NCBI RefSeq assembly: GCF_022533585.1
Contig: NZ_CP092827.1
Location: forward strand, 5,178,001 to 5,242,000
From: Pseudomonas sp. LS.1a
GTDB lineage: Bacteria > Pseudomonadota > Gammaproteobacteria > Pseudomonadales > Pseudomonadaceae
DNA: 64,000 nucleotides
Reading direction: 5' to 3'
In this document: in pieces, positions 1 through 64,000 of the stretch
Layout: each line of letters begins with the position of its first letter
Position numbering within the stretch: the first letter of the stretch is position 1
Position numbers and translations under genes: made by a program
Notes under the pieces: model-generated
The model's database searches: none
What the model was told of the DNA's origin: nothing
What the model saw: only the letters and a program-made list of their open reading frames with translations

Positions 1-739
<739 letters not shown>

Positions 740-743
<4 letters not shown>

Positions 744-1726
744 GGCTTGGCGCTCCATCCGCCTTCCGGCGCGTCGAAGCGCCAGACGATCGGGCGTGTC
801 TCGCCATCGGCGCGGGCGCCGTTGTTGTTGTCCACACCGATCCAGGCGCCCTTGGCGTCGATCACCAGGGCCTCGGCCAGGCCAAACGGCTGTTGATAGC
901 GGCGCGACTCGACCAGGGCATCGGCAGCGAACGACCAGCAGCGCTCGACCTTGCCGCTGTCGGTATCCCGCCGGCAGACCCGGTAGGCGTTGCGTTCCAG
1001 GGTGAACAACTTGCCCTCGAACCAGGCCAGGTCGGCGAAGTCGCGCGACAGTGCCTGGGCATTGGGCATTTGCGCCGGCTGCATTTCGACGCCAGCCTCG
1101 CTCAGCAGCACACAGCTGCGTCCGCAGGTCCACACCGATTGCTGGCGTTCGATGGCCACCAGGCCACGGCGTTCGCGCTCGGCGGCCAGCCACAGGCGGT
1201 CGCCCGCCGGGTTGATCGCCAGGCCTTCGAACAAGGCGTTGAAGTTCAGCAGCATGCCGCTGGCCCGGGCCTGACGAACCATGGCAGGGTCAATCTTCAA
1301 CCAGTCCGCCTCGCCTTCCAGCGGCAGTTGCAGCACCGCGGCATGAGCCTCGCTGACCAGGTACAGGTTACCCGCCTGGTCACAGCTGATGCCTTCGAAA
1401 TCCAGCTCGCCACCACGGATATACGACGCCGCCCAGTTGCGCGACTTCAGGCCCCACGGCAGGCCACTTTCCGGTACCGCTGGCGGGGTGAAGGTGAGCG
1501 GTTGCGCGCGCCAGGTCGGGTTTTGCCGGTCGAAACGGTAAATACGGTCGTCGTCGCGGTCGGACACGCCCCACAGCCCGCCCCGGCATTCCACCAGGCC
1601 AGACAGGTTGCCTCCGCGCATGCCGTCGATCGGGTGCTCGGCGCTCAGCTTCAGCTCTGGCCAGTTGCCCGCCAGGCTCGGCAGGGCAACCAGCGCCAGG
1701 CAGGCAGCCAGAAGCTGCCGAATCAA
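740..1726 (-). CDS. Secreted esterase-like/phytase-like beta-propeller protein
   Basis: The 328-residue product starts with a clear signal peptide (MIRQLLAACLALVALPSLAG) and is otherwise soluble, so it should be periplasmic or exported. The mature part resembles the family called 'esterase-like activity of phytase', a propeller-type fold, with repeated short blocks such as GLVECRGGLWGVSDRDDDRIYRF and FEGISCDQAGNLYLVSE. Its physiological substrate is not known. The start overlaps the parE stop by four bases (1723-1726), and its own stop overlaps the next gene's start, so parE, this gene, the protease gene and parC look like one transcriptional unit. The assignment is by overall resemblance, not by a decisive catalytic motif. 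Confidence 0.72.
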
Positions 1727-3627
1727 ACCATGACCTCGGCCAGGTTGCCCTTGGTTTCCAGCCAGCTCTTGCGGTCGCCCGCGCGTTTCTTGGCCAGCAG
1801 CTTGTCCATCAGCTCGCAGGTGGCCTGCACGTCGTCCAGGGTCAGCTGCACCAGGCGCCGGGTGTTCGGGTCCATGGTGGTTTCGCGCAGCTGTGGCGGG
1901 TTCATCTCGCCCAGGCCCTTGAAGCGGGTGACCTGTGGCTTGCCGCGCTTCTTCTCGGCCACCAGGCGGTCGAGGATACCGTCGCGTTCAGCCTCGTCGA
2001 GGGCGTAGTAGATTTCCTTGCCCAGGTCGATGCGGTACAGCGGCGGCATGGCCACGTACACATGCCCGGCCTCGACCAGCGCGCGGAAGTGCTGGACGAA
2101 CAGCGCGCACAGCAGCGTGGCAATGTGCAGGCCGTCGGAGTCGGCATCGGCAAGGATGCAGATCTTGCCGTAGCGCAGCTGCGCAAGGTCGGTGGCCCCC
2201 GGGTCGACGCCAATGGCCACGGCGATGTTGTGCACTTCCTGGCTCGCCAGGACTTCGCCACCGTCCACTTCCCAGGTGTTGAGGATCTTGCCGCGCAGCG
2301 GCAGGATCGCCTGGAACTCCTTGTCGCGTGCCTGCTTGGCCGAGCCACCGGCCGAGTCACCCTCGACCAGGAACAGCTCGGCACGCATCGGGTCCTGGCC
2401 GGCGCAATCGGCCAGTTTGCCGGGCAGTGCCGGGCCCTGGGTGATGCGCTTGCGCTCGACCTTCTTGCTGGCCTTGAGGCGGCGCCCGGCGTTGCTGATG
2501 GCCAGCTCCGCCAACTGCATGCCCAGCTCGGGGTGGGCGTTGAGCCACAGGCTGAAGGCGTCCTTGACCACGCCGGAAACGAAGGCAGCCGCCTCGCGCG
2601 ACGACAGGCGCTCCTTGGTCTGCCCGGAGAACTGCGGGTCCTGCATCTTCATCGACAGCACGAAGGTGATGCGTTCCCAGACGTCTTCCGGCGCCAGCTT
2701 CACGCCGCGTGGCAGCAGGTTGCGGAATTCGCAGAATTCACGCATGGCATCCAGCAGGCCCTGGCGCAGGCCGTTGACGTGGGTGCCGCCCTGGGCGGTA
2801 GGGATCAGGTTGACGTAGCTTTCCTGGATGCTGTCGCCACCTTCGGGCAGCCACAGCAAGGCCCAGTCCACCGCCTCCTTGTTACCGGCCAGGCTGCCGC
2901 AGAACGGCTCGTCAGGCAGGCGCTGGAACTCGTTGACCGAATCGACCAGGTAGGAGCGCAGGCCATCCTCGTAGTGCCATTCGACCTTCTCGCCGCTGGC
3001 CTTGTCCTCGAAACTGACCAGCAGGCCCGGGCACAGCACGGCCTTGGCCTTGAGCACGTGCTTGAGGCGGCTGATGGAGAACTTCGGCGAATCGAAATAC
3101 TTGGGGTCGGGGCTGAAGTACACGCTGGTGCCGGTGTTGCGCTTGCCGACCGAGCCGACCACTTCCAGCTCGCTGGCCTTGAAACCATCGGCGAAGGTCA
3201 TCTGGTATTCGTTGCCGTCACGTTTGACGCGCACGCGCACCTGGGTCGACAGGGCGTTGACCACCGAGATGCCGACGCCGTGCAGGCCGCCGGAGAACTG
3301 GTAGTTCTTGTTGGAGAACTTGCCGCCGGCGTGCAGTTTGGTAAGGATCAGCTCGACCCCGGACACGCCCTCTTCCGGGTGGATGTCCACCGGCATGCCA
3401 CGACCATCGTCGCTGACTTCCAGCGAGTGGTCGGCATGGAGGATGACCTGCACCGAACGGGCGTGACCGGCCAGGGCTTCGTCGACGCTGTTGTCGATGA
3501 CTTCCTGGGCCAGGTGGTTGGGGCGGCTGGTATCGGTGTACATGCCCGGCCGCTTGCGGACCGGGTCAAGGCCCGAGAGGACTTCGATGGCGTCTGCGTT
3601 ATAGGCGCTAGCGCTGGGAGTGGCCAT
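1723..3627 (-). CDS. parE: DNA topoisomerase IV subunit B (ATPase subunit)
   Basis: The 634-residue protein has the full GHKL ATPase and Toprim arrangement. Visible motifs are DPVRKRPGMY (21-30), DNSVDEA (45-51), DDGRGMP (73-79), GGLHGVG (113-119) in the ATP pocket, EGDSAGG (422-428) and DADSDG (494-499) in the Mg-binding Toprim domain. The length matches the usual 630 residues, shorter than GyrB, which fits ParE. With ParC it unlinks sister chromosomes after replication and is a quinolone and coumarin target. It is followed, with four-base overlap, by the phytase-like gene and preceded after 34 bases by yqiA, an order shared with enteric bacteria (nudF-yqiB-cpdA-yqiA-parE). Confidence 0.97.
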   Translation of the reverse strand: MATPSASAYNADAIEVLSGLDPVRKRPGMYTDTSRPNHLAQEVIDNSVDEALAGHARSVQVILHADHSLEVSDDGRGMPVDIHPEEGVSGVELILTKLHAGGKFSNKNYQFSGGLHGVGISVVNALSTQVRVRVKRDGNEYQMTFADGFKASELEVVGSVGKRNTGTSVYFSPDPKYFDSPKFSISRLKHVLKAKAVLCPGLLVSFEDKASGEKVEWHYEDGLRSYLVDSVNEFQRLPDEPFCGSLAGNKEAVDWALLWLPEGGDSIQESYVNLIPTAQGGTHVNGLRQGLLDAMREFCEFRNLLPRGVKLAPEDVWERITFVLSMKMQDPQFSGQTKERLSSREAAAFVSGVVKDAFSLWLNAHPELGMQLAELAISNAGRRLKASKKVERKRITQGPALPGKLADCAGQDPMRAELFLVEGDSAGGSAKQARDKEFQAILPLRGKILNTWEVDGGEVLASQEVHNIAVAIGVDPGATDLAQLRYGKICILADADSDGLHIATLLCALFVQHFRALVEAGHVYVAMPPLYRIDLGKEIYYALDEAERDGILDRLVAEKKRGKPQVTRFKGLGEMNPPQLRETTMDPNTRRLVQLTLDDVQATCELMDKLLAKKRAGDRKSWLETKGNLAEVMV

Positions 3628-3661
3628 AGGGTCTCGTCGTCAGTCTGGTGAATGCAATAGG

Positions 3662-4270
3662 TCAAAATACAGAAAAATCGAGCGCTGCATACTGCCCACG
3701 GGCAATGCCGGCGAAGGCCAGCAGTGCCGGCAGGCGCTCGGCGAAGCCCTGGAAGCTGTGGTCGCCACCGGCCTGGATGCGCAGGGCACAAGAACGGTAA
3801 TAGCGCTCGGCGTGGCGATAGTCCAGGGTTTCATCGGCGGTCTGCAGCCACACTTGATAGCGGCTGGCATCCCCCGGGGCTGGTACTTCCAGCTCGGCCA
3901 GGGCCTGCACGTGATCGTGGGTCAGCTCCCAGGCTTCACCGGTGTAGTGATTGTGCTGGGTGCCCAGGTAGCCGTCGAAATGCTTGTGCGGCGTTACCGC
4001 CGGGTTTACCAGCAGGGCCTTGAGGCCATAGCGCTCGGCCAGATGGGTGGCATAGTAGCCGCCAAGCGAACTGCCTACCAGTAATGGCGCACCCAGCTCG
4101 GCGATGGCCGCTTCGAGCTGGGCGATGGCCTGCCGTGGGTGGTGGTGCAAGGCGGGCACCCGCAATTGGGCCGACAGGCCCAGTTGCTGCATCACGGCCT
4201 CGAGTTGGCGCGCCTTGGTGGAAAGCGGCGAGCTGTTGAAGCCATGGATATAGAGGATGGAACCCGACAT
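3662..4270 (-). CDS. yqiA: YqiA-type alpha/beta-hydrolase esterase
   Basis: The 202-residue product is a compact alpha/beta hydrolase. It shows the oxyanion strand YIHGFNSS (7-14), the nucleophile elbow GSSLGG (66-71, Ser68) and a late GGDHSF with the likely catalytic His. This pattern and length fit the YqiA/UPF0227 esterase family; the E. coli protein hydrolyses short-chain esters, but the natural substrate is unknown. The ATG at 4270-4268 is preferred over longer in-frame starts because the family begins directly with the first beta strand and because GGGGGC-like purines precede it. It lies 34 bases upstream of parE on the same strand and is separated from cpdA by a REP-containing gap. Confidence 0.88.
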   Translation of the reverse strand: MSGSILYIHGFNSSPLSTKARQLEAVMQQLGLSAQLRVPALHHHPRQAIAQLEAAIAELGAPLLVGSSLGGYYATHLAERYGLKALLVNPAVTPHKHFDGYLGTQHNHYTGEAWELTHDHVQALAELEVPAPGDASRYQVWLQTADETLDYRHAERYYRSCALRIQAGGDHSFQGFAERLPALLAFAGIARGQYAALDFSVF

Positions 4271-4399
4271 GCTGCCCCCGGAATCTGTGGCTTCGCGCCT
4301 GATAATGCGGGCGCAGGGACGCGCAGTGTAGCGCGTTCGCCGGCTTTTGGCGCCGCACAGGGGTTTTAGCAACAAATTCTTCAACAGGGGTACGCGATC

Positions 4400-4447
4400 T
4401 CCTGTGGGAAGCGGCCTTGTGTCGCGATAGGGCTGCGCAGCAGCCCC
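4400..4447. repeat. Solitary REP-like element with GGGCTGC hairpin
   Basis: The segment reads CCTGTGGGAAGCGGCCTTGT then a perfect hairpin GGGCTGC-GCA-GCAGCCC (about 4430-4446). It lies just past the cpdA stop. It belongs to the 'AAGGCCGCTCCCACA' REP subtype seen at 8.6, 15.2 and 61 kb, but here only one copy is present. In a transcript it could act as a weak terminator or a 3'-end stabiliser. Confidence 0.75.
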
Positions 4448-4454
4448 AAAATCC

Positions 4455-5255
4455 TCAATACCCCGGGCTATCGAAGTCGAGCTTCACTTCGAAGTCCAGC
4501 GCCCGCTTCACCCCGGTCTCCAACCGCCCGTCGGCATGCAGGCGCAACCAGCGGTAGCCCGGCTGCTCCTCGCTCACCTGGAAATCCTCGCTACGCGCCG
4601 CGAACTGGATACAGGTCGACGGCGTAGCCAGCAGGCGCAGGCCGCCGCGCACTTCATCCCATTCCTGGTGCACATGCCCCCAGAGCAAGGCTCGCACCTG
4701 TGGATAACCCTCGACGATATCGAACAGCGCCTGGGCATTGCGCAAGCCGATCGGCGCAATCCAGGCACAGCCGATGTCCACCGGCTGATGGTGGAAACAC
4801 ACCAGGCAATGCAGCTCGCCCGCCCCTTTCAAGGCGGCCTCCAGCAATGCCAGCTGGTCATTCTCCAAAAAACCGTGAGTGGCGCCGTACACTGCGGTGT
4901 TGAGCATGACGATGCGCCAAGCACCAACATCGGTTACCGCCTGCAGCAGTTCCGGCGCCACCTGCGCCATGACCCGCGCCTCGTCATGGTTGCCCGGCAA
5001 CCAGCGAGCAGGCACGGCAAACGGTGCGGTCAGCTCGCGGAACGCCTCATAGGACGCCACGCTGGCGTCCTGCGAAAGGTCGCCGGTGCACAGCAGCAGG
5101 TCGACAAGCGGTTGCTCCCGCCGCACCTGGGCAACCACATGGCGCAGGCTGTCACGGGTATTGAGACCCAGCATGCTGCCGGCCGGGTCGGCGAACAGAT
5201 GGGCATCGGTCAGTTGCACCACATGCACGGGGCGCGTTTGGTCTGGCTGCGGCAA
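4455..5255 (-). CDS. cpdA: 3',5'-cyclic-AMP phosphodiesterase
   Basis: The 266-residue protein carries the class III cyclic nucleotide phosphodiesterase metal-binding motifs in order: D17-A-H19 (QLTDAH), GDLSQD (58-63), GNHDE (88-92), HHQP (155-158) and GHVHQ (193-197). These bind a two-metal centre in the calcineurin-like fold. CpdA hydrolyses cAMP to AMP in the cytoplasm and so lowers CRP/Vfr signalling. The neighbours nudF and yqiB upstream and yqiA-parE downstream reproduce the conserved enteric order, which supports the assignment. The ATG at 5255 is the only start that leaves the N-terminal VVQLTD strand at the usual distance. It lies 85 bases after the yqiB stop. Confidence 0.93.
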   Translation of the reverse strand: MPQPDQTRPVHVVQLTDAHLFADPAGSMLGLNTRDSLRHVVAQVRREQPLVDLLLCTGDLSQDASVASYEAFRELTAPFAVPARWLPGNHDEARVMAQVAPELLQAVTDVGAWRIVMLNTAVYGATHGFLENDQLALLEAALKGAGELHCLVCFHHQPVDIGCAWIAPIGLRNAQALFDIVEGYPQVRALLWGHVHQEWDEVRGGLRLLATPSTCIQFAARSEDFQVSEEQPGYRWLRLHADGRLETGVKRALDFEVKLDFDSPGY

Positions 5256-5340
5256 CGGCCGTCTCCTCGAACGGATTCAGCGCGAATTATGGCTGTACAA
5301 CGGTTGCGAGCAAACACCCGCACCCAAACCACGTCACAAT

Positions 5341-5793
5341 TCAGCGAACGCTTGCCAGCTCGTGGCCACAGGCCAGGCAGTGGCTCAGCCATTCACCGAG
5401 GAACAGGTTGAGCTGGGCCTTTTCGTCCGGCTGGTGCATGGCCTCGTTGGGATAGGGGTAGATGCTGCGCAGGCGCCGGGTATGTTCGGCACTGACCACT
5501 TCGGCCATGCGCGCATCGTGGTACACCTGCACTTCCAGGTGCGGCACCGGCAACCACGGCAGGCTGTGCTCCTGGCGCACGTGCAGGGTGGTGGTGTACG
5601 GGCAGGCCAGCACCACGTCGAGCACCAGCACGCCAAGCATCTGGTCGCCCTGGGTCATGCCGATGCGGCGCGAGCTCTGGGTGGTACGCATGTCGGGCAA
5701 CAGGCGCATCAGCCGGGCGTAGTTGGCCTCGCAGGCTGCCTGCAGCCCGACCAGGTCGACCCGATAACGCTCGCGCAGCAGGTTCACTTCCAC
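5341..5793 (-). CDS. yqiB: YqiB-like DUF1249 family protein
   Basis: This 150-residue soluble protein has no known catalytic motif. It resembles the DUF1249 (YqiB) family: an N-terminal helix (LRERYRVDLVGLQAACEANY), a central beta-rich part with PYTTTLHVRQEHS and VQVYHDARMAEV, and a Cys/His-containing tail LSHCLACGHEL. Its start codon overlaps the end of nudF by ten bases (5784-5793), so translation of the two is likely coupled. Position between nudF and cpdA is the same as in E. coli. No function has been established that I know of. The identification rests on resemblance plus conserved position. Confidence 0.82.
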   Translation of the reverse strand: MEVNLLRERYRVDLVGLQAACEANYARLMRLLPDMRTTQSSRRIGMTQGDQMLGVLVLDVVLACPYTTTLHVRQEHSLPWLPVPHLEVQVYHDARMAEVVSAEHTRRLRSIYPYPNEAMHQPDEKAQLNLFLGEWLSHCLACGHELASVR

Positions 5794-6401
5794 ATACCTC
5801 GTACTTCGTCACGGTTCAGCGCCAGCCACTGCAGGCCGATGATGGTCGCCGCGTTGCAGATGCGCCCGTCGCGCACTGCCTGCAAGGCATCCTCGAACGA
5901 CCACACGCGCACGCGAATGTCCTCGCCCTCTTCTTCCAGGCCGTGCAGGCCGCCTGCCCCTTCGCTGCTGCAACGGCCGAGGAACAGGTGAACGTATTCG
6001 TCACTGCCGCCGGGCGACGGGAAGTAACGGGTCATCGGCCACAGGGCGCTGAAGGTCAGGCCGGCTTCTTCTTCGGCTTCGCGGTGGGCGACTTCCTCGG
6101 GTTGCTCGTCCTTGTCGATCAGCCCGGCCACCATCTCGATCAGCCAGGGGTTGCCCACCTTGTCCAGCGCCCCCACACGGAACTGCTCGATCAGCACCAC
6201 CTCGTCGCGTTGCGGGTCGTAGGGCAGCACGCACACCGCATCATGGCGCACAAACAGTTCGCGGCTGATCTCGCGGCCCATGCCACCGGCAAACAACTCG
6301 TGGCGCAGGCGTAGCTTGTCGAGCTTGTAAAAGCCCTGGAAGCAATTGGCCCGCTCGATGATTTCGAAGCCCTTGGGCACTGAGTTCAACGCGTCTGACA
6401 T
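5784..6401 (-). CDS. nudF: ADP-ribose pyrophosphatase (Nudix hydrolase)
   Basis: The 205-residue product contains a perfect Nudix box, GLIDKDE..REAEEEAGL, at residues 93-115 (G-x5-E-x7-R-E-x2-E-E-x-G). NudF enzymes split ADP-ribose into AMP and ribose 5-phosphate. The ATG at 6401-6399 (MSDALNSV) is preferred over the one at 6413 because AGGA sits at the right distance before it; the upstream ATG would begin inside that ribosome-binding site. The gene heads the run nudF-yqiB-cpdA and is divergent from the lipoprotein gene at 6587, so the 185-base gap between them should hold both promoters. Confidence 0.93.
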   Translation of the reverse strand: MSDALNSVPKGFEIIERANCFQGFYKLDKLRLRHELFAGGMGREISRELFVRHDAVCVLPYDPQRDEVVLIEQFRVGALDKVGNPWLIEMVAGLIDKDEQPEEVAHREAEEEAGLTFSALWPMTRYFPSPGGSDEYVHLFLGRCSSEGAGGLHGLEEEGEDIRVRVWSFEDALQAVRDGRICNAATIIGLQWLALNRDEVRGMWK

Positions 6402-6586
6402 GGAAATCCTCATTACCTCGAATACCGCATCGCGCCATCCTACTCTGCACGCCTGCCGGTTTCATCCCTTTCCGGCAACCGTTCGCGCACTCGGGACAGC
6501 GCGCCTTCTCTCTGTTAGCTTAGTGGCGAACTGAAGGCCGCGCAGACGGTCAAAGGCCGACTTTTCCCTGTTCTGCAAGGATCCCC

Positions 6587-7333
6587 ATGACACTTGTCAA
6601 ACTGACTTCCGTGGCTGTGCTGGCCCTGGCCCTGGGTGCCTGCCAAAGCCTGTTCACGCCCAACTACCGGGCGCCGCTCGAGGTCAAGCGCGATGCCTGG
6701 GAGCATGTCAAACCCGGCTGCAGCGAAAGCGACTGCCCGCTGGTGAACATCGACATGATCCATTTCCCGGCCTTGCCCAAGCTCGATGGCATCGTCGAGA
6801 AACGCCTGCTGCAACTGACCGAAGACAACCAGCGCGGCAACGCACCGGCCACCCTGCAAGCCTACGAGCAGCAGTACCTGGCCAGCGCCGACAAGCGCAA
6901 CAGCAGCTACCTGCAGGCCAAGGTACGCGAGCAGCATGACGGACTGGTGATCATCGAACTGTCCAGCTACCTGGACAGCGGCGGCGCCCACGGCATGCCC
7001 GGGCGTGGTTTCATCAACTATTCGCGCAAGCTGGACAAGGTGCTGACCCTGCAGGACATGCTGGTGCCCGGCCAGGAAGACACCTTCTGGAAAACCGTCG
7101 AGGAATCGCACCGCGCCTGGCTGATCAGCGTGGGCATGGACAAGGACGCCGAGTTCATCAAGACCTGGCCGTTCAAGCAGTCGCCGCACATCGCCCTGAC
7201 GTACGGCGCGGTGGTGGTCAAGTACGAGGTCTATAGCATCGCGCCCTACTCCATGGGCCACGTGGAATTGAAGATCCCCTACCCGCGCCTGAATGGCGTG
7301 CTCAAGCCTGAACTGTTTCCCGGCCGCGGCTGA
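6587..7333 (+). CDS. RsiV-like DUF3298 family lipoprotein
   Basis: The 248-residue protein begins with a type II signal peptide; the lipobox is ALGAC with the lipidated Cys at residue 19. The mature part resembles the DUF3298/DUF4163 (RsiV family) periplasmic domain, seen in segments such as YLDSGGAHGMPG and a C-terminal YSMGHVELKIPY. In Gram-positive bacteria the related RsiV ectodomain senses lysozyme; here there is no anti-sigma domain, so only the fold can be claimed. The residue after Cys is Gln, not Asp, which favours outer-membrane sorting. A purine tract with AAGGATCC precedes the ATG. The 3' end overlaps the convergent cytX by 32 bases. Confidence 0.8.
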   Translation: MTLVKLTSVAVLALALGACQSLFTPNYRAPLEVKRDAWEHVKPGCSESDCPLVNIDMIHFPALPKLDGIVEKRLLQLTEDNQRGNAPATLQAYEQQYLASADKRNSSYLQAKVREQHDGLVIIELSSYLDSGGAHGMPGRGFINYSRKLDKVLTLQDMLVPGQEDTFWKTVEESHRAWLISVGMDKDAEFIKTWPFKQSPHIALTYGAVVVKYEVYSIAPYSMGHVELKIPYPRLNGVLKPELFPGRG

Positions 7334-8585
7334 AGCTGAGCAGCCCGTGCAGTAGCCCTGCCAGCAGCAATGCCGGCAGGGTCGCCCCCAGGTCCGGCGC
7401 TTGTGCGGCGATCACATGGTACGCCGCCACACCCACCACCCAGGCCAGCAGTGCCTGCCAGTGCAAGCCATTCACCTGTGCCGGCAGGCGGCGGCGACGG
7501 ATCACGTAGTGGTCCATCAGTACCACACCGAACAGCGGTGCGAACACCGAACCGATCAGCAGCAGGAAGTTTTCGTACTGTGCCAGTGGCGCCAGCAGGG
7601 CGATCAGCGTGCACAACACACCAATGGCCAGCGCCAGGTGCTCGACCTTCAGGCGTACCAGCACACCGGTGGAAACGGCCGCCGAGTGTATGTCGGCAAA
7701 CGCCTTTTCCGACTCGTCCAGCAGAATCAGCAGCAATGGAATGCCCATGCCGGCGCCCGCCAGGGCAAGCAGCAGGGCGTTGGCTTCGCCGCTGCCGGCA
7801 AAGGCCAAGGTGTAGCCCACGCCCAGGCTCATCAGCCAGGTGTTGCCGATGAAGTAGCCCAGCACCGTACCGCCGAATACCTGTTTGCCGTTGCGGGCAA
7901 AACGCGAGTAGTCGGCGATCAGCGGCAACCAGGAAAGCGGCATGGCGATGGCAATGTCGAAGCCCACGGCCAGCGACATCGAACCGTCACCGGCGCGGTT
8001 CCACAGTGCTGCCAGGTCAGCCTTGGCGAACAGGTTCCAGGTCAGCCACAGGCACGCGCCCAGCAGCAGCCAGATGCCCCAGGTGCGCAGTACCTTGCGC
8101 ACGAACGCCAGCGGCCCACCGACCGCGAGCAAGGTGGCCAGGGCGCCGAAGCACAGGGTCCAGAGCATCGGGCTGTTCCAGGCACTGGCTTCACCGAACG
8201 CCCGCGCGCCCAGCAGGCTGGCGGCATCGCGCATGACAATGATCTCGAACGCGCCCCAGCCCACCAGTTGCAGCAGGTTGAGTAGCGCCGGCAAGCGCGC
8301 GCCATGGCCGCCCAGGCTGAGTTTCAGGGTGCCCATGGCCGACAGGCCGGTGTCGCTGCCGATGACACCGGCAGCCCCCAGCAACAGCACACCCACGCCG
8401 GTGCCCAGGGCGATGGCCAGCACCGCACCGGCAAGGCCCAGGCCTGGGGCCAGCATGGCGCCGACCTGCAGCACCATCAGGCCGATGCCCAGGGAGAACC
8501 ATAGCGAGAACAGGTCGCGGGCGCCGAAGATGCGCTGGGCGATGGGGACCGGGTGGTCGGGGGAGAATTGGCTGGGTGATGTCAT
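7302..8585 (-). CDS. cytX: CytX-type NCS1 family hydroxymethylpyrimidine permease
   Basis: The 427-residue protein is strongly hydrophobic with about 12 predicted membrane segments and begins with an NCS1-type N-terminus (VPIAQRIFGARDLFSLWFSLGIG). It resembles the CytX branch of nucleobase:cation symporters, often found with thiamin genes and predicted to import the thiamin precursor hydroxymethylpyrimidine (HMP). It lies directly downstream of thiC, which makes HMP phosphate, separated by 165 bases holding a REP pair. That supports the pyrimidine-salvage reading and suggests it shares the TPP riboswitch control of thiC. The ATG at 8585 is chosen because upstream sequence in frame is REP DNA. 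Cytosine permease is the alternative. Confidence 0.82.
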   Translation of the reverse strand: MTSPSQFSPDHPVPIAQRIFGARDLFSLWFSLGIGLMVLQVGAMLAPGLGLAGAVLAIALGTGVGVLLLGAAGVIGSDTGLSAMGTLKLSLGGHGARLPALLNLLQLVGWGAFEIIVMRDAASLLGARAFGEASAWNSPMLWTLCFGALATLLAVGGPLAFVRKVLRTWGIWLLLGACLWLTWNLFAKADLAALWNRAGDGSMSLAVGFDIAIAMPLSWLPLIADYSRFARNGKQVFGGTVLGYFIGNTWLMSLGVGYTLAFAGSGEANALLLALAGAGMGIPLLLILLDESEKAFADIHSAAVSTGVLVRLKVEHLALAIGVLCTLIALLAPLAQYENFLLLIGSVFAPLFGVVLMDHYVIRRRRLPAQVNGLHWQALLAWVVGVAAYHVIAAQAPDLGATLPALLLAGLLHGLLSFSRGRETVQA

Positions 8586-8640
8586 GGTTGGCGCTCGCCG
8601 GCAATGTTGTTGGTGTTCCTGGCGAGGACTGCGTCCTCGT

Positions 8641-8742
8641 ATCGCGACGCAAGGCCGCTCCCACAAAAACCGCGCTGGCCTCAAGCCTTGCGCGGTCCCT
8701 GTGGGAGCGGCCTTGCGTCGCGAAAGGGCCGCAAAGCGGCCC
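8641..8742. repeat. REP pair (inverted), thiC-cytX gap
   Basis: Two copies of the REP unit face each other: TCGCGACGCAAGGCCGCTCCCACA at the left and its near-complement GTGGGAGCGGCCTTGCGTCGCGA at the right, the latter extended by GGGCCGCAAAGCGGCCC. The repeat lies between the thiC stop and the cytX start on the same strand, where it could form a large stem in the transcript and lower downstream expression. Confidence 0.85.
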
Positions 8743-8750
8743 CAGCGGTC

Positions 8751-10798
<2,048 letters not shown>

Positions 10799-10885
10799 TT
10801 GTTCCCTACGCAGGCGCTAACCTGATCAGGTTCAACGGGATCCGCAACTTTGCGATCTCAGCCTTTGCTTCAAGGCACCCCGACA
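10799..10885 (-). ncRNA. TPP riboswitch (thi-box) aptamer
   Basis: Read on the minus strand, the segment runs GTCGGGGTGCC, then GGCTGAGA, then CCCGTTGAACCTGATCAGG, then GTTAGCGCCTGCGTAGGGAAC. These are the invariant blocks of the THI element in the correct order and spacing: the CUGAGA pyrimidine-sensing loop and the ACCUGAUCAGG helix with the GCG..GGGAA pyrophosphate arm. It is the 5' leader of thiC and should bind thiamin pyrophosphate to turn thiC (and perhaps cytX) down. Confidence 0.97.
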
Positions 10886-11052
10886 AGAACATGCGCAGTC
10901 TAGACTGGAGTGGTCGGCAAAGCCAAGCAGGTAAATGCGCGGATGATGAAAGGCACCCCGAGCGATTGTTGCCGGGTGCGCATGGCACTAAACTGGCCCG
11001 TCGCTCGATACTCAACAGTTCAGTAATTCAATTTCGTACAAGGATTGCCTCT

Positions 11053-12489
11053 ATGCTGCGCAAACTCTCACTGGCAATAGCCGTGTCTTGTGCGTCCAAC
11101 GGAGTGGTCTGGGCAGCGGACGTGCCCCAAACAGTGAAGACCGACCTGGTCAGCGTCTACCAGGAAGCGGTCGACAATAATGCTGACCTGGCTGCAGCCC
11201 GCGCCGATTACGGCGCCCGCCGCGAAGTGGTGCCGCAGGCCCGTGCCGGGTTGCTGCCCAATCTTTCGGCCGGTGCCGAGATGCAGAACACCCGCACCAA
11301 GTTCGACGAGCCGTCGGCCACCAGCAACCGCAGCGGCAATACCTGGAGCGCGACCCTGGCGCAACCGATCTTTCGCGCTGACCGCTGGTTCCAGTTGCAG
11401 GCGGCCGAGGCGGTCAACGAGCAGGCGGCACTGGAGCTGTCGGCGACCGAGCAGAACCTGATCCTGCAAACCGCGCAAAACTACTTCGCCGTGCTCCGCG
11501 CCCAGGACAACCTGGCCGCGACCAAGGCTGAGGAAGCTGCCTTCAAGCGCCAGCTGGACCAGTCCAACGAACGGTTCGACGTCGGCCTTTCCGACAAGAC
11601 CGACGTACTGCAATCCCAAGCTAGCTATGACACGGCACGGGCCAACCGGATCATTGCCGAGCGCCAGGTACAGGATGCCTTCGAGGCACTGGTTACCCTG
11701 ACCAACCGCGAGTACACCTCGATCCAGGGCGTGGTGCATACCCTACCGGTACAGGTGCCAACGCCCAACGACGCCAAGGCCTGGGTTGAAACCGCCGGGC
11801 GCCAGAACCTCAACCTGCTGGCTACCAACCACGCGGTCACCGCTGCCGAGGAAACCCTGCGCCAGCGCAAGGCCGGCCATGCGCCGACGCTGGATGCGGT
11901 TGCCAAGTACCAGAAAGGCGACAACGACAATCTTGGCTTCACCAACTCGGCTGCCCAGCCAAACGTGCACTACAGTGGCGACGTCGAGCAGACCAGCATC
12001 GGCCTGCAGTTGAACATCCCGATCTACAGCGGCGGCCTGACCAGTTCGCAGGTGCGCGAGGCCTACCAGCGCCTGAGCCAGAGCGAGCAGCAGCGCGAAA
12101 GCCTGCGCCGCCAGGTGGTGGAAAACACCCGCAACCTGCACCGTGCGGTGAACACCGACGTGGAACAGGTGCAGGCGCGCAAGCAGTCGATCATCTCCAA
12201 CCAGAGCGCGCTGGAAGCCACCGAGATCGGCTACCAGGTGGGTACCCGCAATATCGTCGACGTGCTCGATGCCCAGCGCCAGCTGTACACCTCGGTACGC
12301 GACTACAACAACAGCCGCTATGACTACATCCTCGACAACCTGAGCCTGAAGCAGGCAGCCGGCACCTTGAGCCCGCAGGACCTGCAGGACCTCAAGCAGT
12401 ACCTGAAGCCGGACTACAACCCGGACAAGGACTTCCTGCCGCCGGACCTGGCTGCCGCCGCCGCCAAGAACTTCGAGCGCAGGCCTTGA
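11053..12489 (+). CDS. tolC: TolC family outer membrane channel protein
   Basis: The 478-residue product has a signal peptide (cleavage expected after about residue 21, GVVWA|ADVP) and the duplicated alpha-barrel repeat pattern of the outer membrane efflux protein family. Sequences such as ALDAQRQLYTSVRDYNNSRYDY near the C-terminus and its internal homologue SDKTDVLQSQASYDTARA in the first half show the repeat. It would form the trimeric exit duct for multidrug pumps or type I secretion systems. No pump or membrane fusion gene lies beside it, as for E. coli tolC. The ATG follows AAGGATTGCCTCT. It is divergent from thiC, sharing the 167-base gap upstream of the riboswitch. AggA/PrtF-like secretion porins are the alternative subclass. 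Confidence 0.88.
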   Translation: MLRKLSLAIAVSCASNGVVWAADVPQTVKTDLVSVYQEAVDNNADLAAARADYGARREVVPQARAGLLPNLSAGAEMQNTRTKFDEPSATSNRSGNTWSATLAQPIFRADRWFQLQAAEAVNEQAALELSATEQNLILQTAQNYFAVLRAQDNLAATKAEEAAFKRQLDQSNERFDVGLSDKTDVLQSQASYDTARANRIIAERQVQDAFEALVTLTNREYTSIQGVVHTLPVQVPTPNDAKAWVETAGRQNLNLLATNHAVTAAEETLRQRKAGHAPTLDAVAKYQKGDNDNLGFTNSAAQPNVHYSGDVEQTSIGLQLNIPIYSGGLTSSQVREAYQRLSQSEQQRESLRRQVVENTRNLHRAVNTDVEQVQARKQSIISNQSALEATEIGYQVGTRNIVDVLDAQRQLYTSVRDYNNSRYDYILDNLSLKQAAGTLSPQDLQDLKQYLKPDYNPDKDFLPPDLAAAAAKNFERRP

Positions 12490-12498
12490 GATAGGTGT

Positions 12499-12594
12499 TG
12501 GCTTCTTCGCGGGCTCGCCCGCTCCCACAGGGATTGCGCAGCCCTCGAAGCATGCATCAATCCTGTGGGAGCGGGCGAGCCCGCGAAGAAGCCA
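12499..12594. repeat. REP pair between tolC and waaA
   Basis: TGGCTTCTTCGCGGGCTCGC followed by CCGCTCCCACAGG is repeated in inverted orientation at 12561-12594. The pair lies between two convergent genes, where a large stem can serve as a two-way transcript end. Confidence 0.88.
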
Positions 12595-12603
12595 ATGCAA
12601 AAA

Positions 12604-13875
12604 TCAGCGGATAAACGCACCCAGCCCATCGAGCAACCGTTGCAAGGCCCCCTGGTTGGCCCGCATCACCGCCCTGCCCGCCTCGCCCATGCGCTGCGCG
12701 TCCTGCGGCAACTCGACCAGCCGCCGCACCGCCTCGGCCAGCCCGTCGGCATCATCCACCTGCTGCAACGCCCCCGCCTCGCGCAGCATCGCGCTGATTT
12801 CGAGGAAGTTGAACACATGCGGCCCCATCAGCACCGGCAAGGCCAGCGCCGCCGGCTCCAGCGGGTTGTGCCCGCCAGTCGCCACCAGGCTGCCACCGAC
12901 GAAGGCGATGTCGGCCAAGGCATAGAGGAATAGCAACTCGCCCATGGTGTCGCCGAGCAGTACCGGCGTCTGCGCATCGACCGGCGTGCCGGCAGAGCGG
13001 CGCACGGTGGTGAACTGTTCGCTGCACAGCGCATGCACCGCAGCGAAGCGCTCGGGGTGGCGCGGCACCAGGATCAGCAGGGCATCGCCATGCACCTGCA
13101 ACAACTGCCGATGTGCCTGCAGGATCAATGCGTCTTCACCTTCATGGGTGCTGGCGGCGATCCACACCGGGCGCTGTGCAGCCCCCCACTGTTCACGCAA
13201 TGCCCTGGCACGCGGCAACAGTTGCTCATCGATCTTCAGGTCGAACTTGATCGAACCGGTGACCTGCACGCACTCCGGACGCGCGCCCAGGTCACGGAAG
13301 CGCCGGGCCTCGGTTTCGGTCTGCACGGCAATCAGGCTCATCTCGGCCAGCATGGGCCGGGTCAGCCTGGCAAAACGCCCATAGCCACGGGCCGAGCGCT
13401 CAGACAAGCGTGCGTTGGCCAGCGCTACCGGAATGCCGCGCTTCGCACACTGGTGAATGTGGTTGGGCCACAGCTCGGTCTCCATGATGATGCCCAGCTT
13501 CGGCTGCACATGATCAAGAAAACGCCCTGCCGCCCAAGGCAGGTCGTAGGGCAGGTAGCAATGCTGCACGCGCGGTTCGTCGGCGAACATGGCGCGAATA
13601 CGCTCGGATCCGGTCGGGGTCATGCAGGTCAGTGTGATCGGCAATCCCGGGTAGGCCTTGAGCAAGGCACGCACCATCGGTGCCGCTGCAATGCTCTCGC
13701 CCACCGATACCGCGTGCACCCAGATGCCGCCCTGGCGCATGACCGGCAGCTTGAAGGCAAAGCGCTCGCCGATGCGTTGGCCATAGGCCGGCGCCTTGCG
13801 CGCGCGCAGGTACAGGCGCAGCGCAACCAGCGGCAGGCCCAGGTGAAACAACAAGGTATAGAGAGTTCTGTTCAT
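12604..13875 (-). CDS. waaA: 3-deoxy-D-manno-octulosonic acid (Kdo) transferase
   Basis: The 423-residue enzyme is the GT30 family Kdo transferase that adds Kdo sugars to lipid IVA at the cytoplasmic face of the inner membrane. It starts with a short hydrophobic anchor (MNRTLYTLLFHLGLPLVALR) followed by the family block RIGERFAF and WVHAVSVGES; further GT-B segments are ITLTCMTPTGSER and a late VGGSLVATGGHNPLEPA. Length and motifs are typical. The ATG at 13875 is preferred to longer in-frame options because the membrane anchor starts there. It is convergent with tolC and lies just downstream of a LysR gene on the same strand. It links to the LPS genes from hldE onward. Confidence 0.95.
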   Translation of the reverse strand: MNRTLYTLLFHLGLPLVALRLYLRARKAPAYGQRIGERFAFKLPVMRQGGIWVHAVSVGESIAAAPMVRALLKAYPGLPITLTCMTPTGSERIRAMFADEPRVQHCYLPYDLPWAAGRFLDHVQPKLGIIMETELWPNHIHQCAKRGIPVALANARLSERSARGYGRFARLTRPMLAEMSLIAVQTETEARRFRDLGARPECVQVTGSIKFDLKIDEQLLPRARALREQWGAAQRPVWIAASTHEGEDALILQAHRQLLQVHGDALLILVPRHPERFAAVHALCSEQFTTVRRSAGTPVDAQTPVLLGDTMGELLFLYALADIAFVGGSLVATGGHNPLEPAALALPVLMGPHVFNFLEISAMLREAGALQQVDDADGLAEAVRRLVELPQDAQRMGEAGRAVMRANQGALQRLLDGLGAFIR

Positions 13876-13886
13876 GGCCGCGGAGT

Positions 13887-14777
13887 TTACCCGATCGCGC
13901 GCAGGTGCACCGCAAAGCGCTCGGCCAGCCACTGCGCGGCCGGGCCCAGTGGCGCGTCACGGCGCCAGGCCAGTTCCACCACCAAGGCCGGTGGCCGCCA
14001 CTCGCTGTCCAGTTCGACCATGTGCGCCTGGTAGGTCGGGTACTGCACCACGTGCCGCGGCAGCCAGGCCCAGCCCAGGCCGCGCATCAGCAGTTCGGCC
14101 ATGGCGTAGAAGCTGTCGGCGCGCCACACCTGCGGGCTGATCGCCTCGCCGCCGGGGTAGCCGCTTTGCTGCGGGGCGATCAGCAATTGTCGATGGCGCG
14201 CCAGTTGCTGGCGAGTGACCCGGCCTTCGCCGGCGAGCGGGTGGCCGACCGCGCACACCGTGACCATTTCCACACTGCCCAGGGCCCGCCGCTCCAGCGA
14301 AGCCGGGATGCTCTCGTGGTGGAAGAACAGGCCAAGGTCGGCGCGCCGCTCAACCAGCTTGCGCGCCACGTCGCCCTGGGCGCCGCTGGCCAGCTGCACC
14401 TCCAGGAACGGGTAGCGGCTGGCCAGCTCGTCGAGGCTGTCGATGACCGGCTGATAGGGCATGGCTTCGTCCTGGGCGACCCGCAGCAGGGCCTCCTGCC
14501 CGCGCATCAGCGCCAACGCACGGCCATCCAGGCGCTCACACTGGCGCAACAGTTCACGGGCATCCTCCAGCAGGGCGCTGCCGTTCTCGGTCAGTTTGGG
14601 TTGCCGGCCACTGCTGCGCTCGAACAAGGTGACCCCCAGGTCGGTTTCGAGCAGGGCGATCGCGCTGCTGATCGCCGACTGGGCCTTGCGCTGCTCGCGG
14701 GCCACGGCAGAGAAGGAGCGCAGTTCTGCAACGCGCAGGAAGGTACGTAGCTGTTCAAGGTTCCACTGCTCGGCCAT
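13887..14777 (-). CDS. LysR family transcriptional regulator
   Basis: The 296-residue product has the LysR layout: an N-terminal winged helix (LEQLRTFLRVAELRSFSAVAREQRKAQSAIS, residues about 6-36, quoted here only for its HTH position) and a periplasmic-binding-like effector domain from about residue 90. The putative recognition helix is AQSAISSAIALLE. It is divergent from the emrE-like gene with 87 bases between the start codons, so it may control that pump, itself, or both. The likely inducer cannot be deduced. The start at 14777 places the HTH at the usual distance from the N-terminus. Confidence 0.9.
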   Translation of the reverse strand: MAEQWNLEQLRTFLRVAELRSFSAVAREQRKAQSAISSAIALLETDLGVTLFERSSGRQPKLTENGSALLEDARELLRQCERLDGRALALMRGQEALLRVAQDEAMPYQPVIDSLDELASRYPFLEVQLASGAQGDVARKLVERRADLGLFFHHESIPASLERRALGSVEMVTVCAVGHPLAGEGRVTRQQLARHRQLLIAPQQSGYPGGEAISPQVWRADSFYAMAELLMRGLGWAWLPRHVVQYPTYQAHMVELDSEWRPPALVVELAWRRDAPLGPAAQWLAERFAVHLRAIG

Positions 14778-14864
14778 CGACCTATCTCCAATACTGATAG
14801 GTAATGACTTTACCCCATCCAGGTAACGCCTAGAATGCCCACCCAGTTACCGGAGGATCTCGCC

Positions 14865-15197
14865 ATGAATGCCTACACCTACCTCGCCATCGCCATCTGC
14901 GCCGAAGTCATCGCCACCGCGTCCATGAAAGCGGTGAAAGGCTTGAGCACGCCCTTGCCGTTGCTGCTGATGGTGGTTGGCTATGGCATCGCGTTCTGGA
15001 TGCTCACCCTGGTGGTGCGCAGCATTCCGGTGGGGATCGCCTATGCCGTCTGGTCTGGGCTGGGGATTGTGCTGATCAGTGTGGCGGCACTGGTGATCTA
15101 TGGGCAGAAGCTGGATGTACCGGCGATGCTGGGGATGGCGATGATTGTGGGAGGGGTGGTGGTGATTCAGCTGTTTTCGAAGACGGCTGGGCATTGA
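14865..15197 (+). CDS. emrE: EmrE-type small multidrug resistance efflux protein
   Basis: The 110-residue protein has four membrane helices and the invariant SMR glutamate at residue 14 (IAICAEVIATASMKA), which couples proton exchange to export of quaternary cations. Other family residues such as YAVWSGLG are present in the third helix. The length equals EmrE/QacE proteins. CGGAGGATCTCGCC precedes the chosen ATG, so the longer in-frame ATG at 14835 is rejected. It is divergent from the LysR gene. SugE-type guanidinium exporters are the alternative; the signature SAVWTG versus YAVWSGLG pattern favours the multidrug branch. Confidence 0.88.
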   Translation: MNAYTYLAIAICAEVIATASMKAVKGLSTPLPLLLMVVGYGIAFWMLTLVVRSIPVGIAYAVWSGLGIVLISVAALVIYGQKLDVPAMLGMAMIVGGVVVIQLFSKTAGH

Positions 15198-15216
15198 TGA
15201 TCGGCTAAAGATTGCC

Positions 15217-15328
15217 TGGGCCGCTTTGAGGCCCTTTCGCGACACAAGGCCGCTCCCACAAAAGCACGGCGTACGCCATCAGATGTGGGAGCGGCCTTGT
15301 GTCGCGAAAGGGCCGCAAAGCGGCCCCA
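15217..15328. repeat. REP pair, AAGGCCGCTCCCACA subtype
   Basis: GGGCCGCTTTGAGGCCCTTTCGCGACACAAGGCCGCTCCCACA in one direction and its inverted copy, ending GGGCCGCAAAGCGGCCCC, in the other. It lies between emrE and the FAD oxidoreductase gene, 70 bases before the latter's start. Confidence 0.87.
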
Positions 15329-15397
15329 AGGATCGCAAAGCCCCCGCAGGCGCGACCCTGTATACTTGCCAGCTGTCCCAGTCTTCGAGGTACCGCC

Positions 15398-16573
15398 ATG
15401 CCATCCGCCATTTCCACTGACGTGCTGATCGTCGGCGCCGGGGTCGCAGGCCTCTGGCTCAATGCCCGCCTGCGCCGTCTGGGCTATTCGACAGTATTGG
15501 TGGAACGCGCCAGCCTTGGCGGCGAGCAGACCATCAAGTCCCAGGGCATCATCCATGGCGGCACCAAGTACGCCCTGCACGGCGCCCTCACCGGCGCCTC
15601 GGAAGCCATCGCCGACATGCCGCGCCGCTGGCGCGAAGCGCTGAGCGGCAGCGGCGAGCTGGACCTGACCAGCACCCGCCTGCTGTCCGACGCCCACTAC
15701 CTGTGGTCGCCAGGCACCCTGGCCGGCAACCTCACCAGCTTCTTCGCCAGCAAGGCCGTGCGCGGCAGGGTCGACCAGGTGAAGGGCGAGCAACTGCCAC
15801 CCGCGCTGCAGGACCGCGCCTTCAAGGGCAAGGTCTATCGCCTGGCCGAGCTGGTCATCGACGTGCCCAGCCTGCTGGCCAACCTGGCCGAACTGGCAGG
15901 CGACAGCCTGCTGGCCGGTGAACGCATCGAGCCACTGCGCGAGGGCGACGACCTGATCGGCCTGCGCGTGGACGAGCGCGACATCCGCGCCCAGCGCATC
16001 GTGCTCAGCGCCGGCGCCGGCACCGAAGACCTGCTGCATGGCCTGGGGCTGAGCCAGCCGGCCATGCAGACACGCCCACTGCACATGGTCATGGCCAAGG
16101 GTGCCAACCTGAAACCACTTTACGCCCATTGCCTGGGCGGCGGGCCGAAGCCACGGGTGACGGTTACCACCCACCCGGCCGCCGATGGCCAGTGGGTCTG
16201 GTACCTGGGCGGCGACCTGGCCGAAGCCGATGGCGTTGCCCGCGAACCGGCTGCGCAAATCGCCGCGGCACAGAAAGAAATCGCCAGCCTGCTGCCATGG
16301 GTCGACCAGAGCCAGGTGCGCTGGGCCACCCTGCGGGTCGACCGGGCGGAACCTGCACAATCAGGCCTGGTACGCCCGGACAACGCCTTCCTCGCCGACC
16401 AGCAACGCCTGCTGGTCGGCTGGCCGACCAAGCTGGCCCTGGCACCGGACTTCAGCGACCGGGTCATCAGCCACCTGGAGCGCGACGGCATCCGCCCACA
16501 GGCGCAGGCCGACCTGGCCGACCTGCCACGCCCACCGCTGGGCGTACCGGCCTGGGAGCGACTGCTGCCATGA
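15398..16573 (+). CDS. FAD-dependent oxidoreductase (glycerol-3-phosphate dehydrogenase-like, DAO family)
   Basis: The 391-residue product opens with a Rossmann dinucleotide-binding motif, VLIVGAGVAGLWL (GxGxxG at 13-18), followed by an FAD-binding ERASLGGEQTIKSQG segment, and looks like the DAO/GlpD fold. The N-terminal sequence IIHGGTKYAL resembles glycerol-3-phosphate or L-2-hydroxyglutarate dehydrogenases. No membrane segment is seen. The ATG at 15398 follows CGAGG. Its stop overlaps the start of the aldo/keto reductase gene as ATGA, so the two enzymes are probably made together and may act on the same small-molecule pathway. The precise substrate is unknown. Confidence 0.8.
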   Translation: MPSAISTDVLIVGAGVAGLWLNARLRRLGYSTVLVERASLGGEQTIKSQGIIHGGTKYALHGALTGASEAIADMPRRWREALSGSGELDLTSTRLLSDAHYLWSPGTLAGNLTSFFASKAVRGRVDQVKGEQLPPALQDRAFKGKVYRLAELVIDVPSLLANLAELAGDSLLAGERIEPLREGDDLIGLRVDERDIRAQRIVLSAGAGTEDLLHGLGLSQPAMQTRPLHMVMAKGANLKPLYAHCLGGGPKPRVTVTTHPAADGQWVWYLGGDLAEADGVAREPAAQIAAAQKEIASLLPWVDQSQVRWATLRVDRAEPAQSGLVRPDNAFLADQQRLLVGWPTKLALAPDFSDRVISHLERDGIRPQAQADLADLPRPPLGVPAWERLLP

Positions 16574-17382
16574 GCCTGCCCACCCTGCACGACTTCCATC
16601 GCCCATTGGGCAGCACCGGCTTCAAGGTTTCGCCGCTAGGCCTGGGCACGGTCAAGCTGGGCCGCGACCAGGGCGTGAAGTACCCCACCGGCTTCACCAT
16701 CCCCGGCGATGACGAAGCCCGCCTGCTGTTGGCCCAGGCCCGCGAGCTGGGCATCAACCTGATCGACACCGCCCCGGCCTATGGCCGCAGCGAAGAACGC
16801 CTGGGCCCGCTGTTGCGCGGCCAGCGCGATGAATGGGTAATCGTCAGCAAGGTTGGCGAAGAATTCGACAACGGCCAGTCGCACTTCGATTTCAGCGCCG
16901 CCCACACCCGCCGCTCGGTGGAGCGCAGCCTGCGGCGACTGGAAACCGACCGTATCGAGCTGGTGCTGGTGCACTCCGACGGCAACGACCTGGCGATCCT
17001 TGAACAGCAGGAGGTCTACCAGACCCTGGCCGAGCTCAAGCAGGAGGGCAAGATCCTCGGCTTCGGCCTGTCCGGCAAGACCGTCGCCGGCGGCCTGAAG
17101 GCGCTGGAGCAAGGTGACTGCGCCATGGTTACCTACAACCTCAACGAACAGGCAGAACGCCCGGTGCTGGACTACGCTGCCGAACACGGCAAGGCCATCC
17201 TGGTGAAGAAGGCCCTGGCCAGCGGGCATATCTGCCTGGCCCCGGGCATCGACCCGGTGCAAGCCAGCTTCGAACTGCTGTTCGCCCACCCGGGCGTCAG
17301 CAGTGCTATCGTCGGCACCATCAATCCGTTGCACCTGGCCCACAACGTGGCCACCGTCGCCCGTATCCTGGGCCAGCATTGA
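16570..17382 (+). CDS. Aldo/keto reductase
   Basis: The 270-residue protein has the (beta/alpha)8 aldo/keto reductase tetrad in the expected order: Asp66 and Tyr71 (LIDTAPAYGRSEERLG), Lys94 (IVSKVG) and His135 (LVLVHSDG). It should reduce carbonyls with NADPH in the cytoplasm; the substrate is not evident. Its start overlaps the preceding FAD oxidoreductase stop by four bases, showing translational coupling. A C-terminal SSAIVGTINPLHLAHNV matches the cofactor-binding end of the family. The next gene begins 52 bases later with its own GGAGG site. Confidence 0.9.
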   Translation: MSLPTLHDFHRPLGSTGFKVSPLGLGTVKLGRDQGVKYPTGFTIPGDDEARLLLAQARELGINLIDTAPAYGRSEERLGPLLRGQRDEWVIVSKVGEEFDNGQSHFDFSAAHTRRSVERSLRRLETDRIELVLVHSDGNDLAILEQQEVYQTLAELKQEGKILGFGLSGKTVAGGLKALEQGDCAMVTYNLNEQAERPVLDYAAEHGKAILVKKALASGHICLAPGIDPVQASFELLFAHPGVSSAIVGTINPLHLAHNVATVARILGQH

Positions 17383-17434
17383 GTTGCCCCAGGCCCAAGG
17401 GCCTGGAGACTGACCCGACGCAAGGAGGAGCCTC

Positions 17435-18403
17435 GTGGCGCGAACGCTGATCCGCAAGAACCCGAGCAACTTCAAGACACTGCCGCTGCATGTCGAGGCC
17501 ACGCCCGAAGGGCTGATCTACCAGAGCATCGGCATGCCGCTGAACTTTGCCCAGACCCAACAGCGGCGCAAGGCCATCCAGCTGCCCGACGTGCAGCGTT
17601 TCGTGGTCGAACTGGCCAACCTGGGCGTGTCGGTGCGGCTGACCCTGCATTGGCAGAACCGCGATTACTGGGTGCTGGTACGTCAGCGCCGGCAAGACCG
17701 TGGCGATGTGGTGCTGAAACTGATTTCCGGCTATGTACCGGCGCAGGAGCTGAACCTGCCGTTGCACACCGCCGTGCAGGAAGTGGCCGAGGAATGCCTG
17801 CTGGAAACCCCGGAGGGCTGGCTGGGCGGGCGCTTCAACGACACCTGGCTGCCGGTGCCCTACGCTGCCGCCCTGCACTACCGCGAAACGCCGCACTTCG
17901 TGCTGGCCCCAGAGTCCGGTGCGGCGCGCCCGGTGCACTGCGGCAAGCTGATGCTGCTGGAACGGCCACGGGCGTATGTGCACTTGCCCACCGCCTCGCT
18001 GCAGCTGATCTATGACATGCGCCTGCAGGTACCCCGGGACGCCAAGAAACTCAGCCTGTTCCACGTTGATGAGCGGCTGGAGGGCGACCAACTGGTGGCG
18101 CGGCTCAACCGCAAACGGCCGGACCTGTACCTGATGCCGTTGAAGGACGGCCAGCCACTGGCTGAGCTGTATACCGTGAAGAAAGACGAACTGGTGCCGG
18201 CGAGCACGCGCGGGCTGTACCTGGCCGAAAGTTTTGCTCGGCAGGAGGGCTGGGTGGTCACGGACGAGCGGGTGCGCTGGAGGGATTGGGTGAAGCAGCA
18301 GGGGCTGGTGGAGAGCAAGCCGGTGCGGGCATCGCACCTGCAGCGGTTTGGCGACAAGGCGCGGGAACTGCTGGAGCGGGCGCGTACTTCACTGCATAAA
18401 TGA
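17435..18403 (+). CDS. Conserved hypothetical protein with a degenerate Nudix-like box
   Basis: I do not recognise a characterised family for this 322-residue soluble protein. Its centre carries a Nudix-like pattern: Gly99-x5-Glu105, then nine residues in place of seven, then Q115-E-V-A-E-E120-x-L-L. The key QE..EE carboxylates are kept, Arg is replaced by Gln and the following Gly by Leu. An N-terminal segment (LPLHVEATPEG..YQSIG) and a C-terminal basic region (about 300-322) flank it. GGAGGAGCCTC precedes the GTG/ATG region, with ATG at 17435. It follows the aldo/keto reductase by 52 bases on the same strand. A Pseudomonas-type annotation as 'metal ABC transporter ATPase' would not fit: no Walker motifs are visible. 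Confidence 0.75.
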   Translation: MARTLIRKNPSNFKTLPLHVEATPEGLIYQSIGMPLNFAQTQQRRKAIQLPDVQRFVVELANLGVSVRLTLHWQNRDYWVLVRQRRQDRGDVVLKLISGYVPAQELNLPLHTAVQEVAEECLLETPEGWLGGRFNDTWLPVPYAAALHYRETPHFVLAPESGAARPVHCGKLMLLERPRAYVHLPTASLQLIYDMRLQVPRDAKKLSLFHVDERLEGDQLVARLNRKRPDLYLMPLKDGQPLAELYTVKKDELVPASTRGLYLAESFARQEGWVVTDERVRWRDWVKQQGLVESKPVRASHLQRFGDKARELLERARTSLHK

Positions 18404-18408
18404 TGATT

Positions 18409-18529
18409 GGGGCCGCTATGCGGCCCTTCGCGGGCACGCCCGCTCCCACACAGAAGCGGTGTAATGCTCAAGCCTGCGCCGTACTTGTGGGAGCGGGCAT
18501 GCCCGCGAAGGGCTGCACAGCAGCCCCCA
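18409..18529. repeat. REP pair before hldE 3' end
   Basis: GGGGCCGCTATGCGGCCC-TTCGCGGGCACGCCCGCTCCCACA and an inverted copy GTGGGAGCGGGCATGCCCGCGAAGGG, followed by GGGCTGCACAGCAGCCCC. The pair fills the gap between two convergent genes, the Nudix-like protein and hldE. Confidence 0.87.
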
Positions 18530-18534
18530 AAGCA

Positions 18535-19956
18535 TCAGTTCTTGCGAATTTTCTCGACGATCGCCGTGGTCGAGCTGTTCTCGACCAGCCCCAGCACCTT
18601 CACGGTACCGCCATAGGCCTTGACGATATCGGCCCCCACCACCTGGTCGATGCCATAGTCACCACCCTTGACCAGCACATCCGGCTTGACCTGGCTCAGC
18701 AGGTTCTCCGGCGTGCCCTCGGGGAAGCTGATCACCCAGTCCACCGCCCCCAACCCGGCCAGCACGGCCATGCGCCGGTCGACGCTGTTGATCGGCCGGC
18801 CCGGCCCTTTCAGGCGGCTGACCGAGGCATCATCGTTGACCGCGACGATCAGGCGATCGCCCTGGGCCCGCGCCTGCTCCAGGTAGGTGACATGCCCGGC
18901 ATGCAGGATGTCGAAGCAGCCGTTGGTGAAGACGATCTTCTCTTTGTGCGCCCGCGCGTCATCGATGGCCAGCAGCAGCTGCTCCAGGCCCAGCACGCCG
19001 CGCTCGGAGCCTTCCTCACGCTGGATCGCCCGGCGCAGCTCGGGGGCGCTGATCGCAGCCGTACCCAGCTTGCCGACCACGATGCCCGCCGCCAGGTTGG
19101 CCAGGGCCACTGCGTGGGGCAGGTCCTCACCGGCAGCAATGGCCGCCGCGAGGGTGGAGATGACGGTATCACCGGCACCGGTCACGTCGAACACTTCACG
19201 CGCCCGCGCCGGCAGGTGCAGCGCCGGCTGGCCGCTGCGCAGCAAGGTCATGCCATGCTCGCCACGGGTCACCAGCAAGGCGCCCAGGTCCAGGTCCTGC
19301 AGCAGCTGCAGGCCCTTGGCGACCAGCTCGGCCTCATCGGCGCAGCGGCCGACAATGGTCTCGAACTCGCTGAGGTTGGGGGTGATCAGGCTGGCGCCAC
19401 GGTAGATGGAAAAGTCCTTGCCCTTGGGGTCGGCCAGCACCGGAATGCCCTTGGCCCGCGCCGCCTGGATCAGGCTCTGGTGGTTTTTCAGTGCGCCCTT
19501 GCCGTAGTCGGACAGGACCAGCACCTTGACGCCTTCGAGCAGGCTGTCGACCTCGGCACCCAGCGACAGCGGGTCGGTGGCGAACGGTTCTTCGAAATCG
19601 ATGCGCAGCAACTGCTGGTGACGGCTCATGACCCGCAGCTTGACGATGGTCGGCTGGTGCGCGATGCGCTGGAACACCGAGCGCACGCCTGCAGCCTGCA
19701 GGCTGTTGGCCAGGCTGTCGGCGGCCTCGTCCTGGCCGGTGACGCCAATCAGCGAAGCCGGTGCGCCCAGGGCGGCGATGTTCAAGGCAACGTTGGCCGC
19801 GCCGCCGGGGCGATCCTCGATCTGATCGACCTTGACCACCGGGACTGGCGCTTCAGGCGAGATACGCGAAGTACCGCCATGCCAGTAGCGGTCGAGCATG
19901 ACATCGCCGACCACCAGTACCGGGGCTTGATCGAAACGCGGCATGGACAACTTCAT
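18535..19956 (-). CDS. hldE: Bifunctional D-glycero-beta-D-manno-heptose-7-phosphate kinase / heptose-1-phosphate adenylyltransferase
   Basis: The 473-residue protein joins two enzymes of ADP-heptose synthesis. Residues 1-320 form a ribokinase-type domain with GGAANVA (51-57) and the catalytic GAGDT (260-264). Residues 340-473 form a nucleotidyltransferase with [13 protein letters not shown] (343-355, HxGH at 352-355). The product supplies ADP-heptose for the inner core of LPS. Length is typical of Pseudomonas HldE. The ATG at 19956 ([10 protein letters not shown]) is preferred over a longer in-frame start because the first beta strand begins shortly after it. msbA lies upstream on the same strand with a hairpin between them. 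Confidence 0.97.
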
Positions 19957-20053
19957 GGGCAACCCATATGGAAATAATGAACAGGGGCAGGATATTAGCA
20001 CAGGGTAGACGACGGCTTTATGGCCAGATCACCCCAGGAAAATTCCCGTGACA

Positions 20054-20076
20054 ATCGGGGCCGCGACGGCCCCGAT
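20054..20076 (-). terminator. Perfect hairpin after msbA
   Basis: ATCGGGGCCG-CGA-CGGCCCCGAT is a 10-base-pair perfect stem with a three-base loop, ten bases past the msbA stop codon. On the minus strand it is followed by TGTCACGGGAATTTTCC, which has only a short T-run, so it may be a leaky terminator or an attenuator between msbA and hldE rather than a full stop. Confidence 0.65.
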
Positions 20077-20086
20077 CAACGAGGGT

Positions 20087-21895
20087 TCAGGTGATATCGG
20101 CCTTGGCCGGTTCATCCAGGCCCATGGCATGCAGGCGGGCATAATGGCCATTGGCCGCGAGCAGCTCGGCATGAGTGCCGCGCTCGACCAGACGGCCCTG
20201 GTCCATGACCAGGATCTGATCGGCCTTCTCGATGGTCGACAGGCGGTGGGCGATCACCAGCGTGGTACGGCCTTGCATCACATGGTCCAGGGCAGCCTGG
20301 ATATGCCGCTCGGACTCGGTATCCAGCGCCGAGGTGGCTTCGTCGAGGATCAGCAGCGGTGCGTTCTTCAGCAGTGCCCGGGCGATGGCCAGGCGCTGGC
20401 GCTGGCCGCCGGAGAGCAGCACGCCGTTTTCACCCACTTCGGTATCGAAGCCTTTCGGCAGCCGGTCGACGAACTCCTTGGCGTAGGCATCGGCCGCAGC
20501 GGCTTCGATGTCGGCGCGCGGGGCGCCGGCCAGGTCGCCATAGGCGATGTTGTTGGCCACGGTGTCGTTGAACAGGGTGACGTGCTGGGTCACCTGCGAA
20601 ACGTGGCGACGCAGGTTGCGCAGGCGATAGTTCTCGATCTCCACGCCATCGAGCAGGATCTGCCCCTGGTCGTGGTGATAGAAGCGCGGGATCAGCGCCG
20701 CCAGAGTCGACTTGCCGCTGCCGGAGCGACCGACCAGGGCAATCATCTGCCCCGGCTCGGCAACGAAGCTGATATCGCTCAGCACCTCACGCTCGGTACC
20801 CGGGTAGGTGAAGCTCAGGTTGCGCACTTCCAGGCGCCCTTCCACCCGTTCCTTCTCGACGGTGCCGCTGTCCACTTCAGGTGCTTCGTCCAGTTGCTCG
20901 AAGATGCTCTCGGCACCGGCCAGACCTTTCTGGATGGTCGAGCTGACCTCCGAAAGCTGACGAATCGGCTTGGGCAACAGGCCGGCGGCGGTGATATAGG
21001 CCACCAGATCACCGGCAGTGGAGTCACCACGCAGGAACAGCACCAGGAACATCAGCGCGGCCATGGCGGTGTAGATCACCAGCTGCAGCATCGGCGTGTA
21101 CAGCGAGCCGGTCTTGGTCATGTGCAGCTGCTTGTCGGTGTTGCTCTGGCTGGCCTTGCCGAAACGCTCCTGCTCGTAGGCCTCGCCGCCGAAGCTGCGC
21201 ACCACGCGGTAGCCCTGGATGGTTTCCGAAGCGACGTGGGTGACGTCGCCCATGGCCACCTGGATCTTCTTGCTCTGCTTGCGGAATTTCTTGCTGGCGA
21301 CGCTGACCATCACCGCGATCAGCGGCAGGATGGCGACCATCACCAAGGTCAGGTGCCAGTTCATCCACAGCAGGTAGCCGAACAGGAACACCACGGTCAG
21401 GCCTTCGCGGATCACCACCTTGATCGCATCGGTGGCGGCACCGGTGACCATGGTCACGTTGAAGGTGATGCGCGAAATCAGGTGCCCGGAGTTGTGGTTG
21501 TCGAAGTAGCGGTTAGGCAGCACCAGCAGCTTGTTGAACAGTTCCACACGCAGGTCGTGCACCAGGCACAGGGAAACCTTGGCCAGGAAGTAGTTGCCGA
21601 GGAACGAGCCCAGGCCCTGCCACGCGGCAATCAGGATGATCAGCAGCGGCACCGCCTGCAGCAGTTGCAGGTCGCGCAGGTAGGGGACGTTGGGGAACAA
21701 CACCGCTTCGGGGTTGCTCAGCCCATCGACGAAATACTTCAGGATCCCCGCCAGCATCGGCTGGGTCGAGGCAAAGATCACGAAACCGATGATGCTCAGC
21801 AGGAAAATGCCGACATAGGGTTTCACATAGCTCAGCAGCCGGAAGTAGATCTTCAGGCTGGAGGTGTGTTCCGCCGGTCGCGGTGTTTCGGCCAT
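20087..21895 (-). CDS. msbA: Lipid A export ATP-binding/permease protein
   Basis: The 602-residue ABC half-transporter has six N-terminal membrane helices (about 28-310) and a C-terminal ATPase domain. Walker A is GRSGSGKST (389-397), the signature LSGGQ is at 494-498, Walker B ILDEATSAL at 516-524, and the switch His at 550. Full length and the LPS neighbours fit MsbA, which flips core-lipid A across the inner membrane as a homodimer. The ATG at 21895 (MAETPRP) is preferred to a TTG six bases upstream. hldE follows 130 bases later; the ligase gene starts upstream with only 15 bases between stop and start, so ligase, msbA and hldE may share a transcript. Confidence 0.95.
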   Translation of the reverse strand: MAETPRPAEHTSSLKIYFRLLSYVKPYVGIFLLSIIGFVIFASTQPMLAGILKYFVDGLSNPEAVLFPNVPYLRDLQLLQAVPLLIILIAAWQGLGSFLGNYFLAKVSLCLVHDLRVELFNKLLVLPNRYFDNHNSGHLISRITFNVTMVTGAATDAIKVVIREGLTVVFLFGYLLWMNWHLTLVMVAILPLIAVMVSVASKKFRKQSKKIQVAMGDVTHVASETIQGYRVVRSFGGEAYEQERFGKASQSNTDKQLHMTKTGSLYTPMLQLVIYTAMAALMFLVLFLRGDSTAGDLVAYITAAGLLPKPIRQLSEVSSTIQKGLAGAESIFEQLDEAPEVDSGTVEKERVEGRLEVRNLSFTYPGTEREVLSDISFVAEPGQMIALVGRSGSGKSTLAALIPRFYHHDQGQILLDGVEIENYRLRNLRRHVSQVTQHVTLFNDTVANNIAYGDLAGAPRADIEAAAADAYAKEFVDRLPKGFDTEVGENGVLLSGGQRQRLAIARALLKNAPLLILDEATSALDTESERHIQAALDHVMQGRTTLVIAHRLSTIEKADQILVMDQGRLVERGTHAELLAANGHYARLHAMGLDEPAKADIT

Positions 21896-21910
21896 TATCA
21901 AGCTCGCTGT

Positions 21911-23086
21911 TCAGGTTGAACCGGAAATTTTACCACAGGCGTCATTTTCGGCACGCCCCCATGGCAGCAACATCACCAGGCCCACGGGCAGCCAGCTGAT
22001 GAACCATTCGGCACGTGGCGTGCCGGTGAGGCTGGCGGCATCGAACTGCATGGCCAGGGTCGAGTAGACCCAGAAGCCAAGCAGGATCTTGCCGAACAGC
22101 GTGCCGCGTGCGCGGATGATTTCGCCCAGGGTGTACAGCCATACCATGACCCACAGCAGCATGCCAGGCAGGCCCATCTCCACTGCGATGTGGGTGAACA
22201 TGTTGTGGGTGTGGTCGAAGTGCTTGCCCACTGCACTCACGTCGTAGGCAGCCCCCAGGCCAAGGCCGGTCCAGGGATGCGCGGCGATCATGTCGACCAC
22301 GGCATGGAAGATTTCCGGCCGGTAGGACGAGCCGCGCTGGGCGATCAGGTCGTACACGAGATAGAAGGCCAGGCCGGTGGCAATGGCCGCCAGCATGGCG
22401 AACACCTGGCTGTGGCGGTCACGGAACCACAGCGGCGCCATGATCACGGTGAGCACCAGGGCCAGGACCGCCCCACGGCTCTGGCTGAGCATGGCAAACA
22501 ACCCCAGGCACGCCAGTGCTGCCAGCCACAACAGCTGCAGGCCACGTTGCCGCGGCGGCTCGTAAAGCAGGAAGAGCACGGCCGAACCGATGACGTAGGC
22601 GCCCAGGATCGGGTGCGATATTTCGCCGATGCCCTCCAGGCGGGCCACCAGCGGCATGCCCAGCACGCCGTAGAAATGGATGACCGAAACCAGCGCGGCC
22701 ACGGCCAGCAAGGCGCTACCGGCCAGCAGCAGCTGACGAATGCGGGCCAGGCCAAGCTGGGCCAGCAGCGGGAACGCCAGCAGGAACAGCAGGATGTAGA
22801 GCAGGCGCTTGGCCTCGCGCCCCGGGTCTTGCGCGGCAGACCAGGTCAGGCTGAGCCCGCTCCAAGCCAGCAGCAACAACACACTCCCCCACAAGGCCGG
22901 CTGACGCCGCCAGGCCTGCACGATTACTTGCCTTGCGGACCACGCCATTACCAGCGTTGGCAACCACAGGAACAACACCAGGCCTTGCTGATAAATCTTG
23001 TTGCTCGGTGCCAAGGCAATCGCTGCCAGGAACCAGACCAACCCCAAACCCAACCAGGCTCGCGCCCAGTTTTTTTGATACAACAT
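21911..23086 (-). CDS. waaL: O-antigen ligase family protein (WaaL/Wzy_C type)
   Basis: The 391-residue product is very hydrophobic with about 11-12 predicted membrane segments. It has a large periplasmic loop with R252-GSSYRPEIF and an HTHN motif (His294) typical of the Wzy_C fold that joins O-antigen to lipid A-core. Location upstream of msbA in the LPS cluster supports a ligase rather than a polymerase. I choose the ATG at 23086 (MLYQKNWARA), preceded by GGGGGAAAGG. A second in-frame ATG at 23119 would add 11 polar residues and would overlap the start region of the divergent kinase-like gene. O-antigen polymerase or another glycan ligase remain possible. Confidence 0.82.
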   Translation of the reverse strand: MLYQKNWARAWLGLGLVWFLAAIALAPSNKIYQQGLVLFLWLPTLVMAWSARQVIVQAWRRQPALWGSVLLLLAWSGLSLTWSAAQDPGREAKRLLYILLFLLAFPLLAQLGLARIRQLLLAGSALLAVAALVSVIHFYGVLGMPLVARLEGIGEISHPILGAYVIGSAVLFLLYEPPRQRGLQLLWLAALACLGLFAMLSQSRGAVLALVLTVIMAPLWFRDRHSQVFAMLAAIATGLAFYLVYDLIAQRGSSYRPEIFHAVVDMIAAHPWTGLGLGAAYDVSAVGKHFDHTHNMFTHIAVEMGLPGMLLWVMVWLYTLGEIIRARGTLFGKILLGFWVYSTLAMQFDAASLTGTPRAEWFISWLPVGLVMLLPWGRAENDACGKISGST

Positions 23087-23186
23087 CCTTTCCCCCGATG
23101 AATCAAAGACACCATCCATGGTGCAACTGCATTATTTTCGGCATTATTGCCGGTCATTTTGCTCGCCAGACGACAAGGCTCTATTC

Positions 23187-23792
23187 ATGCAATGCTCCCG
23201 GCTCACCCAGGTCGACTTCGATCAGCTGACACAAGGCGCACAGGTGCTTGAGGCAGATAGCCATGGCGCCAAAGTCTACCTGCTTGCGGATGGTAATTTC
23301 CTCAAGGTTTTCCGTAGGAAGCGGCTGATTTCATCTGCACTGCTGCGCCCGTACTCGCAGCGCTTCGTCGACAACGCCGCGCGCTTGGCACAACTGGGCA
23401 TCCCCACTCTGGAAGTGATCAGCCAGCACAAGCTCGACCTGCCAGGGCGCACTGCCGTGCTGTACCGCCCGCTGCCAGGGCGCACCTTGTTGCAAATGTC
23501 GCGCGATGAAGGTTTCAACTGGGGTATTTATCTGCCGCGCCTCATCGAGCTGATCCGCCAGTTGCACCGCAGCGGCGTGTACTTCCGCTCGTTGCACCTG
23601 GGAAATGTGGTGGTCACCCCCGACCAGCAACTGGGCCTGATCGACGTGGCCGACATGCGTTTCCTGCGCCCGCCGCTGTCGGCGCGCATGATTCGGCGCA
23701 ATGTGCAGCACATGGTGCGTTATATCGAACGGGAGAACCTGGGCGACCGGTTCCCCCTTGCCGACTTCGAGGCGGCCCTGCTGGCGCGCTGA
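23187..23792 (+). CDS. WaaP-like LPS core kinase family protein ('toluene tolerance protein')
   Basis: The 201-residue protein keeps the landmarks of a small protein-kinase-like fold: an ATP-binding Lys40 (GNFLKVF), a catalytic loop HLGN (137-140) and a metal-binding Asp153 (LIDVADMRF). This fits the Kdo/WaaP kinase superfamily; Pseudomonas homologues carry the label toluene tolerance protein. By context it may phosphorylate an LPS core sugar, but the substrate is not shown by sequence. The ATG at 23187 is preceded by AAGG at eight bases. It is the only plus-strand gene in the cluster, divergent from waaL and convergent with the following glycosyltransferase, three bases apart. Confidence 0.78.
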   Translation: MQCSRLTQVDFDQLTQGAQVLEADSHGAKVYLLADGNFLKVFRRKRLISSALLRPYSQRFVDNAARLAQLGIPTLEVISQHKLDLPGRTAVLYRPLPGRTLLQMSRDEGFNWGIYLPRLIELIRQLHRSGVYFRSLHLGNVVVTPDQQLGLIDVADMRFLRPPLSARMIRRNVQHMVRYIERENLGDRFPLADFEAALLAR

Positions 23793-23795
23793 GCG

Positions 23796-24887
23796 TCAGC
23801 TGCGCAGCAGGCTCTGCGAGCCGTTGCAGAACGCCTGCCAGGCCTGCTCCGGGGCCAGCGCCTGGCGCTGCCGGGCGGCTACCGCCGGGGCACTGAGCGC
23901 CGTGCAACGCTCGATCGCCTCGGCCCAGGCATTTTCATTGGCAACGGGCAGGTAGCCACCGGTGTCCTGCAACTGCTCGCGAAACACCTGCAGGTCGCTG
24001 CACAGCACCGGTACGTCGGCCATGACCGCCTCCTGTACCACCAGCCCCAGGCCTTCGGAGCGCGAGGGCACCAATAGCCAGTCGAATGCCCGGTACAGCT
24101 GCTGCAGGTCATCGCGGTGACCGCTCAGGTGAACACGCCCGGCCAGGCCAAGCGCGTCGATACGGGCCTGCAGCACCGCACGCAGGGGGCCTTCGCCGAT
24201 GATGGCCAATTGCATGTCCGGCTGGCGCGCACTGGCCTTGGCGAATGCCTCGATCAGCATTTCGAAGCCCTTGCTCTCCACCAACCGCCCGACCGCGCCC
24301 AGCATCACCCCATTTACCTGTGGCAACTGCAGGGCCTGCCTGGCCGCTCCTCGACTCAACAACGGCTCGGCGAATGCCCGCGGGTCAAGGGCCATGCGCA
24401 AGGTCTGCACCGGCCTGCCCAGGTCGTGTTCGATGGACGCGGCAAGTGTCTGCGAAACGGCGGCAATGCTCAGCCGCTCGGCCGGGAACATGCGCAGCAG
24501 GCGAACATCACTGTCACTCAGGCGCGTCTTGCCGTGAAACAGCACCTTGGCACGCACCTGCGGAACCTGCTCCAACAACGGCAACACCAGCCGCGCCACA
24601 CCGACACCGTCGAGCAGCACGACTTCAGCCTGGGCCTCGTTCAGCGCCTTGCGCAAGCGCATGCGCAACCATGGGCGCAACAGGCGCCAGAAGTGCCGCC
24701 CTTTCAGCGCCCGTGACGGCATGTGCCACTCCCGGGTCGCACCAAGCCCACAGCAGAGCCCACTACCCAGCAGCAGCCAGTTGGTAATCCGGGCATCGGC
24801 CCCCGCGTGCGACAGCACCTGCCGATGCACCTTGTGGATGGACATGTACGGCGTTCCACCCGCCCACATCATATTGACGATGTTCAT
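23796..24887 (-). CDS. Glycosyltransferase, GT4-like, LPS core
   Basis: The 363-residue product is a retaining GT-B transferase. It has the N-terminal Gly-rich start (MNIVNMMWAGGTPY), the GT4 strand AVGRLVESKGFEMLIEAF (about 198-215) and the nucleotide-sugar EX7E motif (Glu278, Glu286 in SEGLGLVVQEA). It should transfer a hexose or heptose from a nucleotide sugar during core assembly at the inner face of the membrane; donor and acceptor are unknown. GGGAGAGGGCCC directly precedes the ATG at 24887. Its stop is three bases from the convergent kinase-like gene. Next upstream on the same strand is the GT2-like gene. Confidence 0.85.
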   Translation of the reverse strand: MNIVNMMWAGGTPYMSIHKVHRQVLSHAGADARITNWLLLGSGLCCGLGATREWHMPSRALKGRHFWRLLRPWLRMRLRKALNEAQAEVVLLDGVGVARLVLPLLEQVPQVRAKVLFHGKTRLSDSDVRLLRMFPAERLSIAAVSQTLAASIEHDLGRPVQTLRMALDPRAFAEPLLSRGAARQALQLPQVNGVMLGAVGRLVESKGFEMLIEAFAKASARQPDMQLAIIGEGPLRAVLQARIDALGLAGRVHLSGHRDDLQQLYRAFDWLLVPSRSEGLGLVVQEAVMADVPVLCSDLQVFREQLQDTGGYLPVANENAWAEAIERCTALSAPAVAARQRQALAPEQAWQAFCNGSQSLLRS

Positions 24888-24924
24888 GGGCCCTCTCCCG
24901 CTCATGCCAGGTGGGGCAGCGACT

Positions 24925-25698
24925 TCATTGAACAAAAATGGTGATTCCCATGCCAATCACGGCACCCGCCACGAGCGTCAATGCCAACTTGATCCGATCA
25001 CGTTTACGACGTTTGGCCTTGCGCTCCACTTCGATGGGCAAGGTCACGTGATTACCGAATCCAGTATGTAATACTGCATCACCCTCCAAGGTGACCGCTG
25101 TCAGGTTCAACTCAGCGTAGCGTCGGGAAAGTGCCTTCTCTCCAGCATAGGCGGCAAATGGCGCGCAACGCTGGTAATCGCTCAAGCGACGCAGCCCGGG
25201 GTTGAGCGAAAAAGCCTGCCACTCGGCCTTGTCGGACAGCAGCGGGTAGCAAGGGACGCCAGCGATCACCTGGCGATCGCCCAGGTGGATGTACGGGCTG
25301 TGGATGGCCAGGTCATGGGCATGGCTGCGCAGCCAGACCTGCAACAGGTTGGGGCTGACCTCCAGGATGGCCCGGGAGTCTTCGACGAAGCTCTGGCGAT
25401 AGAAGTGCCAGTCGTCCTCGCAGTGAAAGATGTAGGGCGTCTTTACATGGCTGTAGGCCAGGTCGATAGACGGCAGTTGGCCCAGCTTGGGCCGGTTGAC
25501 GAACACCTTGCAATGCGGCTTCCAGTGCTCAGGCACAGCGGCATGCACGGCATCGTCACCGGAATCTTCGGTGATGAACACTTCGCGAATGGGCGCGGTA
25601 TTGTAGCGATCGAAACTCTCAAGGGTATCTTTGAGCAGATCGAACCGCCCACAACTGGTCACGACAAGCGTGATGTCACTCTCACCTGAAAAGCGCAC
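24925..25698 (-). CDS. GT2-like glycosyltransferase with a C-terminal membrane tail
   Basis: The 257-residue protein starts with a GT-A core (TLVVTSCGRFDLLKDTLESF) and has the acidic donor-binding motif EDDW at 94-97 (FHCEDDWHFY). It ends in a basic patch (KAKRRKRDRIK) followed by a single hydrophobic helix at about 236-256, ending FVQ. The layout is that of a tail-anchored cytoplasmic enzyme. It is likely to act on core or other cell-surface glycan as its neighbours do. The start at 25698 overlaps no other gene; 66 bases separate it from the next glycosyltransferase upstream. GT2 is inferred by pattern, and the donor is unknown. Confidence 0.78.
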   Translation of the reverse strand: MRFSGESDITLVVTSCGRFDLLKDTLESFDRYNTAPIREVFITEDSGDDAVHAAVPEHWKPHCKVFVNRPKLGQLPSIDLAYSHVKTPYIFHCEDDWHFYRQSFVEDSRAILEVSPNLLQVWLRSHAHDLAIHSPYIHLGDRQVIAGVPCYPLLSDKAEWQAFSLNPGLRRLSDYQRCAPFAAYAGEKALSRRYAELNLTAVTLEGDAVLHTGFGNHVTLPIEVERKAKRRKRDRIKLALTLVAGAVIGMGITIFVQ

Positions 25699-25764
25699 CG
25701 GACTCCCTCCGCATTGCGACTATCGACTTCCGGCACCCTTTCCGTAGGCGCGAAAGTTCTTATG

Positions 25765-26721
25765 TTAGATGCCCAGCTTCAGGCGCAGCCGCTGCCATGC
25801 AGACAACGGTGGGTGGGGCCTGAGCGCCGGGCGCATGTGGTCGACGATGCTACGTCCAACTGCCGCGAAACTGAAACGGGAAACCGCCAGGTGGCGGCCA
25901 TTTTCTGCAATCTGCCGCGCCAGCTCAGGGTCCGAACGCAAACGGCGGAGCTTTTCCTGAAGGGTGGGGATACTGTCATAGAACACCACGTTGTGCATGT
26001 CCTGCAGGCCCAGCGCGCGGTTCTCTTGCTCGCCCTGGTCATACGCCAGCAACACACAGCCACAGGCCATGGCTTCGAAGTTCTTGATCATGTATTCGCC
26101 CATGCCGACGTCGGCACTGACGAAGAAGCGGATCCGGTTGAGCGTGTTGCAGTAGTCCTCACCCGATTTGGTACGGGTCACCACCAGGTTCTCGACCCGA
26201 CCCAGCTCGTCCAGCAACGCCTTGCGGCCACTGTAGGCCACGCTGTTGGTGCTGCCGACGAAGGCCAGTTCGATGTCGCGCTCACGCCCCTGGTCGGCCA
26301 GCAACTGCTCGTCGTAGCCCTTGGGCACGAACACGGCATCGAAACCTTCCTGACGCAGGCGCTCGCTGACCATGTAGCCGGAGCTGATCACCCGCGCCCA
26401 GGGCAGCTTGCGGTAATGGGCGCTGAACTTGCCGGTGTACTTGCACGGGATGTAGTTCTGATAGGCATCATGCTCGAGGATGACCAGGTTCGGCACGGTG
26501 CGGATGAACGCCGCCTGGCGGATTTCCTGCTTGAAACGCAGGAAGAACACAATGCGGTCATAACGCTCGACCTGCACTTCACGCTTGAAATAACGGCGCA
26601 GATTGCGCTGGTCTTCGCTGGTCAGCCAGCGCAGGTCGCACTCGCAGTTGGCCGCGACGCCATCGTACAGGCGGTCGAGAATCGCCCGCTGTTCCTTCTG
26701 CACCAAAAATAGGACTTTCAT
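25765..26721 (-). CDS. Glycosyltransferase, CgeB-like GT-B family
   Basis: The 318-residue protein begins MKVLFLVQKEQRAILDRLYD and shows a C-terminal segment of the CgeB-like group: IRFFVSADVGMGEYMIKNFEAMACGCVLL, in which GEYMIKNFEAMACG is the nucleotide-sugar-binding stretch. No membrane segment or signal is seen. It belongs to the LPS gene run and probably adds a sugar to the core, though no acceptor can be named. The ATG at 26721 is preferred over a longer in-frame start, since the typical first strand begins there. The gap to the PIG-L gene is 48 bases. Confidence 0.82.
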   Translation of the reverse strand: MKVLFLVQKEQRAILDRLYDGVAANCECDLRWLTSEDQRNLRRYFKREVQVERYDRIVFFLRFKQEIRQAAFIRTVPNLVILEHDAYQNYIPCKYTGKFSAHYRKLPWARVISSGYMVSERLRQEGFDAVFVPKGYDEQLLADQGRERDIELAFVGSTNSVAYSGRKALLDELGRVENLVVTRTKSGEDYCNTLNRIRFFVSADVGMGEYMIKNFEAMACGCVLLAYDQGEQENRALGLQDMHNVVFYDSIPTLQEKLRRLRSDPELARQIAENGRHLAVSRFSFAAVGRSIVDHMRPALRPHPPLSAWQRLRLKLGI

Positions 26722-26769
26722 TGCATTCCTTGGGCGCTCTGCGCCATCGCGGTCAACCATGGGGCGCGG

Positions 26770-28173
26770 CTACAGCTCACGCCGCCAGAACAGTTCATGT
26801 CGGCGCACGGCCTTGCGGAAGAATTCGTTCTCGCCGTAAGGCGACGGCCGCCGCCCGGCCAGCCAGCGCTGCAACAAGCGGCGCAGGCGGCGCTTGAACG
26901 GCGCCGGCGGCTGCAGGTCGTGCATCATGCCCAGGGCCATGGCCTTGTCGCGCTGGGTCGCCAGATCCAGCACAAGGCTGCAGGGTGCCCAGGCCTGGGC
27001 AGCGCTCAGCTGCGGCGGCAAGGCCACGCCATCACCACTGTCGCCCATCGGCCAGCGATCGTTGTCATGCAGGTGGTTGGCGTAGCACAGCAGGGTTTGC
27101 GGCTGCCAGGCCAGGCCTTGCAAGGCTTCCAGCACCGCTGCCTGGGCACAGATGTGGTCGGGGTGCGGGTCGAGTTGCGGGTGCGGCATCACCAGCACCT
27201 CTGGCCTGGCCATTTCCAGCAAGGCACGCAGGTCGGCCAGCAGGTTGTGCCAGGTCGGCGCGCCATCGCCGTCGGCCGGCAGCGGGAACGGGTTGAACCG
27301 GCGGAATACGCGAATGTCGGCGAGGTCGGCCTCGCGAGAAGCGGCCGGCTGGTCTGGCGCGGCCTGCATGGCAGGCAGTTGCAGGCAGAAGTAGCCCAGC
27401 TGCACGCAGCGCGACTCCGCCACACCGGCCCAGCGTGGCACCGCGATACTGTCCCAGGCCCGCAGGCGCCCCTTCAGGCGCGCGGCCTCGGCCTTTGCCA
27501 GGCCCATCTGCTGATAGTGCTCGGCCTCGATTTCACCAGCGGTCAGGGTCACTACCCAGGTTTCATCGGCCTGGCTGTAGAGGCCATACGCGGCCAGCTC
27601 GGCATCATCGGCATGCGGCGCGATCACCATCACCCGGCGCTTTTGCAGCTCGACCGCCGGAGTTATCCACAAGCGCGGCTGGCCCGTCAGCCGACAATGC
27701 CGGCCACGCAGGCGCAACGCGCCAGCCTGCAGCGGTGCGGCAAGGCCGGTCAAGTTGAGGAAGCGCACGCCATCGACGCCGCGCTCGAAGGTTTGCCGGT
27801 CGGTCTGTTCACCAGCCACCAGCTCGACCTGCGGGTCGAGGAAGCGCCCCAGCCAGCGGCTTTCTACCCGCAGCTCGAGGATCAGGGTCTCGTTGCCCTG
27901 CAGCGCGCAGTCAGCCTTGAGCAGGCCGCCGTTCAGGCTGGCAGGGACTTGCCGGGTCTGCTCGCCGAAGTCGTAGGCGTAGTCCTCGCCTGGCGCATAG
28001 AACAGGTGGTCGGCAAACCAGGCTTCATGGGCCGCCCACAGCAGCGGCAACAGCAACAGTGGCAACCACCACCAGCTGAGCACACCCAAGGCCACCAGCG
28101 CGACCAGGCCCGCCAGCAGGCCCAGGCGCTTGTTGCGCCGGTGGCGCTTGAGCAACTGCTGCTTGCGGCTCAC
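26770..28173 (-). CDS. dnpA: DnpA-like PIG-L family de-N-acetylase
   Basis: The 467-residue protein has two N-terminal membrane helices (about 17-50), a beta-rich middle part, and a PIG-L deacetylase domain. The zinc-binding motif is PHADDAE (186-192), with HPDH at 337-340. Length, order and neighbours match P. aeruginosa DnpA (PA5002), a putative LPS-locus de-N-acetylase reported to affect fluoroquinolone persistence. The start is GTG at 28173, in a four-base overlap (GTGA) with the stop of the Mig-14-like gene, an argument against longer in-frame starts. The next gene downstream is the CgeB-like glycosyltransferase. Substrate: presumably an N-acetyl sugar of the core, unproven. Confidence 0.85.
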   Translation of the reverse strand: MSRKQQLLKRHRRNKRLGLLAGLVALVALGVLSWWWLPLLLLPLLWAAHEAWFADHLFYAPGEDYAYDFGEQTRQVPASLNGGLLKADCALQGNETLILELRVESRWLGRFLDPQVELVAGEQTDRQTFERGVDGVRFLNLTGLAAPLQAGALRLRGRHCRLTGQPRLWITPAVELQKRRVMVIAPHADDAELAAYGLYSQADETWVVTLTAGEIEAEHYQQMGLAKAEAARLKGRLRAWDSIAVPRWAGVAESRCVQLGYFCLQLPAMQAAPDQPAASREADLADIRVFRRFNPFPLPADGDGAPTWHNLLADLRALLEMARPEVLVMPHPQLDPHPDHICAQAAVLEALQGLAWQPQTLLCYANHLHDNDRWPMGDSGDGVALPPQLSAAQAWAPCSLVLDLATQRDKAMALGMMHDLQPPAPFKRRLRRLLQRWLAGRRPSPYGENEFFRKAVRRHELFWRREL

Positions 28174-29066
28174 GCCTGATACACCGGCACGGGGTTGCAC
28201 CAGCGGTCCTTGTACTCGCGGTCGGCACGGCCGAACGAGAACCGCAGCGGCTTGTTGCGCGCACGGGCGTCTTCCCAGGCGGCCTGGGTATTGAGGAAGC
28301 TCAGCACGCTGCCGGGGCTGAAGGCCTTGGTTTCAGGGTCGACACCGCCATTGATGTACTCGACGCTGACCCATTCCGGCGCTTCGACACGGTATACCAG
28401 CTGGATGGCGATCGGCTTGCCGTCCAGCAGCAGGACCGAACCGATCAGCAGCGCGCGCAGGCGCTCGAGCACCTCGGCCATGCGCTCGGCACCGGTGGCC
28501 GGGAAGCCCCAGCGGCGCTGGAACAAGTCGCAGTACATGCTGGCGATTTCCTGCGCGCTGAAGTCGCTGATCGGGCGCACCACACCGCCCGCCTCTTCCA
28601 GCAGGCGAAGCTCGCGGCGCTGGTTGTAGCGGAACTTCTTCGACAGGTCTTCGTGGGCGCGAGCCATGGCCAGCTGTTCCTTCTGCACCTTGAGGCCACT
28701 GAAGCGGCCCTGGTTCAGTTCGGACAGGTAGCGCGCGGCATGGCGCAACGGCGCGGCGGCATCGGCCGCCGCCGGCAGGATGATCTCGGCGTTACCCAGG
28801 TCGAACAGCGCCTTTTTGCCGGCACGCTTGAGCACGTCCTTGGACAGCGCAAGGTGGCGCCCCCAGGTGGGGATGGCGGCCTTCAGCTCACCGGCCTGGT
28901 GCCAGCCGAGGTAACGCACCGGGATCTGCGCCAGATCCGCCAGCTGCTCGACCACCAGAGGATGGGTGGCGACACTGCCGCCAAAGCGGGCCCATGCCTC
29001 GGCGTAGGCCTTGGCATCGATCACTTGCCAACCGCGCTCGCGGAAGGCCTGGATACGGTTGAGCAT
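28170..29066 (-). CDS. Mig-14 family protein (GNAT-like fold)
   Basis: The 298-residue protein resembles the Mig-14 family, with segments such as KKFRYNQRRELRLLEEAGG and SVEYINGGVDPETKAFSPGSVLSF, the latter typical of FemAB/GNAT-like acyl transfer proteins. In Salmonella and P. aeruginosa Mig-14 is linked to resistance to antimicrobial peptides, and in P. aeruginosa it lies between dnpA and wapH as here. That conserved order is the main support. Its biochemical activity is not established. Its stop overlaps the dnpA start (GTGA) and its start abuts the wapH-like stop (TGATGC region, base 29066 shared), so the set is translationally coupled. Confidence 0.82.
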   Translation of the reverse strand: MLNRIQAFRERGWQVIDAKAYAEAWARFGGSVATHPLVVEQLADLAQIPVRYLGWHQAGELKAAIPTWGRHLALSKDVLKRAGKKALFDLGNAEIILPAAADAAAPLRHAARYLSELNQGRFSGLKVQKEQLAMARAHEDLSKKFRYNQRRELRLLEEAGGVVRPISDFSAQEIASMYCDLFQRRWGFPATGAERMAEVLERLRALLIGSVLLLDGKPIAIQLVYRVEAPEWVSVEYINGGVDPETKAFSPGSVLSFLNTQAAWEDARARNKPLRFSFGRADREYKDRWCNPVPVYQA

Positions 29067-30196
29067 CAGGCCTTCCCCACCAGCGCACGGACCTGCGGCA
29101 GCTGCCAGAAGGCCTCGCGCACCGCCTGGTCGGAGAAGCGTTCATGCAGGCGCTGCAGCATGTGCCCGGCACAGGCCTGGCGCTGCTGCCCATCGAGCAC
29201 GGCCATGTGCTTCAGGCCTTGGGCCAGTTGCCCGGCATCGCCCAGCGGGAACAGCACGCCAACACCCTCGACCACTTCACGGGCACCGCCACAAGCCGTG
29301 GCCAGCACGGGTACACCGGCAACCATGGCTTCAAGCAGGACCATGCCGAACGGCTCATGGTCGGAGCTCAGGGCGAACACGTCGAACGCCTGGAAGTAAC
29401 GACGCGCATCCGGCACCTGGCCAAGGAAGTCCACTTGCCCGGCAATGCCCAGCTCGGCGGCCAGGTCCTTGAGCCTGGCTTCCAGGCGGCCCTTGCCGAG
29501 GATCGCCAGGCGGGCACCGGCCGGCAGCCCCGGTAGTGCTTCGGCAAAACCACGCAGCAGGGTAGCCTGGTCCTTGTCCGGGTGCAGGCGCCCGACGTTA
29601 CCGACAATCCACGCCTGCGCATCCAGACCCAAGGCCTGGCGCGCCTCGGCGCGCGGCACCAGGGCCGTTTGCAGGGCGTCGATGTCGATGCGGTTGTACA
29701 GGGTCTGGATACGCTCTGCCGGCCACTGCGGCAGGCAGCGGCGCATGTCGTCACGCACGGCGTCCGACACGCCCAGCAGGCTCAGGCGTTTGCTGAACAG
29801 GTTGGCGAAGATGCGTCGCCCCTTGCGCTCGTAGTCACCGAAGGCATGGTGCACACCGATCACCGGCAAGCCGGTGCCCAGCAACGCCACATAGATCGGC
29901 TTGAAGCGATGGGCAATGCAGAAGGCGAAATTGCGCTCGGCCGCGATCCGCCGCAATGCACGGATGGCGCCGAGCTTCAGGCCGCGTACGGCCTTGGAGC
30001 TGAACTCCAGGAACAGCACCTCGTCCGACGCGCAGCCGGCCGCTACCTGCGGGTCGGCTGCGCCGGTGAGGAACACCGTGGTGACCTGGTAGCCACGCCC
30101 CTGGAACAGGCTGGCGTACTGACGGGCGCAGTCCAGGAACGGCCCGTCATAGCCATGGCAGAACTGCAGGATGCGCGGTTCAGAGCGGCTGGTCAT
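29066..30196 (-). CDS. wapH: Glycosyltransferase, WapH-like
   Basis: The 376-residue GT-B enzyme has the GT4 signature: WIVGNVGRLHPDKDQATLLRG in the hinge region and the EX7E motif HEPFGMVLLEA near residue 290. Its position between a mig-14 gene and a carbamoyltransferase gene repeats the P. aeruginosa order PA5003-PA5004-PA5005, where PA5004 is wapH, a core oligosaccharide glucosyltransferase. It overlaps the upstream carbamoyltransferase by 17 bases (30180-30196), and shares its last base with the mig-14 start. Donor specificity is not shown by sequence. Confidence 0.82.
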   Translation of the reverse strand: MTSRSEPRILQFCHGYDGPFLDCARQYASLFQGRGYQVTTVFLTGAADPQVAAGCASDEVLFLEFSSKAVRGLKLGAIRALRRIAAERNFAFCIAHRFKPIYVALLGTGLPVIGVHHAFGDYERKGRRIFANLFSKRLSLLGVSDAVRDDMRRCLPQWPAERIQTLYNRIDIDALQTALVPRAEARQALGLDAQAWIVGNVGRLHPDKDQATLLRGFAEALPGLPAGARLAILGKGRLEARLKDLAAELGIAGQVDFLGQVPDARRYFQAFDVFALSSDHEPFGMVLLEAMVAGVPVLATACGGAREVVEGVGVLFPLGDAGQLAQGLKHMAVLDGQQRQACAGHMLQRLHERFSDQAVREAFWQLPQVRALVGKA

Positions 30197-31937
30197 ACGG
30201 GGCCGCGCCGTCCTTCACAACCAGGATGTCTTCCATGATCAGGTACTGCAGGTCCGAGCCGAAGAACATGTTCAGGGCGTCGGTCGGCGAGCAGATCATC
30301 GGTTCACCACGGCGGTTCAGCGAGGTGTTCAGCGACACGCCGTTGCCGGTCAGGTCTTCCAGCGCCTTCATCATGTCGTAGTAGCGCGGGTTGTACTCGC
30401 GCTTGAGCACCTGGGCACGCGAAGTGCCGTCCTCGTGGACCACTTCCGGCACGCGGGTCTTCCACTCTTCAGCCACTTCGAAGGTGAAGGTCATGAACGG
30501 CGCCGGGTGGTCGACCTTGATCATCTGCGGGGCGACGGTGTCGAGCATCGACGGGCAGAAAGGTCTCCAGCGTTCGCGGAACTTGATCTGCTCGTTGATG
30601 CGGTCGGCCACGCCCGGCACGCTCGGGCAGCCGATGATCGAACGGCCGCCCAGGGCGCGCGGACCAAATTCCATGCGGCCCTGGAACCAGGCCACCGGGT
30701 TGCCATCGACCATGATTTTGGCGATGCGCTGCGGCATATCGTCGAGCTTGCGCCACTTTGGCGCGTTCGGGTGACGGGCACAGGCAGCGATCACGTCTTC
30801 GTTGGAGTACGACGGGCCGAGGTAGACGTGTTCCATCTTCTCGACCGGCACGCCACGGGCGTGGGAAACGTAGGCGGCAGCGCCCACGGCGGTACCCGCG
30901 TCACCAGAAGCCGGCTGCACGAACAGCTCTTTCAGGTCTGGGCGGGCGATGATCTTCTGGTTGAGCTTGACGTTCAGCGCGCAACCGCCGGCAAAGGCCA
31001 GCTTGCCGGTTTCACGCAGGGTGTCGCCCAGATAGTAGTCGATCATCTGCAGGGCGATTTTCTCGAACAGCGCCTGCATGCTGGCCGCGTAATGGATGTA
31101 CGGCTCGTCGGCGATATCGCCTTCGCGCTTGGGGCCCAGCCATTCGATCAGCTTCGGCGAGAAGTAGAAGCCCTTGCCCTTCTCTTTATAGCGGCGCAGG
31201 CCGATGACGTTGGCGTATTCGGTGTTGATCACCAGTTCGCCATTTTCGAAGCTGGCCAGGCGCGAGAAGTCGTACTTGCTGGCGTCGCCATACGGCGCCA
31301 TGCCCATGACCTTGAACTCGCCGTCGAGCATCTCGAAGCCGAGGAACTCGGTGATTGCGCCGTACAGGCCGCCCAGCGAGTCCGGGTCGAAGAATTCCTT
31401 GATCTTGTGGATCTTGCCGTTTTCGCCATAGCCAAAGAAGGTGGTGGCGTATTCGCCCTTGCCGTCGATGCCAAGGATTGCGGTTTTTTCCTTGAAGCCC
31501 GAGCAGTGGTAGGCGCTGGAGGCGTGGGCCAAGTGGTGCTCGACCGGCTCGATCTTGACCTTTTTCGGGTCGAAGCCCAGTTGCTCCAGGCACCAGACAA
31601 TCTTCTTGCGGTAGCGCTTGTAGCGACGGTTGCCCATCAGGATGGCGTCGAGGGCGCGGTCCGGGGCGTACCAGTAGCGCTTGGCATAGTGCCAGCGCGC
31701 CTTGCCGAACAGGCTGATCGGGGCGAACGGGATGGCTACCACGTCGACGTCGGATGGCTTGATGCCTGCCTGTTCCAGGCAGAACTTCGCCGACTCGTAG
31801 GGCATGCGGTTCTTCGCATGCTTGTCACGCACGAAGCGCTCTTCTTCGGCGGCGGCAATCAGCTTGCCGTCAATGTACAAGGCCGCGGAAGGGTCATGGC
31901 TAAGGGCGCCGGACAGGCCAAGAATCGTCAATGCCAA
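30180..31937 (-). CDS. Carbamoyltransferase, LPS core (NodU/CmcH family)
   Basis: The 585-residue protein is a NodU/TobZ-type carbamoyltransferase. Its N-terminal Kae1-like half has ILGLSGALSHDPSAAL and the metal-binding pair H134/H138 (EHHLAH), and its C-terminal YrdC-like half has WFQGRMEFGPRALGGRSI. It transfers carbamoyl from carbamoyl phosphate to sugar hydroxyls. In P. aeruginosa the equivalent gene (PA5005) carbamoylates heptose II of the core, and the neighbour order is the same here. The kinase genes that follow it in P. aeruginosa (PA5006 onward) are absent at this place; rlmJ comes next. The downstream 17-base overlap with the glycosyltransferase implies coupling. Confidence 0.9.
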   Translation of the reverse strand: MALTILGLSGALSHDPSAALYIDGKLIAAAEEERFVRDKHAKNRMPYESAKFCLEQAGIKPSDVDVVAIPFAPISLFGKARWHYAKRYWYAPDRALDAILMGNRRYKRYRKKIVWCLEQLGFDPKKVKIEPVEHHLAHASSAYHCSGFKEKTAILGIDGKGEYATTFFGYGENGKIHKIKEFFDPDSLGGLYGAITEFLGFEMLDGEFKVMGMAPYGDASKYDFSRLASFENGELVINTEYANVIGLRRYKEKGKGFYFSPKLIEWLGPKREGDIADEPYIHYAASMQALFEKIALQMIDYYLGDTLRETGKLAFAGGCALNVKLNQKIIARPDLKELFVQPASGDAGTAVGAAAYVSHARGVPVEKMEHVYLGPSYSNEDVIAACARHPNAPKWRKLDDMPQRIAKIMVDGNPVAWFQGRMEFGPRALGGRSIIGCPSVPGVADRINEQIKFRERWRPFCPSMLDTVAPQMIKVDHPAPFMTFTFEVAEEWKTRVPEVVHEDGTSRAQVLKREYNPRYYDMMKALEDLTGNGVSLNTSLNRRGEPMICSPTDALNMFFGSDLQYLIMEDILVVKDGAAPYDQPL

Positions 31938-32040
31938 GGGATTAGCCTCTTCATTCGGTAGAAATGCGCCAGCGGCCTCTTGGGCGGGTGGCGGCTAAAG
32001 GGCGGGATTATAACGCAAACATCAGGATAGGCACTGCATT

Positions 32041-32116
32041 AACCTGTGGGAGCGGGCGTGCCCGCGAACACCGGCAAAGCCGGTGCCATGCACCGCAGCG
32101 CCTGCTCCCACAGATG
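32041..32116. repeat. REP element, divergent half pair
   Basis: CCTGTGGGAGCGGGCGTGCCCGCG is followed by CACCGGCAAAGCCGGTG (a perfect hairpin CACCGGC-AAA-GCCGGTG) and a degraded second half GCCTGCTCCCACAG. It sits between the carbamoyltransferase start side and the rlmJ stop. Confidence 0.75.
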
Positions 32117-32131
32117 CCCCAAGGCAACTGC

Positions 32132-32968
32132 TTATTCGGCGATCAGCCAGTCCATACGGAAGCTGCCGGCGGTCTGCGCCAGCTCCTTGGCCAGCCATGG
32201 CAGCAGCTCCTTGAGCTCGTCCTCCAGCCCCCACGGCGGGTTGGCGATGGCCAGGCCGGAGCCATTGAGCCCCTGCGGGCTGTCCTGGTGATGCACATAC
32301 AACTCGACCCGCAGCAGCTTCGGCGCGCCGGTGCTGGTCAGGTCCTGGTAGAAGCGGGTCAGCGAACGCTGGTCCTTGATCGGATACCAGATGGCCGCGA
32401 CGGTCTGGCGCATGCGGCCGATCGCCTCTTTCATCGCCGTGGTGCAGCGTTTCAGCTCATCAGCTTGCTCGAACGGCGGGTCGATCAGCATGATCGCGCG
32501 CTTTTCCTGCACGGGCAGCAAGGCCCGCGGCACATGCCAGCCTTCACCCAGGTGCACGACCACGCGCGGGTCTTTCTTCATGTTCTCTTTGAGCAGCGGC
32601 CCGTCTTCGGGGTGCTTCTCGTTGAGCAGGGCGCGGTCCTGCTGACGCATCAGGCGGCGGGCCAGCTCGGGCGAACCGGGGTAATAGCGCAGCTCGCCAT
32701 CGGCATTCAGGCGTTTGATGATACGCAGATAGTCGTCAGCCATGGCCGGCAGGTCATCGCGATTCCACAGGCGGGCGACACCTTCCAGGTACTCGCCGGT
32801 GCGGGTTGCCTGGTCGCCTTGCAGATCGTACAGGCCAAGCCCTGCGTGGGTATCGATGTAGGCGAACGGCTGTTCCTTGCGCGACATCAGGGCGATGAGG
32901 CGGGTCAGCACGATGTGTTTGAGGACGTCGGCGTGGTTGCCGGCGTGGAAGGCGTGACGATAGTTCAT
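32132..32968 (-). CDS. rlmJ: 23S rRNA (adenine(2030)-N6)-methyltransferase
   Basis: The 278-residue protein is RlmJ (YhiR). It begins MNYRHAFHAGNHADVLKH, the invariant family start, has the SAM-binding region IDTHAGLGLYDL (39-49), and the amino-methyltransferase catalytic motif DPPFE at 163-167. It methylates A2030 of 23S rRNA and is known as a competence-like DNA-use gene in Haemophilus. Length is typical. GGAGTTGCC precedes the start at 32968. It stands alone on the minus strand, with REP elements on both sides. Confidence 0.95.
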   Translation of the reverse strand: MNYRHAFHAGNHADVLKHIVLTRLIALMSRKEQPFAYIDTHAGLGLYDLQGDQATRTGEYLEGVARLWNRDDLPAMADDYLRIIKRLNADGELRYYPGSPELARRLMRQQDRALLNEKHPEDGPLLKENMKKDPRVVVHLGEGWHVPRALLPVQEKRAIMLIDPPFEQADELKRCTTAMKEAIGRMRQTVAAIWYPIKDQRSLTRFYQDLTSTGAPKLLRVELYVHHQDSPQGLNGSGLAIANPPWGLEDELKELLPWLAKELAQTAGSFRMDWLIAE

Positions 32969-33035
32969 GGCAACTCCTGCGGGGGTGGCAAGTTTACCTT
33001 GCCTTGCAGGCGGAGTCAGGCCTGGCTGCTGATCG

Positions 33036-33140
33036 GCGGCGGCTTCTTCGCGGCTAAACCCGCTCCCACAGGCACCTCACAGAATTTGAGTTCTGCGCAA
33101 TTCCTGTGGGAGCGGGTTCACCCGCGAAGCAGGCGCCGCC
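33036..33140. repeat. REP pair between rlmJ and putP
   Basis: GGCGGCTTCTTCGCGGCTAAACCCGCTCCCACAGG is matched in inverted orientation by CCTGTGGGAGCGGGTTCACCCGCGAAGCAGGCGCCGCC. The pair ends 14 bases before the putP stop codon. Confidence 0.88.
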
Positions 33141-33153
33141 GACTCAACGGGTA

Positions 33154-34632
33154 TTACTTGTCAGCGTGATACGCCGCATCAGCAGTCTCGAAGCGCTTGA
33201 CCATTGCCTGCGACGGGCTGCCCAGCTTGCTCACCACGATGATGGCGATGCTGGCGAACAGGAAGCCCGGGATGATTTCGTACAGCCCGAGGGTGTCGAA
33301 GTTCTTCCACAGGATCACGGTCAGCGCACCCACCACGATACCGGCCAGCGCGCCGTTACGTGTCATGCCTTTCCACAGTACCGAAATCAGCACCACCGGA
33401 CCGAAGGCAGCACCAAAGCCGGCCCAGGCGTAAGCCACCAGGCCCAGCACGCGGTTTTCCGGGTTGGCGGCCATCGCAATGGCGATCAGGGCGACGGCCA
33501 GCACCATCAGGCGGCCGACCCACACCAGCTCGACCTGCGAAGCGTTCTTGCGCAGGAAGGACTTGTAGAAGTCTTCGGTCAGGGCGCTGGAGCACACCAG
33601 CAGCTGGCAGCTCAGGGTGCTCATCACCGCCGCCAGGATGGCCGACAGCAGCACACCGGCAATCCACGGGTTGAACAGGATCTTGGCCAGCTCGATGAAC
33701 ACGCGCTCGTGGTTCTCGGTGACCGGGCCCGCCAGCTCAGGGTGTGCCGAGAAGTAGGCGATGCCGAAGAAGCCCACGGCGCAGGTACCGGCCAGACACA
33801 GGATCATCCAGGTCATGGAGATGCGGCGGGCATTGGCGATCGATTTCACCGAGTCGGCAGCCATGAAGCGCGCCAGGATGTGCGGCTGGCCGAAGTAGCC
33901 CAGGCCCCAGCCCATCAGCGAGATGATGCCGATGAAGGTGGCGCCCTTGAGCATGTCGAAGTTGGCCGGGTTCGCCGCTTCGATGGCAGCGAAGGTGGTG
34001 TCGAAGCCGCCAGTGGAGATCAGCACGATCACCGGGGTGAGGATCAGCGCAAAGATCATCAGCGAAGCCTGCACGGTGTCGGTCCAGCTCACTGCCAGGA
34101 AACCACCGACGAAGGTGTAGGCGATGGTCGCTGCGGCACCGGCCCACAGGGCAGTTTCGTACGGCATGCCGAAGGTGCTCTCGAACAGGCGGGCACCGGC
34201 AACGATGCCGGAAGCGCAGTAGATGGTGAAGAACACCAGGATCACGATGGCCGAGATGATCCGCAACACGCCGCTGTTGTCTTCGAAGCGGCTGGAGAAG
34301 TAGTCCGGCAGGGTCAGTGCATCGCCGTTGTGCTCGGTCTGCACGCGCAGACGGCCAGCGACGAACAGCCAGTTCAGGTAGGCGCCGACGGTCAGGCCGA
34401 TGGCAATCCAGGCTTCGGACAGGCCGGAGAAGTAGATCGCGCCCGGCAGGCCCATCAGCAGCCAGCCGCTCATGTCGGAAGCGCCGGCGGAAAGCGCGGT
34501 AACCACGCTACCCAGGCTGCGACCGCCGAGGATGTAGTCGGAAAGGTTCTTGGTGGAGCGATAGGCGGCGAAGCCGATCAGCACCATTGCCGCGATATAG
34601 ATCACGAAAGTGATCGTTAGTGGATTGCCCAT
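33154..34632 (-). CDS. putP: Sodium/proline symporter
   Basis: The 492-residue protein is a 13-helix sodium:solute symporter of the SSS family. Family segments are visible, for example DYILGGRSLGSVVTALSAGASDMSGWLLMGLPG and AGIVAGARLFESTF, and the length is that of E. coli PutP (502). It imports proline with Na+ for catabolism by PutA, encoded divergently across a 358-base regulatory gap. The ATG at 34632 is preceded by AGGGC. Just upstream of that site on the RNA is AAAAACAA (34656-34649), a match to the AAnAAnAA Hfq/Crc target. PanF-type symporters are less likely given the putA neighbour. Confidence 0.95.
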   Translation of the reverse strand: MGNPLTITFVIYIAAMVLIGFAAYRSTKNLSDYILGGRSLGSVVTALSAGASDMSGWLLMGLPGAIYFSGLSEAWIAIGLTVGAYLNWLFVAGRLRVQTEHNGDALTLPDYFSSRFEDNSGVLRIISAIVILVFFTIYCASGIVAGARLFESTFGMPYETALWAGAAATIAYTFVGGFLAVSWTDTVQASLMIFALILTPVIVLISTGGFDTTFAAIEAANPANFDMLKGATFIGIISLMGWGLGYFGQPHILARFMAADSVKSIANARRISMTWMILCLAGTCAVGFFGIAYFSAHPELAGPVTENHERVFIELAKILFNPWIAGVLLSAILAAVMSTLSCQLLVCSSALTEDFYKSFLRKNASQVELVWVGRLMVLAVALIAIAMAANPENRVLGLVAYAWAGFGAAFGPVVLISVLWKGMTRNGALAGIVVGALTVILWKNFDTLGLYEIIPGFLFASIAIIVVSKLGSPSQAMVKRFETADAAYHADK

Positions 34633-34990
34633 GCGTGTGCCCTGGCGTTTGTTTTTATGTCATGCACAACCGCAGCCATTGCGGTTGCACCCAGGCGGCG
34701 AATCCTATGCAACAACGCAAAGCGGGTGCAACCATTTTTCATTTGCAAGTTGCACCTGCTCGTGCATTTTCAGTCAAAGCCGCTTTTTTGCTCCACTTTT
34801 GGAGCAACAAGGTCTTTTTTCAGAAGAAAACGCACCAAAAACGACCCTTTCCAAGGTGTGGAAATATCTGTCGGACGAGTTGCACCTTTTCCACGAAAAA
34901 TTCGGGTTGCACCTGGTTGCACCCGAATTGTCCTACAGCTACTCTTGGCGCCAGCTTAGGCCACAACCGTGGCAATAACGAGGATAAGAA
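34633..34990. promoter_or_regulatory. putP-putA intergenic control region with seven GTTGCA operators
   Basis: This 358-base stretch has no gene and is A+T-rich relative to its surroundings. It holds seven GTTGCA/TGCAAC sites at 34684-34689, 34708-34713, 34727-34732, 34749-34754, 34879-34884, 34906-34911 and 34916-34921. GTTGCA is the core that the ribbon-helix-helix domain of E. coli PutA binds, and the PutA here keeps that domain. The sites fall in two groups, four nearer putP and three nearer putA. PutA repression of both genes without proline is inferred from the family. Confidence 0.87.
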
Positions 34991-37900
34991 ATGGCGACGA
35001 CCACCCTTGGGGTCAAACTCGATGACCCGACCCGTGAGCGACTCAAGGCAGCTGCGCAGTCGATTGACCGCACGCCGCACTGGTTGATCAAGCAAGCGAT
35101 CTTCAACTATCTGGAGAAGCTCGAGGGTGGTGCCACCCTGACCGAACTCAACGGCCATGCCAGCAGCCTGGCCGATGACGCCGGTGAAGTCCAAGCCGAC
35201 CACAGCCACCAGTGCTTCCTCGAGTTCGCCGAGAGCATCCTGCCGCAGTCGGTACTGCGCTCGGCGATCACCGCCGCCTACCGCCGCCCCGAGCAGGAAG
35301 TGGTACCGATGCTGCTGGAGCAGGCGCGCCTGAGCGCCCCGCTGGCCGAAGCGACCAACAAGATGGCCGCCGGCCTCGCCGAAAAACTGCGCAACCAGAA
35401 GAGCGCTGGTGGCCGTGCCGGCATCGTCCAGGGCCTGCTGCAGGAGTTCTCGCTGTCGTCCCAGGAAGGCGTGGCACTGATGTGCCTGGCCGAAGCCCTG
35501 CTGCGCATCCCCGACAAGGGCACCCGTGACGCACTGATTCGCGACAAGATCAGTACCGGCAACTGGCAGCCACACCTGGGCAACAGCCCGTCGCTGTTCG
35601 TCAACGCCGCCACCTGGGGCCTGCTGTTGACCGGCAAGCTGGTGTCCACCCACAACGAATCCGGCCTCACCTCCTCGCTCACCCGCATCATCGGCAAGAG
35701 CGGCGAGCCGATGATCCGCAAGGGCGTCGACATGGCCATGCGCCTGATGGGCGAGCAGTTCGTCACCGGCGAAACCATCGCCGAAGCGCTGGCCAACGCC
35801 AGCCGCTTCGAGTCCAAGGGCTTCCGCTATTCCTACGACATGCTCGGCGAAGCCGCACTGACCGAGCACGACGCACAGAAGTACCTGGCGTCCTACGAGC
35901 AGGCCATCCATTCGATCGGCAAGGCCTCCCATGGCCGTGGCATCTATGAAGGCCCGGGCATCTCGATCAAGCTGTCGGCGCTGCACCCGCGCTACAGCCG
36001 CGCCCAGTACGAGCGCGTGATGGAAGAGCTGTACCCGCGCCTGCTGTCGCTGACCCTGCTGGCCAAGCAGTACGACATCGGCCTGAACATCGACGCCGAA
36101 GAAGCCGATCGCCTGGAGCTGTCGCTCGACCTGCTCGAGCGCCTGTGCTTCGAGCCTTCGCTGGCCGGCTGGAACGGTATCGGCTTCGTTATCCAGGCCT
36201 ACCAGAAGCGCTGCCCGTACGTGATCGACTACGTCATCGACCTGGCCAAGCGCAGCCGCCACCGCCTGATGATCCGCCTGGTGAAAGGCGCCTACTGGGA
36301 CAGCGAGATCAAGCGCGCCCAGGTCGAAGGCCTGGAAGGCTACCCGGTCTACACCCGCAAGGTGTACACCGACGTGTCCTACGTCGCCTGCGCCCGCAAG
36401 CTGCTGGCCGTGCCAGAAGCCATCTACCCGCAGTTCGCCACCCACAACGCCCACACCCTGTCGGCCATCTACCACATTGCCGGGCAGAACTATTACCCGG
36501 GCCAGTACGAGTTCCAGTGCCTGCACGGCATGGGCGAGCCGCTGTACGAGCAGGTGGTCGGGAAAATTTCCGAAGGCAAGCTGAACCGCCCGTGCCGCGT
36601 CTATGCACCGGTCGGCACCCACGAAACGCTGCTGGCCTACCTGGTGCGTCGCCTGCTGGAAAACGGCGCCAACACCTCGTTCGTCAACCGCATCGCCGAC
36701 CACTCGATCTCCATCCAGGAACTGGTCGCCGACCCGGTCGCCAGCATCGAGCGCATGGGCACCCAGGAAGGCAGCATCGGCCTGCCGCACCCACGTATCC
36801 CGCTGCCGCGTGAACTGTATGGCAGCGAGCGGGCCAACTCGGCCGGCATCGACATGGCCAACGAACACCGCCTGGCGTCGCTGTCCTGCGCCATGCTGGC
36901 CACCGCCCACAACGACTGGAAAGCCGCCCCGCTGCTGGCCTGCGCCGCCAGCGAAGGCGCTGCTGCGCCGGTGCTGAACCCGGCGGACCACCGCGACGTG
37001 GTCGGCCATGTTCAGGAAGCCACTGTCGCCGACGTCGACAATGCCATCCAGTGCGCACTGAATGCCGCACCGATCTGGCAGGCCACCCCGCCGGCCGAAC
37101 GCGCTGCCATCCTGGAGCGCACCGCCGACCTGATGGAGGCCGAAATCCAGCCGCTGATGGGCCTGCTGATCCGCGAAGCCGGCAAGACCTTCGCCAACGC
37201 CATCGCCGAAGTGCGTGAAGCCGTGGACTTCCTGCGCTACTACGCGGTGCAGGCACGCAACGACTTCAGCAACGACGCCCACCGCCCGCTGGGCCCGGTG
37301 GTGTGCATCAGCCCGTGGAACTTCCCGCTGGCGATCTTCACCGGCCAGGTGGCCGCAGCGCTCGCCGCCGGCAACCCGGTACTGGCCAAGCCGGCCGAGC
37401 AAACCCCGCTGATCGCCGCCCAGGCCGTGCGCCTGCTGCTGGAAGCCGGTATTCCGGAAGGCGTGCTGCAGCTGCTGCCAGGCCGCGGTGAAACCGTCGG
37501 TGCCGGCCTGGTCGGTGACGAGCGCGTCAAAGGCGTGATGTTCACCGGTTCCACCGAAGTGGCCCGCCTGCTGCAGCGCAACGTCGCCGGCCGCCTGGAC
37601 AACCAGGGCCGCCCGATCCCGCTGATCGCCGAAACCGGCGGCCAGAACGCGATGATCGTCGACTCCTCGGCACTGACCGAGCAGGTAGTGATCGACGTGG
37701 TGTCCTCGGCCTTCGACAGTGCCGGCCAGCGTTGCTCGGCCCTGCGCGTGCTGTGCCTGCAGGAAGACTCCGCCGACCGCGTGATCGAAATGCTCAAGGG
37801 CGCCATGGCCGAAAGCCGCCTGGGCAGCCCGGACCGCCTGGCCGTGGACATTGGCCCGGTAATCGACGCCGAAGCCAAGGCCGGTATCGAGAAGCACATC

Positions 37901-38944
37901 CAGGGCATGCGCGAGAAAGGCCGTTCGGTCTATCAGGTGGCCATTGCCGATGCTGCCGAGATCAAGCGTGGCACCTTCGTCATGCCGACCCTGATCGAGC
38001 TGGAAAGCTTCGACGAGCTGAAGCGTGAAATCTTCGGCCCGGTGCTGCACGTGGTGCGCTACAACCGCCGCAACCTGGACCAGCTGATCGAGCAGATCAA
38101 CAACTCCGGCTATGGCCTGACCCTCGGCGTGCACACCCGCATCGACGAGACCATCGCCAAGGTGGTGGAAACCGCCAACGCCGGCAACATGTACGTCAAC
38201 CGCAACATCGTCGGTGCGGTGGTGGGTGTGCAGCCGTTCGGTGGTGAAGGCCTGTCCGGCACTGGCCCGAAAGCCGGCGGCCCGCTGTACCTGTACCGCC
38301 TGCTGTCGACTCGCCCGGCCGACGCGATTGGCCGCCACTTCCAGCAGCAGGACGGCGAAGGCAAGCCTGACCGCGCCCTGCACGAGCAGTTGATCAAGCC
38401 GCTGCACGGTTTGAAGGCCTGGGCCGAGAGCAACCAGTTGGCCGACCTGGCCGCGCTGTGCAGCCAGTTCGCCAGTCAGTCGCAAAGCGGCATCGCCCGC
38501 CTGCTGCCAGGCCCGACCGGCGAGCGCAACAGCTACACCATCCTGCCGCGTGAGCACGTGCTGTGCCTGGCCGACAACGAGGCCGACCTGCTGGCGCAGT
38601 TCGCCGCAGTGCTGGCGGTTGGCAGCTCGGCGGTATGGGCTGACGGCGAGCCGGGCAAGGCCCTGCGTGCCCGCCTGCCGCGTGAGCTGCAGGCCAAGGT
38701 CAAGCTGGTGGCGGACTGGAACAAGGATGAAGTGGCGTTCGACGCCGTGATCCATCATGGCGACTCGGACCAGCTGCGCGGCGTGTGCCAGCAGGTGGCC
38801 AAGCGTGCCGGTGCGATCGTGGGCGTGCACGGGCTGTCCAGCGGGGATCATCAGATTGCGCTGGAGCGTCTGGTGATCGAGCGGGCAGTGAGTGTGAACA
38901 CTGCTGCGGCGGGTGGTAACGCCAGCCTGATGACCATTGGCTGA
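34991..38944 (+). CDS. putA: Trifunctional transcriptional regulator/proline dehydrogenase/L-glutamate gamma-semialdehyde dehydrogenase
   Basis: The 1317-residue protein is type-B/C PutA with an N-terminal ribbon-helix-helix repressor domain (residues 1-45, TTTLGVKLDDPTRERLKAAA), a FAD-linked proline dehydrogenase barrel (about 200-560) and an ALDH domain (about 640-1100), with catalytic Glu881 (AETGGQNA) and Cys915 (GQRCSAL), followed by the C-terminal lid. It oxidises proline to glutamate at the membrane when proline is present and represses the put genes when free. GAGGATAAGAA precedes the ATG at 34991. The length and domain order equal other pseudomonad PutA. A Rho-independent terminator follows 24 bases after the stop. 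A long opposite-strand open frame here is a shadow. Confidence 0.97.
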   Translation: MATTTLGVKLDDPTRERLKAAAQSIDRTPHWLIKQAIFNYLEKLEGGATLTELNGHASSLADDAGEVQADHSHQCFLEFAESILPQSVLRSAITAAYRRPEQEVVPMLLEQARLSAPLAEATNKMAAGLAEKLRNQKSAGGRAGIVQGLLQEFSLSSQEGVALMCLAEALLRIPDKGTRDALIRDKISTGNWQPHLGNSPSLFVNAATWGLLLTGKLVSTHNESGLTSSLTRIIGKSGEPMIRKGVDMAMRLMGEQFVTGETIAEALANASRFESKGFRYSYDMLGEAALTEHDAQKYLASYEQAIHSIGKASHGRGIYEGPGISIKLSALHPRYSRAQYERVMEELYPRLLSLTLLAKQYDIGLNIDAEEADRLELSLDLLERLCFEPSLAGWNGIGFVIQAYQKRCPYVIDYVIDLAKRSRHRLMIRLVKGAYWDSEIKRAQVEGLEGYPVYTRKVYTDVSYVACARKLLAVPEAIYPQFATHNAHTLSAIYHIAGQNYYPGQYEFQCLHGMGEPLYEQVVGKISEGKLNRPCRVYAPVGTHETLLAYLVRRLLENGANTSFVNRIADHSISIQELVADPVASIERMGTQEGSIGLPHPRIPLPRELYGSERANSAGIDMANEHRLASLSCAMLATAHNDWKAAPLLACAASEGAAAPVLNPADHRDVVGHVQEATVADVDNAIQCALNAAPIWQATPPAERAAILERTADLMEAEIQPLMGLLIREAGKTFANAIAEVREAVDFLRYYAVQARNDFSNDAHRPLGPVVCISPWNFPLAIFTGQVAAALAAGNPVLAKPAEQTPLIAAQAVRLLLEAGIPEGVLQLLPGRGETVGAGLVGDERVKGVMFTGSTEVARLLQRNVAGRLDNQGRPIPLIAETGGQNAMIVDSSALTEQVVIDVVSSAFDSAGQRCSALRVLCLQEDSADRVIEMLKGAMAESRLGSPDRLAVDIGPVIDAEAKAGIEKHIQGMREKGRSVYQVAIADAAEIKRGTFVMPTLIELESFDELKREIFGPVLHVVRYNRRNLDQLIEQINNSGYGLTLGVHTRIDETIAKVVETANAGNMYVNRNIVGAVVGVQPFGGEGLSGTGPKAGGPLYLYRLLSTRPADAIGRHFQQQDGEGKPDRALHEQLIKPLHGLKAWAESNQLADLAALCSQFASQSQSGIARLLPGPTGERNSYTILPREHVLCLADNEADLLAQFAAVLAVGSSAVWADGEPGKALRARLPRELQAKVKLVADWNKDEVAFDAVIHHGDSDQLRGVCQQVAKRAGAIVGVHGLSSGDHQIALERLVIERAVSVNTAAAGGNASLMTIG

Positions 38945-38965
38945 GGCTGAAGGTTGTTGAAGAAA

Positions 38966-38992
38966 AGGGAGAGCTTTGGCTCTCCTTTTTTT
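38966..38992 (+). terminator. Rho-independent terminator of putA
   Basis: GGAGAGC-TTTG-GCTCTCC (38968-38985) is a perfect seven-base-pair stem followed by TTTTTTT. It begins 24 bases past the putA stop codon. Confidence 0.93.
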
Positions 38993-39124
38993 ATGGGTGC
39001 CTGGCTTGAGATTGGGGGTGGGTTGCCAGGTTTTTGCCACAATATTTTCTGCGCTTGGGAGATCGAGCGCAGATAATGTTGTGGCGAACACCTCGCGGCC
39101 TTCACTCGACCTGAAGCCAATCCC

Positions 39125-39388
39125 TCACTGCTTCATCCCCAACTCAGCATCATCCATCAGTGCCTTGGCCATCGCACTCAGGTAATAGGCAGCCCAGATC
39201 ATCATCGGCTTCTCATCCATCAGCCCGGTAATGGTCAATTCACGGACATACCCCATCAACTCCGAAGACTGCTCGCGGGCGTCCCTGCACGGGATACCGG
39301 GCTCGATGCGGAAAAGCGGGTGTGTGCCATTCTCGCCCTGGTAGAAGGTAGTCTTGCCGACGGTGAATTGGGTGTCTTCTGTTGTCAT
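39125..39388 (-). CDS. DUF3077 family protein
   Basis: This 87-residue protein, MTTEDTQFTVGKTTFYQGE onward, resembles the short DUF3077 proteins found in several copies in P. putida genomes. No catalytic or membrane motif is seen; two amphipathic helices (ASELMGYVREL-like and AAYYLSAMAKALMDDAE) make up most of it. Its function is unknown. Upstream on the same strand are a REP pair and a damaged member of the companion small-protein family (MLKIVPDPP type), suggesting these two used to be an adjacent gene pair. The ATG at 39388 is preceded by GGGGATTG and the ORF uses typical codons. Confidence 0.8.
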   Translation of the reverse strand: MTTEDTQFTVGKTTFYQGENGTHPLFRIEPGIPCRDAREQSSELMGYVRELTITGLMDEKPMMIWAAYYLSAMAKALMDDAELGMKQ

Positions 39389-39420
39389 TGTTCAATCCCC
39401 TGATAATTCTCGACTGCCTG

Positions 39421-39523
39421 GGCCGGCCCTTTCGCGGGCATGCCCGCTCCCACAGGTTCACCACAGGCTTCAAGACTTGCACCGTACCTGTGGGAGCGGG
39501 CATGCCCGCGAAAGGGCCGGCCG
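39421..39523. repeat. REP pair upstream of DUF3077
   Basis: GGCCGGCCCTTTCGCGGGCATGCCCGCTCCCACAGG and its inverted copy CCTGTGGGAGCGGGCATGCCCGCGAAAGGGCCGGCC are nearly perfect complements. The pair abuts the broken small gene at 39530-39624. Confidence 0.9.
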
Positions 39524-39529
39524 AGGCGA

Positions 39530-39624
39530 CACATCAATAAGCCTCAGTGCGTAGTCCGTGGCCTGGATGAGGGCATCTCGAGTGAATGGGTGTTCAGGGG
39601 TGGATCGGGGACAATTTTCAGCAT
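39530..39624 (-). pseudogene. Frameshifted and truncated small-protein gene (DUF3077-associated family)
   Basis: From ATG at 39624 the frame reads MLKIVPDPPLNTHSLE, a start I recognise from P. putida small proteins paired with DUF3077. It then leaves the expected frame: the following bases read DALIQATDYALRLIDVS in another frame, which is what the family shows next. The switch lies at GAGATG near 39574-39580 and is explained by loss of one G from GAGGATG. The homology stops at about 39530, seven bases before the REP pair, so the 3' half is gone too. In-frame translation ends in a stop after about 27 residues. Function unknown; called a remnant. Confidence 0.6.
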
Positions 39625-39659
39625 TATGGTTCACCTGGTAATAGGGGCCACCACACACC

Positions 39660-39850
39660 TGCTGTCAAACAAGAGGGTGGCAGCTGTACATGGGTTGACA
39701 GACCGGTAGGCAAACCAAAAAACCGGCGCACACGAAGTGCCCCATGCACAGCTGCCATAAAGGCAAAGCCATGCGGTTTGACCTGAGCGGCCTGTCAAAG
39801 CCGGCCACTGATTTGGCAGCGACCACCCGAGACTAGGGCCCTGCCCAGAG
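39660..39850 (-). ncRNA. Candidate structured leader RNA upstream of the small-gene remnant
   Basis: No gene fits here, yet the sequence is rich in paired arms. The main stem joins 39678-39693 (GGCAGCTGTACATGGG) with 39741-39756 (CCCATGCACAGCTGCC): 16 pairs, the single mismatch being a G-U wobble on the minus-strand RNA but an A-C clash on the plus strand. Inside are ACCGGT/ACCGG and GCAC..TTCG..GTGC hairpins; outside are TTTGAC/GTCAAA (39777-39782 with 39794-39799) and two more TGTCAA-type copies. On the minus strand it would lie about 50-220 bases before the remnant's ATG, so a cis-acting leader or a small RNA is likely. Function unknown. Confidence 0.5.
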
Positions 39851-39989
39851 CACCGCAATGACTAAAAGGGGGCTGGGAGTATGTTTGGGAAATGGACTAC
39901 ATGGAATAGGCAAAAACCTAAAAAACTGCCGGGGTGCTGACTGAAATGCGGTAGGGCTGGCAGGTCTCACCTCGCCCTTTGCAGCGCGC
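39851..39989. other. Intergenic stretch without a recognised gene
   Basis: I see no coding sequence with family resemblance here. Short A-rich and G-rich runs (AAAAGGGGGCTGGG; GGCAAAAACCTAAAAAACTGCCGGGG) are present. The second can pair GGCA with TGCC as a weak hairpin around 39909-39930. It probably carries the promoter of the leader RNA on the minus strand, but no clear sigma-70 boxes could be fixed. Confidence 0.4.
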
Positions 39990-40020
39990 CTGTGCGACCG
40001 AGCGCCGCTCGGTCGCACAG
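39990..40020. repeat. Perfect 15-base-arm palindrome
   Basis: CTGTGCGACCGAGCG-C-CGCTCGGTCGCACAG is a perfect inverted repeat of 15-base arms. It is unrelated in sequence to the REP units. It lies 41 bases past the stop of the hypothetical membrane protein gene (40061) on the minus strand, a good place for a terminator, but no T-run follows. It could equally be a mobile or recombination site at the edge of the A+T-rich module. Confidence 0.7.
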
Positions 40021-40060
40021 ATACAGAAAGAACCGAAGCAAGCCCCTTTAATGCCCTCGC

Positions 40061-40492
40061 TCATCCGAGCCTTCGCCAGAACCACCAAAGGCTTAGGATT
40101 TTAGCCCCTTCAGAAGCTGCGAAAAGGCTCAACCAAACCCACGTACTGGTATCTGGCAATAATAGAAACAAAGAAAACGACGGAACTATAAACAAGACAC
40201 GAAATGGAAATTGAACGAAAGCCAGATAACGCCCTGATCTTCTCCCCATACAAAGCAATATGCTACTGGCAACAAGGGATACCTGGACAATCAGTCCCAT
40301 CCACACCATGAACTCAAGCCCTCCCCCCCACTGTTCCATGTTTGCAAGGGCGGAATTGAAATCACTCACAAAGGGGGTCAAACCTCTATTCAGGCTACTG
40401 ACCACAACGAAAGAAATGTAAAAAGCATCCATACCACCCCAAAACAAACCGACCAAACGCGTTGACCTTATCAAGCCGATGCTCCAGCTCAT
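40061..40492 (-). CDS. Hypothetical four-helix membrane protein (candidate immunity-like partner)
   Basis: I do not recognise this 143-residue protein. It has four likely membrane segments (about 12-33, 57-80, 90-111 and 115-135), short loops with charged residues, and ends in WWFWRRLG. The DNA is A+T-rich compared with neighbours (37% G+C in one counted line versus 68% in the acyl-CoA dehydrogenase gene) and uses codons rare nearby. Its start overlaps the stop of the gene upstream by four bases (ATGA, 40489-40492), so the two are translated together. A small membrane protein coupled to a soluble partner is a pattern of immunity genes, but no toxin signature backs this up. Confidence 0.7.
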   Translation of the reverse strand: MSWSIGLIRSTRLVGLFWGGMDAFYISFVVVSSLNRGLTPFVSDFNSALANMEQWGGGLEFMVWMGLIVQVSLVASSILLCMGRRSGRYLAFVQFPFRVLFIVPSFSLFLLLPDTSTWVWLSLFAASEGAKILSLWWFWRRLG

Positions 40493-41172
40493 TTATCTTT
40501 TAACTCATATTCTTCATTTGCGATTACTGGTCGCCAATGCCATGAGGAGCCCGACACATCCCAGGCATCATCAGCCTCCACATAAATTTGGGCTACTTTA
40601 CGTTCCATTCCATATCTGTGGATTGCGGAGGACGGCGAAAAATTCTGCTCCTCTTCATCTAGCGGTACCCATTCCTGCGTAACTGTTCTCGTCGTATTCG
40701 CAAAATCTTTCCCTGACGACAAGAAGACTCGCCCCTCATCTCCTCTTGATGTAAGGAAATTCGCAACAAAGGCAGCACTCGAAGCAAGTTTATTAACACG
40801 CATAGCTGTTATCTTCCACTTGCCCGGCCCACTCATCGCAGAAACAGTGTTAATAAAATCGCCGCCGCCCCTCTCACGACAACTTCTCGCATACCAATTC
40901 TCTTCGAGATTTATCGGCTTGAATGGCCTATCTCTAATCAGCATCCACTCACCTGATGCAACCGGCCTAAGCGCTCTATCAATTTGATCACTCGCCAGTC
41001 TAACCGAGCCATACAAACCGCACTCCTTTAAGAGTTCTGTTACGCCGAATATTTCTTGTACGTAGCCCCTACTTTGCAAATAATCTCTAATTATCCCGGC
41101 CGAAAAGAATGGGTCTTCGACCCTACACAGGTCATCCGTTCGAACGTTCGTCCAGCGAGTGAGCTTTTCCAT
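40489..41172 (-). CDS. Hypothetical soluble protein of the A+T-rich module
   Basis: The 227-residue protein (MEKLTRWTNVRTDD onward) matches no family I know. It has no signal peptide or membrane segment. The C-terminal half is rich in Trp, Glu and Asp and includes the stretch RVFLSSGKDFANTTRTVTQEW. The ATG at 41172 is chosen because GGAGG stands seven bases before it; a TTG six bases upstream lacks such a site. The gene is A+T-rich like its partner and overlaps it by four bases. The pair lies between the putA/DUF3077 region and the acyl-CoA dehydrogenase gene, as an inserted module. An effector, toxin or regulatory role is possible, none shown. Confidence 0.7.
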   Translation of the reverse strand: MEKLTRWTNVRTDDLCRVEDPFFSAGIIRDYLQSRGYVQEIFGVTELLKECGLYGSVRLASDQIDRALRPVASGEWMLIRDRPFKPINLEENWYARSCRERGGGDFINTVSAMSGPGKWKITAMRVNKLASSAAFVANFLTSRGDEGRVFLSSGKDFANTTRTVTQEWVPLDEEEQNFSPSSAIHRYGMERKVAQIYVEADDAWDVSGSSWHWRPVIANEEYELKDK

Positions 41173-41409
41173 TGCCAATCCTCCATTCAGAACACCGACG
41201 TTTACATTCGCTAGATCAAAAAATCTGTAGGACCACTTCTGATAACGCTGTGGGAAATTTCTCTATCTTTAATGGAAAGCAACACCTGTACGGATGCCAG
41301 ACCGCAGGTCTCATTACACTTTCTCAACCCATATCACCCAAACCTATTAACCTGTCGCCCACCCCACCACCCTCCTACACTCGCAGCATCCCGCCTCAGG
41401 ACCGCGACC

Positions 41410-43212
41410 ATGCCCGAGACCCTGCTCAGCCCCCGCAACCTCGCCTTCGAACTCTACGAAGTCCTCGAAGCCGAAGCCCTGACCCAGCGCCCACGCTTCG
41501 CCGAGCACAACCGCGAAACCTTCGATGCAGCGCTATCAACTGCCCGCACCATTGCCGAGAAGTTCTTCGCCCCGCACAACCGCAAGGCCGACGAAAACGA
41601 GCCGCGTTATGTCGACGGCCGCGCAGAGCTGATCCCCGAAGTAAAACCCGCCATCGACGCCTTTCTCGAAGCCGGCTTCCTCAACGCCAACCGTGACTTC
41701 GAGGTCGGTGGCATGCAGCTGCCGAGCCTGGTCTCACAGGCCTGCTTCGCCCACTTCCAGGCCGCCAACGCCGGCACCACGGCCTACCCGTTCCTGACCA
41801 TGGGCGCGGCCAACCTGATCGAGAGTTTCGGCAGCGAAGAACAGAAGCGCCTGTTCCTCCAGCCGATGATCGAGGGCCGCTACTTCGGCACCATGGCCCT
41901 GACCGAACCCCACGCCGGCTCGTCACTGGCCGATATCCGCACCCGCGCCGAACCCGCCAGTGACGGCAGCTACCGACTCAAGGGCAACAAGATCTTCATC
42001 TCCGGCGGCGACCACGAGCTGTCGGAAAACATCGTGCACATGGTCCTAGCCAAGCTGCCGGACGCACCGCCCGGGGTGAAGGGCATTTCGCTGTTCATCG
42101 TGCCGAAGTACCTGGTCAACCCGGACGGCAGCCGTGGCCCGCGCAACGATGTGCTGCTGGCCGGCTTGTTCCACAAGATGGGCTGGCGCGGCACCACCTC
42201 CACCGCGCTGAACTTCGGCGACAACGGCCAGTGCGTCGGCTACCTGGTCGGCCAGCCGCACCAGGGCCTGGCCTGCATGTTCCAGATGATGAACGAAGCA
42301 CGCATCGGTGTCGGCATGGGCGCGGTGATGCTCGGCTACGCCGGCTACCTGTATTCGCTGGAATACGCCCGCCAGCGCCCGCAGGGCCGGTTGCCGGACA
42401 ACAAGGACCCGCACAGCCCGGCAGTGCCGATCATCGAACACACCGATGTGAAACGCATGCTGCTGGCACAGAAGGCCTACGTGGAAGGCGCCTTCGACCT
42501 GGGCCTGTATGCCGCGCGCCTGTTCGACGACACCCAGACTGCCAGCGACGACAGCGCCCGCAAGCAGGCGCAGGAGCTGCTCGACCTGCTGACCCCGATC
42601 GTCAAGTCCTGGCCCTCGGCCTTCTGCCTCAAGGCCAACGAACTGGCGATCCAGATCCTCGGCGGCCACGGCTACACCCGCGAATACCCGGTGGAGCAGT
42701 ACTACCGCGACAACCGCCTGAACCCGATCCACGAGGGTACCGAGGGCATCCAGTCGCTCGACCTGCTCGGCCGCAAACTGGCGCAGAACAATGGTGCCGG
42801 CCTCAAACAGCTGATCCGCCTGATCGCCGCCACCGGCGAGCGCGCCAGCCACCACCCGAACCTCGACCCACTGCGCCAGCCGCTGGAGCAACTGGTCAAC
42901 CGCCTGCAAGGTGTGACCCTGGCCCTGCTTGGCGACCTGGCCCAGGGCAAGGTCGCCGGTACCCTGGCCAACTCCGCCTTGTACCTCAAGGCCTTCGGCC
43001 ACTGCGTGATCGGCTGGCGCTGGCTGGAGCAGGCGATTCATGCCGAGCTTGGACTGCTCAAGGGCAACCCTGCCGACCGCGACTTCTACCTCGGCAAGCT
43101 ACAGGCCGCGCGTTATTTCCTGACCTGGGAAGTACCGGGCTGCCATAATGAGCTGGCATTGCTCGAGGCGCGCGACGATACCTGCCTCGCCATGCAAGAC
43201 GGGTGGTTCTAG
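41410..43212 (+). CDS. Acyl-CoA dehydrogenase, 600-residue C-terminal-domain type
   Basis: The 600-residue flavoprotein has the acyl-CoA dehydrogenase N, middle and C domains plus an added C-terminal domain of about 120 residues typical of the long FadE-like members. The FAD/acyl site region is GTMALTEPHAGSSLADIRT (about 160-178) and the catalytic base sits in HEGTEGIQSLDL (about 445-455). It oxidises acyl-CoA to enoyl-CoA in fatty-acid or other acid catabolism; no electron-transfer or hydratase gene lies next to it. The ATG at 41410 (MPETLLSP) is preferred over a longer in-frame start lying inside the low-G+C spacer. The substrate chain length is unknown. Confidence 0.9.
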   Translation: MPETLLSPRNLAFELYEVLEAEALTQRPRFAEHNRETFDAALSTARTIAEKFFAPHNRKADENEPRYVDGRAELIPEVKPAIDAFLEAGFLNANRDFEVGGMQLPSLVSQACFAHFQAANAGTTAYPFLTMGAANLIESFGSEEQKRLFLQPMIEGRYFGTMALTEPHAGSSLADIRTRAEPASDGSYRLKGNKIFISGGDHELSENIVHMVLAKLPDAPPGVKGISLFIVPKYLVNPDGSRGPRNDVLLAGLFHKMGWRGTTSTALNFGDNGQCVGYLVGQPHQGLACMFQMMNEARIGVGMGAVMLGYAGYLYSLEYARQRPQGRLPDNKDPHSPAVPIIEHTDVKRMLLAQKAYVEGAFDLGLYAARLFDDTQTASDDSARKQAQELLDLLTPIVKSWPSAFCLKANELAIQILGGHGYTREYPVEQYYRDNRLNPIHEGTEGIQSLDLLGRKLAQNNGAGLKQLIRLIAATGERASHHPNLDPLRQPLEQLVNRLQGVTLALLGDLAQGKVAGTLANSALYLKAFGHCVIGWRWLEQAIHAELGLLKGNPADRDFYLGKLQAARYFLTWEVPGCHNELALLEARDDTCLAMQDGWF

Positions 43213-43243
43213 GGGGAGCCACCGTGTACACGGAGGCTTCCGA

Positions 43244-44686
43244 ATGTTCGATTCCAGCGCCCTGCTGCGCCAGCGCTTCGCTGCGCTGCGCAGTACGGCC
43301 GAGTTGTTTTCCCTGCGCCATGTGAAACAGTCGCACCAGGCGCTGTCGGTGCGCCGCAATGTCGCCGAACCGCCGCTGTTCAGCCAGGACGAAGGCGCCA
43401 TGCTCACCGTGCGGGTCAATGGCGTGGAGGCCTACGCGGCCACCGCCGACCTGTCCCAGGCCGGCCTGCAGCGCGCCCTGGAGCAAGCCGAGGCGCTGGC
43501 CCGGCAGGTCGCCCGGCACAGCCTGCTGGACCTGCGCGAACAGCCCGTCACCAGCGCCCGCCATGACCACATCTCGCCCAACTTCGACCAGCCCGTACCT
43601 ACCCTCGCCGATTGCCTCGGCCTGCTTGCGGCCGAATCGGCCAGCGTGCCCAAGGACAGCCGCCTGGTGGACTGGCAGGCCAGCCTGGGCCTGAGCCTGG
43701 TCGAGCAGACCTACCTGAACTCGGCCGGCGCCGAGTTGCGCCACGCCCAGCGCTTCCTGTTCCCGGGCCTGGGCGTGACCGCCAGCGACGGCCAGGACAG
43801 CCAGAGCCGCAGCCTGGGCCGCGACAACTTCGGCCAGCAGGGCGGCTTCGAGATCATCGAGCGCTGCGGCCTGGTCGGCGCGGCCCGCCGGGTGGCCGAC
43901 GAAGCGCTACAGCTGCTGCTGGCACCGAACACCCCCAGCGGCCCGCGCGACCTGCTGTTGATGCCGGACCAGATGATGCTGCAGATCCACGAATCCATCG
44001 GCCACCCGTTGGAGATGGACCGCATCCTCGGCGACGAGCGCAACTACGCTGGCACCAGCTTCGTCAAAGCCAGCGACTTCGGCCACCTGCAATACGGCTC
44101 CAGCCTGCTGAACGTGACCTTCGACCCGACCATCGGCGAAGAGCTGGCCAGCTACAGCCATGACGACGACGGCACCCCGGCCAGCAAGCAGTTCCTGATC
44201 CGAAACGGCCTGCTGCTACGCCCGCTGGGTGGCGCGCTGTCGCAGTTCCGCTCCGGCCTGGATGGCGTGGCCAACAGCCGCGCCTGCGGCTGGAACCGTG
44301 CGCCGATCGACCGCATGGCCAACCTCAACATCGAGCCGGGCGACCAGAGCCTGGATCAACTGGTAAAGGGCATCGAACACGGCATCCTGATGCGCACCAA
44401 CCGCTCCTGGTCCATCGACGATGCACGCAACAAGTTCCAGTTCGGCTGCGAGTGGGGTCAGCTGATTGAAAACGGCGAGCTCAAGGGCATCGTCAAGAAC
44501 CCCAACTACCGCGGTATCTCCGCGCAGTTCTGGCGCAACCTGGCGGCAGTCGGCGACCGCAGTACCTTCCAGGTGCTGGGCACGCCCAACTGCGGCAAGG
44601 GCGAACCCAACCAGGTGGTGCGGGTGGGGCATGCCTCGCCGGCCTGCGTGTTCCGCCAGATCGACGTATTCGGAGGAGATGCCTGA
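43244..44686 (+). CDS. TldD/PmbA family metallopeptidase, catalytic (TldD-like) subunit
   Basis: The 480-residue protein carries the TldD active-site motif HEXXXH (H249-E250-S-I-G-H254, in QIHESIGHPLE), which binds one metal. It is paired with a second family member that lacks the motif, matching the TldD/TldE heterodimer that processes microcin and CcdA-like peptides. The housekeeping tldD/pmbA genes of Pseudomonas are not here, so this is a second copy of the system. GGAGGCTTCCG precedes the ATG at 43244. It starts 32 bases after the acyl-CoA dehydrogenase stop and its stop overlaps the start of the partner by one base. Confidence 0.88.
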   Translation: MFDSSALLRQRFAALRSTAELFSLRHVKQSHQALSVRRNVAEPPLFSQDEGAMLTVRVNGVEAYAATADLSQAGLQRALEQAEALARQVARHSLLDLREQPVTSARHDHISPNFDQPVPTLADCLGLLAAESASVPKDSRLVDWQASLGLSLVEQTYLNSAGAELRHAQRFLFPGLGVTASDGQDSQSRSLGRDNFGQQGGFEIIERCGLVGAARRVADEALQLLLAPNTPSGPRDLLLMPDQMMLQIHESIGHPLEMDRILGDERNYAGTSFVKASDFGHLQYGSSLLNVTFDPTIGEELASYSHDDDGTPASKQFLIRNGLLLRPLGGALSQFRSGLDGVANSRACGWNRAPIDRMANLNIEPGDQSLDQLVKGIEHGILMRTNRSWSIDDARNKFQFGCEWGQLIENGELKGIVKNPNYRGISAQFWRNLAAVGDRSTFQVLGTPNCGKGEPNQVVRVGHASPACVFRQIDVFGGDA

Positions 44687-46005
44687 TGAAACACACTTTC
44701 GAAGCCTTGGTCGGGGATGTGCACAAAGCCCTGCAAGCGAGCGAACAGTTCACCCTTGGCTACAGCGCCGAACAGTCGCAATTCGTGCGTTTCAACCACG
44801 CCAAGGTGCGCCAGGCTGGCGAAGTGAGCCAGGCCAGTGCGCAGCTACGGCTGATCCGCGATGGCCGTCAGGCAGAGCAACAGCTGACCTTGAGTGGTGA
44901 CACGCAACTGGATAGCCGGCGCCTGATCGCGGCCCTGGAGCAACTGCGCCAGACCTTGCCACTGCTGGCTGTCGACCCCTACCTGCGCCTGGACGAAAGT
45001 GCCTGGCACAGCCAAAGCCAGCAGGCGCAGCCGCTGCCCGAACTGAGCGAAGTACTGGCCCTGCTCGACCGCGAGGCCGGCGACCTCGACTTGGTCGGCA
45101 TCTATGCCGCCGGCCCCATCTGCCGGGGCTTCGCCAGCTCGTTCGGGGCCTTCGGCTGGCACCAGGCCAACAGCTTCAACTTCGACTGGAGCCTGTTCCA
45201 CGAAAACGGCGAGGCGGTGAAGGCCAACTACGCCGGACAGGTGTGGAGCGCCGACGACTTCACCGCACGCCTGCGCCAGGCGCGGGAGCAACTGGGCTTC
45301 CTTGGCCGCCCGGCAGTCACGCTAAAACCTGGGAGCTACCGCGCCTACCTGGCCCCGGCAGCCATGGACGAAATAGCCGCCATGCTGTGCTGGGGCGGCT
45401 TTTCCGCACAGGCCCTGGCCACCGGCAACAGCGCCCTGCAGCGCCTGTACAACGGCGATGCGCGGCTGAGCCCGCTGGTGAGTTTCACCGAGCAGGTCAG
45501 CGGCTCGCTGAGCCCGGCGTTTTCCGATGAAGGCTCGCCGCGCCTGGATGTGCCGTTGATCCAGCATGGCACGGCCCTGCAGCGTCTGATCAGTGCGCGC
45601 AGTGCGGCCGAGTTCGAGCTGCTGGCCAATGGCGCCGACAGCTACGAATCGCCCTGTGCGCTCAGCCTGGCAGCAGGTAGCCTGCCGAGCGAGCGGATCC
45701 TGGAGCGGCTCGGAACCGGGCTGTATATCAGCAATCTGTGGTACCTGAACTATTCCGACCTGCCGGCTGCACGCATGACCGGGCTGACCCGCTTCGCCAC
45801 ATTCTGGGTGGAGAACGGGCAGATCCAGGGGCCGGTGAGGACGATGCGCTTCGATGACAGCCTTTACAGCTTGTTGGGTAGCCAGCTGGAGGACCTGACC
45901 CAGGAGCGCGAGATGATTCTGTCGACCAGTACTTATGGACAGCGCAGTACCGGGTCGAGTCATTTGCCAGGTGCACTGGTCAAAGGCCTGACTCTGACAT
46001 TGTGA
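44686..46005 (+). CDS. TldD/PmbA family protein, non-catalytic (TldE-like) subunit
   Basis: The 439-residue product has the PmbA/TldE fold signature but no HEXXXH; the equivalent region reads AAMDEIAAMLCWGGFSAQALATGNS. It should form the heterodimer with the TldD-like protein encoded immediately upstream, with GGAGGAGATGCCTG before its ATG and TGA/ATG sharing one base. In the TldD/TldE pair the catalytic chain contributes the metal site and this chain shapes the cleft. A metallo-independent role is possible. A REP pair follows the stop. Confidence 0.85.
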   Translation: MKHTFEALVGDVHKALQASEQFTLGYSAEQSQFVRFNHAKVRQAGEVSQASAQLRLIRDGRQAEQQLTLSGDTQLDSRRLIAALEQLRQTLPLLAVDPYLRLDESAWHSQSQQAQPLPELSEVLALLDREAGDLDLVGIYAAGPICRGFASSFGAFGWHQANSFNFDWSLFHENGEAVKANYAGQVWSADDFTARLRQAREQLGFLGRPAVTLKPGSYRAYLAPAAMDEIAAMLCWGGFSAQALATGNSALQRLYNGDARLSPLVSFTEQVSGSLSPAFSDEGSPRLDVPLIQHGTALQRLISARSAAEFELLANGADSYESPCALSLAAGSLPSERILERLGTGLYISNLWYLNYSDLPAARMTGLTRFATFWVENGQIQGPVRTMRFDDSLYSLLGSQLEDLTQEREMILSTSTYGQRSTGSSHLPGALVKGLTLTL

Positions 46006-46013
46006 CTGGACTT

Positions 46014-46114
46014 GCCGGCCCTTTCGCGGCTAAAGCCGCTCCCACAGGAACTCCACTGCCCTTGAATGTAGTGATATCCCTGTGGGAGCGGGTTCACCCG
46101 CGAAGAGGCCGGCA
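46014..46114. repeat. REP pair after the TldE-like gene
   Basis: GCCGGCCCTTTCGCGGCTAAAGCCGCTCCCACAGG and inverted CCTGTGGGAGCGGGTTCACCCGCGAAGAGGCCGGC. The right half ends 18 bases before the MFS gene start. Confidence 0.87.
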
Positions 46115-46132
46115 CTGACAAACGAGGAAGTC

Positions 46133-47560
46133 ATGCCCGAACGCGCTCCGCTGGACCCTGTCACCGCCCGCTGGATCCCTTGGGTGGTGGCCATCGCCTT
46201 CTTCATGCAGTCTCTGGACGGCACCATACTCAACACCGCACTGCCGGCCATGGCCCGCTCGCTGGCCGAAGACCCGTTGCGCATGCAGGGCGTGATCATC
46301 GCCTACATGCTCACCGTGGCCCTGCTGATCCCCGCCTCGGGCTGGATCGCCGACCGCTTCGGCACCAAGCGCATCTTCTTCAGCGCCATCCTGCTGTTCA
46401 GCTTCGGCTCACTGCTGTGCGCCGCCGCCAACAGCCTCGGCTTCCTGATCTTCGCCCGCGTCGTGCAGGGGCTGGGCGGTGCGCTGATGCTGCCGGTCGG
46501 GCGGCTGGTGGTACTGCGTGCCTACCCGCGCACCGAACTGGTGCGCATCATGAGCTTCATCACCATCCCCGGCCTGCTTGGGCCACTGCTGGGCCCAACG
46601 GTTGGCGGCTGGCTGGTGGAAATTCTGAGTTGGCACTGGATCTTCCTGCTCAACCTGCCGGTTGGCCTGATCGGCTGCTACGCCGTATGGAAGTTCATCC
46701 CCGACCTGCGCGGCGCCGAGCGCACCACGTTCGACGGCCCGGGCTTTCTGCTATTCGGCGCAGCAATGGTACTGATCACCATCGCCATGGAAGGCCTGGG
46801 CGAACTGCACCTGCCGCACCTGCGGGTGATGTTGCTGCTGTTCGCCGGCATGGCCTGCCTGGCGGCCTACTGGCTGCGCGCCGGGCGCGACCCGGAGCCA
46901 CTGTTCTCGCCCAGCCTGTTTCGCGTGCGCACCTTTGCCATCGGTATCCTCGGCAACCTGTTCGCCCGCCTGGGCAGCGGCGCCCTGCCGTTCCTGGTGC
47001 CGTTGCTGCTGCAGGTGGCGCTGGGCTACTCGCCGGCCCAGGCCGGCATGAGCATGATCCCGCTGGCGGCGGCGGCGATGCTGGCCAAGTCCATTGCCCG
47101 GCCGCTGATCGAAAGGTTCGGCTACCGCATCATCCTCACCGGCAATACCTTGCTGCTGGGCATACTGCTGGCCAGCCTGGGGCTGGTGGACGAGCAGACA
47201 CCCTATTGGCTGTTGCTGGTGCAACTCGGTCTTCTGGGCGCAGTGAACTCCATGCAGTTCACCGCGATGAACACCGTTACGCTCATCGACCTCGACGACG
47301 CCAGTGCCAGCAGCGGCAACAGCCTGCTGTCGGTGGTCGCGCAGTTGGCCCTGAGCCTCGGTGTGGCATGTGCGGGTGCCTTGCTCGGCGGCTTCACCGC
47401 GGCGGGCAGCGCCGAGGGTGTGGAAACCACCTTGGGCGCGTTCCAGCTGACCTTCGTCACCATCGGCGTGATGGCCATGCTGGCGGCGGCGATCTTCCTG
47501 CAACTGGCGCCGACGGACGGAAGGCGTGCCCGTCGTCCGGAACAACACATGGAGTCGTAG
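46133..47560 (+). CDS. mdtD: MFS multidrug transporter, DHA2 (MdtD-like) family
   Basis: The 475-residue protein has about 14 membrane helices and the MFS signatures: motif C-like GSLLCAAANSLGFLIFARVVQGLGGALMLPVGRL and the motif A loop GWIADRFGTKRIFFSA. It resembles the DHA2 branch, E. coli MdtD being the closest named type. It should export drugs or metabolites using the proton gradient. GAGGAAGTC precedes the ATG at 46133. It has a REP pair directly upstream and starts a run with dbpA (64 bases downstream). The substrate is not evident, and no regulator gene is beside it. Confidence 0.85.
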   Translation: MPERAPLDPVTARWIPWVVAIAFFMQSLDGTILNTALPAMARSLAEDPLRMQGVIIAYMLTVALLIPASGWIADRFGTKRIFFSAILLFSFGSLLCAAANSLGFLIFARVVQGLGGALMLPVGRLVVLRAYPRTELVRIMSFITIPGLLGPLLGPTVGGWLVEILSWHWIFLLNLPVGLIGCYAVWKFIPDLRGAERTTFDGPGFLLFGAAMVLITIAMEGLGELHLPHLRVMLLLFAGMACLAAYWLRAGRDPEPLFSPSLFRVRTFAIGILGNLFARLGSGALPFLVPLLLQVALGYSPAQAGMSMIPLAAAAMLAKSIARPLIERFGYRIILTGNTLLLGILLASLGLVDEQTPYWLLLVQLGLLGAVNSMQFTAMNTVTLIDLDDASASSGNSLLSVVAQLALSLGVACAGALLGGFTAAGSAEGVETTLGAFQLTFVTIGVMAMLAAAIFLQLAPTDGRRARRPEQHMES

Positions 47561-47624
47561 GGCGAATGGCCACGAGGCTGGTAGACTGTGCGGCATTTTT
47601 CGCTTCGCACCGCAGGCCCGCCTC

Positions 47625-49010
<1,386 letters not shown>

Positions 49011-49023
49011 AGCCAGGCAAGGT

Positions 49024-49101
49024 CCCTGGGGGAGCGGGTTTACCCGCGAATGCGATGGTGGGCTCACTGCCGCCTTCGCGGGTGAACCCGCTCCCACAGG
49101 G
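49024..49101. repeat. REP pair between dbpA and the HI0933 gene
   Basis: CCCTGGGGGAGCGGGTTTACCCGCGAA is inverted in GCCTTCGCGGGTGAACCCGCTCCCACAGGG with only a short central spacer, giving an almost complete hairpin. Confidence 0.88.
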
Positions 49102-49132
49102 TTCTGTGTTTCTTTCTCATAAGGTTTACACC

Positions 49133-50314
49133 GTGCACTCCACCGACGTGATCATCCTCGGCGCCGGCGCCGCCGGCCTGATGTGCGCCCAGCTCAGCGC
49201 CCGCCGTGGCCGCCGGGTACTGGTGCTCGACCACGCCAACAAACCGGGCAAGAAGATCCTCATGTCCGGCGGCGGCCGCTGCAACTTCACCAACATGTAT
49301 ACCGAGCCAGCCAACTTCCTCTCGCAGAACGCACACTTCTGCAAGTCGGCCCTGGCCCGCTACACCCAGTGGGACTTCATCGAGCTGGTGTGCAAGCACG
49401 GCGTGGCCTACCACGAGAAGAAGCTCGGCCAGCTGTTCTGCGACAACAAGGCCAGCGACATCCTCGACATGCTGCTGGCCGAATGCGACGAGGCCGGTGC
49501 CGAGATCCGCATGCACACCAGCATCGAACAGATCGAAAAGACCGAAAGCGGCTACCTGCTGCAGACCAGCGGCGGCCAGTTCGCCTGCCAGTCGCTGGTG
49601 ATCGCCACCGGCGGCCTGTCGATCCCGACCCTGGGCGCCACCGGCTTCGGCTACCAGGTGGCCCGCCAGTTCGGCCACACCTTGCTGCCGACCCGCGCCG
49701 GGCTGGTACCCTTCACCATCACCGAGCCCCAGCTCAAGGCACTGTGCACCGAGTTGTCCGGCACCTCGCTGGATTGCACCGCCAGCTGCAACGGCACCAG
49801 CTTCCGCGAAAACCTGCTGTTCACCCACCGCGGCCTGAGCGGCCCGGCGATCTTGCAGATTTCGTCGTTCTGGGAAGCCGGTGACACGGTCGAGATCAAC
49901 CTGCTGCCCGACCGCGATGCACTGACCTGGCTGCAACAGATGCAGGCCGAACGCGCCAACGCCGAGCTGAAGACCGTGCTGGGCGAGGTGTTTACCCGCA
50001 AGCTGGCCAACCTGCTGGCCGAGCAGTGGTTCGAGTCCCGGCCCATGAAGCAGTACACCCCGGCGGAACTGGCACAGATCGCCGAGAAGCTGGCGAACTG
50101 GCAAGTGGTGCCGGCCGGCACCGAGGGCTACCGTACCGCCGAAGTGACCCTGGGCGGCGTGGACACACGCGAGGTGTCGTCCAAGACCATGGAATCGCTG
50201 AAGAGCCCCGGCTTGTACTTCATCGGTGAAGTGCTGGATGTGACCGGCCACCTGGGTGGTTTCAATTTCCAGTGGGCCTGGGCATCGGCCAACGCCGCAG
50301 CGCAGTTCGTGTAG
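49133..50314 (+). CDS. NAD(P)/FAD-dependent oxidoreductase, HI0933/YhiN family
   Basis: The 393-residue flavoprotein starts with a Rossmann motif IILGAGAAGLMCA and the second conserved segment GKKILMSGGGRCNFTN, the hallmark of the HI0933 family (also called BaiN-like). It contains an FAD domain and a C-terminal domain ending LGGFNFQWAWASANAAAQFV. The cellular role is not well known. The GTG at 49133 (VHSTDVIILGAG) is preceded by AAGG at eight bases and begins right at the first strand; the more upstream frame is REP DNA. The next gene, yccS-like, starts 83 bases downstream. Confidence 0.88.
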   Translation: MHSTDVIILGAGAAGLMCAQLSARRGRRVLVLDHANKPGKKILMSGGGRCNFTNMYTEPANFLSQNAHFCKSALARYTQWDFIELVCKHGVAYHEKKLGQLFCDNKASDILDMLLAECDEAGAEIRMHTSIEQIEKTESGYLLQTSGGQFACQSLVIATGGLSIPTLGATGFGYQVARQFGHTLLPTRAGLVPFTITEPQLKALCTELSGTSLDCTASCNGTSFRENLLFTHRGLSGPAILQISSFWEAGDTVEINLLPDRDALTWLQQMQAERANAELKTVLGEVFTRKLANLLAEQWFESRPMKQYTPAELAQIAEKLANWQVVPAGTEGYRTAEVTLGGVDTREVSSKTMESLKSPGLYFIGEVLDVTGHLGGFNFQWAWASANAAAQFV

Positions 50315-50397
50315 AGTAGAATCCATTCAGCAGCACGGAACGCTTCTTGCTGGCCGTGCTGCAATGCATTCATTCGCTCACTGCCTAGCAGGCCATC

Positions 50398-52581
50398 ATG
50401 TCATCGAGCTCGTTCCGTCAGTCACTGCGTCGCCTGTGGGGCCAAGACAAGTTCAGCTACAGCATCCGGGTGACCATCGCCCTCACCGGCAGCCTGGCCC
50501 TGTGCTGGTACCAGAACGAGATGGCCCTGCTGATTCCACTGTTCCTCGGCATCATCGCCAGCGCCCTGGCCGAAACCGATGACAGCTGGCAGGGCCGCCT
50601 CAGCGCCCTGGCCGTTACCCTGGTGTGTTTTGCCATCGCCGCGCTGGCGGTCGAGTTGCTGTTCCCCTACCCCTGGATCTTCGTCATCGCCCTGGCCTTG
50701 GCTGCCTTCGGCCTGACCATGCTCGGCGCCCTGGGCGAGCGCTATGGCGCCATCGCTTCGGCGACCTTGATCACGGCGGTGTACACCATGATCGGCGTGG
50801 ACCAGCGCGGCGGCCAGGTCACCGACTTCTGGCACGAACCGCTGCTGCTGGTGGCGGGTGCGGCCTGGTACGGGCTGCTGTCGGTACTGTGGCAGGCGCT
50901 GTTTTCCAACCAGCCGGTGCAGCAGAGCCTGGCCAAGCTGTTCTTCGAGCTGGGCAGCTACCTCAAGCTCAAGGCCAGCCTGTTCGAACCCATCCGCACC
51001 CTTGACGTAGAAGCCCGGCGTCTGGAGCTGGCCCAGCAGAACGGCAAGGTGGTGGCAGCGCTGAACGCGGCCAAGGAAATCATCCTGCACCGGGTGGGCA
51101 ACAGCCAGCCCAACTCCAAGGTCAGCCGCTACCTCAAGCTGTACTTCCTGGCCCAGGACATCCATGAACGGGTCAGTGCTTCGCACTATCCCTACAACGC
51201 CCTGACCGAGGCTTTTTTCCACAGCGACGTGATGTTCCGCTGCCAGCGTCTGCTGCGAAAACAAGGCTCGTCCTGCCAGGAGCTGGCCCGCTCGATCCGC
51301 CTGCGTCAGCCGTTCGTGCTGGCCAGCGGCTATCCCGAAGCCCTCGAAGACCTCAACGCCTCGCTGGAGCACCTGCGCATCCAGAGCAACCCGGCCTGGC
51401 GCGGCCTGTTGCGTTCGCTGCGAGCGCTGGCTGCCAACCTGGCGACGCTGGACCGCCTGCTCAGCGCCGCCAGCAACCCGGACAGCCTGGCCGACGCCAG
51501 CGACAGTAGCCTGCTCGACCGCTCACCACGCTCACTGAAGGACGTGTGGACCCGCCTGCGCACTCAGCTGACACCGACCTCGCTGCTGTTCCGCCATGCC
51601 CTGCGCCTGCCGCTGGCGCTGTCGATCGGCTATGGCATGGTGCACCTGATCCACCCGACCCAGGGTTACTGGATCATCCTCACCACACTGTTCGTGTGCC
51701 AGCCCAACTACGGTGCGACCCGGCGCAAGCTGGTGCAGCGGGTAGTCGGCACCGCCGTCGGCCTGACGGTGGGCTGGGCGTTGTTCGACCTGTTCCCCAG
51801 CCCGCTCATCCAGTCGTTGTTCGCCGTGGTCGCCGGGGTGGTGTTCTTCGTCAACCGCACCACCCGCTACACCTTGGCCACGGCTGCGATCACCCTGATG
51901 GTGCTGTTCTGCTTCAACCAGATCGGCGATGGCTATGGGCTGTTCCTGCCGCGCCTGTTCGATACCCTGGTCGGCAGCCTGATCGCCATCCTCGCGGTGT
52001 TCCTGTTCCTCCCCGACTGGCAGGGGCGGCGGCTGAACAAGGCGCTGGCCAATACCCTGGCCTGCGCCAGCGTATACCTGCGCCAGATCATGCAGCAGTA
52101 TGCCCATGGCAAGCGCGACGACCTGGCCTACCGCCTGGCCCGGCGCAATGCCCACAACGCCGACGCGGCGCTGTCCACCACCCTGGCCAACATGCTGATG
52201 GAGCCGGGGCATTTCCGGAAGGAGGCCGACGTCGGCTTCCGCTTCCTGGTGCTGTCGCACACCTTGCTCAGCTACCTCTCGGGGCTGGGCGCACACCGCG
52301 ACACGGCTTTGCCGGCGGAGGTGCAGGAGCAGTTGATCGAAGGCGCCGGGCAAAGCCTGGCCCGCAGCCTGGACGAGATTGCCAATGGCCTGGCGGCGCG
52401 GCTGCCGGTGGCGATTCACAGTGATGCCGAAGAGGCGCTGGCCAATGCCCTGGAGCAGATGCCGGAGGAGCTGGACGAGCATCAGCGGTTGGTGCAGACG
52501 CAGTTGGCGTTGATCTGCCGACAGTTGGGGCCGTTGCGGACCTTGGCTGCACACCTGATCAAGGAAGGTGCGCCGGCCTGA
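50398..52581 (+). CDS. yccS: YccS/YhfK-family inner membrane protein (FUSC)
   Basis: The 727-residue protein has the YccS layout: an N-terminal bundle of about six membrane helices (20-150), a long cytosolic region, and a second bundle of about six helices (400-530), then a helical tail. Segments such as SIGYGMVHLIHPTQGYWIILTTLFVCQPNYGATRRKL correspond to the FUSC repeat. It is related to fusaric acid and aromatic acid efflux components, though YccS function is unproven. The ATG at 50398 is clear and directly follows the HI0933-type gene. A REP pair lies after the stop. Confidence 0.87.
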   Translation: MSSSSFRQSLRRLWGQDKFSYSIRVTIALTGSLALCWYQNEMALLIPLFLGIIASALAETDDSWQGRLSALAVTLVCFAIAALAVELLFPYPWIFVIALALAAFGLTMLGALGERYGAIASATLITAVYTMIGVDQRGGQVTDFWHEPLLLVAGAAWYGLLSVLWQALFSNQPVQQSLAKLFFELGSYLKLKASLFEPIRTLDVEARRLELAQQNGKVVAALNAAKEIILHRVGNSQPNSKVSRYLKLYFLAQDIHERVSASHYPYNALTEAFFHSDVMFRCQRLLRKQGSSCQELARSIRLRQPFVLASGYPEALEDLNASLEHLRIQSNPAWRGLLRSLRALAANLATLDRLLSAASNPDSLADASDSSLLDRSPRSLKDVWTRLRTQLTPTSLLFRHALRLPLALSIGYGMVHLIHPTQGYWIILTTLFVCQPNYGATRRKLVQRVVGTAVGLTVGWALFDLFPSPLIQSLFAVVAGVVFFVNRTTRYTLATAAITLMVLFCFNQIGDGYGLFLPRLFDTLVGSLIAILAVFLFLPDWQGRRLNKALANTLACASVYLRQIMQQYAHGKRDDLAYRLARRNAHNADAALSTTLANMLMEPGHFRKEADVGFRFLVLSHTLLSYLSGLGAHRDTALPAEVQEQLIEGAGQSLARSLDEIANGLAARLPVAIHSDAEEALANALEQMPEELDEHQRLVQTQLALICRQLGPLRTLAAHLIKEGAPA

Positions 52582-52594
52582 GTTGTACTATCGC

Positions 52595-52706
52595 CTGTGC
52601 CGGCCTCTTCGCGGGTAAACCCGCTCCCACAGGTATCTCACAGGACTTGAGGCTTGTGGTGTTCCTGTGGGAGCGGGTTCACCCGCGAAGAGGCCGGCAC
52701 AGGCTG
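52595..52706. repeat. REP pair between yccS and the binding-protein gene
   Basis: GTGCCGGCCTCTTCGCGGGTAAACCCGCTCCCACAGG and inverted CCTGTGGGAGCGGGTTCACCCGCGAAGAGGCCGGCAC form an extended palindrome between two convergent genes. Confidence 0.9.
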
Positions 52707-52712
52707 TAGAAA

Positions 52713-53450
52713 TCAGAAGCCATACTGGCGCAGCAACCGCGCAAAACTGCCATCCGCCTTCATTGCCGCAATCGCCTGCTCGAACCGCTCGACGATCCGC
52801 TCATGCTCCGGGTGCTTCAGGCTGACCAGGATATGCAAGGTGTTCTCTCCCAGCGGCGGCTCAACCAGCATCACCCCGTCGCGTACCTCCGGCAGCTCGC
52901 GTTGCAAGTTGTAACGGGCCACATACTCGTCCTCCACTGCCAGGTTCACCCGCCCTGCCGCCAGCATGCGTACCGCAGAGGAAAAGTTGCGCACCGGCAC
53001 CTTGTGCAGGCGGGTGTCGCGGTCGAACTCGGGGGAATAGGCGTAATCCCGCACCACGGCGATGCTATAGGGATACAAGTCCGACAGGCTCTTGTAGCGG
53101 AACGCCTCGCCCTTGCGCTGCAGCAAGCGAATGCGGTTAGTCAGGTAGGCCGTGGAAAACTGCCCGATGCGGGCGCGCGAGTCGTTGTACCAGGCGTTGA
53201 TCAGCACGTCATAGCGCCCTTCACTCACCCCCAGCAACGCCCGCGCCCAAGGCACTTCTTCGAACCCACTGGTGTAGCCGGCCCTGGCCAGCGCCGTGGT
53301 GACGATGCTGGTCGCCAGGCCGCCGCCCGGCATGCTGGCATCGGTAAACGGCGGCCAGCTGTCCGCCACCAAGCGCAACTTGTCCTGAGCCAGAACAGGT
53401 GTTGCCAGCATCAATGCCAGAAATCCCAGAACACAAAGCAGTGGCCGCAT
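52713..53450 (-). CDS. Periplasmic amino-acid-type substrate-binding protein
   Basis: The 245-residue protein has a signal peptide (MRPLLCVLGFLALMLATPVLAQ) and the two-lobed SBP family 3 domain: LVADSWPPFTDASMPGGG at the ligand start, and later GRYDVLINAWYNDSRA and LAAGRVNLAVEDEYVA. Such proteins deliver polar amino acids or act as free-standing sensors. No permease or ATPase gene is near, so it is either an orphan binder or a sensor-type protein. The ATG at 53450, preceded by AAGGACGTGAGC, is preferred to a more upstream in-frame ATG. It is convergent with yccS. The next gene upstream (53570) is separate. Confidence 0.85.
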   Translation of the reverse strand: MRPLLCVLGFLALMLATPVLAQDKLRLVADSWPPFTDASMPGGGLATSIVTTALARAGYTSGFEEVPWARALLGVSEGRYDVLINAWYNDSRARIGQFSTAYLTNRIRLLQRKGEAFRYKSLSDLYPYSIAVVRDYAYSPEFDRDTRLHKVPVRNFSSAVRMLAAGRVNLAVEDEYVARYNLQRELPEVRDGVMLVEPPLGENTLHILVSLKHPEHERIVERFEQAIAAMKADGSFARLLRQYGF

Positions 53451-53569
53451 GCTCACGTCCTTTCGCAATGGAGGGGCACACACTGCCGATGAGATTACAC
53501 AAAGCCATTGCCGAGGGCAGCGGCCAATAGTGTCATTTTGCCTCTATTTTGGCCGCGATCGTAGATTGC

Positions 53570-53866
53570 TCACGGATACCCCAGCACTTCGCGAATCTGC
53601 CGCAGGTGCTGGATGATCCACTGCTTGTCGATCGCCCCCCAGTCATGAATGCGGTAATGCCCGGCGTGGTTACGCGCGCCTTCCTGCTGTTCGAACTCGC
53701 AGACGATATCCAGGTCGGCCAGCGCCGCAATGGTGTCCTGGGCGGTACGCCGGGGCATACCGGTGGCCTCCATCAGGGCGGGCACGCTGGTCGCGGTCTG
53801 GCTGTCGATCAGCCAGGCTACGTACAGGCGGCGGTAGAAGCTGCTCTTGGTCTTGCTCACTTCCAT
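53570..53866 (-). CDS. Small winged-helix DNA-binding protein
   Basis: The 98-residue protein contains a helix-turn-helix in a wing-like arrangement: SVPALMEATGMPRRTAQDTIAALADL (about 27-52) and a C-terminal wing HAGHYRIHDWG. No effector domain is present, so it is probably a stand-alone regulator or a transcription-factor-like partner. Its target is unknown. It shares a strand with the downstream binding-protein gene 119 bases away and the upstream metallopeptidase gene 12 bases away, so the latter two may form an operon. Length and resemblance fit the pseudomonad 'winged helix-turn-helix' small-protein family. Confidence 0.78.
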   Translation of the reverse strand: MEVSKTKSSFYRRLYVAWLIDSQTATSVPALMEATGMPRRTAQDTIAALADLDIVCEFEQQEGARNHAGHYRIHDWGAIDKQWIIQHLRQIREVLGYP

Positions 53867-53878
53867 GCTGCGTGGTCC

Positions 53879-54379
53879 TTAACAGTTGCCCGGCAGCTCC
53901 CGATAGGTCAGGTAGACGCGCAGGTCGAATTCCAGTTGGTGATAGTCCGGCTCCATGTGCTGGCAGAGCTGGTAGAACGCCTTGTTGTGCTCGCGCTCGC
54001 GCAGGTGTGCCAGTTCGTGCACCACGATCATGCGCAAGAACTGCGGCGCGGCCTCCTTGAACAGCGAGGCAATGCGGATTTCCTTTTTTGCCTTGAGCTT
54101 GCCGCCCTGCACCCTTGATACCGCCGTGTTCAGGCCCAGGGCCCGATGGGTCAGGTCGAGACGATTGTCGAACAGTACCTTGTCCAGGTTTGGTGCGCTG
54201 CGCAGGTATTGCTGGCGCAAATCCTGGGCATAGCCGTACAACGCCTTGTCGCTCTGCACGTCATGGCGGTCAGGGTAGCGGCGCTGCAGGTACTCGCCCA
54301 GGCGGCCGCTGTCGATCATCTGCCGCACTTGCTGCTGAAGGTGCGGGGGGTAGGCTTGCAAGTAACGTAATACGTTCAT
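53879..54379 (-). CDS. YgjP-like M48-type metallopeptidase
   Basis: The 166-residue protein has the zinc motif HELAH at H121-E122-x-x-H125 followed by His131 (HLREREHNKAF), the pattern of the DUF45/YgjP family, a stripped-down metallopeptidase. No signal or membrane segment is present, so it is cytoplasmic. Substrates of the family are unknown. The ATG at 54379 (MNVLRYLQAYPPH) is chosen over one 39 bases upstream because the first helix starts there. It lies 39 bases downstream of the stop of the GGDEF/EAL gene and 12 bases before the winged-helix gene's start on the same strand. Confidence 0.86.
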   Translation of the reverse strand: MNVLRYLQAYPPHLQQQVRQMIDSGRLGEYLQRRYPDRHDVQSDKALYGYAQDLRQQYLRSAPNLDKVLFDNRLDLTHRALGLNTAVSRVQGGKLKAKKEIRIASLFKEAAPQFLRMIVVHELAHLREREHNKAFYQLCQHMEPDYHQLEFDLRVYLTYRELPGNC

Positions 54380-54418
54380 GGCGCTGCATTCGGTGTAACG
54401 AACGCCGATTCTAGCCAA

Positions 54419-56545
54419 TCATGGCCCTGGCCAGGAGAAAATCGCCGGGAAGGCACTGGCATCCGTAGCGGTCATCGGGTGAGCCACCAGGAAGCCCTGC
54501 ACGTACTCACAGCCATTGGCCTTGAGCCAGGCCGCCTGGGCCGAGGTTTCCACGCCCTCGGCGATCACCGTGATACGGTAGTCGGCGCACAGGCTGATAA
54601 CGCTGCGCACCAACGCCGCATCCACCGCCGAGTCGGGCAAGCGCGCCACCAGGTGGCGGTCGAGCTTGAGGGTATCGATCGGCAGGTCGCGCAACATGCG
54701 CAGCGAACAGTCACCGGCACCAAAATCATCCAGCGCCACCCGCACGCCCAGCTCGCGCAAACGGTGAATCTGTTTCACGGCCGCATCGATGTTGTACATC
54801 AGCGAGGTTTCCGCCACTTCCACTTCCAGCTGCGCCGGGTCCAGCTGGTAAAGCTGGATGACCCGATGCAGTTCGTCGACCAGGTTGGGCATGACGAACT
54901 GCGCGCGGCTCAGGCTGATACCCAGCACCAGTTCCGCCGGAAAACGCTGGCACCAGGCCTGGCGCTGGGCCGCGCCCTGGCGGTAGATCCAGCTGGCCAG
55001 GCGGTTGATCAGGCGCGCCTCTTCCAGCAACGGGATGAACAGCCCCGGCGGTACGTCGCCGACACTGGGATGCTGCCAGCGCAACAAAGCCTCGAAGCCA
55101 CGCAGGCGGCCATCGTTGAAGCCAACCTGCGGCTGGTAAACCAACGTGAAGTCTTGCTGCTCGACAGCCGTGCGTACGCTGTCTTCAAGCATCAGCCGCG
55201 AACGTGCCCGGCCGTTGAGCTCCTGATCGTAGAAGCGATACTGCTGGCGCCCGGCCTGCTTGGCCGCGTACATCGCCGCATCGGCCGCACGCAGCAGGCC
55301 TTCGACATTGGCCCCGCAGTCCGGATAGGTGGCGATGCCGATGCTCACCCCAAGGCTCACATCCAGCCCTTCCACCTGGTGGCTGATGGAAATGCGTTCC
55401 AGCAACCGCTCGGCATAGCGCCCGGCCTGCTCCGGATAAGGCAGGCCGTCGAACAGCGCGGTGAACTCATCGCCGCCCATGCGCGCCAGCAGCGCTTCAC
55501 TGCCCAGGCAATCCTTGAGCTGTTCGGCCACCCAGTGCAGCACCCGGTCACCCGCGTCGTGGCCGAGCGAGTCGTTGATGCGCTTGAAGCCATCCAGGTC
55601 CATGTACATCAGTGCCTGTGCCTTGTCCGAGCGCTCGTTGCGCAGCAACGCACCTTCGGCGGCCTGGTAGAAGCCGCGGCGGTTGAGCAGGCCGGTGAGC
55701 GGGTCGGTGACGGCCTGGTATTCCAGCTGCTGGTGCAGGCTGCGCACCGCCGACATGTCCAGTACGGTGACCACCATGGCCTGCTGGTCGGCCGGCAGCG
55801 GCGCGCAGGACAACGCCACCGGCACCAGCTCGCCGCCCTGGGTGCGCAGCTGGGCATCGTGCACACGGAAGATGCGCCGCCCCAGATAGGCCTGGTAGAA
55901 GTCCGACTCATTCCACAGGCTGGTACTGGTCAGTTGCACCAGGTCAAGCAGATGGGCGCCCTGCAACTGCTGCACCGACGCTGACAACAAACGGGAAATG
56001 GCCGGGTTGGCAAAGCTGATGACGCCTTGGGCATCCACCACCAGAATGCCCTCGGCGGCGTTCTCCAGGATTGAGGCATTGAACGCCCTGGCTGCTTCCA
56101 GCTCGCGGGTCAGGCGCTGCAGCATGCGGCGGTTGCGCTGCTGGTCGAGCAGGGCCTGGACCTTGGGCTTGAGGATTTGCGGGTCGAACGGTTTGAACAT
56201 GTAGTCCACCGCGCCGCTGGCGTAGCCTTTGAGCACGGCCGCTTCGGACTGTTCGTTGGCGGTGAGGAAAATGATCGGGGTCAGCCGGGTGCGCTGGCTG
56301 CCGCGCATCAGCCGGGCGACTTCGAAGCCGTCCATCTCCGGCATCTGTACATCCAGCAAAACCAGGTCGACATCGTGTTCGAGCAACGCGCTCAGGGCTT
56401 CCATTCCTGAGTTTGCCGTCAATACTTGCCAATCCTGACGGGCCAGCAATGCCCGCATGCTGATGAGGTTTTCGGGGTAATCGTCTACCACCAGAAGAAC
56501 CGAGTTGCCATCCAGTGGCTGAGGGTGAGGGTGAGCGCCATCCAT
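54419..56545 (-). CDS. Response regulator with PAS, GGDEF and EAL domains (c-di-GMP signalling)
   Basis: The 708-residue protein joins four domains: a REC domain (about 14-130, phospho-Asp65, acidic D21/D22), a PAS domain (150-270), a GGDEF domain (280-440, motif GGDEF at 357-361) and an EAL domain (455-705, E485-A-L). The GGDEF signature is intact, so diguanylate cyclase activity is expected; no RxxD inhibitory site precedes it (GSEA instead). In the EAL domain the Mg-binding Asn of the VNLS motif is Ser544 (GISLS), while Glu485, Glu579, D606/D607, Lys627 and Glu663 are kept, so phosphodiesterase activity may be weak. No histidine kinase gene is adjacent. Confidence 0.9.
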   Translation of the reverse strand: MDGAHPHPQPLDGNSVLLVVDDYPENLISMRALLARQDWQVLTANSGMEALSALLEHDVDLVLLDVQMPEMDGFEVARLMRGSQRTRLTPIIFLTANEQSEAAVLKGYASGAVDYMFKPFDPQILKPKVQALLDQQRNRRMLQRLTRELEAARAFNASILENAAEGILVVDAQGVISFANPAISRLLSASVQQLQGAHLLDLVQLTSTSLWNESDFYQAYLGRRIFRVHDAQLRTQGGELVPVALSCAPLPADQQAMVVTVLDMSAVRSLHQQLEYQAVTDPLTGLLNRRGFYQAAEGALLRNERSDKAQALMYMDLDGFKRINDSLGHDAGDRVLHWVAEQLKDCLGSEALLARMGGDEFTALFDGLPYPEQAGRYAERLLERISISHQVEGLDVSLGVSIGIATYPDCGANVEGLLRAADAAMYAAKQAGRQQYRFYDQELNGRARSRLMLEDSVRTAVEQQDFTLVYQPQVGFNDGRLRGFEALLRWQHPSVGDVPPGLFIPLLEEARLINRLASWIYRQGAAQRQAWCQRFPAELVLGISLSRAQFVMPNLVDELHRVIQLYQLDPAQLEVEVAETSLMYNIDAAVKQIHRLRELGVRVALDDFGAGDCSLRMLRDLPIDTLKLDRHLVARLPDSAVDAALVRSVISLCADYRITVIAEGVETSAQAAWLKANGCEYVQGFLVAHPMTATDASAFPAIFSWPGP

Positions 56546-56693
56546 GCTGCTTCTCTATTTTGTGACCGACTTCAAGATACGCTTGGATCCACTTGTACTC
56601 TAGACCTGAGCGGGTAACACGCAATGCAATCAGAACGCTATCAATGCCTCAACTGTACGGTAGCCGACTAACGGTCGGTTTGCCGGGAATATG

Positions 56694-56798
56694 TGCCGCC
56701 CTCTTCGCGGGTAAACCCGTTCCCACAGGTTCATCACTGTTTTCCAGGCCAGTGAGTACCCTGTGGGAGCGGGTTTACCCGCGAAGAGGCCGGCACAG
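56694..56798. repeat. REP pair between GGDEF/EAL gene and fba
   Basis: GTGCCGCCCTCTTCGCGGGTAAACCCGTTCCCACAGG with inverted CCTGTGGGAGCGGGTTTACCCGCGAAGAGGCCGGCAC. It lies upstream of the GGDEF/EAL start and just past the fba terminator. Confidence 0.88.
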
Positions 56799-56824
56799 GC
56801 GGAAGGTTCCATCACCCGAAAATG

Positions 56825-56855
56825 AAAAAACCCGCATCGCTGCGGGCTTTTTCAT
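56825..56855 (-). terminator. Bidirectional Rho-independent terminator after fba
   Basis: AAAAAACCCGC-ATCGCT-GCGGGCTTTTTC is a hairpin with A/T-runs on both sides. It begins 14 bases past the fba stop, so it ends the fba transcript on the minus strand. Confidence 0.9.
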
Positions 56856-56868
56856 TCATGCCAGAAGA

Positions 56869-57933
56869 TCAGTTGACCTTGGCGGCCAGCTCACCTTTCA
56901 GGTAGCGCTGGTACATGCCTTCCAGGGAGATCGGCTTGATCTTCGAGGCATTGCCAGCAGTGCCGAAGGCTTCGTAACGGGCGATGCACACGTCACGCAT
57001 GGCCTTGACGGTTTCACCGAAGAACTTGCGCGGGTCGAACTCGCTCGGGTTCTGCGCCATCAGGCGGCGCATGGCACCGGTGGAAGCCAGGCGCAGGTCG
57101 GTGTCGATGTTGACCTTGCGCACGCCGTACTTGATACCTTCGACGATTTCTTCGACCGGTACACCATAGGTTTCCTTGATGTCGCCGCCGTACTGGTTGA
57201 TGATCGCCAGCCACTCTTGCGGTACCGAGGACGAACCGTGCATCACCAGGTGGGTGTTGGGGATGCGCTTGTGGATTTCCTTGATGCGGTCGATGGCCAG
57301 CACGTCACCGGTTGGTGGCTTGGTGAACTTGTAGGCACCGTGGCTGGTACCGATGGCGATCGCCAAGGCATCGACCTGGGTCTTCTTGACGAAGTCGGCG
57401 GCTTCTTCCGGGTCGGTCAGCATCTGGCTGTGGTCCAGCACGCCTTCGGCGCCGATACCGTCTTCTTCACCGGCCATGCCGGTTTCCAGCGAACCCAGGC
57501 AACCCAGTTCGCCTTCTACCGAAACGCCACAGGCATGTGCCATGGCAACGGTCTGCTGGGTAACGCGGACGTTGTACTCGTAGTCGGTTGGAGTCTTGCC
57601 GTCTTCACCCAGCGAGCCGTCCATCATGACCGAGCTGAAGCCCAGCTGAATCGAGCGCTGGCAAACGTCAGGGCTGGTGCCGTGGTCCTGGTGCATGCAC
57701 ACCGGGATATGCGGGAACTCTTCGATGGCAGCCAGGATCAGGTGGCGCAGGAACGGAGCACCGGCGTATTTGCGGGCACCGGCCGAAGCCTGGACGATCA
57801 CCGGGGAGTCGGTCTTGTCGGCCGCTTCCATGATGGCGCGCATCTGCTCGAGGTTGTTGACGTTGAAAGCTGGTACGCCGTAACCGAACTCGGCGGCGTG
57901 GTCCAGCATCTGGCGCATGCTAATGAGTGCCAT
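56869..57933 (-). CDS. fba: Fructose-bisphosphate aldolase, class II
   Basis: The 354-residue zinc enzyme has the class II signatures: [13 protein letters not shown] near the N-terminus, the metal/substrate segment [12 protein letters not shown] (about 82-93) and [14 protein letters not shown], with later GTSHGAYKF and VMHGSSSVP. It cleaves and forms fructose 1,6-bisphosphate; in Pseudomonas it works mainly in gluconeogenesis. The ATG at 57933 is preceded by GAGAGAGATACACA. It is the last gene of the epd-pgk-lipoprotein-fba run on the minus strand and is ended by a strong terminator. Length is typical of the class IIB group. Confidence 0.96.
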
Positions 57934-58033
57934 TGTGTATCTCTCTCCCGACAAGCGTCGTTTGTTTCGTGCAAGCCTGCCGCAGGGGCGGTTGCTGTTC
58001 AAGTAGTGTGGGCCACCCTCGCGGCCCGGCCAG

Positions 58034-58363
58034 TCACGGTGCCTTGCAGCCCCGCCCAATCAGATCGTTGGTTGCCACCCAGTACACCAGGCCTTCTTCG
58101 CCTTTGGTGTGAAAGGCCAGCATGCCATCGCTGTACAGCGCACCCGATGCCCCCGGCTCGGCCTTGAGCCGGTAGACCTGGTCGCCGCCACCAAGGCGCA
58201 CATCGACCTGGTCGCGCTGCGCATCGGCGAAACGCCATAGCACTTCAGCCTGGGTGTCGCAGACCCAACGGGTCCAGTCGTCTGCCGGGGCGGGTTGCGC
58301 CGGCTGCAGCAGTGAGCATCCTGCCAGTGTCGCCAGGGCCGTCACGGCCAAAAGCGCTTTCAT
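58034..58363 (-). CDS. mliC: MliC-family lipoprotein (C-type lysozyme inhibitor-like)
   Basis: The 109-residue lipoprotein has a type II signal peptide (ALATLAGC, lipidated Cys16). Its mature part ends in the MliC pattern of alternating strands: [25 protein letters not shown], then [21 protein letters not shown] and a final C (GRGC), which fits the membrane-bound lysozyme inhibitor family. Such proteins block host and phage C-type lysozymes at the periplasm. It lies in the gap between pgk and fba on the same strand, 100 bases upstream of fba and 63 bases after the next small lipoprotein gene. The inhibitory loop SGALYSDG is close to the known SGxxY motif. Confidence 0.82.
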
Positions 58364-58426
58364 TACATATCCTCTAGATGACCACGCAGCGTCCGCTTGG
58401 TTGCCTGGCCCGACGAAATGTCGAGA

Positions 58427-58645
58427 TCAAGGGCAACCCGGCGCCTTGCGCTGGTGGTCTTCGTCGTACTTTTCCAGGCCCTCCGGGCCCACGCGCTTGC
58501 TGATGACCGGCACGGTCTCGGCCTGCCACTCGGACTGGTAGCAACCGCCCTTGGGCGGCTGCGCCGGATCGGCATCCGAAGCCGGGCTGCCGGCGCAGGC
58601 GCTCAGCAGACCAGCCAGCATCATCACAGGCAATTGCTTGACCAT
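58427..58645 (-). CDS. Small hypothetical lipoprotein
   Basis: The 72-residue product has a signal peptide ending in LLSAC (lipobox, Cys about 16) and a 56-residue mature part, rich in Pro and charged residues, with two more cysteines (GGCYQSEWQAE, APGCP). No family is recognised. The ATG at 58645 (MVKQLPVMMLAGLL) is preferred to an upstream in-frame ATG because the signal peptide starts there. It sits 32 bases downstream of the pgk stop and 63 bases before the MliC-like gene, so pgk, both lipoproteins and fba may share a message. Confidence 0.75.
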   Translation of the reverse strand: MVKQLPVMMLAGLLSACAGSPASDADPAQPPKGGCYQSEWQAETVPVISKRVGPEGLEKYDEDHQRKAPGCP

Positions 58646-58677
58646 CAGGCCACTCCCTTTGCCAAGCGCCGACGTCA

Positions 58678-59841
58678 TCAGGCCTTGGCCCGCTCTTCCA
58701 GGATTGCCACGGCTGGCAGGACCTTGCCCTCGACAAACTCGAGGAAAGCGCCACCACCGGTAGAAATGTAGGAGATATCGGCGCCAACGCCATATTTGTC
58801 GATGGCTGCCAGGGTGTCACCGCCGCCGGCGATGGAGAACGCAGCACTGTCGGCGATGGCCTTGGCCAGCACCTTGGTGCCGTTGCCGAACTGGTCGAAC
58901 TCGAACACGCCAACCGGGCCGTTCCACAGGATGGTCTTCGACGACTTCAGCAGCTCGGCGAAGTTGGCTGCGGTTTGCGGGCCGATGTCCAGGATCATGT
59001 CGTCAGCGGCAACGTCGGCAATGGCCTTGACGGTAGCTTCGGCGCTCTCGGCGAACTCCTTGGCAACCACCACGTCGACCGGCAGAGGTACGCTGACCTT
59101 GGCGGCGATGGCCTTGGCGGTGTCGACCAGGTCAGGCTCGTACAGCGACTTGCCCACCGGGTGGCCGGCTGCAGCCAGGAAGGTGTTGGCGATGCCGCCA
59201 CCGACGATCAGCTGGTCGCAGACCGAGCTCAGGCTGTTCAGCACGTCCAGCTTGGTGGAGACCTTGGAGCCGGCAACGATGGCCGCCATCGGCTTGGCCG
59301 GGGCCTTCAGGGCCTTGCCCAGGGCATCCAGCTCGGCTGCCAGCAGCGGGCCGGCAGCGGCGACCTTGGCAAACTTGGCAACGCCATGGGTCGAACCTTC
59401 GGCACGGTGTGCAGTACCGAAAGCGTCCATGACGAACACGTCGCACAGGGCGGCGTATTTCTGCGCCAGTTCGTCGGCGTTCTTCTTCTCGCCCTTGTTG
59501 AAGCGCACGTTCTCGAACAGCACCAGGTCACCAGCCTTGACCTCGACACCGTCGAGGTAGTCGGCAACCAGCGGCACGTCGCGGCCCAGGGCCTTGCTCA
59601 GGTAGTCAGCGACCGGCTTGAGGCTGTTCTCGGCAGAGAACTCACCCTCGGTCGGGCGACCCAGGTGCGAGCAGACCATTACCGCCGCGCCCTTCTCCAG
59701 GGCCAGCTTGATGGTCGGCAGCGCTGCCAGGATACGCGCGTCGCTGGCTACCACACCGTCCTTCACAGGCACGTTGAGGTCTTCGCGGATCAGTACGCGC
59801 TTACCTTGCAGGTCGAGGTCGGTCATCTTCAACACGGTCAT
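58678..59841 (-). CDS. pgk: Phosphoglycerate kinase
   Basis: The 387-residue monomeric kinase has the PGK signatures [14 protein letters not shown] (Arg/Asp site at about 15-28), the [13 protein letters not shown] substrate loop and the C-domain ATP site [18 protein letters not shown]. It converts 1,3-bisphosphoglycerate and ADP to 3-phosphoglycerate and ATP. It lies twelve bases downstream of the epd stop on the same strand, and is followed by two small lipoprotein genes. The order epd-pgk-fba is the common one in gamma-proteobacteria. Length is standard. Confidence 0.97.
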
Positions 59842-59853
59842 GAATGCAGTCCT

Positions 59854-60915
59854 TCAGGGCTGTTTGTTGCGGGTTGGGTGAACGACGTGCAGATAGTGTT
59901 CGGCAACGTCGAGCATACGGTTGGCAAACCCCCATTCGTTGTCGAACCAGGCCAGCAGGTTCACCAGGCGGGGGCCGGAAACACGGGTCTGGCTGGCATC
60001 GACGATCGCCGAATGCGGGTCATGGTTGAAATCACAGCTGGCATGCGGCAACTCGGTGTAGGCCAGCAAGCCTTTCAGCGGGCCTTCCAGCGCCGCCTCG
60101 CGCAGCACCCGGTTGACTTCGGCCGCGCTGGTATCGCGGGCGGTCTGCAGGGTGATGTCCAGGCACGAGACGTTGACGGTCGGTACGCGTACCGCTTTGG
60201 CCTGGATTCGCCCGGCAAGTTCCGGAAGCAGGCGCTCGATGCCACGCGCCAGCCCCGTGGACACCGGGATCACCGACTGGAAGGCCGAACGCGTGCGGCG
60301 CAGGTCTTCGTGGTGGTAGGCGTCGATCACCGGCTGGTCGTTCATCGCCGAGTGGATGGTGGTGATCTGCACGTATTCGATGCCGAACGCCTGGTCCAGC
60401 ACACGCAGCAGCGGCACGCCGCAGTTGGTGGTGCACGAGGCATTGGACACCAGGCGCTCGCTGCCCGTCAGGCAGGCCTGGTTGACACCGTAGACCACCG
60501 TGGCATCGACGTCGGCCTCGCTGGCCATCGGCTGCGAGAACAGCACCCGCGGCGCGCCGGCATCGAGGAAGCGCTGGCCATCGGCGCGGGTGTGGTAGGC
60601 GCCGGAGCACTCCAGCACCAGGTCGATGTCCAGGGCAGCCCAGTCGATGCCTTCGGGGGTGGCACTGCGCATCACCTTCACGCAGTCGCCATTGATATGC
60701 AGACAGTCGCCGTCGACCTTCACCTCACCGGGGAAGCGCCCGTGGGTGGAGTCGAAGCGTGTCAGGTATTCCAGGCTGGCCTGGTCGGCCAGGTCGTTCA
60801 GCGCAACGATCTCGAAACCGGCCTTTGCCCCCCGCTCGAACAGCGCGCGCAGGACACAGCGGCCGATACGGCCATAACCGTTGAGTGCAACTTTGTAGGG
60901 ACGCAGGTGGGACAT
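59854..60915 (-). CDS. epd: Erythrose-4-phosphate dehydrogenase
   Basis: The 353-residue GAPDH-family enzyme has NGYGRIGRC (12-20) for NAD binding and the catalytic motif SNASCTTNC with Cys161. It oxidises erythrose 4-phosphate to 4-phosphoerythronate, the first step of pyridoxal phosphate synthesis. Erythrose 4-phosphate is a transketolase product, and tktA lies immediately upstream on the same strand. Epd rather than GapA is favoured by the tktA-epd-pgk-fba order and by the sequence between residues 165-190, which resembles Epd. The ATG at 60915 is chosen over a longer start inside REP DNA. A GapB-type role is the alternative. Confidence 0.9.
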   Translation of the reverse strand: MSHLRPYKVALNGYGRIGRCVLRALFERGAKAGFEIVALNDLADQASLEYLTRFDSTHGRFPGEVKVDGDCLHINGDCVKVMRSATPEGIDWAALDIDLVLECSGAYHTRADGQRFLDAGAPRVLFSQPMASEADVDATVVYGVNQACLTGSERLVSNASCTTNCGVPLLRVLDQAFGIEYVQITTIHSAMNDQPVIDAYHHEDLRRTRSAFQSVIPVSTGLARGIERLLPELAGRIQAKAVRVPTVNVSCLDITLQTARDTSAAEVNRVLREAALEGPLKGLLAYTELPHASCDFNHDPHSAIVDASQTRVSGPRLVNLLAWFDNEWGFANRMLDVAEHYLHVVHPTRNKQP

Positions 60916-60944
60916 TCGTTGGCTCGCTAACGCATGATGGCTGT

Positions 60945-61052
60945 TGGGGCCGCGTTGCGGCCCATCGCGGCACAAGGCCGCTCCTACAAGGGGCTGCATG
61001 CGCAATACCCTGTAGGAGCGGCCTTGTGTCGCGATGGAGGGCGAAGCCCTCC
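60945..61052. repeat. REP pair between tktA and epd
   Basis: GGGGCCGCGTTGCGGCCCATCGCGGCACAAGGCCGCTCCTACA is inverted in TGTAGGAGCGGCCTTGTGTCGCGATGGAGGGCGAAGCCCTCCCCC. It lies downstream of tktA and upstream of epd on the same strand. Confidence 0.87.
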
Positions 61053-61095
61053 CCCTTGCACGACCTGGAGGGCGTCACTGCCCTCCATATTTACA

Positions 61096-63093
61096 TCAGT
61101 CTTCCAGCAGCTCTTCGGCAGTACCGAGGATGTTCTCCACGGTGAAACCGAACTCTTCGAACAGGGCCGAAGCCGGCGCCGACTCACCATAGGTGGTCAT
61201 GCCGATGACGCGGCCTTCCAGACCGACGTACTTGTACCAGAAGTCGGCGTGGGCGGCTTCGATGGCGATGCGCGCCCCCACTTCCAGCGGCAGAACCGAC
61301 TGCTTGTAGGCCGCGTCCTGGGCATCGAACACGCTGGTGCATGGCATGGAAACCACGCGCACCTTGCGGCCTTGCTCGGTCAGCTTGGCGTGCGCCTGTA
61401 CAGCCAGGCCCACTTCGGAACCGGTAGCGATCAGGATCAGCTCAGGCTCGCCGGCGCAGTCCTTGAGCACGTAGCCGCCGCGGCTGATGTCAGCGATCTG
61501 CTGGGCGTCGCGGTCCTGGTGCTGCAGGTTCTGGCGCGAGAAGATCAGCGCCGAAGGGCCGTCCTTGCGCTCCAGGGCGTTTTTCCAGGACACGGCGGAT
61601 TCCACCGCGTCGGCCGGGCGCCAGGTGTCCAGGTTCGGCGTGCTGCGCAGGCTGGTCAGCTGCTCGATCGGCTGGTGAGTCGGGCCGTCTTCGCCCAGGC
61701 CGATGGAGTCGTGGGTGTAGACGTGGATCACGCGCTGCTTCATCAGCGCCGACATGCGCACGGCGTTGCGGGCGTATTCCATGAACATCAGGAAGGTTGC
61801 GCCGTAAGGTACCAGGCCACCGTGCAGGGCAACGCCGTTCATGATGGCGGTCATGCCGAACTCGCGCACGCCGTAGAACACGTAGTTGCCGCTGGCGTCG
61901 TTGGCTTCGACACCCTTGCAGCCCTTCCACAGGGTCAGGTTGGAACCGGCCAGGTCAGCCGAACCGCCGAGGAACTCCGGCAGCAGCGGGCCGAAGGCGT
62001 TCAGGGCGTTCTGGCTGGCCTTGCGGCTGGCAATGGTTTCGCCCTTGGCGGCCACTTCGTTGATGTAGGCCTGGGCCTTGGCGCTGAAGTCGGCCGGCAG
62101 CTCGCCGCTGGCACGGCGCTTGAACTCGGCAGCCAGCTCCGGGTAGGCCTTGGCGTAGGCGTCGAAACGCTGGTTCCACTCGGCTTCGGCCTTGGCACCG
62201 GCAGCCTTGGCGTCCCACTCGGCGTAGATCTCGGCCGGGATCTCGAACGGGCCATGGTTCCAGTTCAGTTCCTTGCGGGCCAGGGCGATTTCGTCGTTGC
62301 CCAGCGGTGCGCCGTGGCAGTCTTCCTTGCCCTGCTTGTTCGGCGAGCCGAAACCGATGATGGTCTTGCAGCAGATCAGGGTCGGACGATCGCTCTTGCG
62401 GGCGGTCTCGATGGCGGTCTTGATCTCGTCGGCGTCATGGCCGTCGACGTTGCGGATCACCTGCCAGTTGTACGCCTCGAAGCGCGCCGGGGTGTTGTCG
62501 GTGAACCAGCCGTGCACTTCGCCGTCGATGGAAATGCCGTTGTCGTCGTAGAAGGCGATCAGCTTGTTCAGGCCCAGGGTGCCAGCCAGCGAGGCAACTT
62601 CGTGGGAGATACCTTCCATCATGCAGCCATCGCCGAGGAACACGTAGGTGTTGTGGTCGACGATGGTGTGGCCGTCACGGTTGAACTGGGCCGCCAGCAC
62701 TTTTTCGGCCAGGGCGAAGCCCACGGCGTTGGCGATACCCTGGCCGAGCGGGCCGGTAGTGGTCTCGACGCCTGGGGTGTAGCCGTATTCCGGGTGGCCC
62801 GGGGTGCGGCTGTGCAGCTGGCGGAAGCCTTTGAGGTCATCGATGGTGACGTCGTAGCCGGTCAGGTGCAGCAGCGAGTAGATCAGCATCGAACCGTGGC
62901 CGTTGGACAGCACGAAGCGGTCACGGTCGGCGAAATCCGGGTTGCTCGGGTTGTGCTTCAGATAGTCGCGCCAAAGCACTTCGGCGATATCCGCCATGCC
63001 CATGGGGGCACCTGGGTGGCCGCTGTTGGCCTTTTGCACGGCATCCATGCTGAGGGCACGAATGGCGTTGGCACGTTCACGACGGCTGGGCAT
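61096..63093 (-). CDS. tktA: Transketolase
   Basis: The 665-residue thiamin-diphosphate enzyme has the N-terminal [17 protein letters not shown] and [15 protein letters not shown] segments, the TPP-binding [13 protein letters not shown] and the middle-domain [20 protein letters not shown]. It moves two-carbon units between sugar phosphates in the pentose phosphate pathway and makes erythrose 4-phosphate, the substrate of the next gene's product. GGAGATCAGCG precedes the ATG at 63093. The gene is on the same strand as epd and divergent from the ArsR-methyltransferase fusion gene. Length is typical. Confidence 0.97.
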
Positions 63094-63244
63094 CGCTGAT
63101 CTCCTGGGGGGCTTGAATAGGTGGTGTCACGAAAAAAGGCGGCCATTTTCGCCCACTGGGGGGGCTTGGGGCAATGACGTATGGTCGCAGTCGGGGGATT
63201 TTCCTCTGATTGGCACTCATTTCGGGGCAAAATCTGGAAATCGG

Positions 63245-63343
63245 TGCCGGCTTCTTCGCGGGTGAACCCGCTCCCACAGGGTCGCACCAAGCCTGAGGGC
63301 AGTGCTGAACCTGTGGGAGCGGGTTCACCCGCGAAGAGGCCAG
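63245..63343. repeat. REP pair between tktA and the ArsR fusion gene
   Basis: GCCGGCTTCTTCGCGGGTGAACCCGCTCCCACAGG and inverted CCTGTGGGAGCGGGTTCACCCGCGAAGAGGCC. It lies in a divergent-gene gap, upstream of both genes, which is less common for REP elements here. Confidence 0.88.
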
Positions 63344-63371
63344 AAAGGGCAACCCCGCACTCCGCCCATCA

Positions 63372-63399
63372 GTCAATATCAAAACTTTTTGATATTGAC
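63372..63399. promoter_or_regulatory. Perfect 12-base inverted repeat upstream of the ArsR gene (candidate operator)
   Basis: GTCAATATCAAA (63372-63383) and its perfect inverted copy TTTGATATTGAC (63388-63399) are separated by four bases. The repeat ends 38 bases before the ATG of the ArsR-methyltransferase gene. Length, symmetry and position are those of an ArsR-type dimer operator, probably autoregulatory. The family SahR, an S-adenosylhomocysteine-sensing ArsR with a methyltransferase-like partner, is a possible match, but I cannot check its published motif here. Confidence 0.72.
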
Positions 63400-63437
63400 C
63401 TTGCTAGGGCAATGATACCTGCCTAGACTGCCGCACC

Positions 63438-64000
63438 ATGAACCTCCGTGCGCAATCGATCCCCGAGCAACGCGAAGCATTGGCTGCCCTGTGCAAAGCC
63501 AGTGGCGACGAGTTGCGCCTGAACGTGTTGCGCGCCCTGGCCAACGACTCGTTCGGCGTGCTGGAGCTGGCGCAGATCTTCGACGTGGGCCAGTCGGGCA
63601 TGAGCCACCACTTGAAGGTGCTGGCCCAGGCCGAGCTGGTGGCGACCCGCCGCGAGGGCAATGCCATCTTCTACCGCCGCGCCCTGCCCGACAGCCTGCG
63701 CCTGGGCGGCCGGCTGCATGCGGCGCTGCTCGAAGAGGTGGATGACCTGACCCTGCCGCCTGACGTGCAGGCGCGCATCGCCCAGGTGCAGCAACGCCGC
63801 GCGGCCACCAGCCAGGACTTCTTCCTGCGCGTGGAAGAGAAGTTCCGTGCCCAGCAAGACCTGATCGCCGGCCTGCCGCAGTACCGCGAAAGCCTGCTGG
63901 CGTTGCTCGACAAACTGAATTTCGACCCGGCCGCCAGCGCCCTGGAGGTCGGCCCCGGCGACGGCGGCTTCCTCCCCGACCTGGCCCGGCGCTTCGCCCA
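63438..64000 (+). CDS. ArsR-family regulator fused to a SAM-dependent methyltransferase (3' end outside window)
   Basis: The visible 187 residues start with an ArsR/SmtB winged helix (about 10-85; LCKASGDELRLNVLRAL and the recognition segment DVGQSGMSHHLKVLAQA) and no metal-binding ELCVCDL motif. A linker helix rich in Arg and Gln (120-150) follows, and then the methyltransferase Rossmann start ALEVGPGDGGFLPDLA (about 166-182) with motif I. The fused layout fits SAM/SAH-dependent regulators near metK in Pseudomonas. The ATG at 63438 has a weak GACTGCCGCACC upstream. The gene is divergent from tktA and controlled presumably by the palindrome at 63372-63399. The gene runs off the window end. 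Confidence 0.87.
   Translation, partial: MNLRAQSIPEQREALAALCKASGDELRLNVLRALANDSFGVLELAQIFDVGQSGMSHHLKVLAQAELVATRREGNAIFYRRALPDSLRLGGRLHAALLEEVDDLTLPPDVQARIAQVQQRRAATSQDFFLRVEEKFRAQQDLIAGLPQYRESLLALLDKLNFDPAASALEVGPGDGGFLPDLARRFA

Follow-up and report, generated by a model that had tools for sequence, protein, structure and literature searches.

What is the low-G+C gene pair that lies between putA and an acyl-CoA dehydrogenase gene in Pseudomonas sp. LS.1a, and what would its two products do? The preliminary description of the 64-kb stretch of DNA analysed here (the window) gave two genes of 227 and 143 residues, coupled through an ATGA, with clearly lower G+C than their flanks, no recognised family and a layout resembling effector/immunity or toxin/antitoxin pairs. 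The frames and their overlap read as it claimed, and the features are as follows.

34991..38944, plus strand: putA, one flank of the insertion site (Pfam, synteny).
40061..40492, minus strand: I, a 143-residue integral membrane protein and candidate immunity protein (homology, hydropathy, position downstream).
40489..40492, minus strand: ATGA overlap of the stop of E and the start of I (sequence; translational coupling).
40489..41172, minus strand: E, a 227-residue soluble protein and candidate effector of type VI secretion (T6SS), with its ATG at 41172 and a TGA stop ending at 40489.
40495..40842, minus strand: C-terminal module of E, residues 111-226, candidate toxin domain, which recurs on VgrG, PAAR-like and Rhs proteins.
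40858..41172, minus strand: N-terminal module of E, residues 1-105, probable delivery module, common to other Pseudomonas effector-like proteins.
41180..41184, minus strand: GGAGG, candidate ribosome-binding site of E, seven bases 5' of the ATG (sequence).
41410..43212, plus strand: acyl-CoA dehydrogenase gene, the other flank of the insertion site (Pfam, synteny).

The open reading frame listing begins E at a TTG at 41178 (229 residues), before the ATG at 41172, but M1 is nearly invariant when the family is aligned, and this together with the GGAGG supports the latter as the start. The pair has a G+C content of 47.1% against 64.0% for the whole window, and among 1258 sliding windows of the same length (50-base steps) only 4 are as low or lower, the lowest starting at about 40150, within the pair itself; GC3 is 45% in E and 51% in I, compared with 87% in both flanking genes. 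Because E has 38 protein matches (one or two of which may be the window's own) and I has 29, in each case at an E-value of 1e-3 or less, chance reading frames are excluded. The named relatives are almost all from Pseudomonas, and all are labelled hypothetical or uncharacterized. The script called both the toxin and the I gene at 21 loci, and 9 of these likewise have a four-base overlap; the larger overlaps among the 21 hinge on the script's choice of start codon.

Neither E nor I matches Pfam or NCBIfam at an E-value of 1 or less, so the absence of a recognised family holds. When 26 members of the E family were compared with Pfam, seven weak matches came back, one member each (best E-value 0.0051), and no metallopeptidase or lysozyme family of Pfam or NCBIfam was among the matches. 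Against PDB sequences, the profiles of the C-terminal and N-terminal modules gave nothing significant (best E-values 0.11 and 0.46, respectively) and that of I gave no match. No enzyme motif was recognised in E, and a structure search gave it no clear match to a solved fold. The domain DUF7942 matches 8 of 24 members of the I family weakly, below the Pfam cut-off (best E-value 0.022), and none of 10 further I homologues at an E-value of 1 or less. E, its toxin domain included, has no match among 50,697 phage records. Both modules and the I family thus stand outside every named Pfam or NCBIfam family and have no significant relative among PDB sequences, and no name for either module was found in the freely readable literature passages searched. 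Polymorphic effectors of the T6SS are a kind already known; it is the two modules and the immunity family within that kind that are unnamed. DUF6402 (PF19940) was considered as a candidate and rejected: it has no match in the window's genome nor at the toxin locus in 12 genomes, where the sole match (in G053) lies at a place unrelated to that locus, and it is absent among the 26 members of the E family.

Hydropathy analysis finds no hydrophobic segment in E and, in I, three clear ones and a probable fourth, so that of the four-helix membrane protein described earlier the membrane character and three segments stand, with four helices being plausible. The AlphaFold2 model of E (mean pLDDT 85.7, pTM 0.48) has two modules, the C-terminal one of which is strand-rich.

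We examined how the pair came to occupy its site by reading the same place elsewhere, in a sample of one genome per species. The pair or its remains lies beside putA at ten loci (the window, L046, L047, L048, L049, L050, L052, L053, L057, and L058), and the acyl-CoA dehydrogenase gene is on the other side in nine of these, the contig of L047 ending first. Apart from the window's genome, 34 relatives carry the dehydrogenase gene, and in the 20 of them where the site was read, mostly the best matches, the pair is present in none. In 18 of the 20, putA is next to the dehydrogenase gene without the pair, the two matches being separated by only about 135-275 bp in 13 and by more in 5, while the stretch read in the remaining two (L187 and L197) holds no putA. 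This absence from all 20 supports the earlier view of an acquired cassette between core genes, and housekeeping homologues at this locus throughout Pseudomonas, looked for as evidence against that view, are not what the genomes contain. The gap is occupied by other genes in five relatives (L178, L179, L180, L182, and L183), including a YoeB/YefM pair in L179, whose genome holds an E-I pair elsewhere (L055), and a DUF3800 protein in L178. Where E itself is present at the site in L050, L052, and L057, its identity to that of the window is 37-41%, against 82-96% for putA and the dehydrogenase, which speaks for turnover at one constant site over purely vertical descent.

Several other elements were seen at this site. 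Between putA and the pair, the minus strand carries a match to the Rfam C4 antisense RNA (39673-39762, 76.2 bits) and one to the C4 a1/b1 target element (39784-39836, 59.1 bits), and between putA and the C4 RNA it encodes an 87-residue DUF3077 protein (39125-39388), small open reading frames like which were seen by eye at the same site in L178 and L179. At 39416-39527 lies an inverted repeat of 42 nt whose arms are 98% complementary around a loop of 28 nt, a kind common in Pseudomonas intergenic regions. The genes in the gaps of L178, L179, L180, L182, and L183 also include unassigned, apparently membrane proteins. An orphan toxin-immunity pair of the E-I family is found in Kosakonia cowanii (L242, 5488-6805), next to a gene which we take to be that of methionine synthase, another core-genome site.

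The modular nature of E became apparent from its matches, which occur in 32 of 298 Pseudomonas genomes and which, besides full-length ones, are of two partial kinds, covering residues ~111-226 alone or residues ~1-105 alone. In these genomes the former stretch forms the C-terminal end of frames of about 600-1050 residues, and a profile of it (A3) matches 25 of the 298. Five of the carriers (L031, L034, L035, L036, and L033) are VgrG proteins with Phage_GPD and Phage_base_V domains plus T6SS_Vgr/DUF2345 or Gp5_trimer_C, and a sixth (L032) is an SH3_3 protein; the frames of L033 and L032 are both cut by the contig end. Outside Pseudomonas, the module was found in three genomes of a phylum sample (5 of 398 in total, including the window's genome and one other Pseudomonas). 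A scan of named-species genomes gave 50 loci, 21 of which carry the toxin domain on VgrG, the VgrG domains being confirmed by Pfam or NCBIfam in those scanned. With the window included, the N-terminal module stands in front in 23 of 51, a few of them as pieces of broken genes (L203, L227, and L248 among them). The rest include long proteins with no VgrG match (L228 and L232), forms of 267-288 residues (L241 and L242), a fusion to a PAAR-like protein (L212, E-value 1.1e-8, below the NCBIfam cut-off), the only Rhs protein among the 50 (L249) and a locus cut by the contig start (L230). The genera with the toxin domain include Pseudomonas, Stutzerimonas, Leclercia, Lelliottia, Cedecea, Citrobacter, Enterobacter, Kosakonia, Pluralibacter, and Yersinia, and those with the VgrG-borne form include Pseudomonas, Stutzerimonas, Leclercia, Lelliottia, and Citrobacter. 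Among 72,556 plasmid records the domain occurs in four, all from Rahnella; in the one that was read, it is an annotated frame of its own directly behind vgrG, and the depositors' order is tssH, hypothetical, vgrG, hypothetical (the toxin domain), hypothetical, lipase, PAAR. Judged from its carriers, the C-terminal module has evidently been exchanged between VgrG and the N-terminal module.

The small membrane protein accompanies this module closely. Searching the stop-free pieces of fetched loci with the I profile, we found an I homologue directly downstream of the toxin domain in all 28 whole-genome loci (L031-L036, L044-L062, and L121-L123), in none of the six loci with the N-terminal module only (L037-L042) and not in L043, which has neither toxin module nor I homologue. 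This distribution, 28 of 28 against 0 of 6, indicates that I follows the C-terminal module. The same arrangement is seen in 51 of 51 loci of the second set, window included, which overlaps the first partly in genomes. On this comparison I tracks the C-terminal module whether that is on a VgrG, PAAR-like, Rhs or N-terminal module. The frame of I is broken in 0 of 29 whole-genome and 0 of 50 named-genome loci, compared with 6 of 29 (L044, L045, L046, L049, L053, and L058) and 5 of 50 for the toxin; L035, which stops a few residues early, was counted as whole, and several loci are draft assemblies in which some breaks may be sequencing errors. Two loci have doubled I homologues, in tandem beside one toxin gene in L123 (7481-8414) and ~1.8 kb apart with only a toxin fragment in L045 (7689-8201 and 9980-10507), an arrangement like that of immunity arrays.

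A link to the T6SS is provided by gene neighborhood. The window's genome has two TssC genes, which mark T6SS sheath loci, and Phage_GPD matches that are strong in four frames of VgrG length (637-777 residues) and weaker in three of about 360 residues. All 28 genomes that carry the toxin module have TssC, as do 20 of 22 with the N-terminal module only and 46 of 50 Pseudomonas with neither, and because of this last figure its co-occurrence argues nothing. Proximity, unlike co-occurrence, argues for a T6SS link of the toxin module: TssC lies within 20 kb of it in six of the 28 whole-genome loci (L031, L035, L036, L121, L122, and L123), and 10 of the 50 named-genome loci have a ClpV homologue in the upstream stretch (up to 6 kb) that was read. 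ClpV, TssG, and VgrG relatives near the toxin domain were also found by BLAST. The gene order in L122 and L123, which are placed in the Enterobacteriaceae by similarity, is tssG, clpV, kinase, toxin, Imm, VgrG, and L031, L121, L122, and L123 jointly contain what we take, from sequence, to be genes for ClpV, TssG or a TssK-like protein, VgrG, and PAAR-like proteins. The stand-alone form of 267-288 residues is located within a T6SS cluster in L122, L123, and L241 and as an orphan pair in L242, and this Enterobacteriaceae form bridges the clustered and the orphan states.

The N-terminal ~100 residues of E, which have a recurrent (V/I)E(S/D)PFFA stretch, are probably a delivery module, as suggested by the variety of tails that follow them. 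In the 298 Pseudomonas genomes, residues ~1-105 form the N-terminal end of frames of about 350-470 residues, and their profile (A4) matches 40 genomes. The tails include Amidase_2 (L037 and L041), alpha/beta-hydrolase (L042 and L039), glycine-rich sequence of no assigned family (L038 and L040) and Pyocin_S (L118), the last of which also gives a match to the NCBIfam VPA1263 T6SS effector model, though at 105 bits this falls far short of the 900 required. In a class sample the module was found in one genome outside Pseudomonas (2 of 321 in total, the window's own included), where it has an unassigned tail and the gene after it matches Imm49 weakly (L199). None of the loci examined showed it joined to VgrG, PAAR or Rhs, and no clustering with or proximity to T6SS genes was seen. 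In L118 (5311-6183 and 6302-7582), whose genome has no TssC, a Phage_P2_GpU-domain protein lies beside the Pyocin_S one, possibly pointing to another delivery route. Nine proteins of ~450-480 residues (L108-L112, L116, L117, L038, and L040) share the N-terminal module, a common middle and a glycine-rich hydrophobic tail, and in most cases genes for small, apparently membrane proteins come after them; the three scanned (L108, L038, and L040) have no Pfam match above the cut-off, and we regard all nine as candidate pore-forming effectors.

Comparison with systems described in the literature places the pair among T6SS effectors without identifying it with any of them. As in the specialized or 'evolved' VgrG effectors, such as VgrG2b of P. 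aeruginosa and VgrG-3 of V. cholerae (as described in PMC11148199), relatives of the toxin domain are found at the C-terminal end of VgrG proteins and have a partner gene directly downstream, but the E of the window has the N-terminal module in place of VgrG domains and, unlike those effectors, its family matches no metallopeptidase or lysozyme family. The account of Ssp4/Sip4, an experimentally demonstrated T6SS pair of Serratia marcescens, likewise has the genes inserted in a core metabolic locus (ilv) and gives Sip4 as an inner-membrane immunity protein with four predicted helices, resembling I (PMC12669606). Ssp4 is described there as having 13 predicted helices, some transmembrane, and one sheet, whereas E lacks hydrophobic segments and its C-terminal module is rich in strands, so that on description the two are set apart. 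According to PMC7046647, the Tme/Tmi pairs also have a toxic C-terminus on varied proteins, most of the immunity proteins encoded downstream are predicted to have 3-6 transmembrane helices, and the Tme domain has a near-invariant DxxK followed by a transmembrane helix. E does not qualify as a Tme: among 21 C-terminal modules in the A3 alignment, DxxK occurs in only seven (five at one equivalent place, two elsewhere) and a hydrophobic helix in none, the highest 19-residue mean being 1.18. DUF1240 was not found among 24 members of the I family (Pfam, E-value of 10 or less) in a plain Pfam search; in Tmi1/2 it is reported as seen only by profile comparison (PMC7046647). The N-terminal module is like RIX, MIX, FIX, and WHIX in standing with varied toxins (as described for RIX in PMC10435454 and for WHIX in PMC12135965), and RIX, FIX, and MIX likewise stand N-terminal to their toxins. 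Compared by description in length and host range, it differs from RIX, which has about 55 residues rather than ~100 and is reported in that source only in Vibrionaceae and Moritellaceae (PMC10435454). The Tke1-Tke10 antibacterial T6SS pairs of P. putida KT2440, some of which are called orphan, include nucleases, colicin-like pore formers, MIX-bearing proteins, and Tse6-like proteins, and none of them as described in PMC5363822 fits E.

Based on these data we propose that the pair is probably an orphan antibacterial T6SS cargo effector, that is, one with no linked secretion cluster, together with its membrane immunity protein. E and I would be made together through coupled translation, as their layout indicates. 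The N-terminal module would then dock E on the T6SS spike or tube, a step we consider likely, and E would be injected into a neighboring bacterium, which is a highly probable step. The C-terminal module (residues 111-226) would act as the toxin; we have considerable confidence in this, with the domain swapping seen directly and the toxicity inferred. Its action may be in the periplasm or at the inner membrane, e.g., by disturbing the membrane or attacking a membrane-bound target, a step to which we give about even odds. An envelope target is suggested by the partner with which the toxin is matched, a small integral membrane protein, and the site of an immunity protein is stated to indicate typically the effector's site of action (PMC12669606). 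The suggestion also draws on precedents for immunity proteins in the membrane, namely Tmi (PMC7046647), Sip4 (PMC12669606), and TspI1b, with four predicted helices (PMC9846239), and Ssp4/Sip4 is in addition a precedent for insertion of such a pair in a core metabolic locus. I, in the inner membrane of the producer and its kin, would very likely block the toxin there.

Any such proposal must be weighed against other explanations of the same genes. An effector/immunity pair might use a different route, i.e., bacteriocin-like release, an extracellular contractile tail or another secretion system, in which case the N-terminal module would serve that route and the T6SS VgrGs would have borrowed only the toxin domain. 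We consider this unlikely, though it is the most serious of the alternatives. It would explain why, at the loci examined, no fusion of the N-terminal module to VgrG, PAAR or Rhs and no clustering with T6SS genes was observed, and it would fit the one Pyocin_S-bearing member, whose genome lacks TssC and has a Phage_P2_GpU-domain protein next to it. Set against this, the tail of that very member (L118) has its sub-threshold match to a T6SS effector model, E has no signal peptide-like hydrophobic start, and the related Enterobacteriaceae effector form occurs both within T6SS clusters and as an orphan; moreover, amidase, alpha/beta-hydrolase, and DNase-like tails are the typical cargo repertoire of the T6SS.

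The second half of the earlier suggestion, in which the two proteins act within the producing cell as a toxin-antitoxin or phage-defense pair, would account for the coupled two-gene layout, the low G+C and the variable presence at a site that holds YoeB/YefM in one relative. It is nevertheless very improbable: a type II system is disfavored because the partner is an integral membrane protein with relatives in T6SS clusters, the toxin domain is found on VgrG spikes elsewhere, and E is unmatched among the phage records. The effector/immunity half of that suggestion is upheld by the toxin half being a VgrG C-terminus elsewhere and by the I relative downstream in every locus, and from these comparisons effector/immunity is strongly favored over toxin/antitoxin. 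Least probable of all is that the pair is no weapon, E being instead a T6SS protein that acts on a host or is accessory and I its membrane chaperone or receptor. The lack of a recognised enzyme motif or fold match would be in keeping with such a role, yet a partner adjacent in 51 of 51 loci, broken frames on the putative toxin side only and a divergence of E far above that of its flanking genes speak against it, and these three properties are what antibacterial pairs show.

The essence of our proposal, an antibacterial T6SS effector with a membrane immunity protein, can be extended to the family, and we put this forward tentatively, at a little under an even chance for all of its parts jointly. 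The toxin domain is of possibly new fold and met by an unnamed membrane immunity family, while the N-terminal module may be a T6SS marker domain comparable to MIX/RIX that defines orphan two-gene effector cassettes (with amidase, alpha/beta-hydrolase, DNase-like, pore-like tails or the present toxin) across core-genome sites. Orphan T6SS cargo effectors are not findable by neighborhood, and such a marker module, if true, would expose a hidden arsenal in plant-associated Pseudomonas. The toxin domain is on the VgrGs of several gammaproteobacterial genera yet unmatched in Pfam and NCBIfam, so a name for it would supply an annotation for many entries now 'hypothetical' or plain 'VgrG'. The gap between putA and the acyl-CoA dehydrogenase gene, for its part, is a ready natural experiment in effector turnover.
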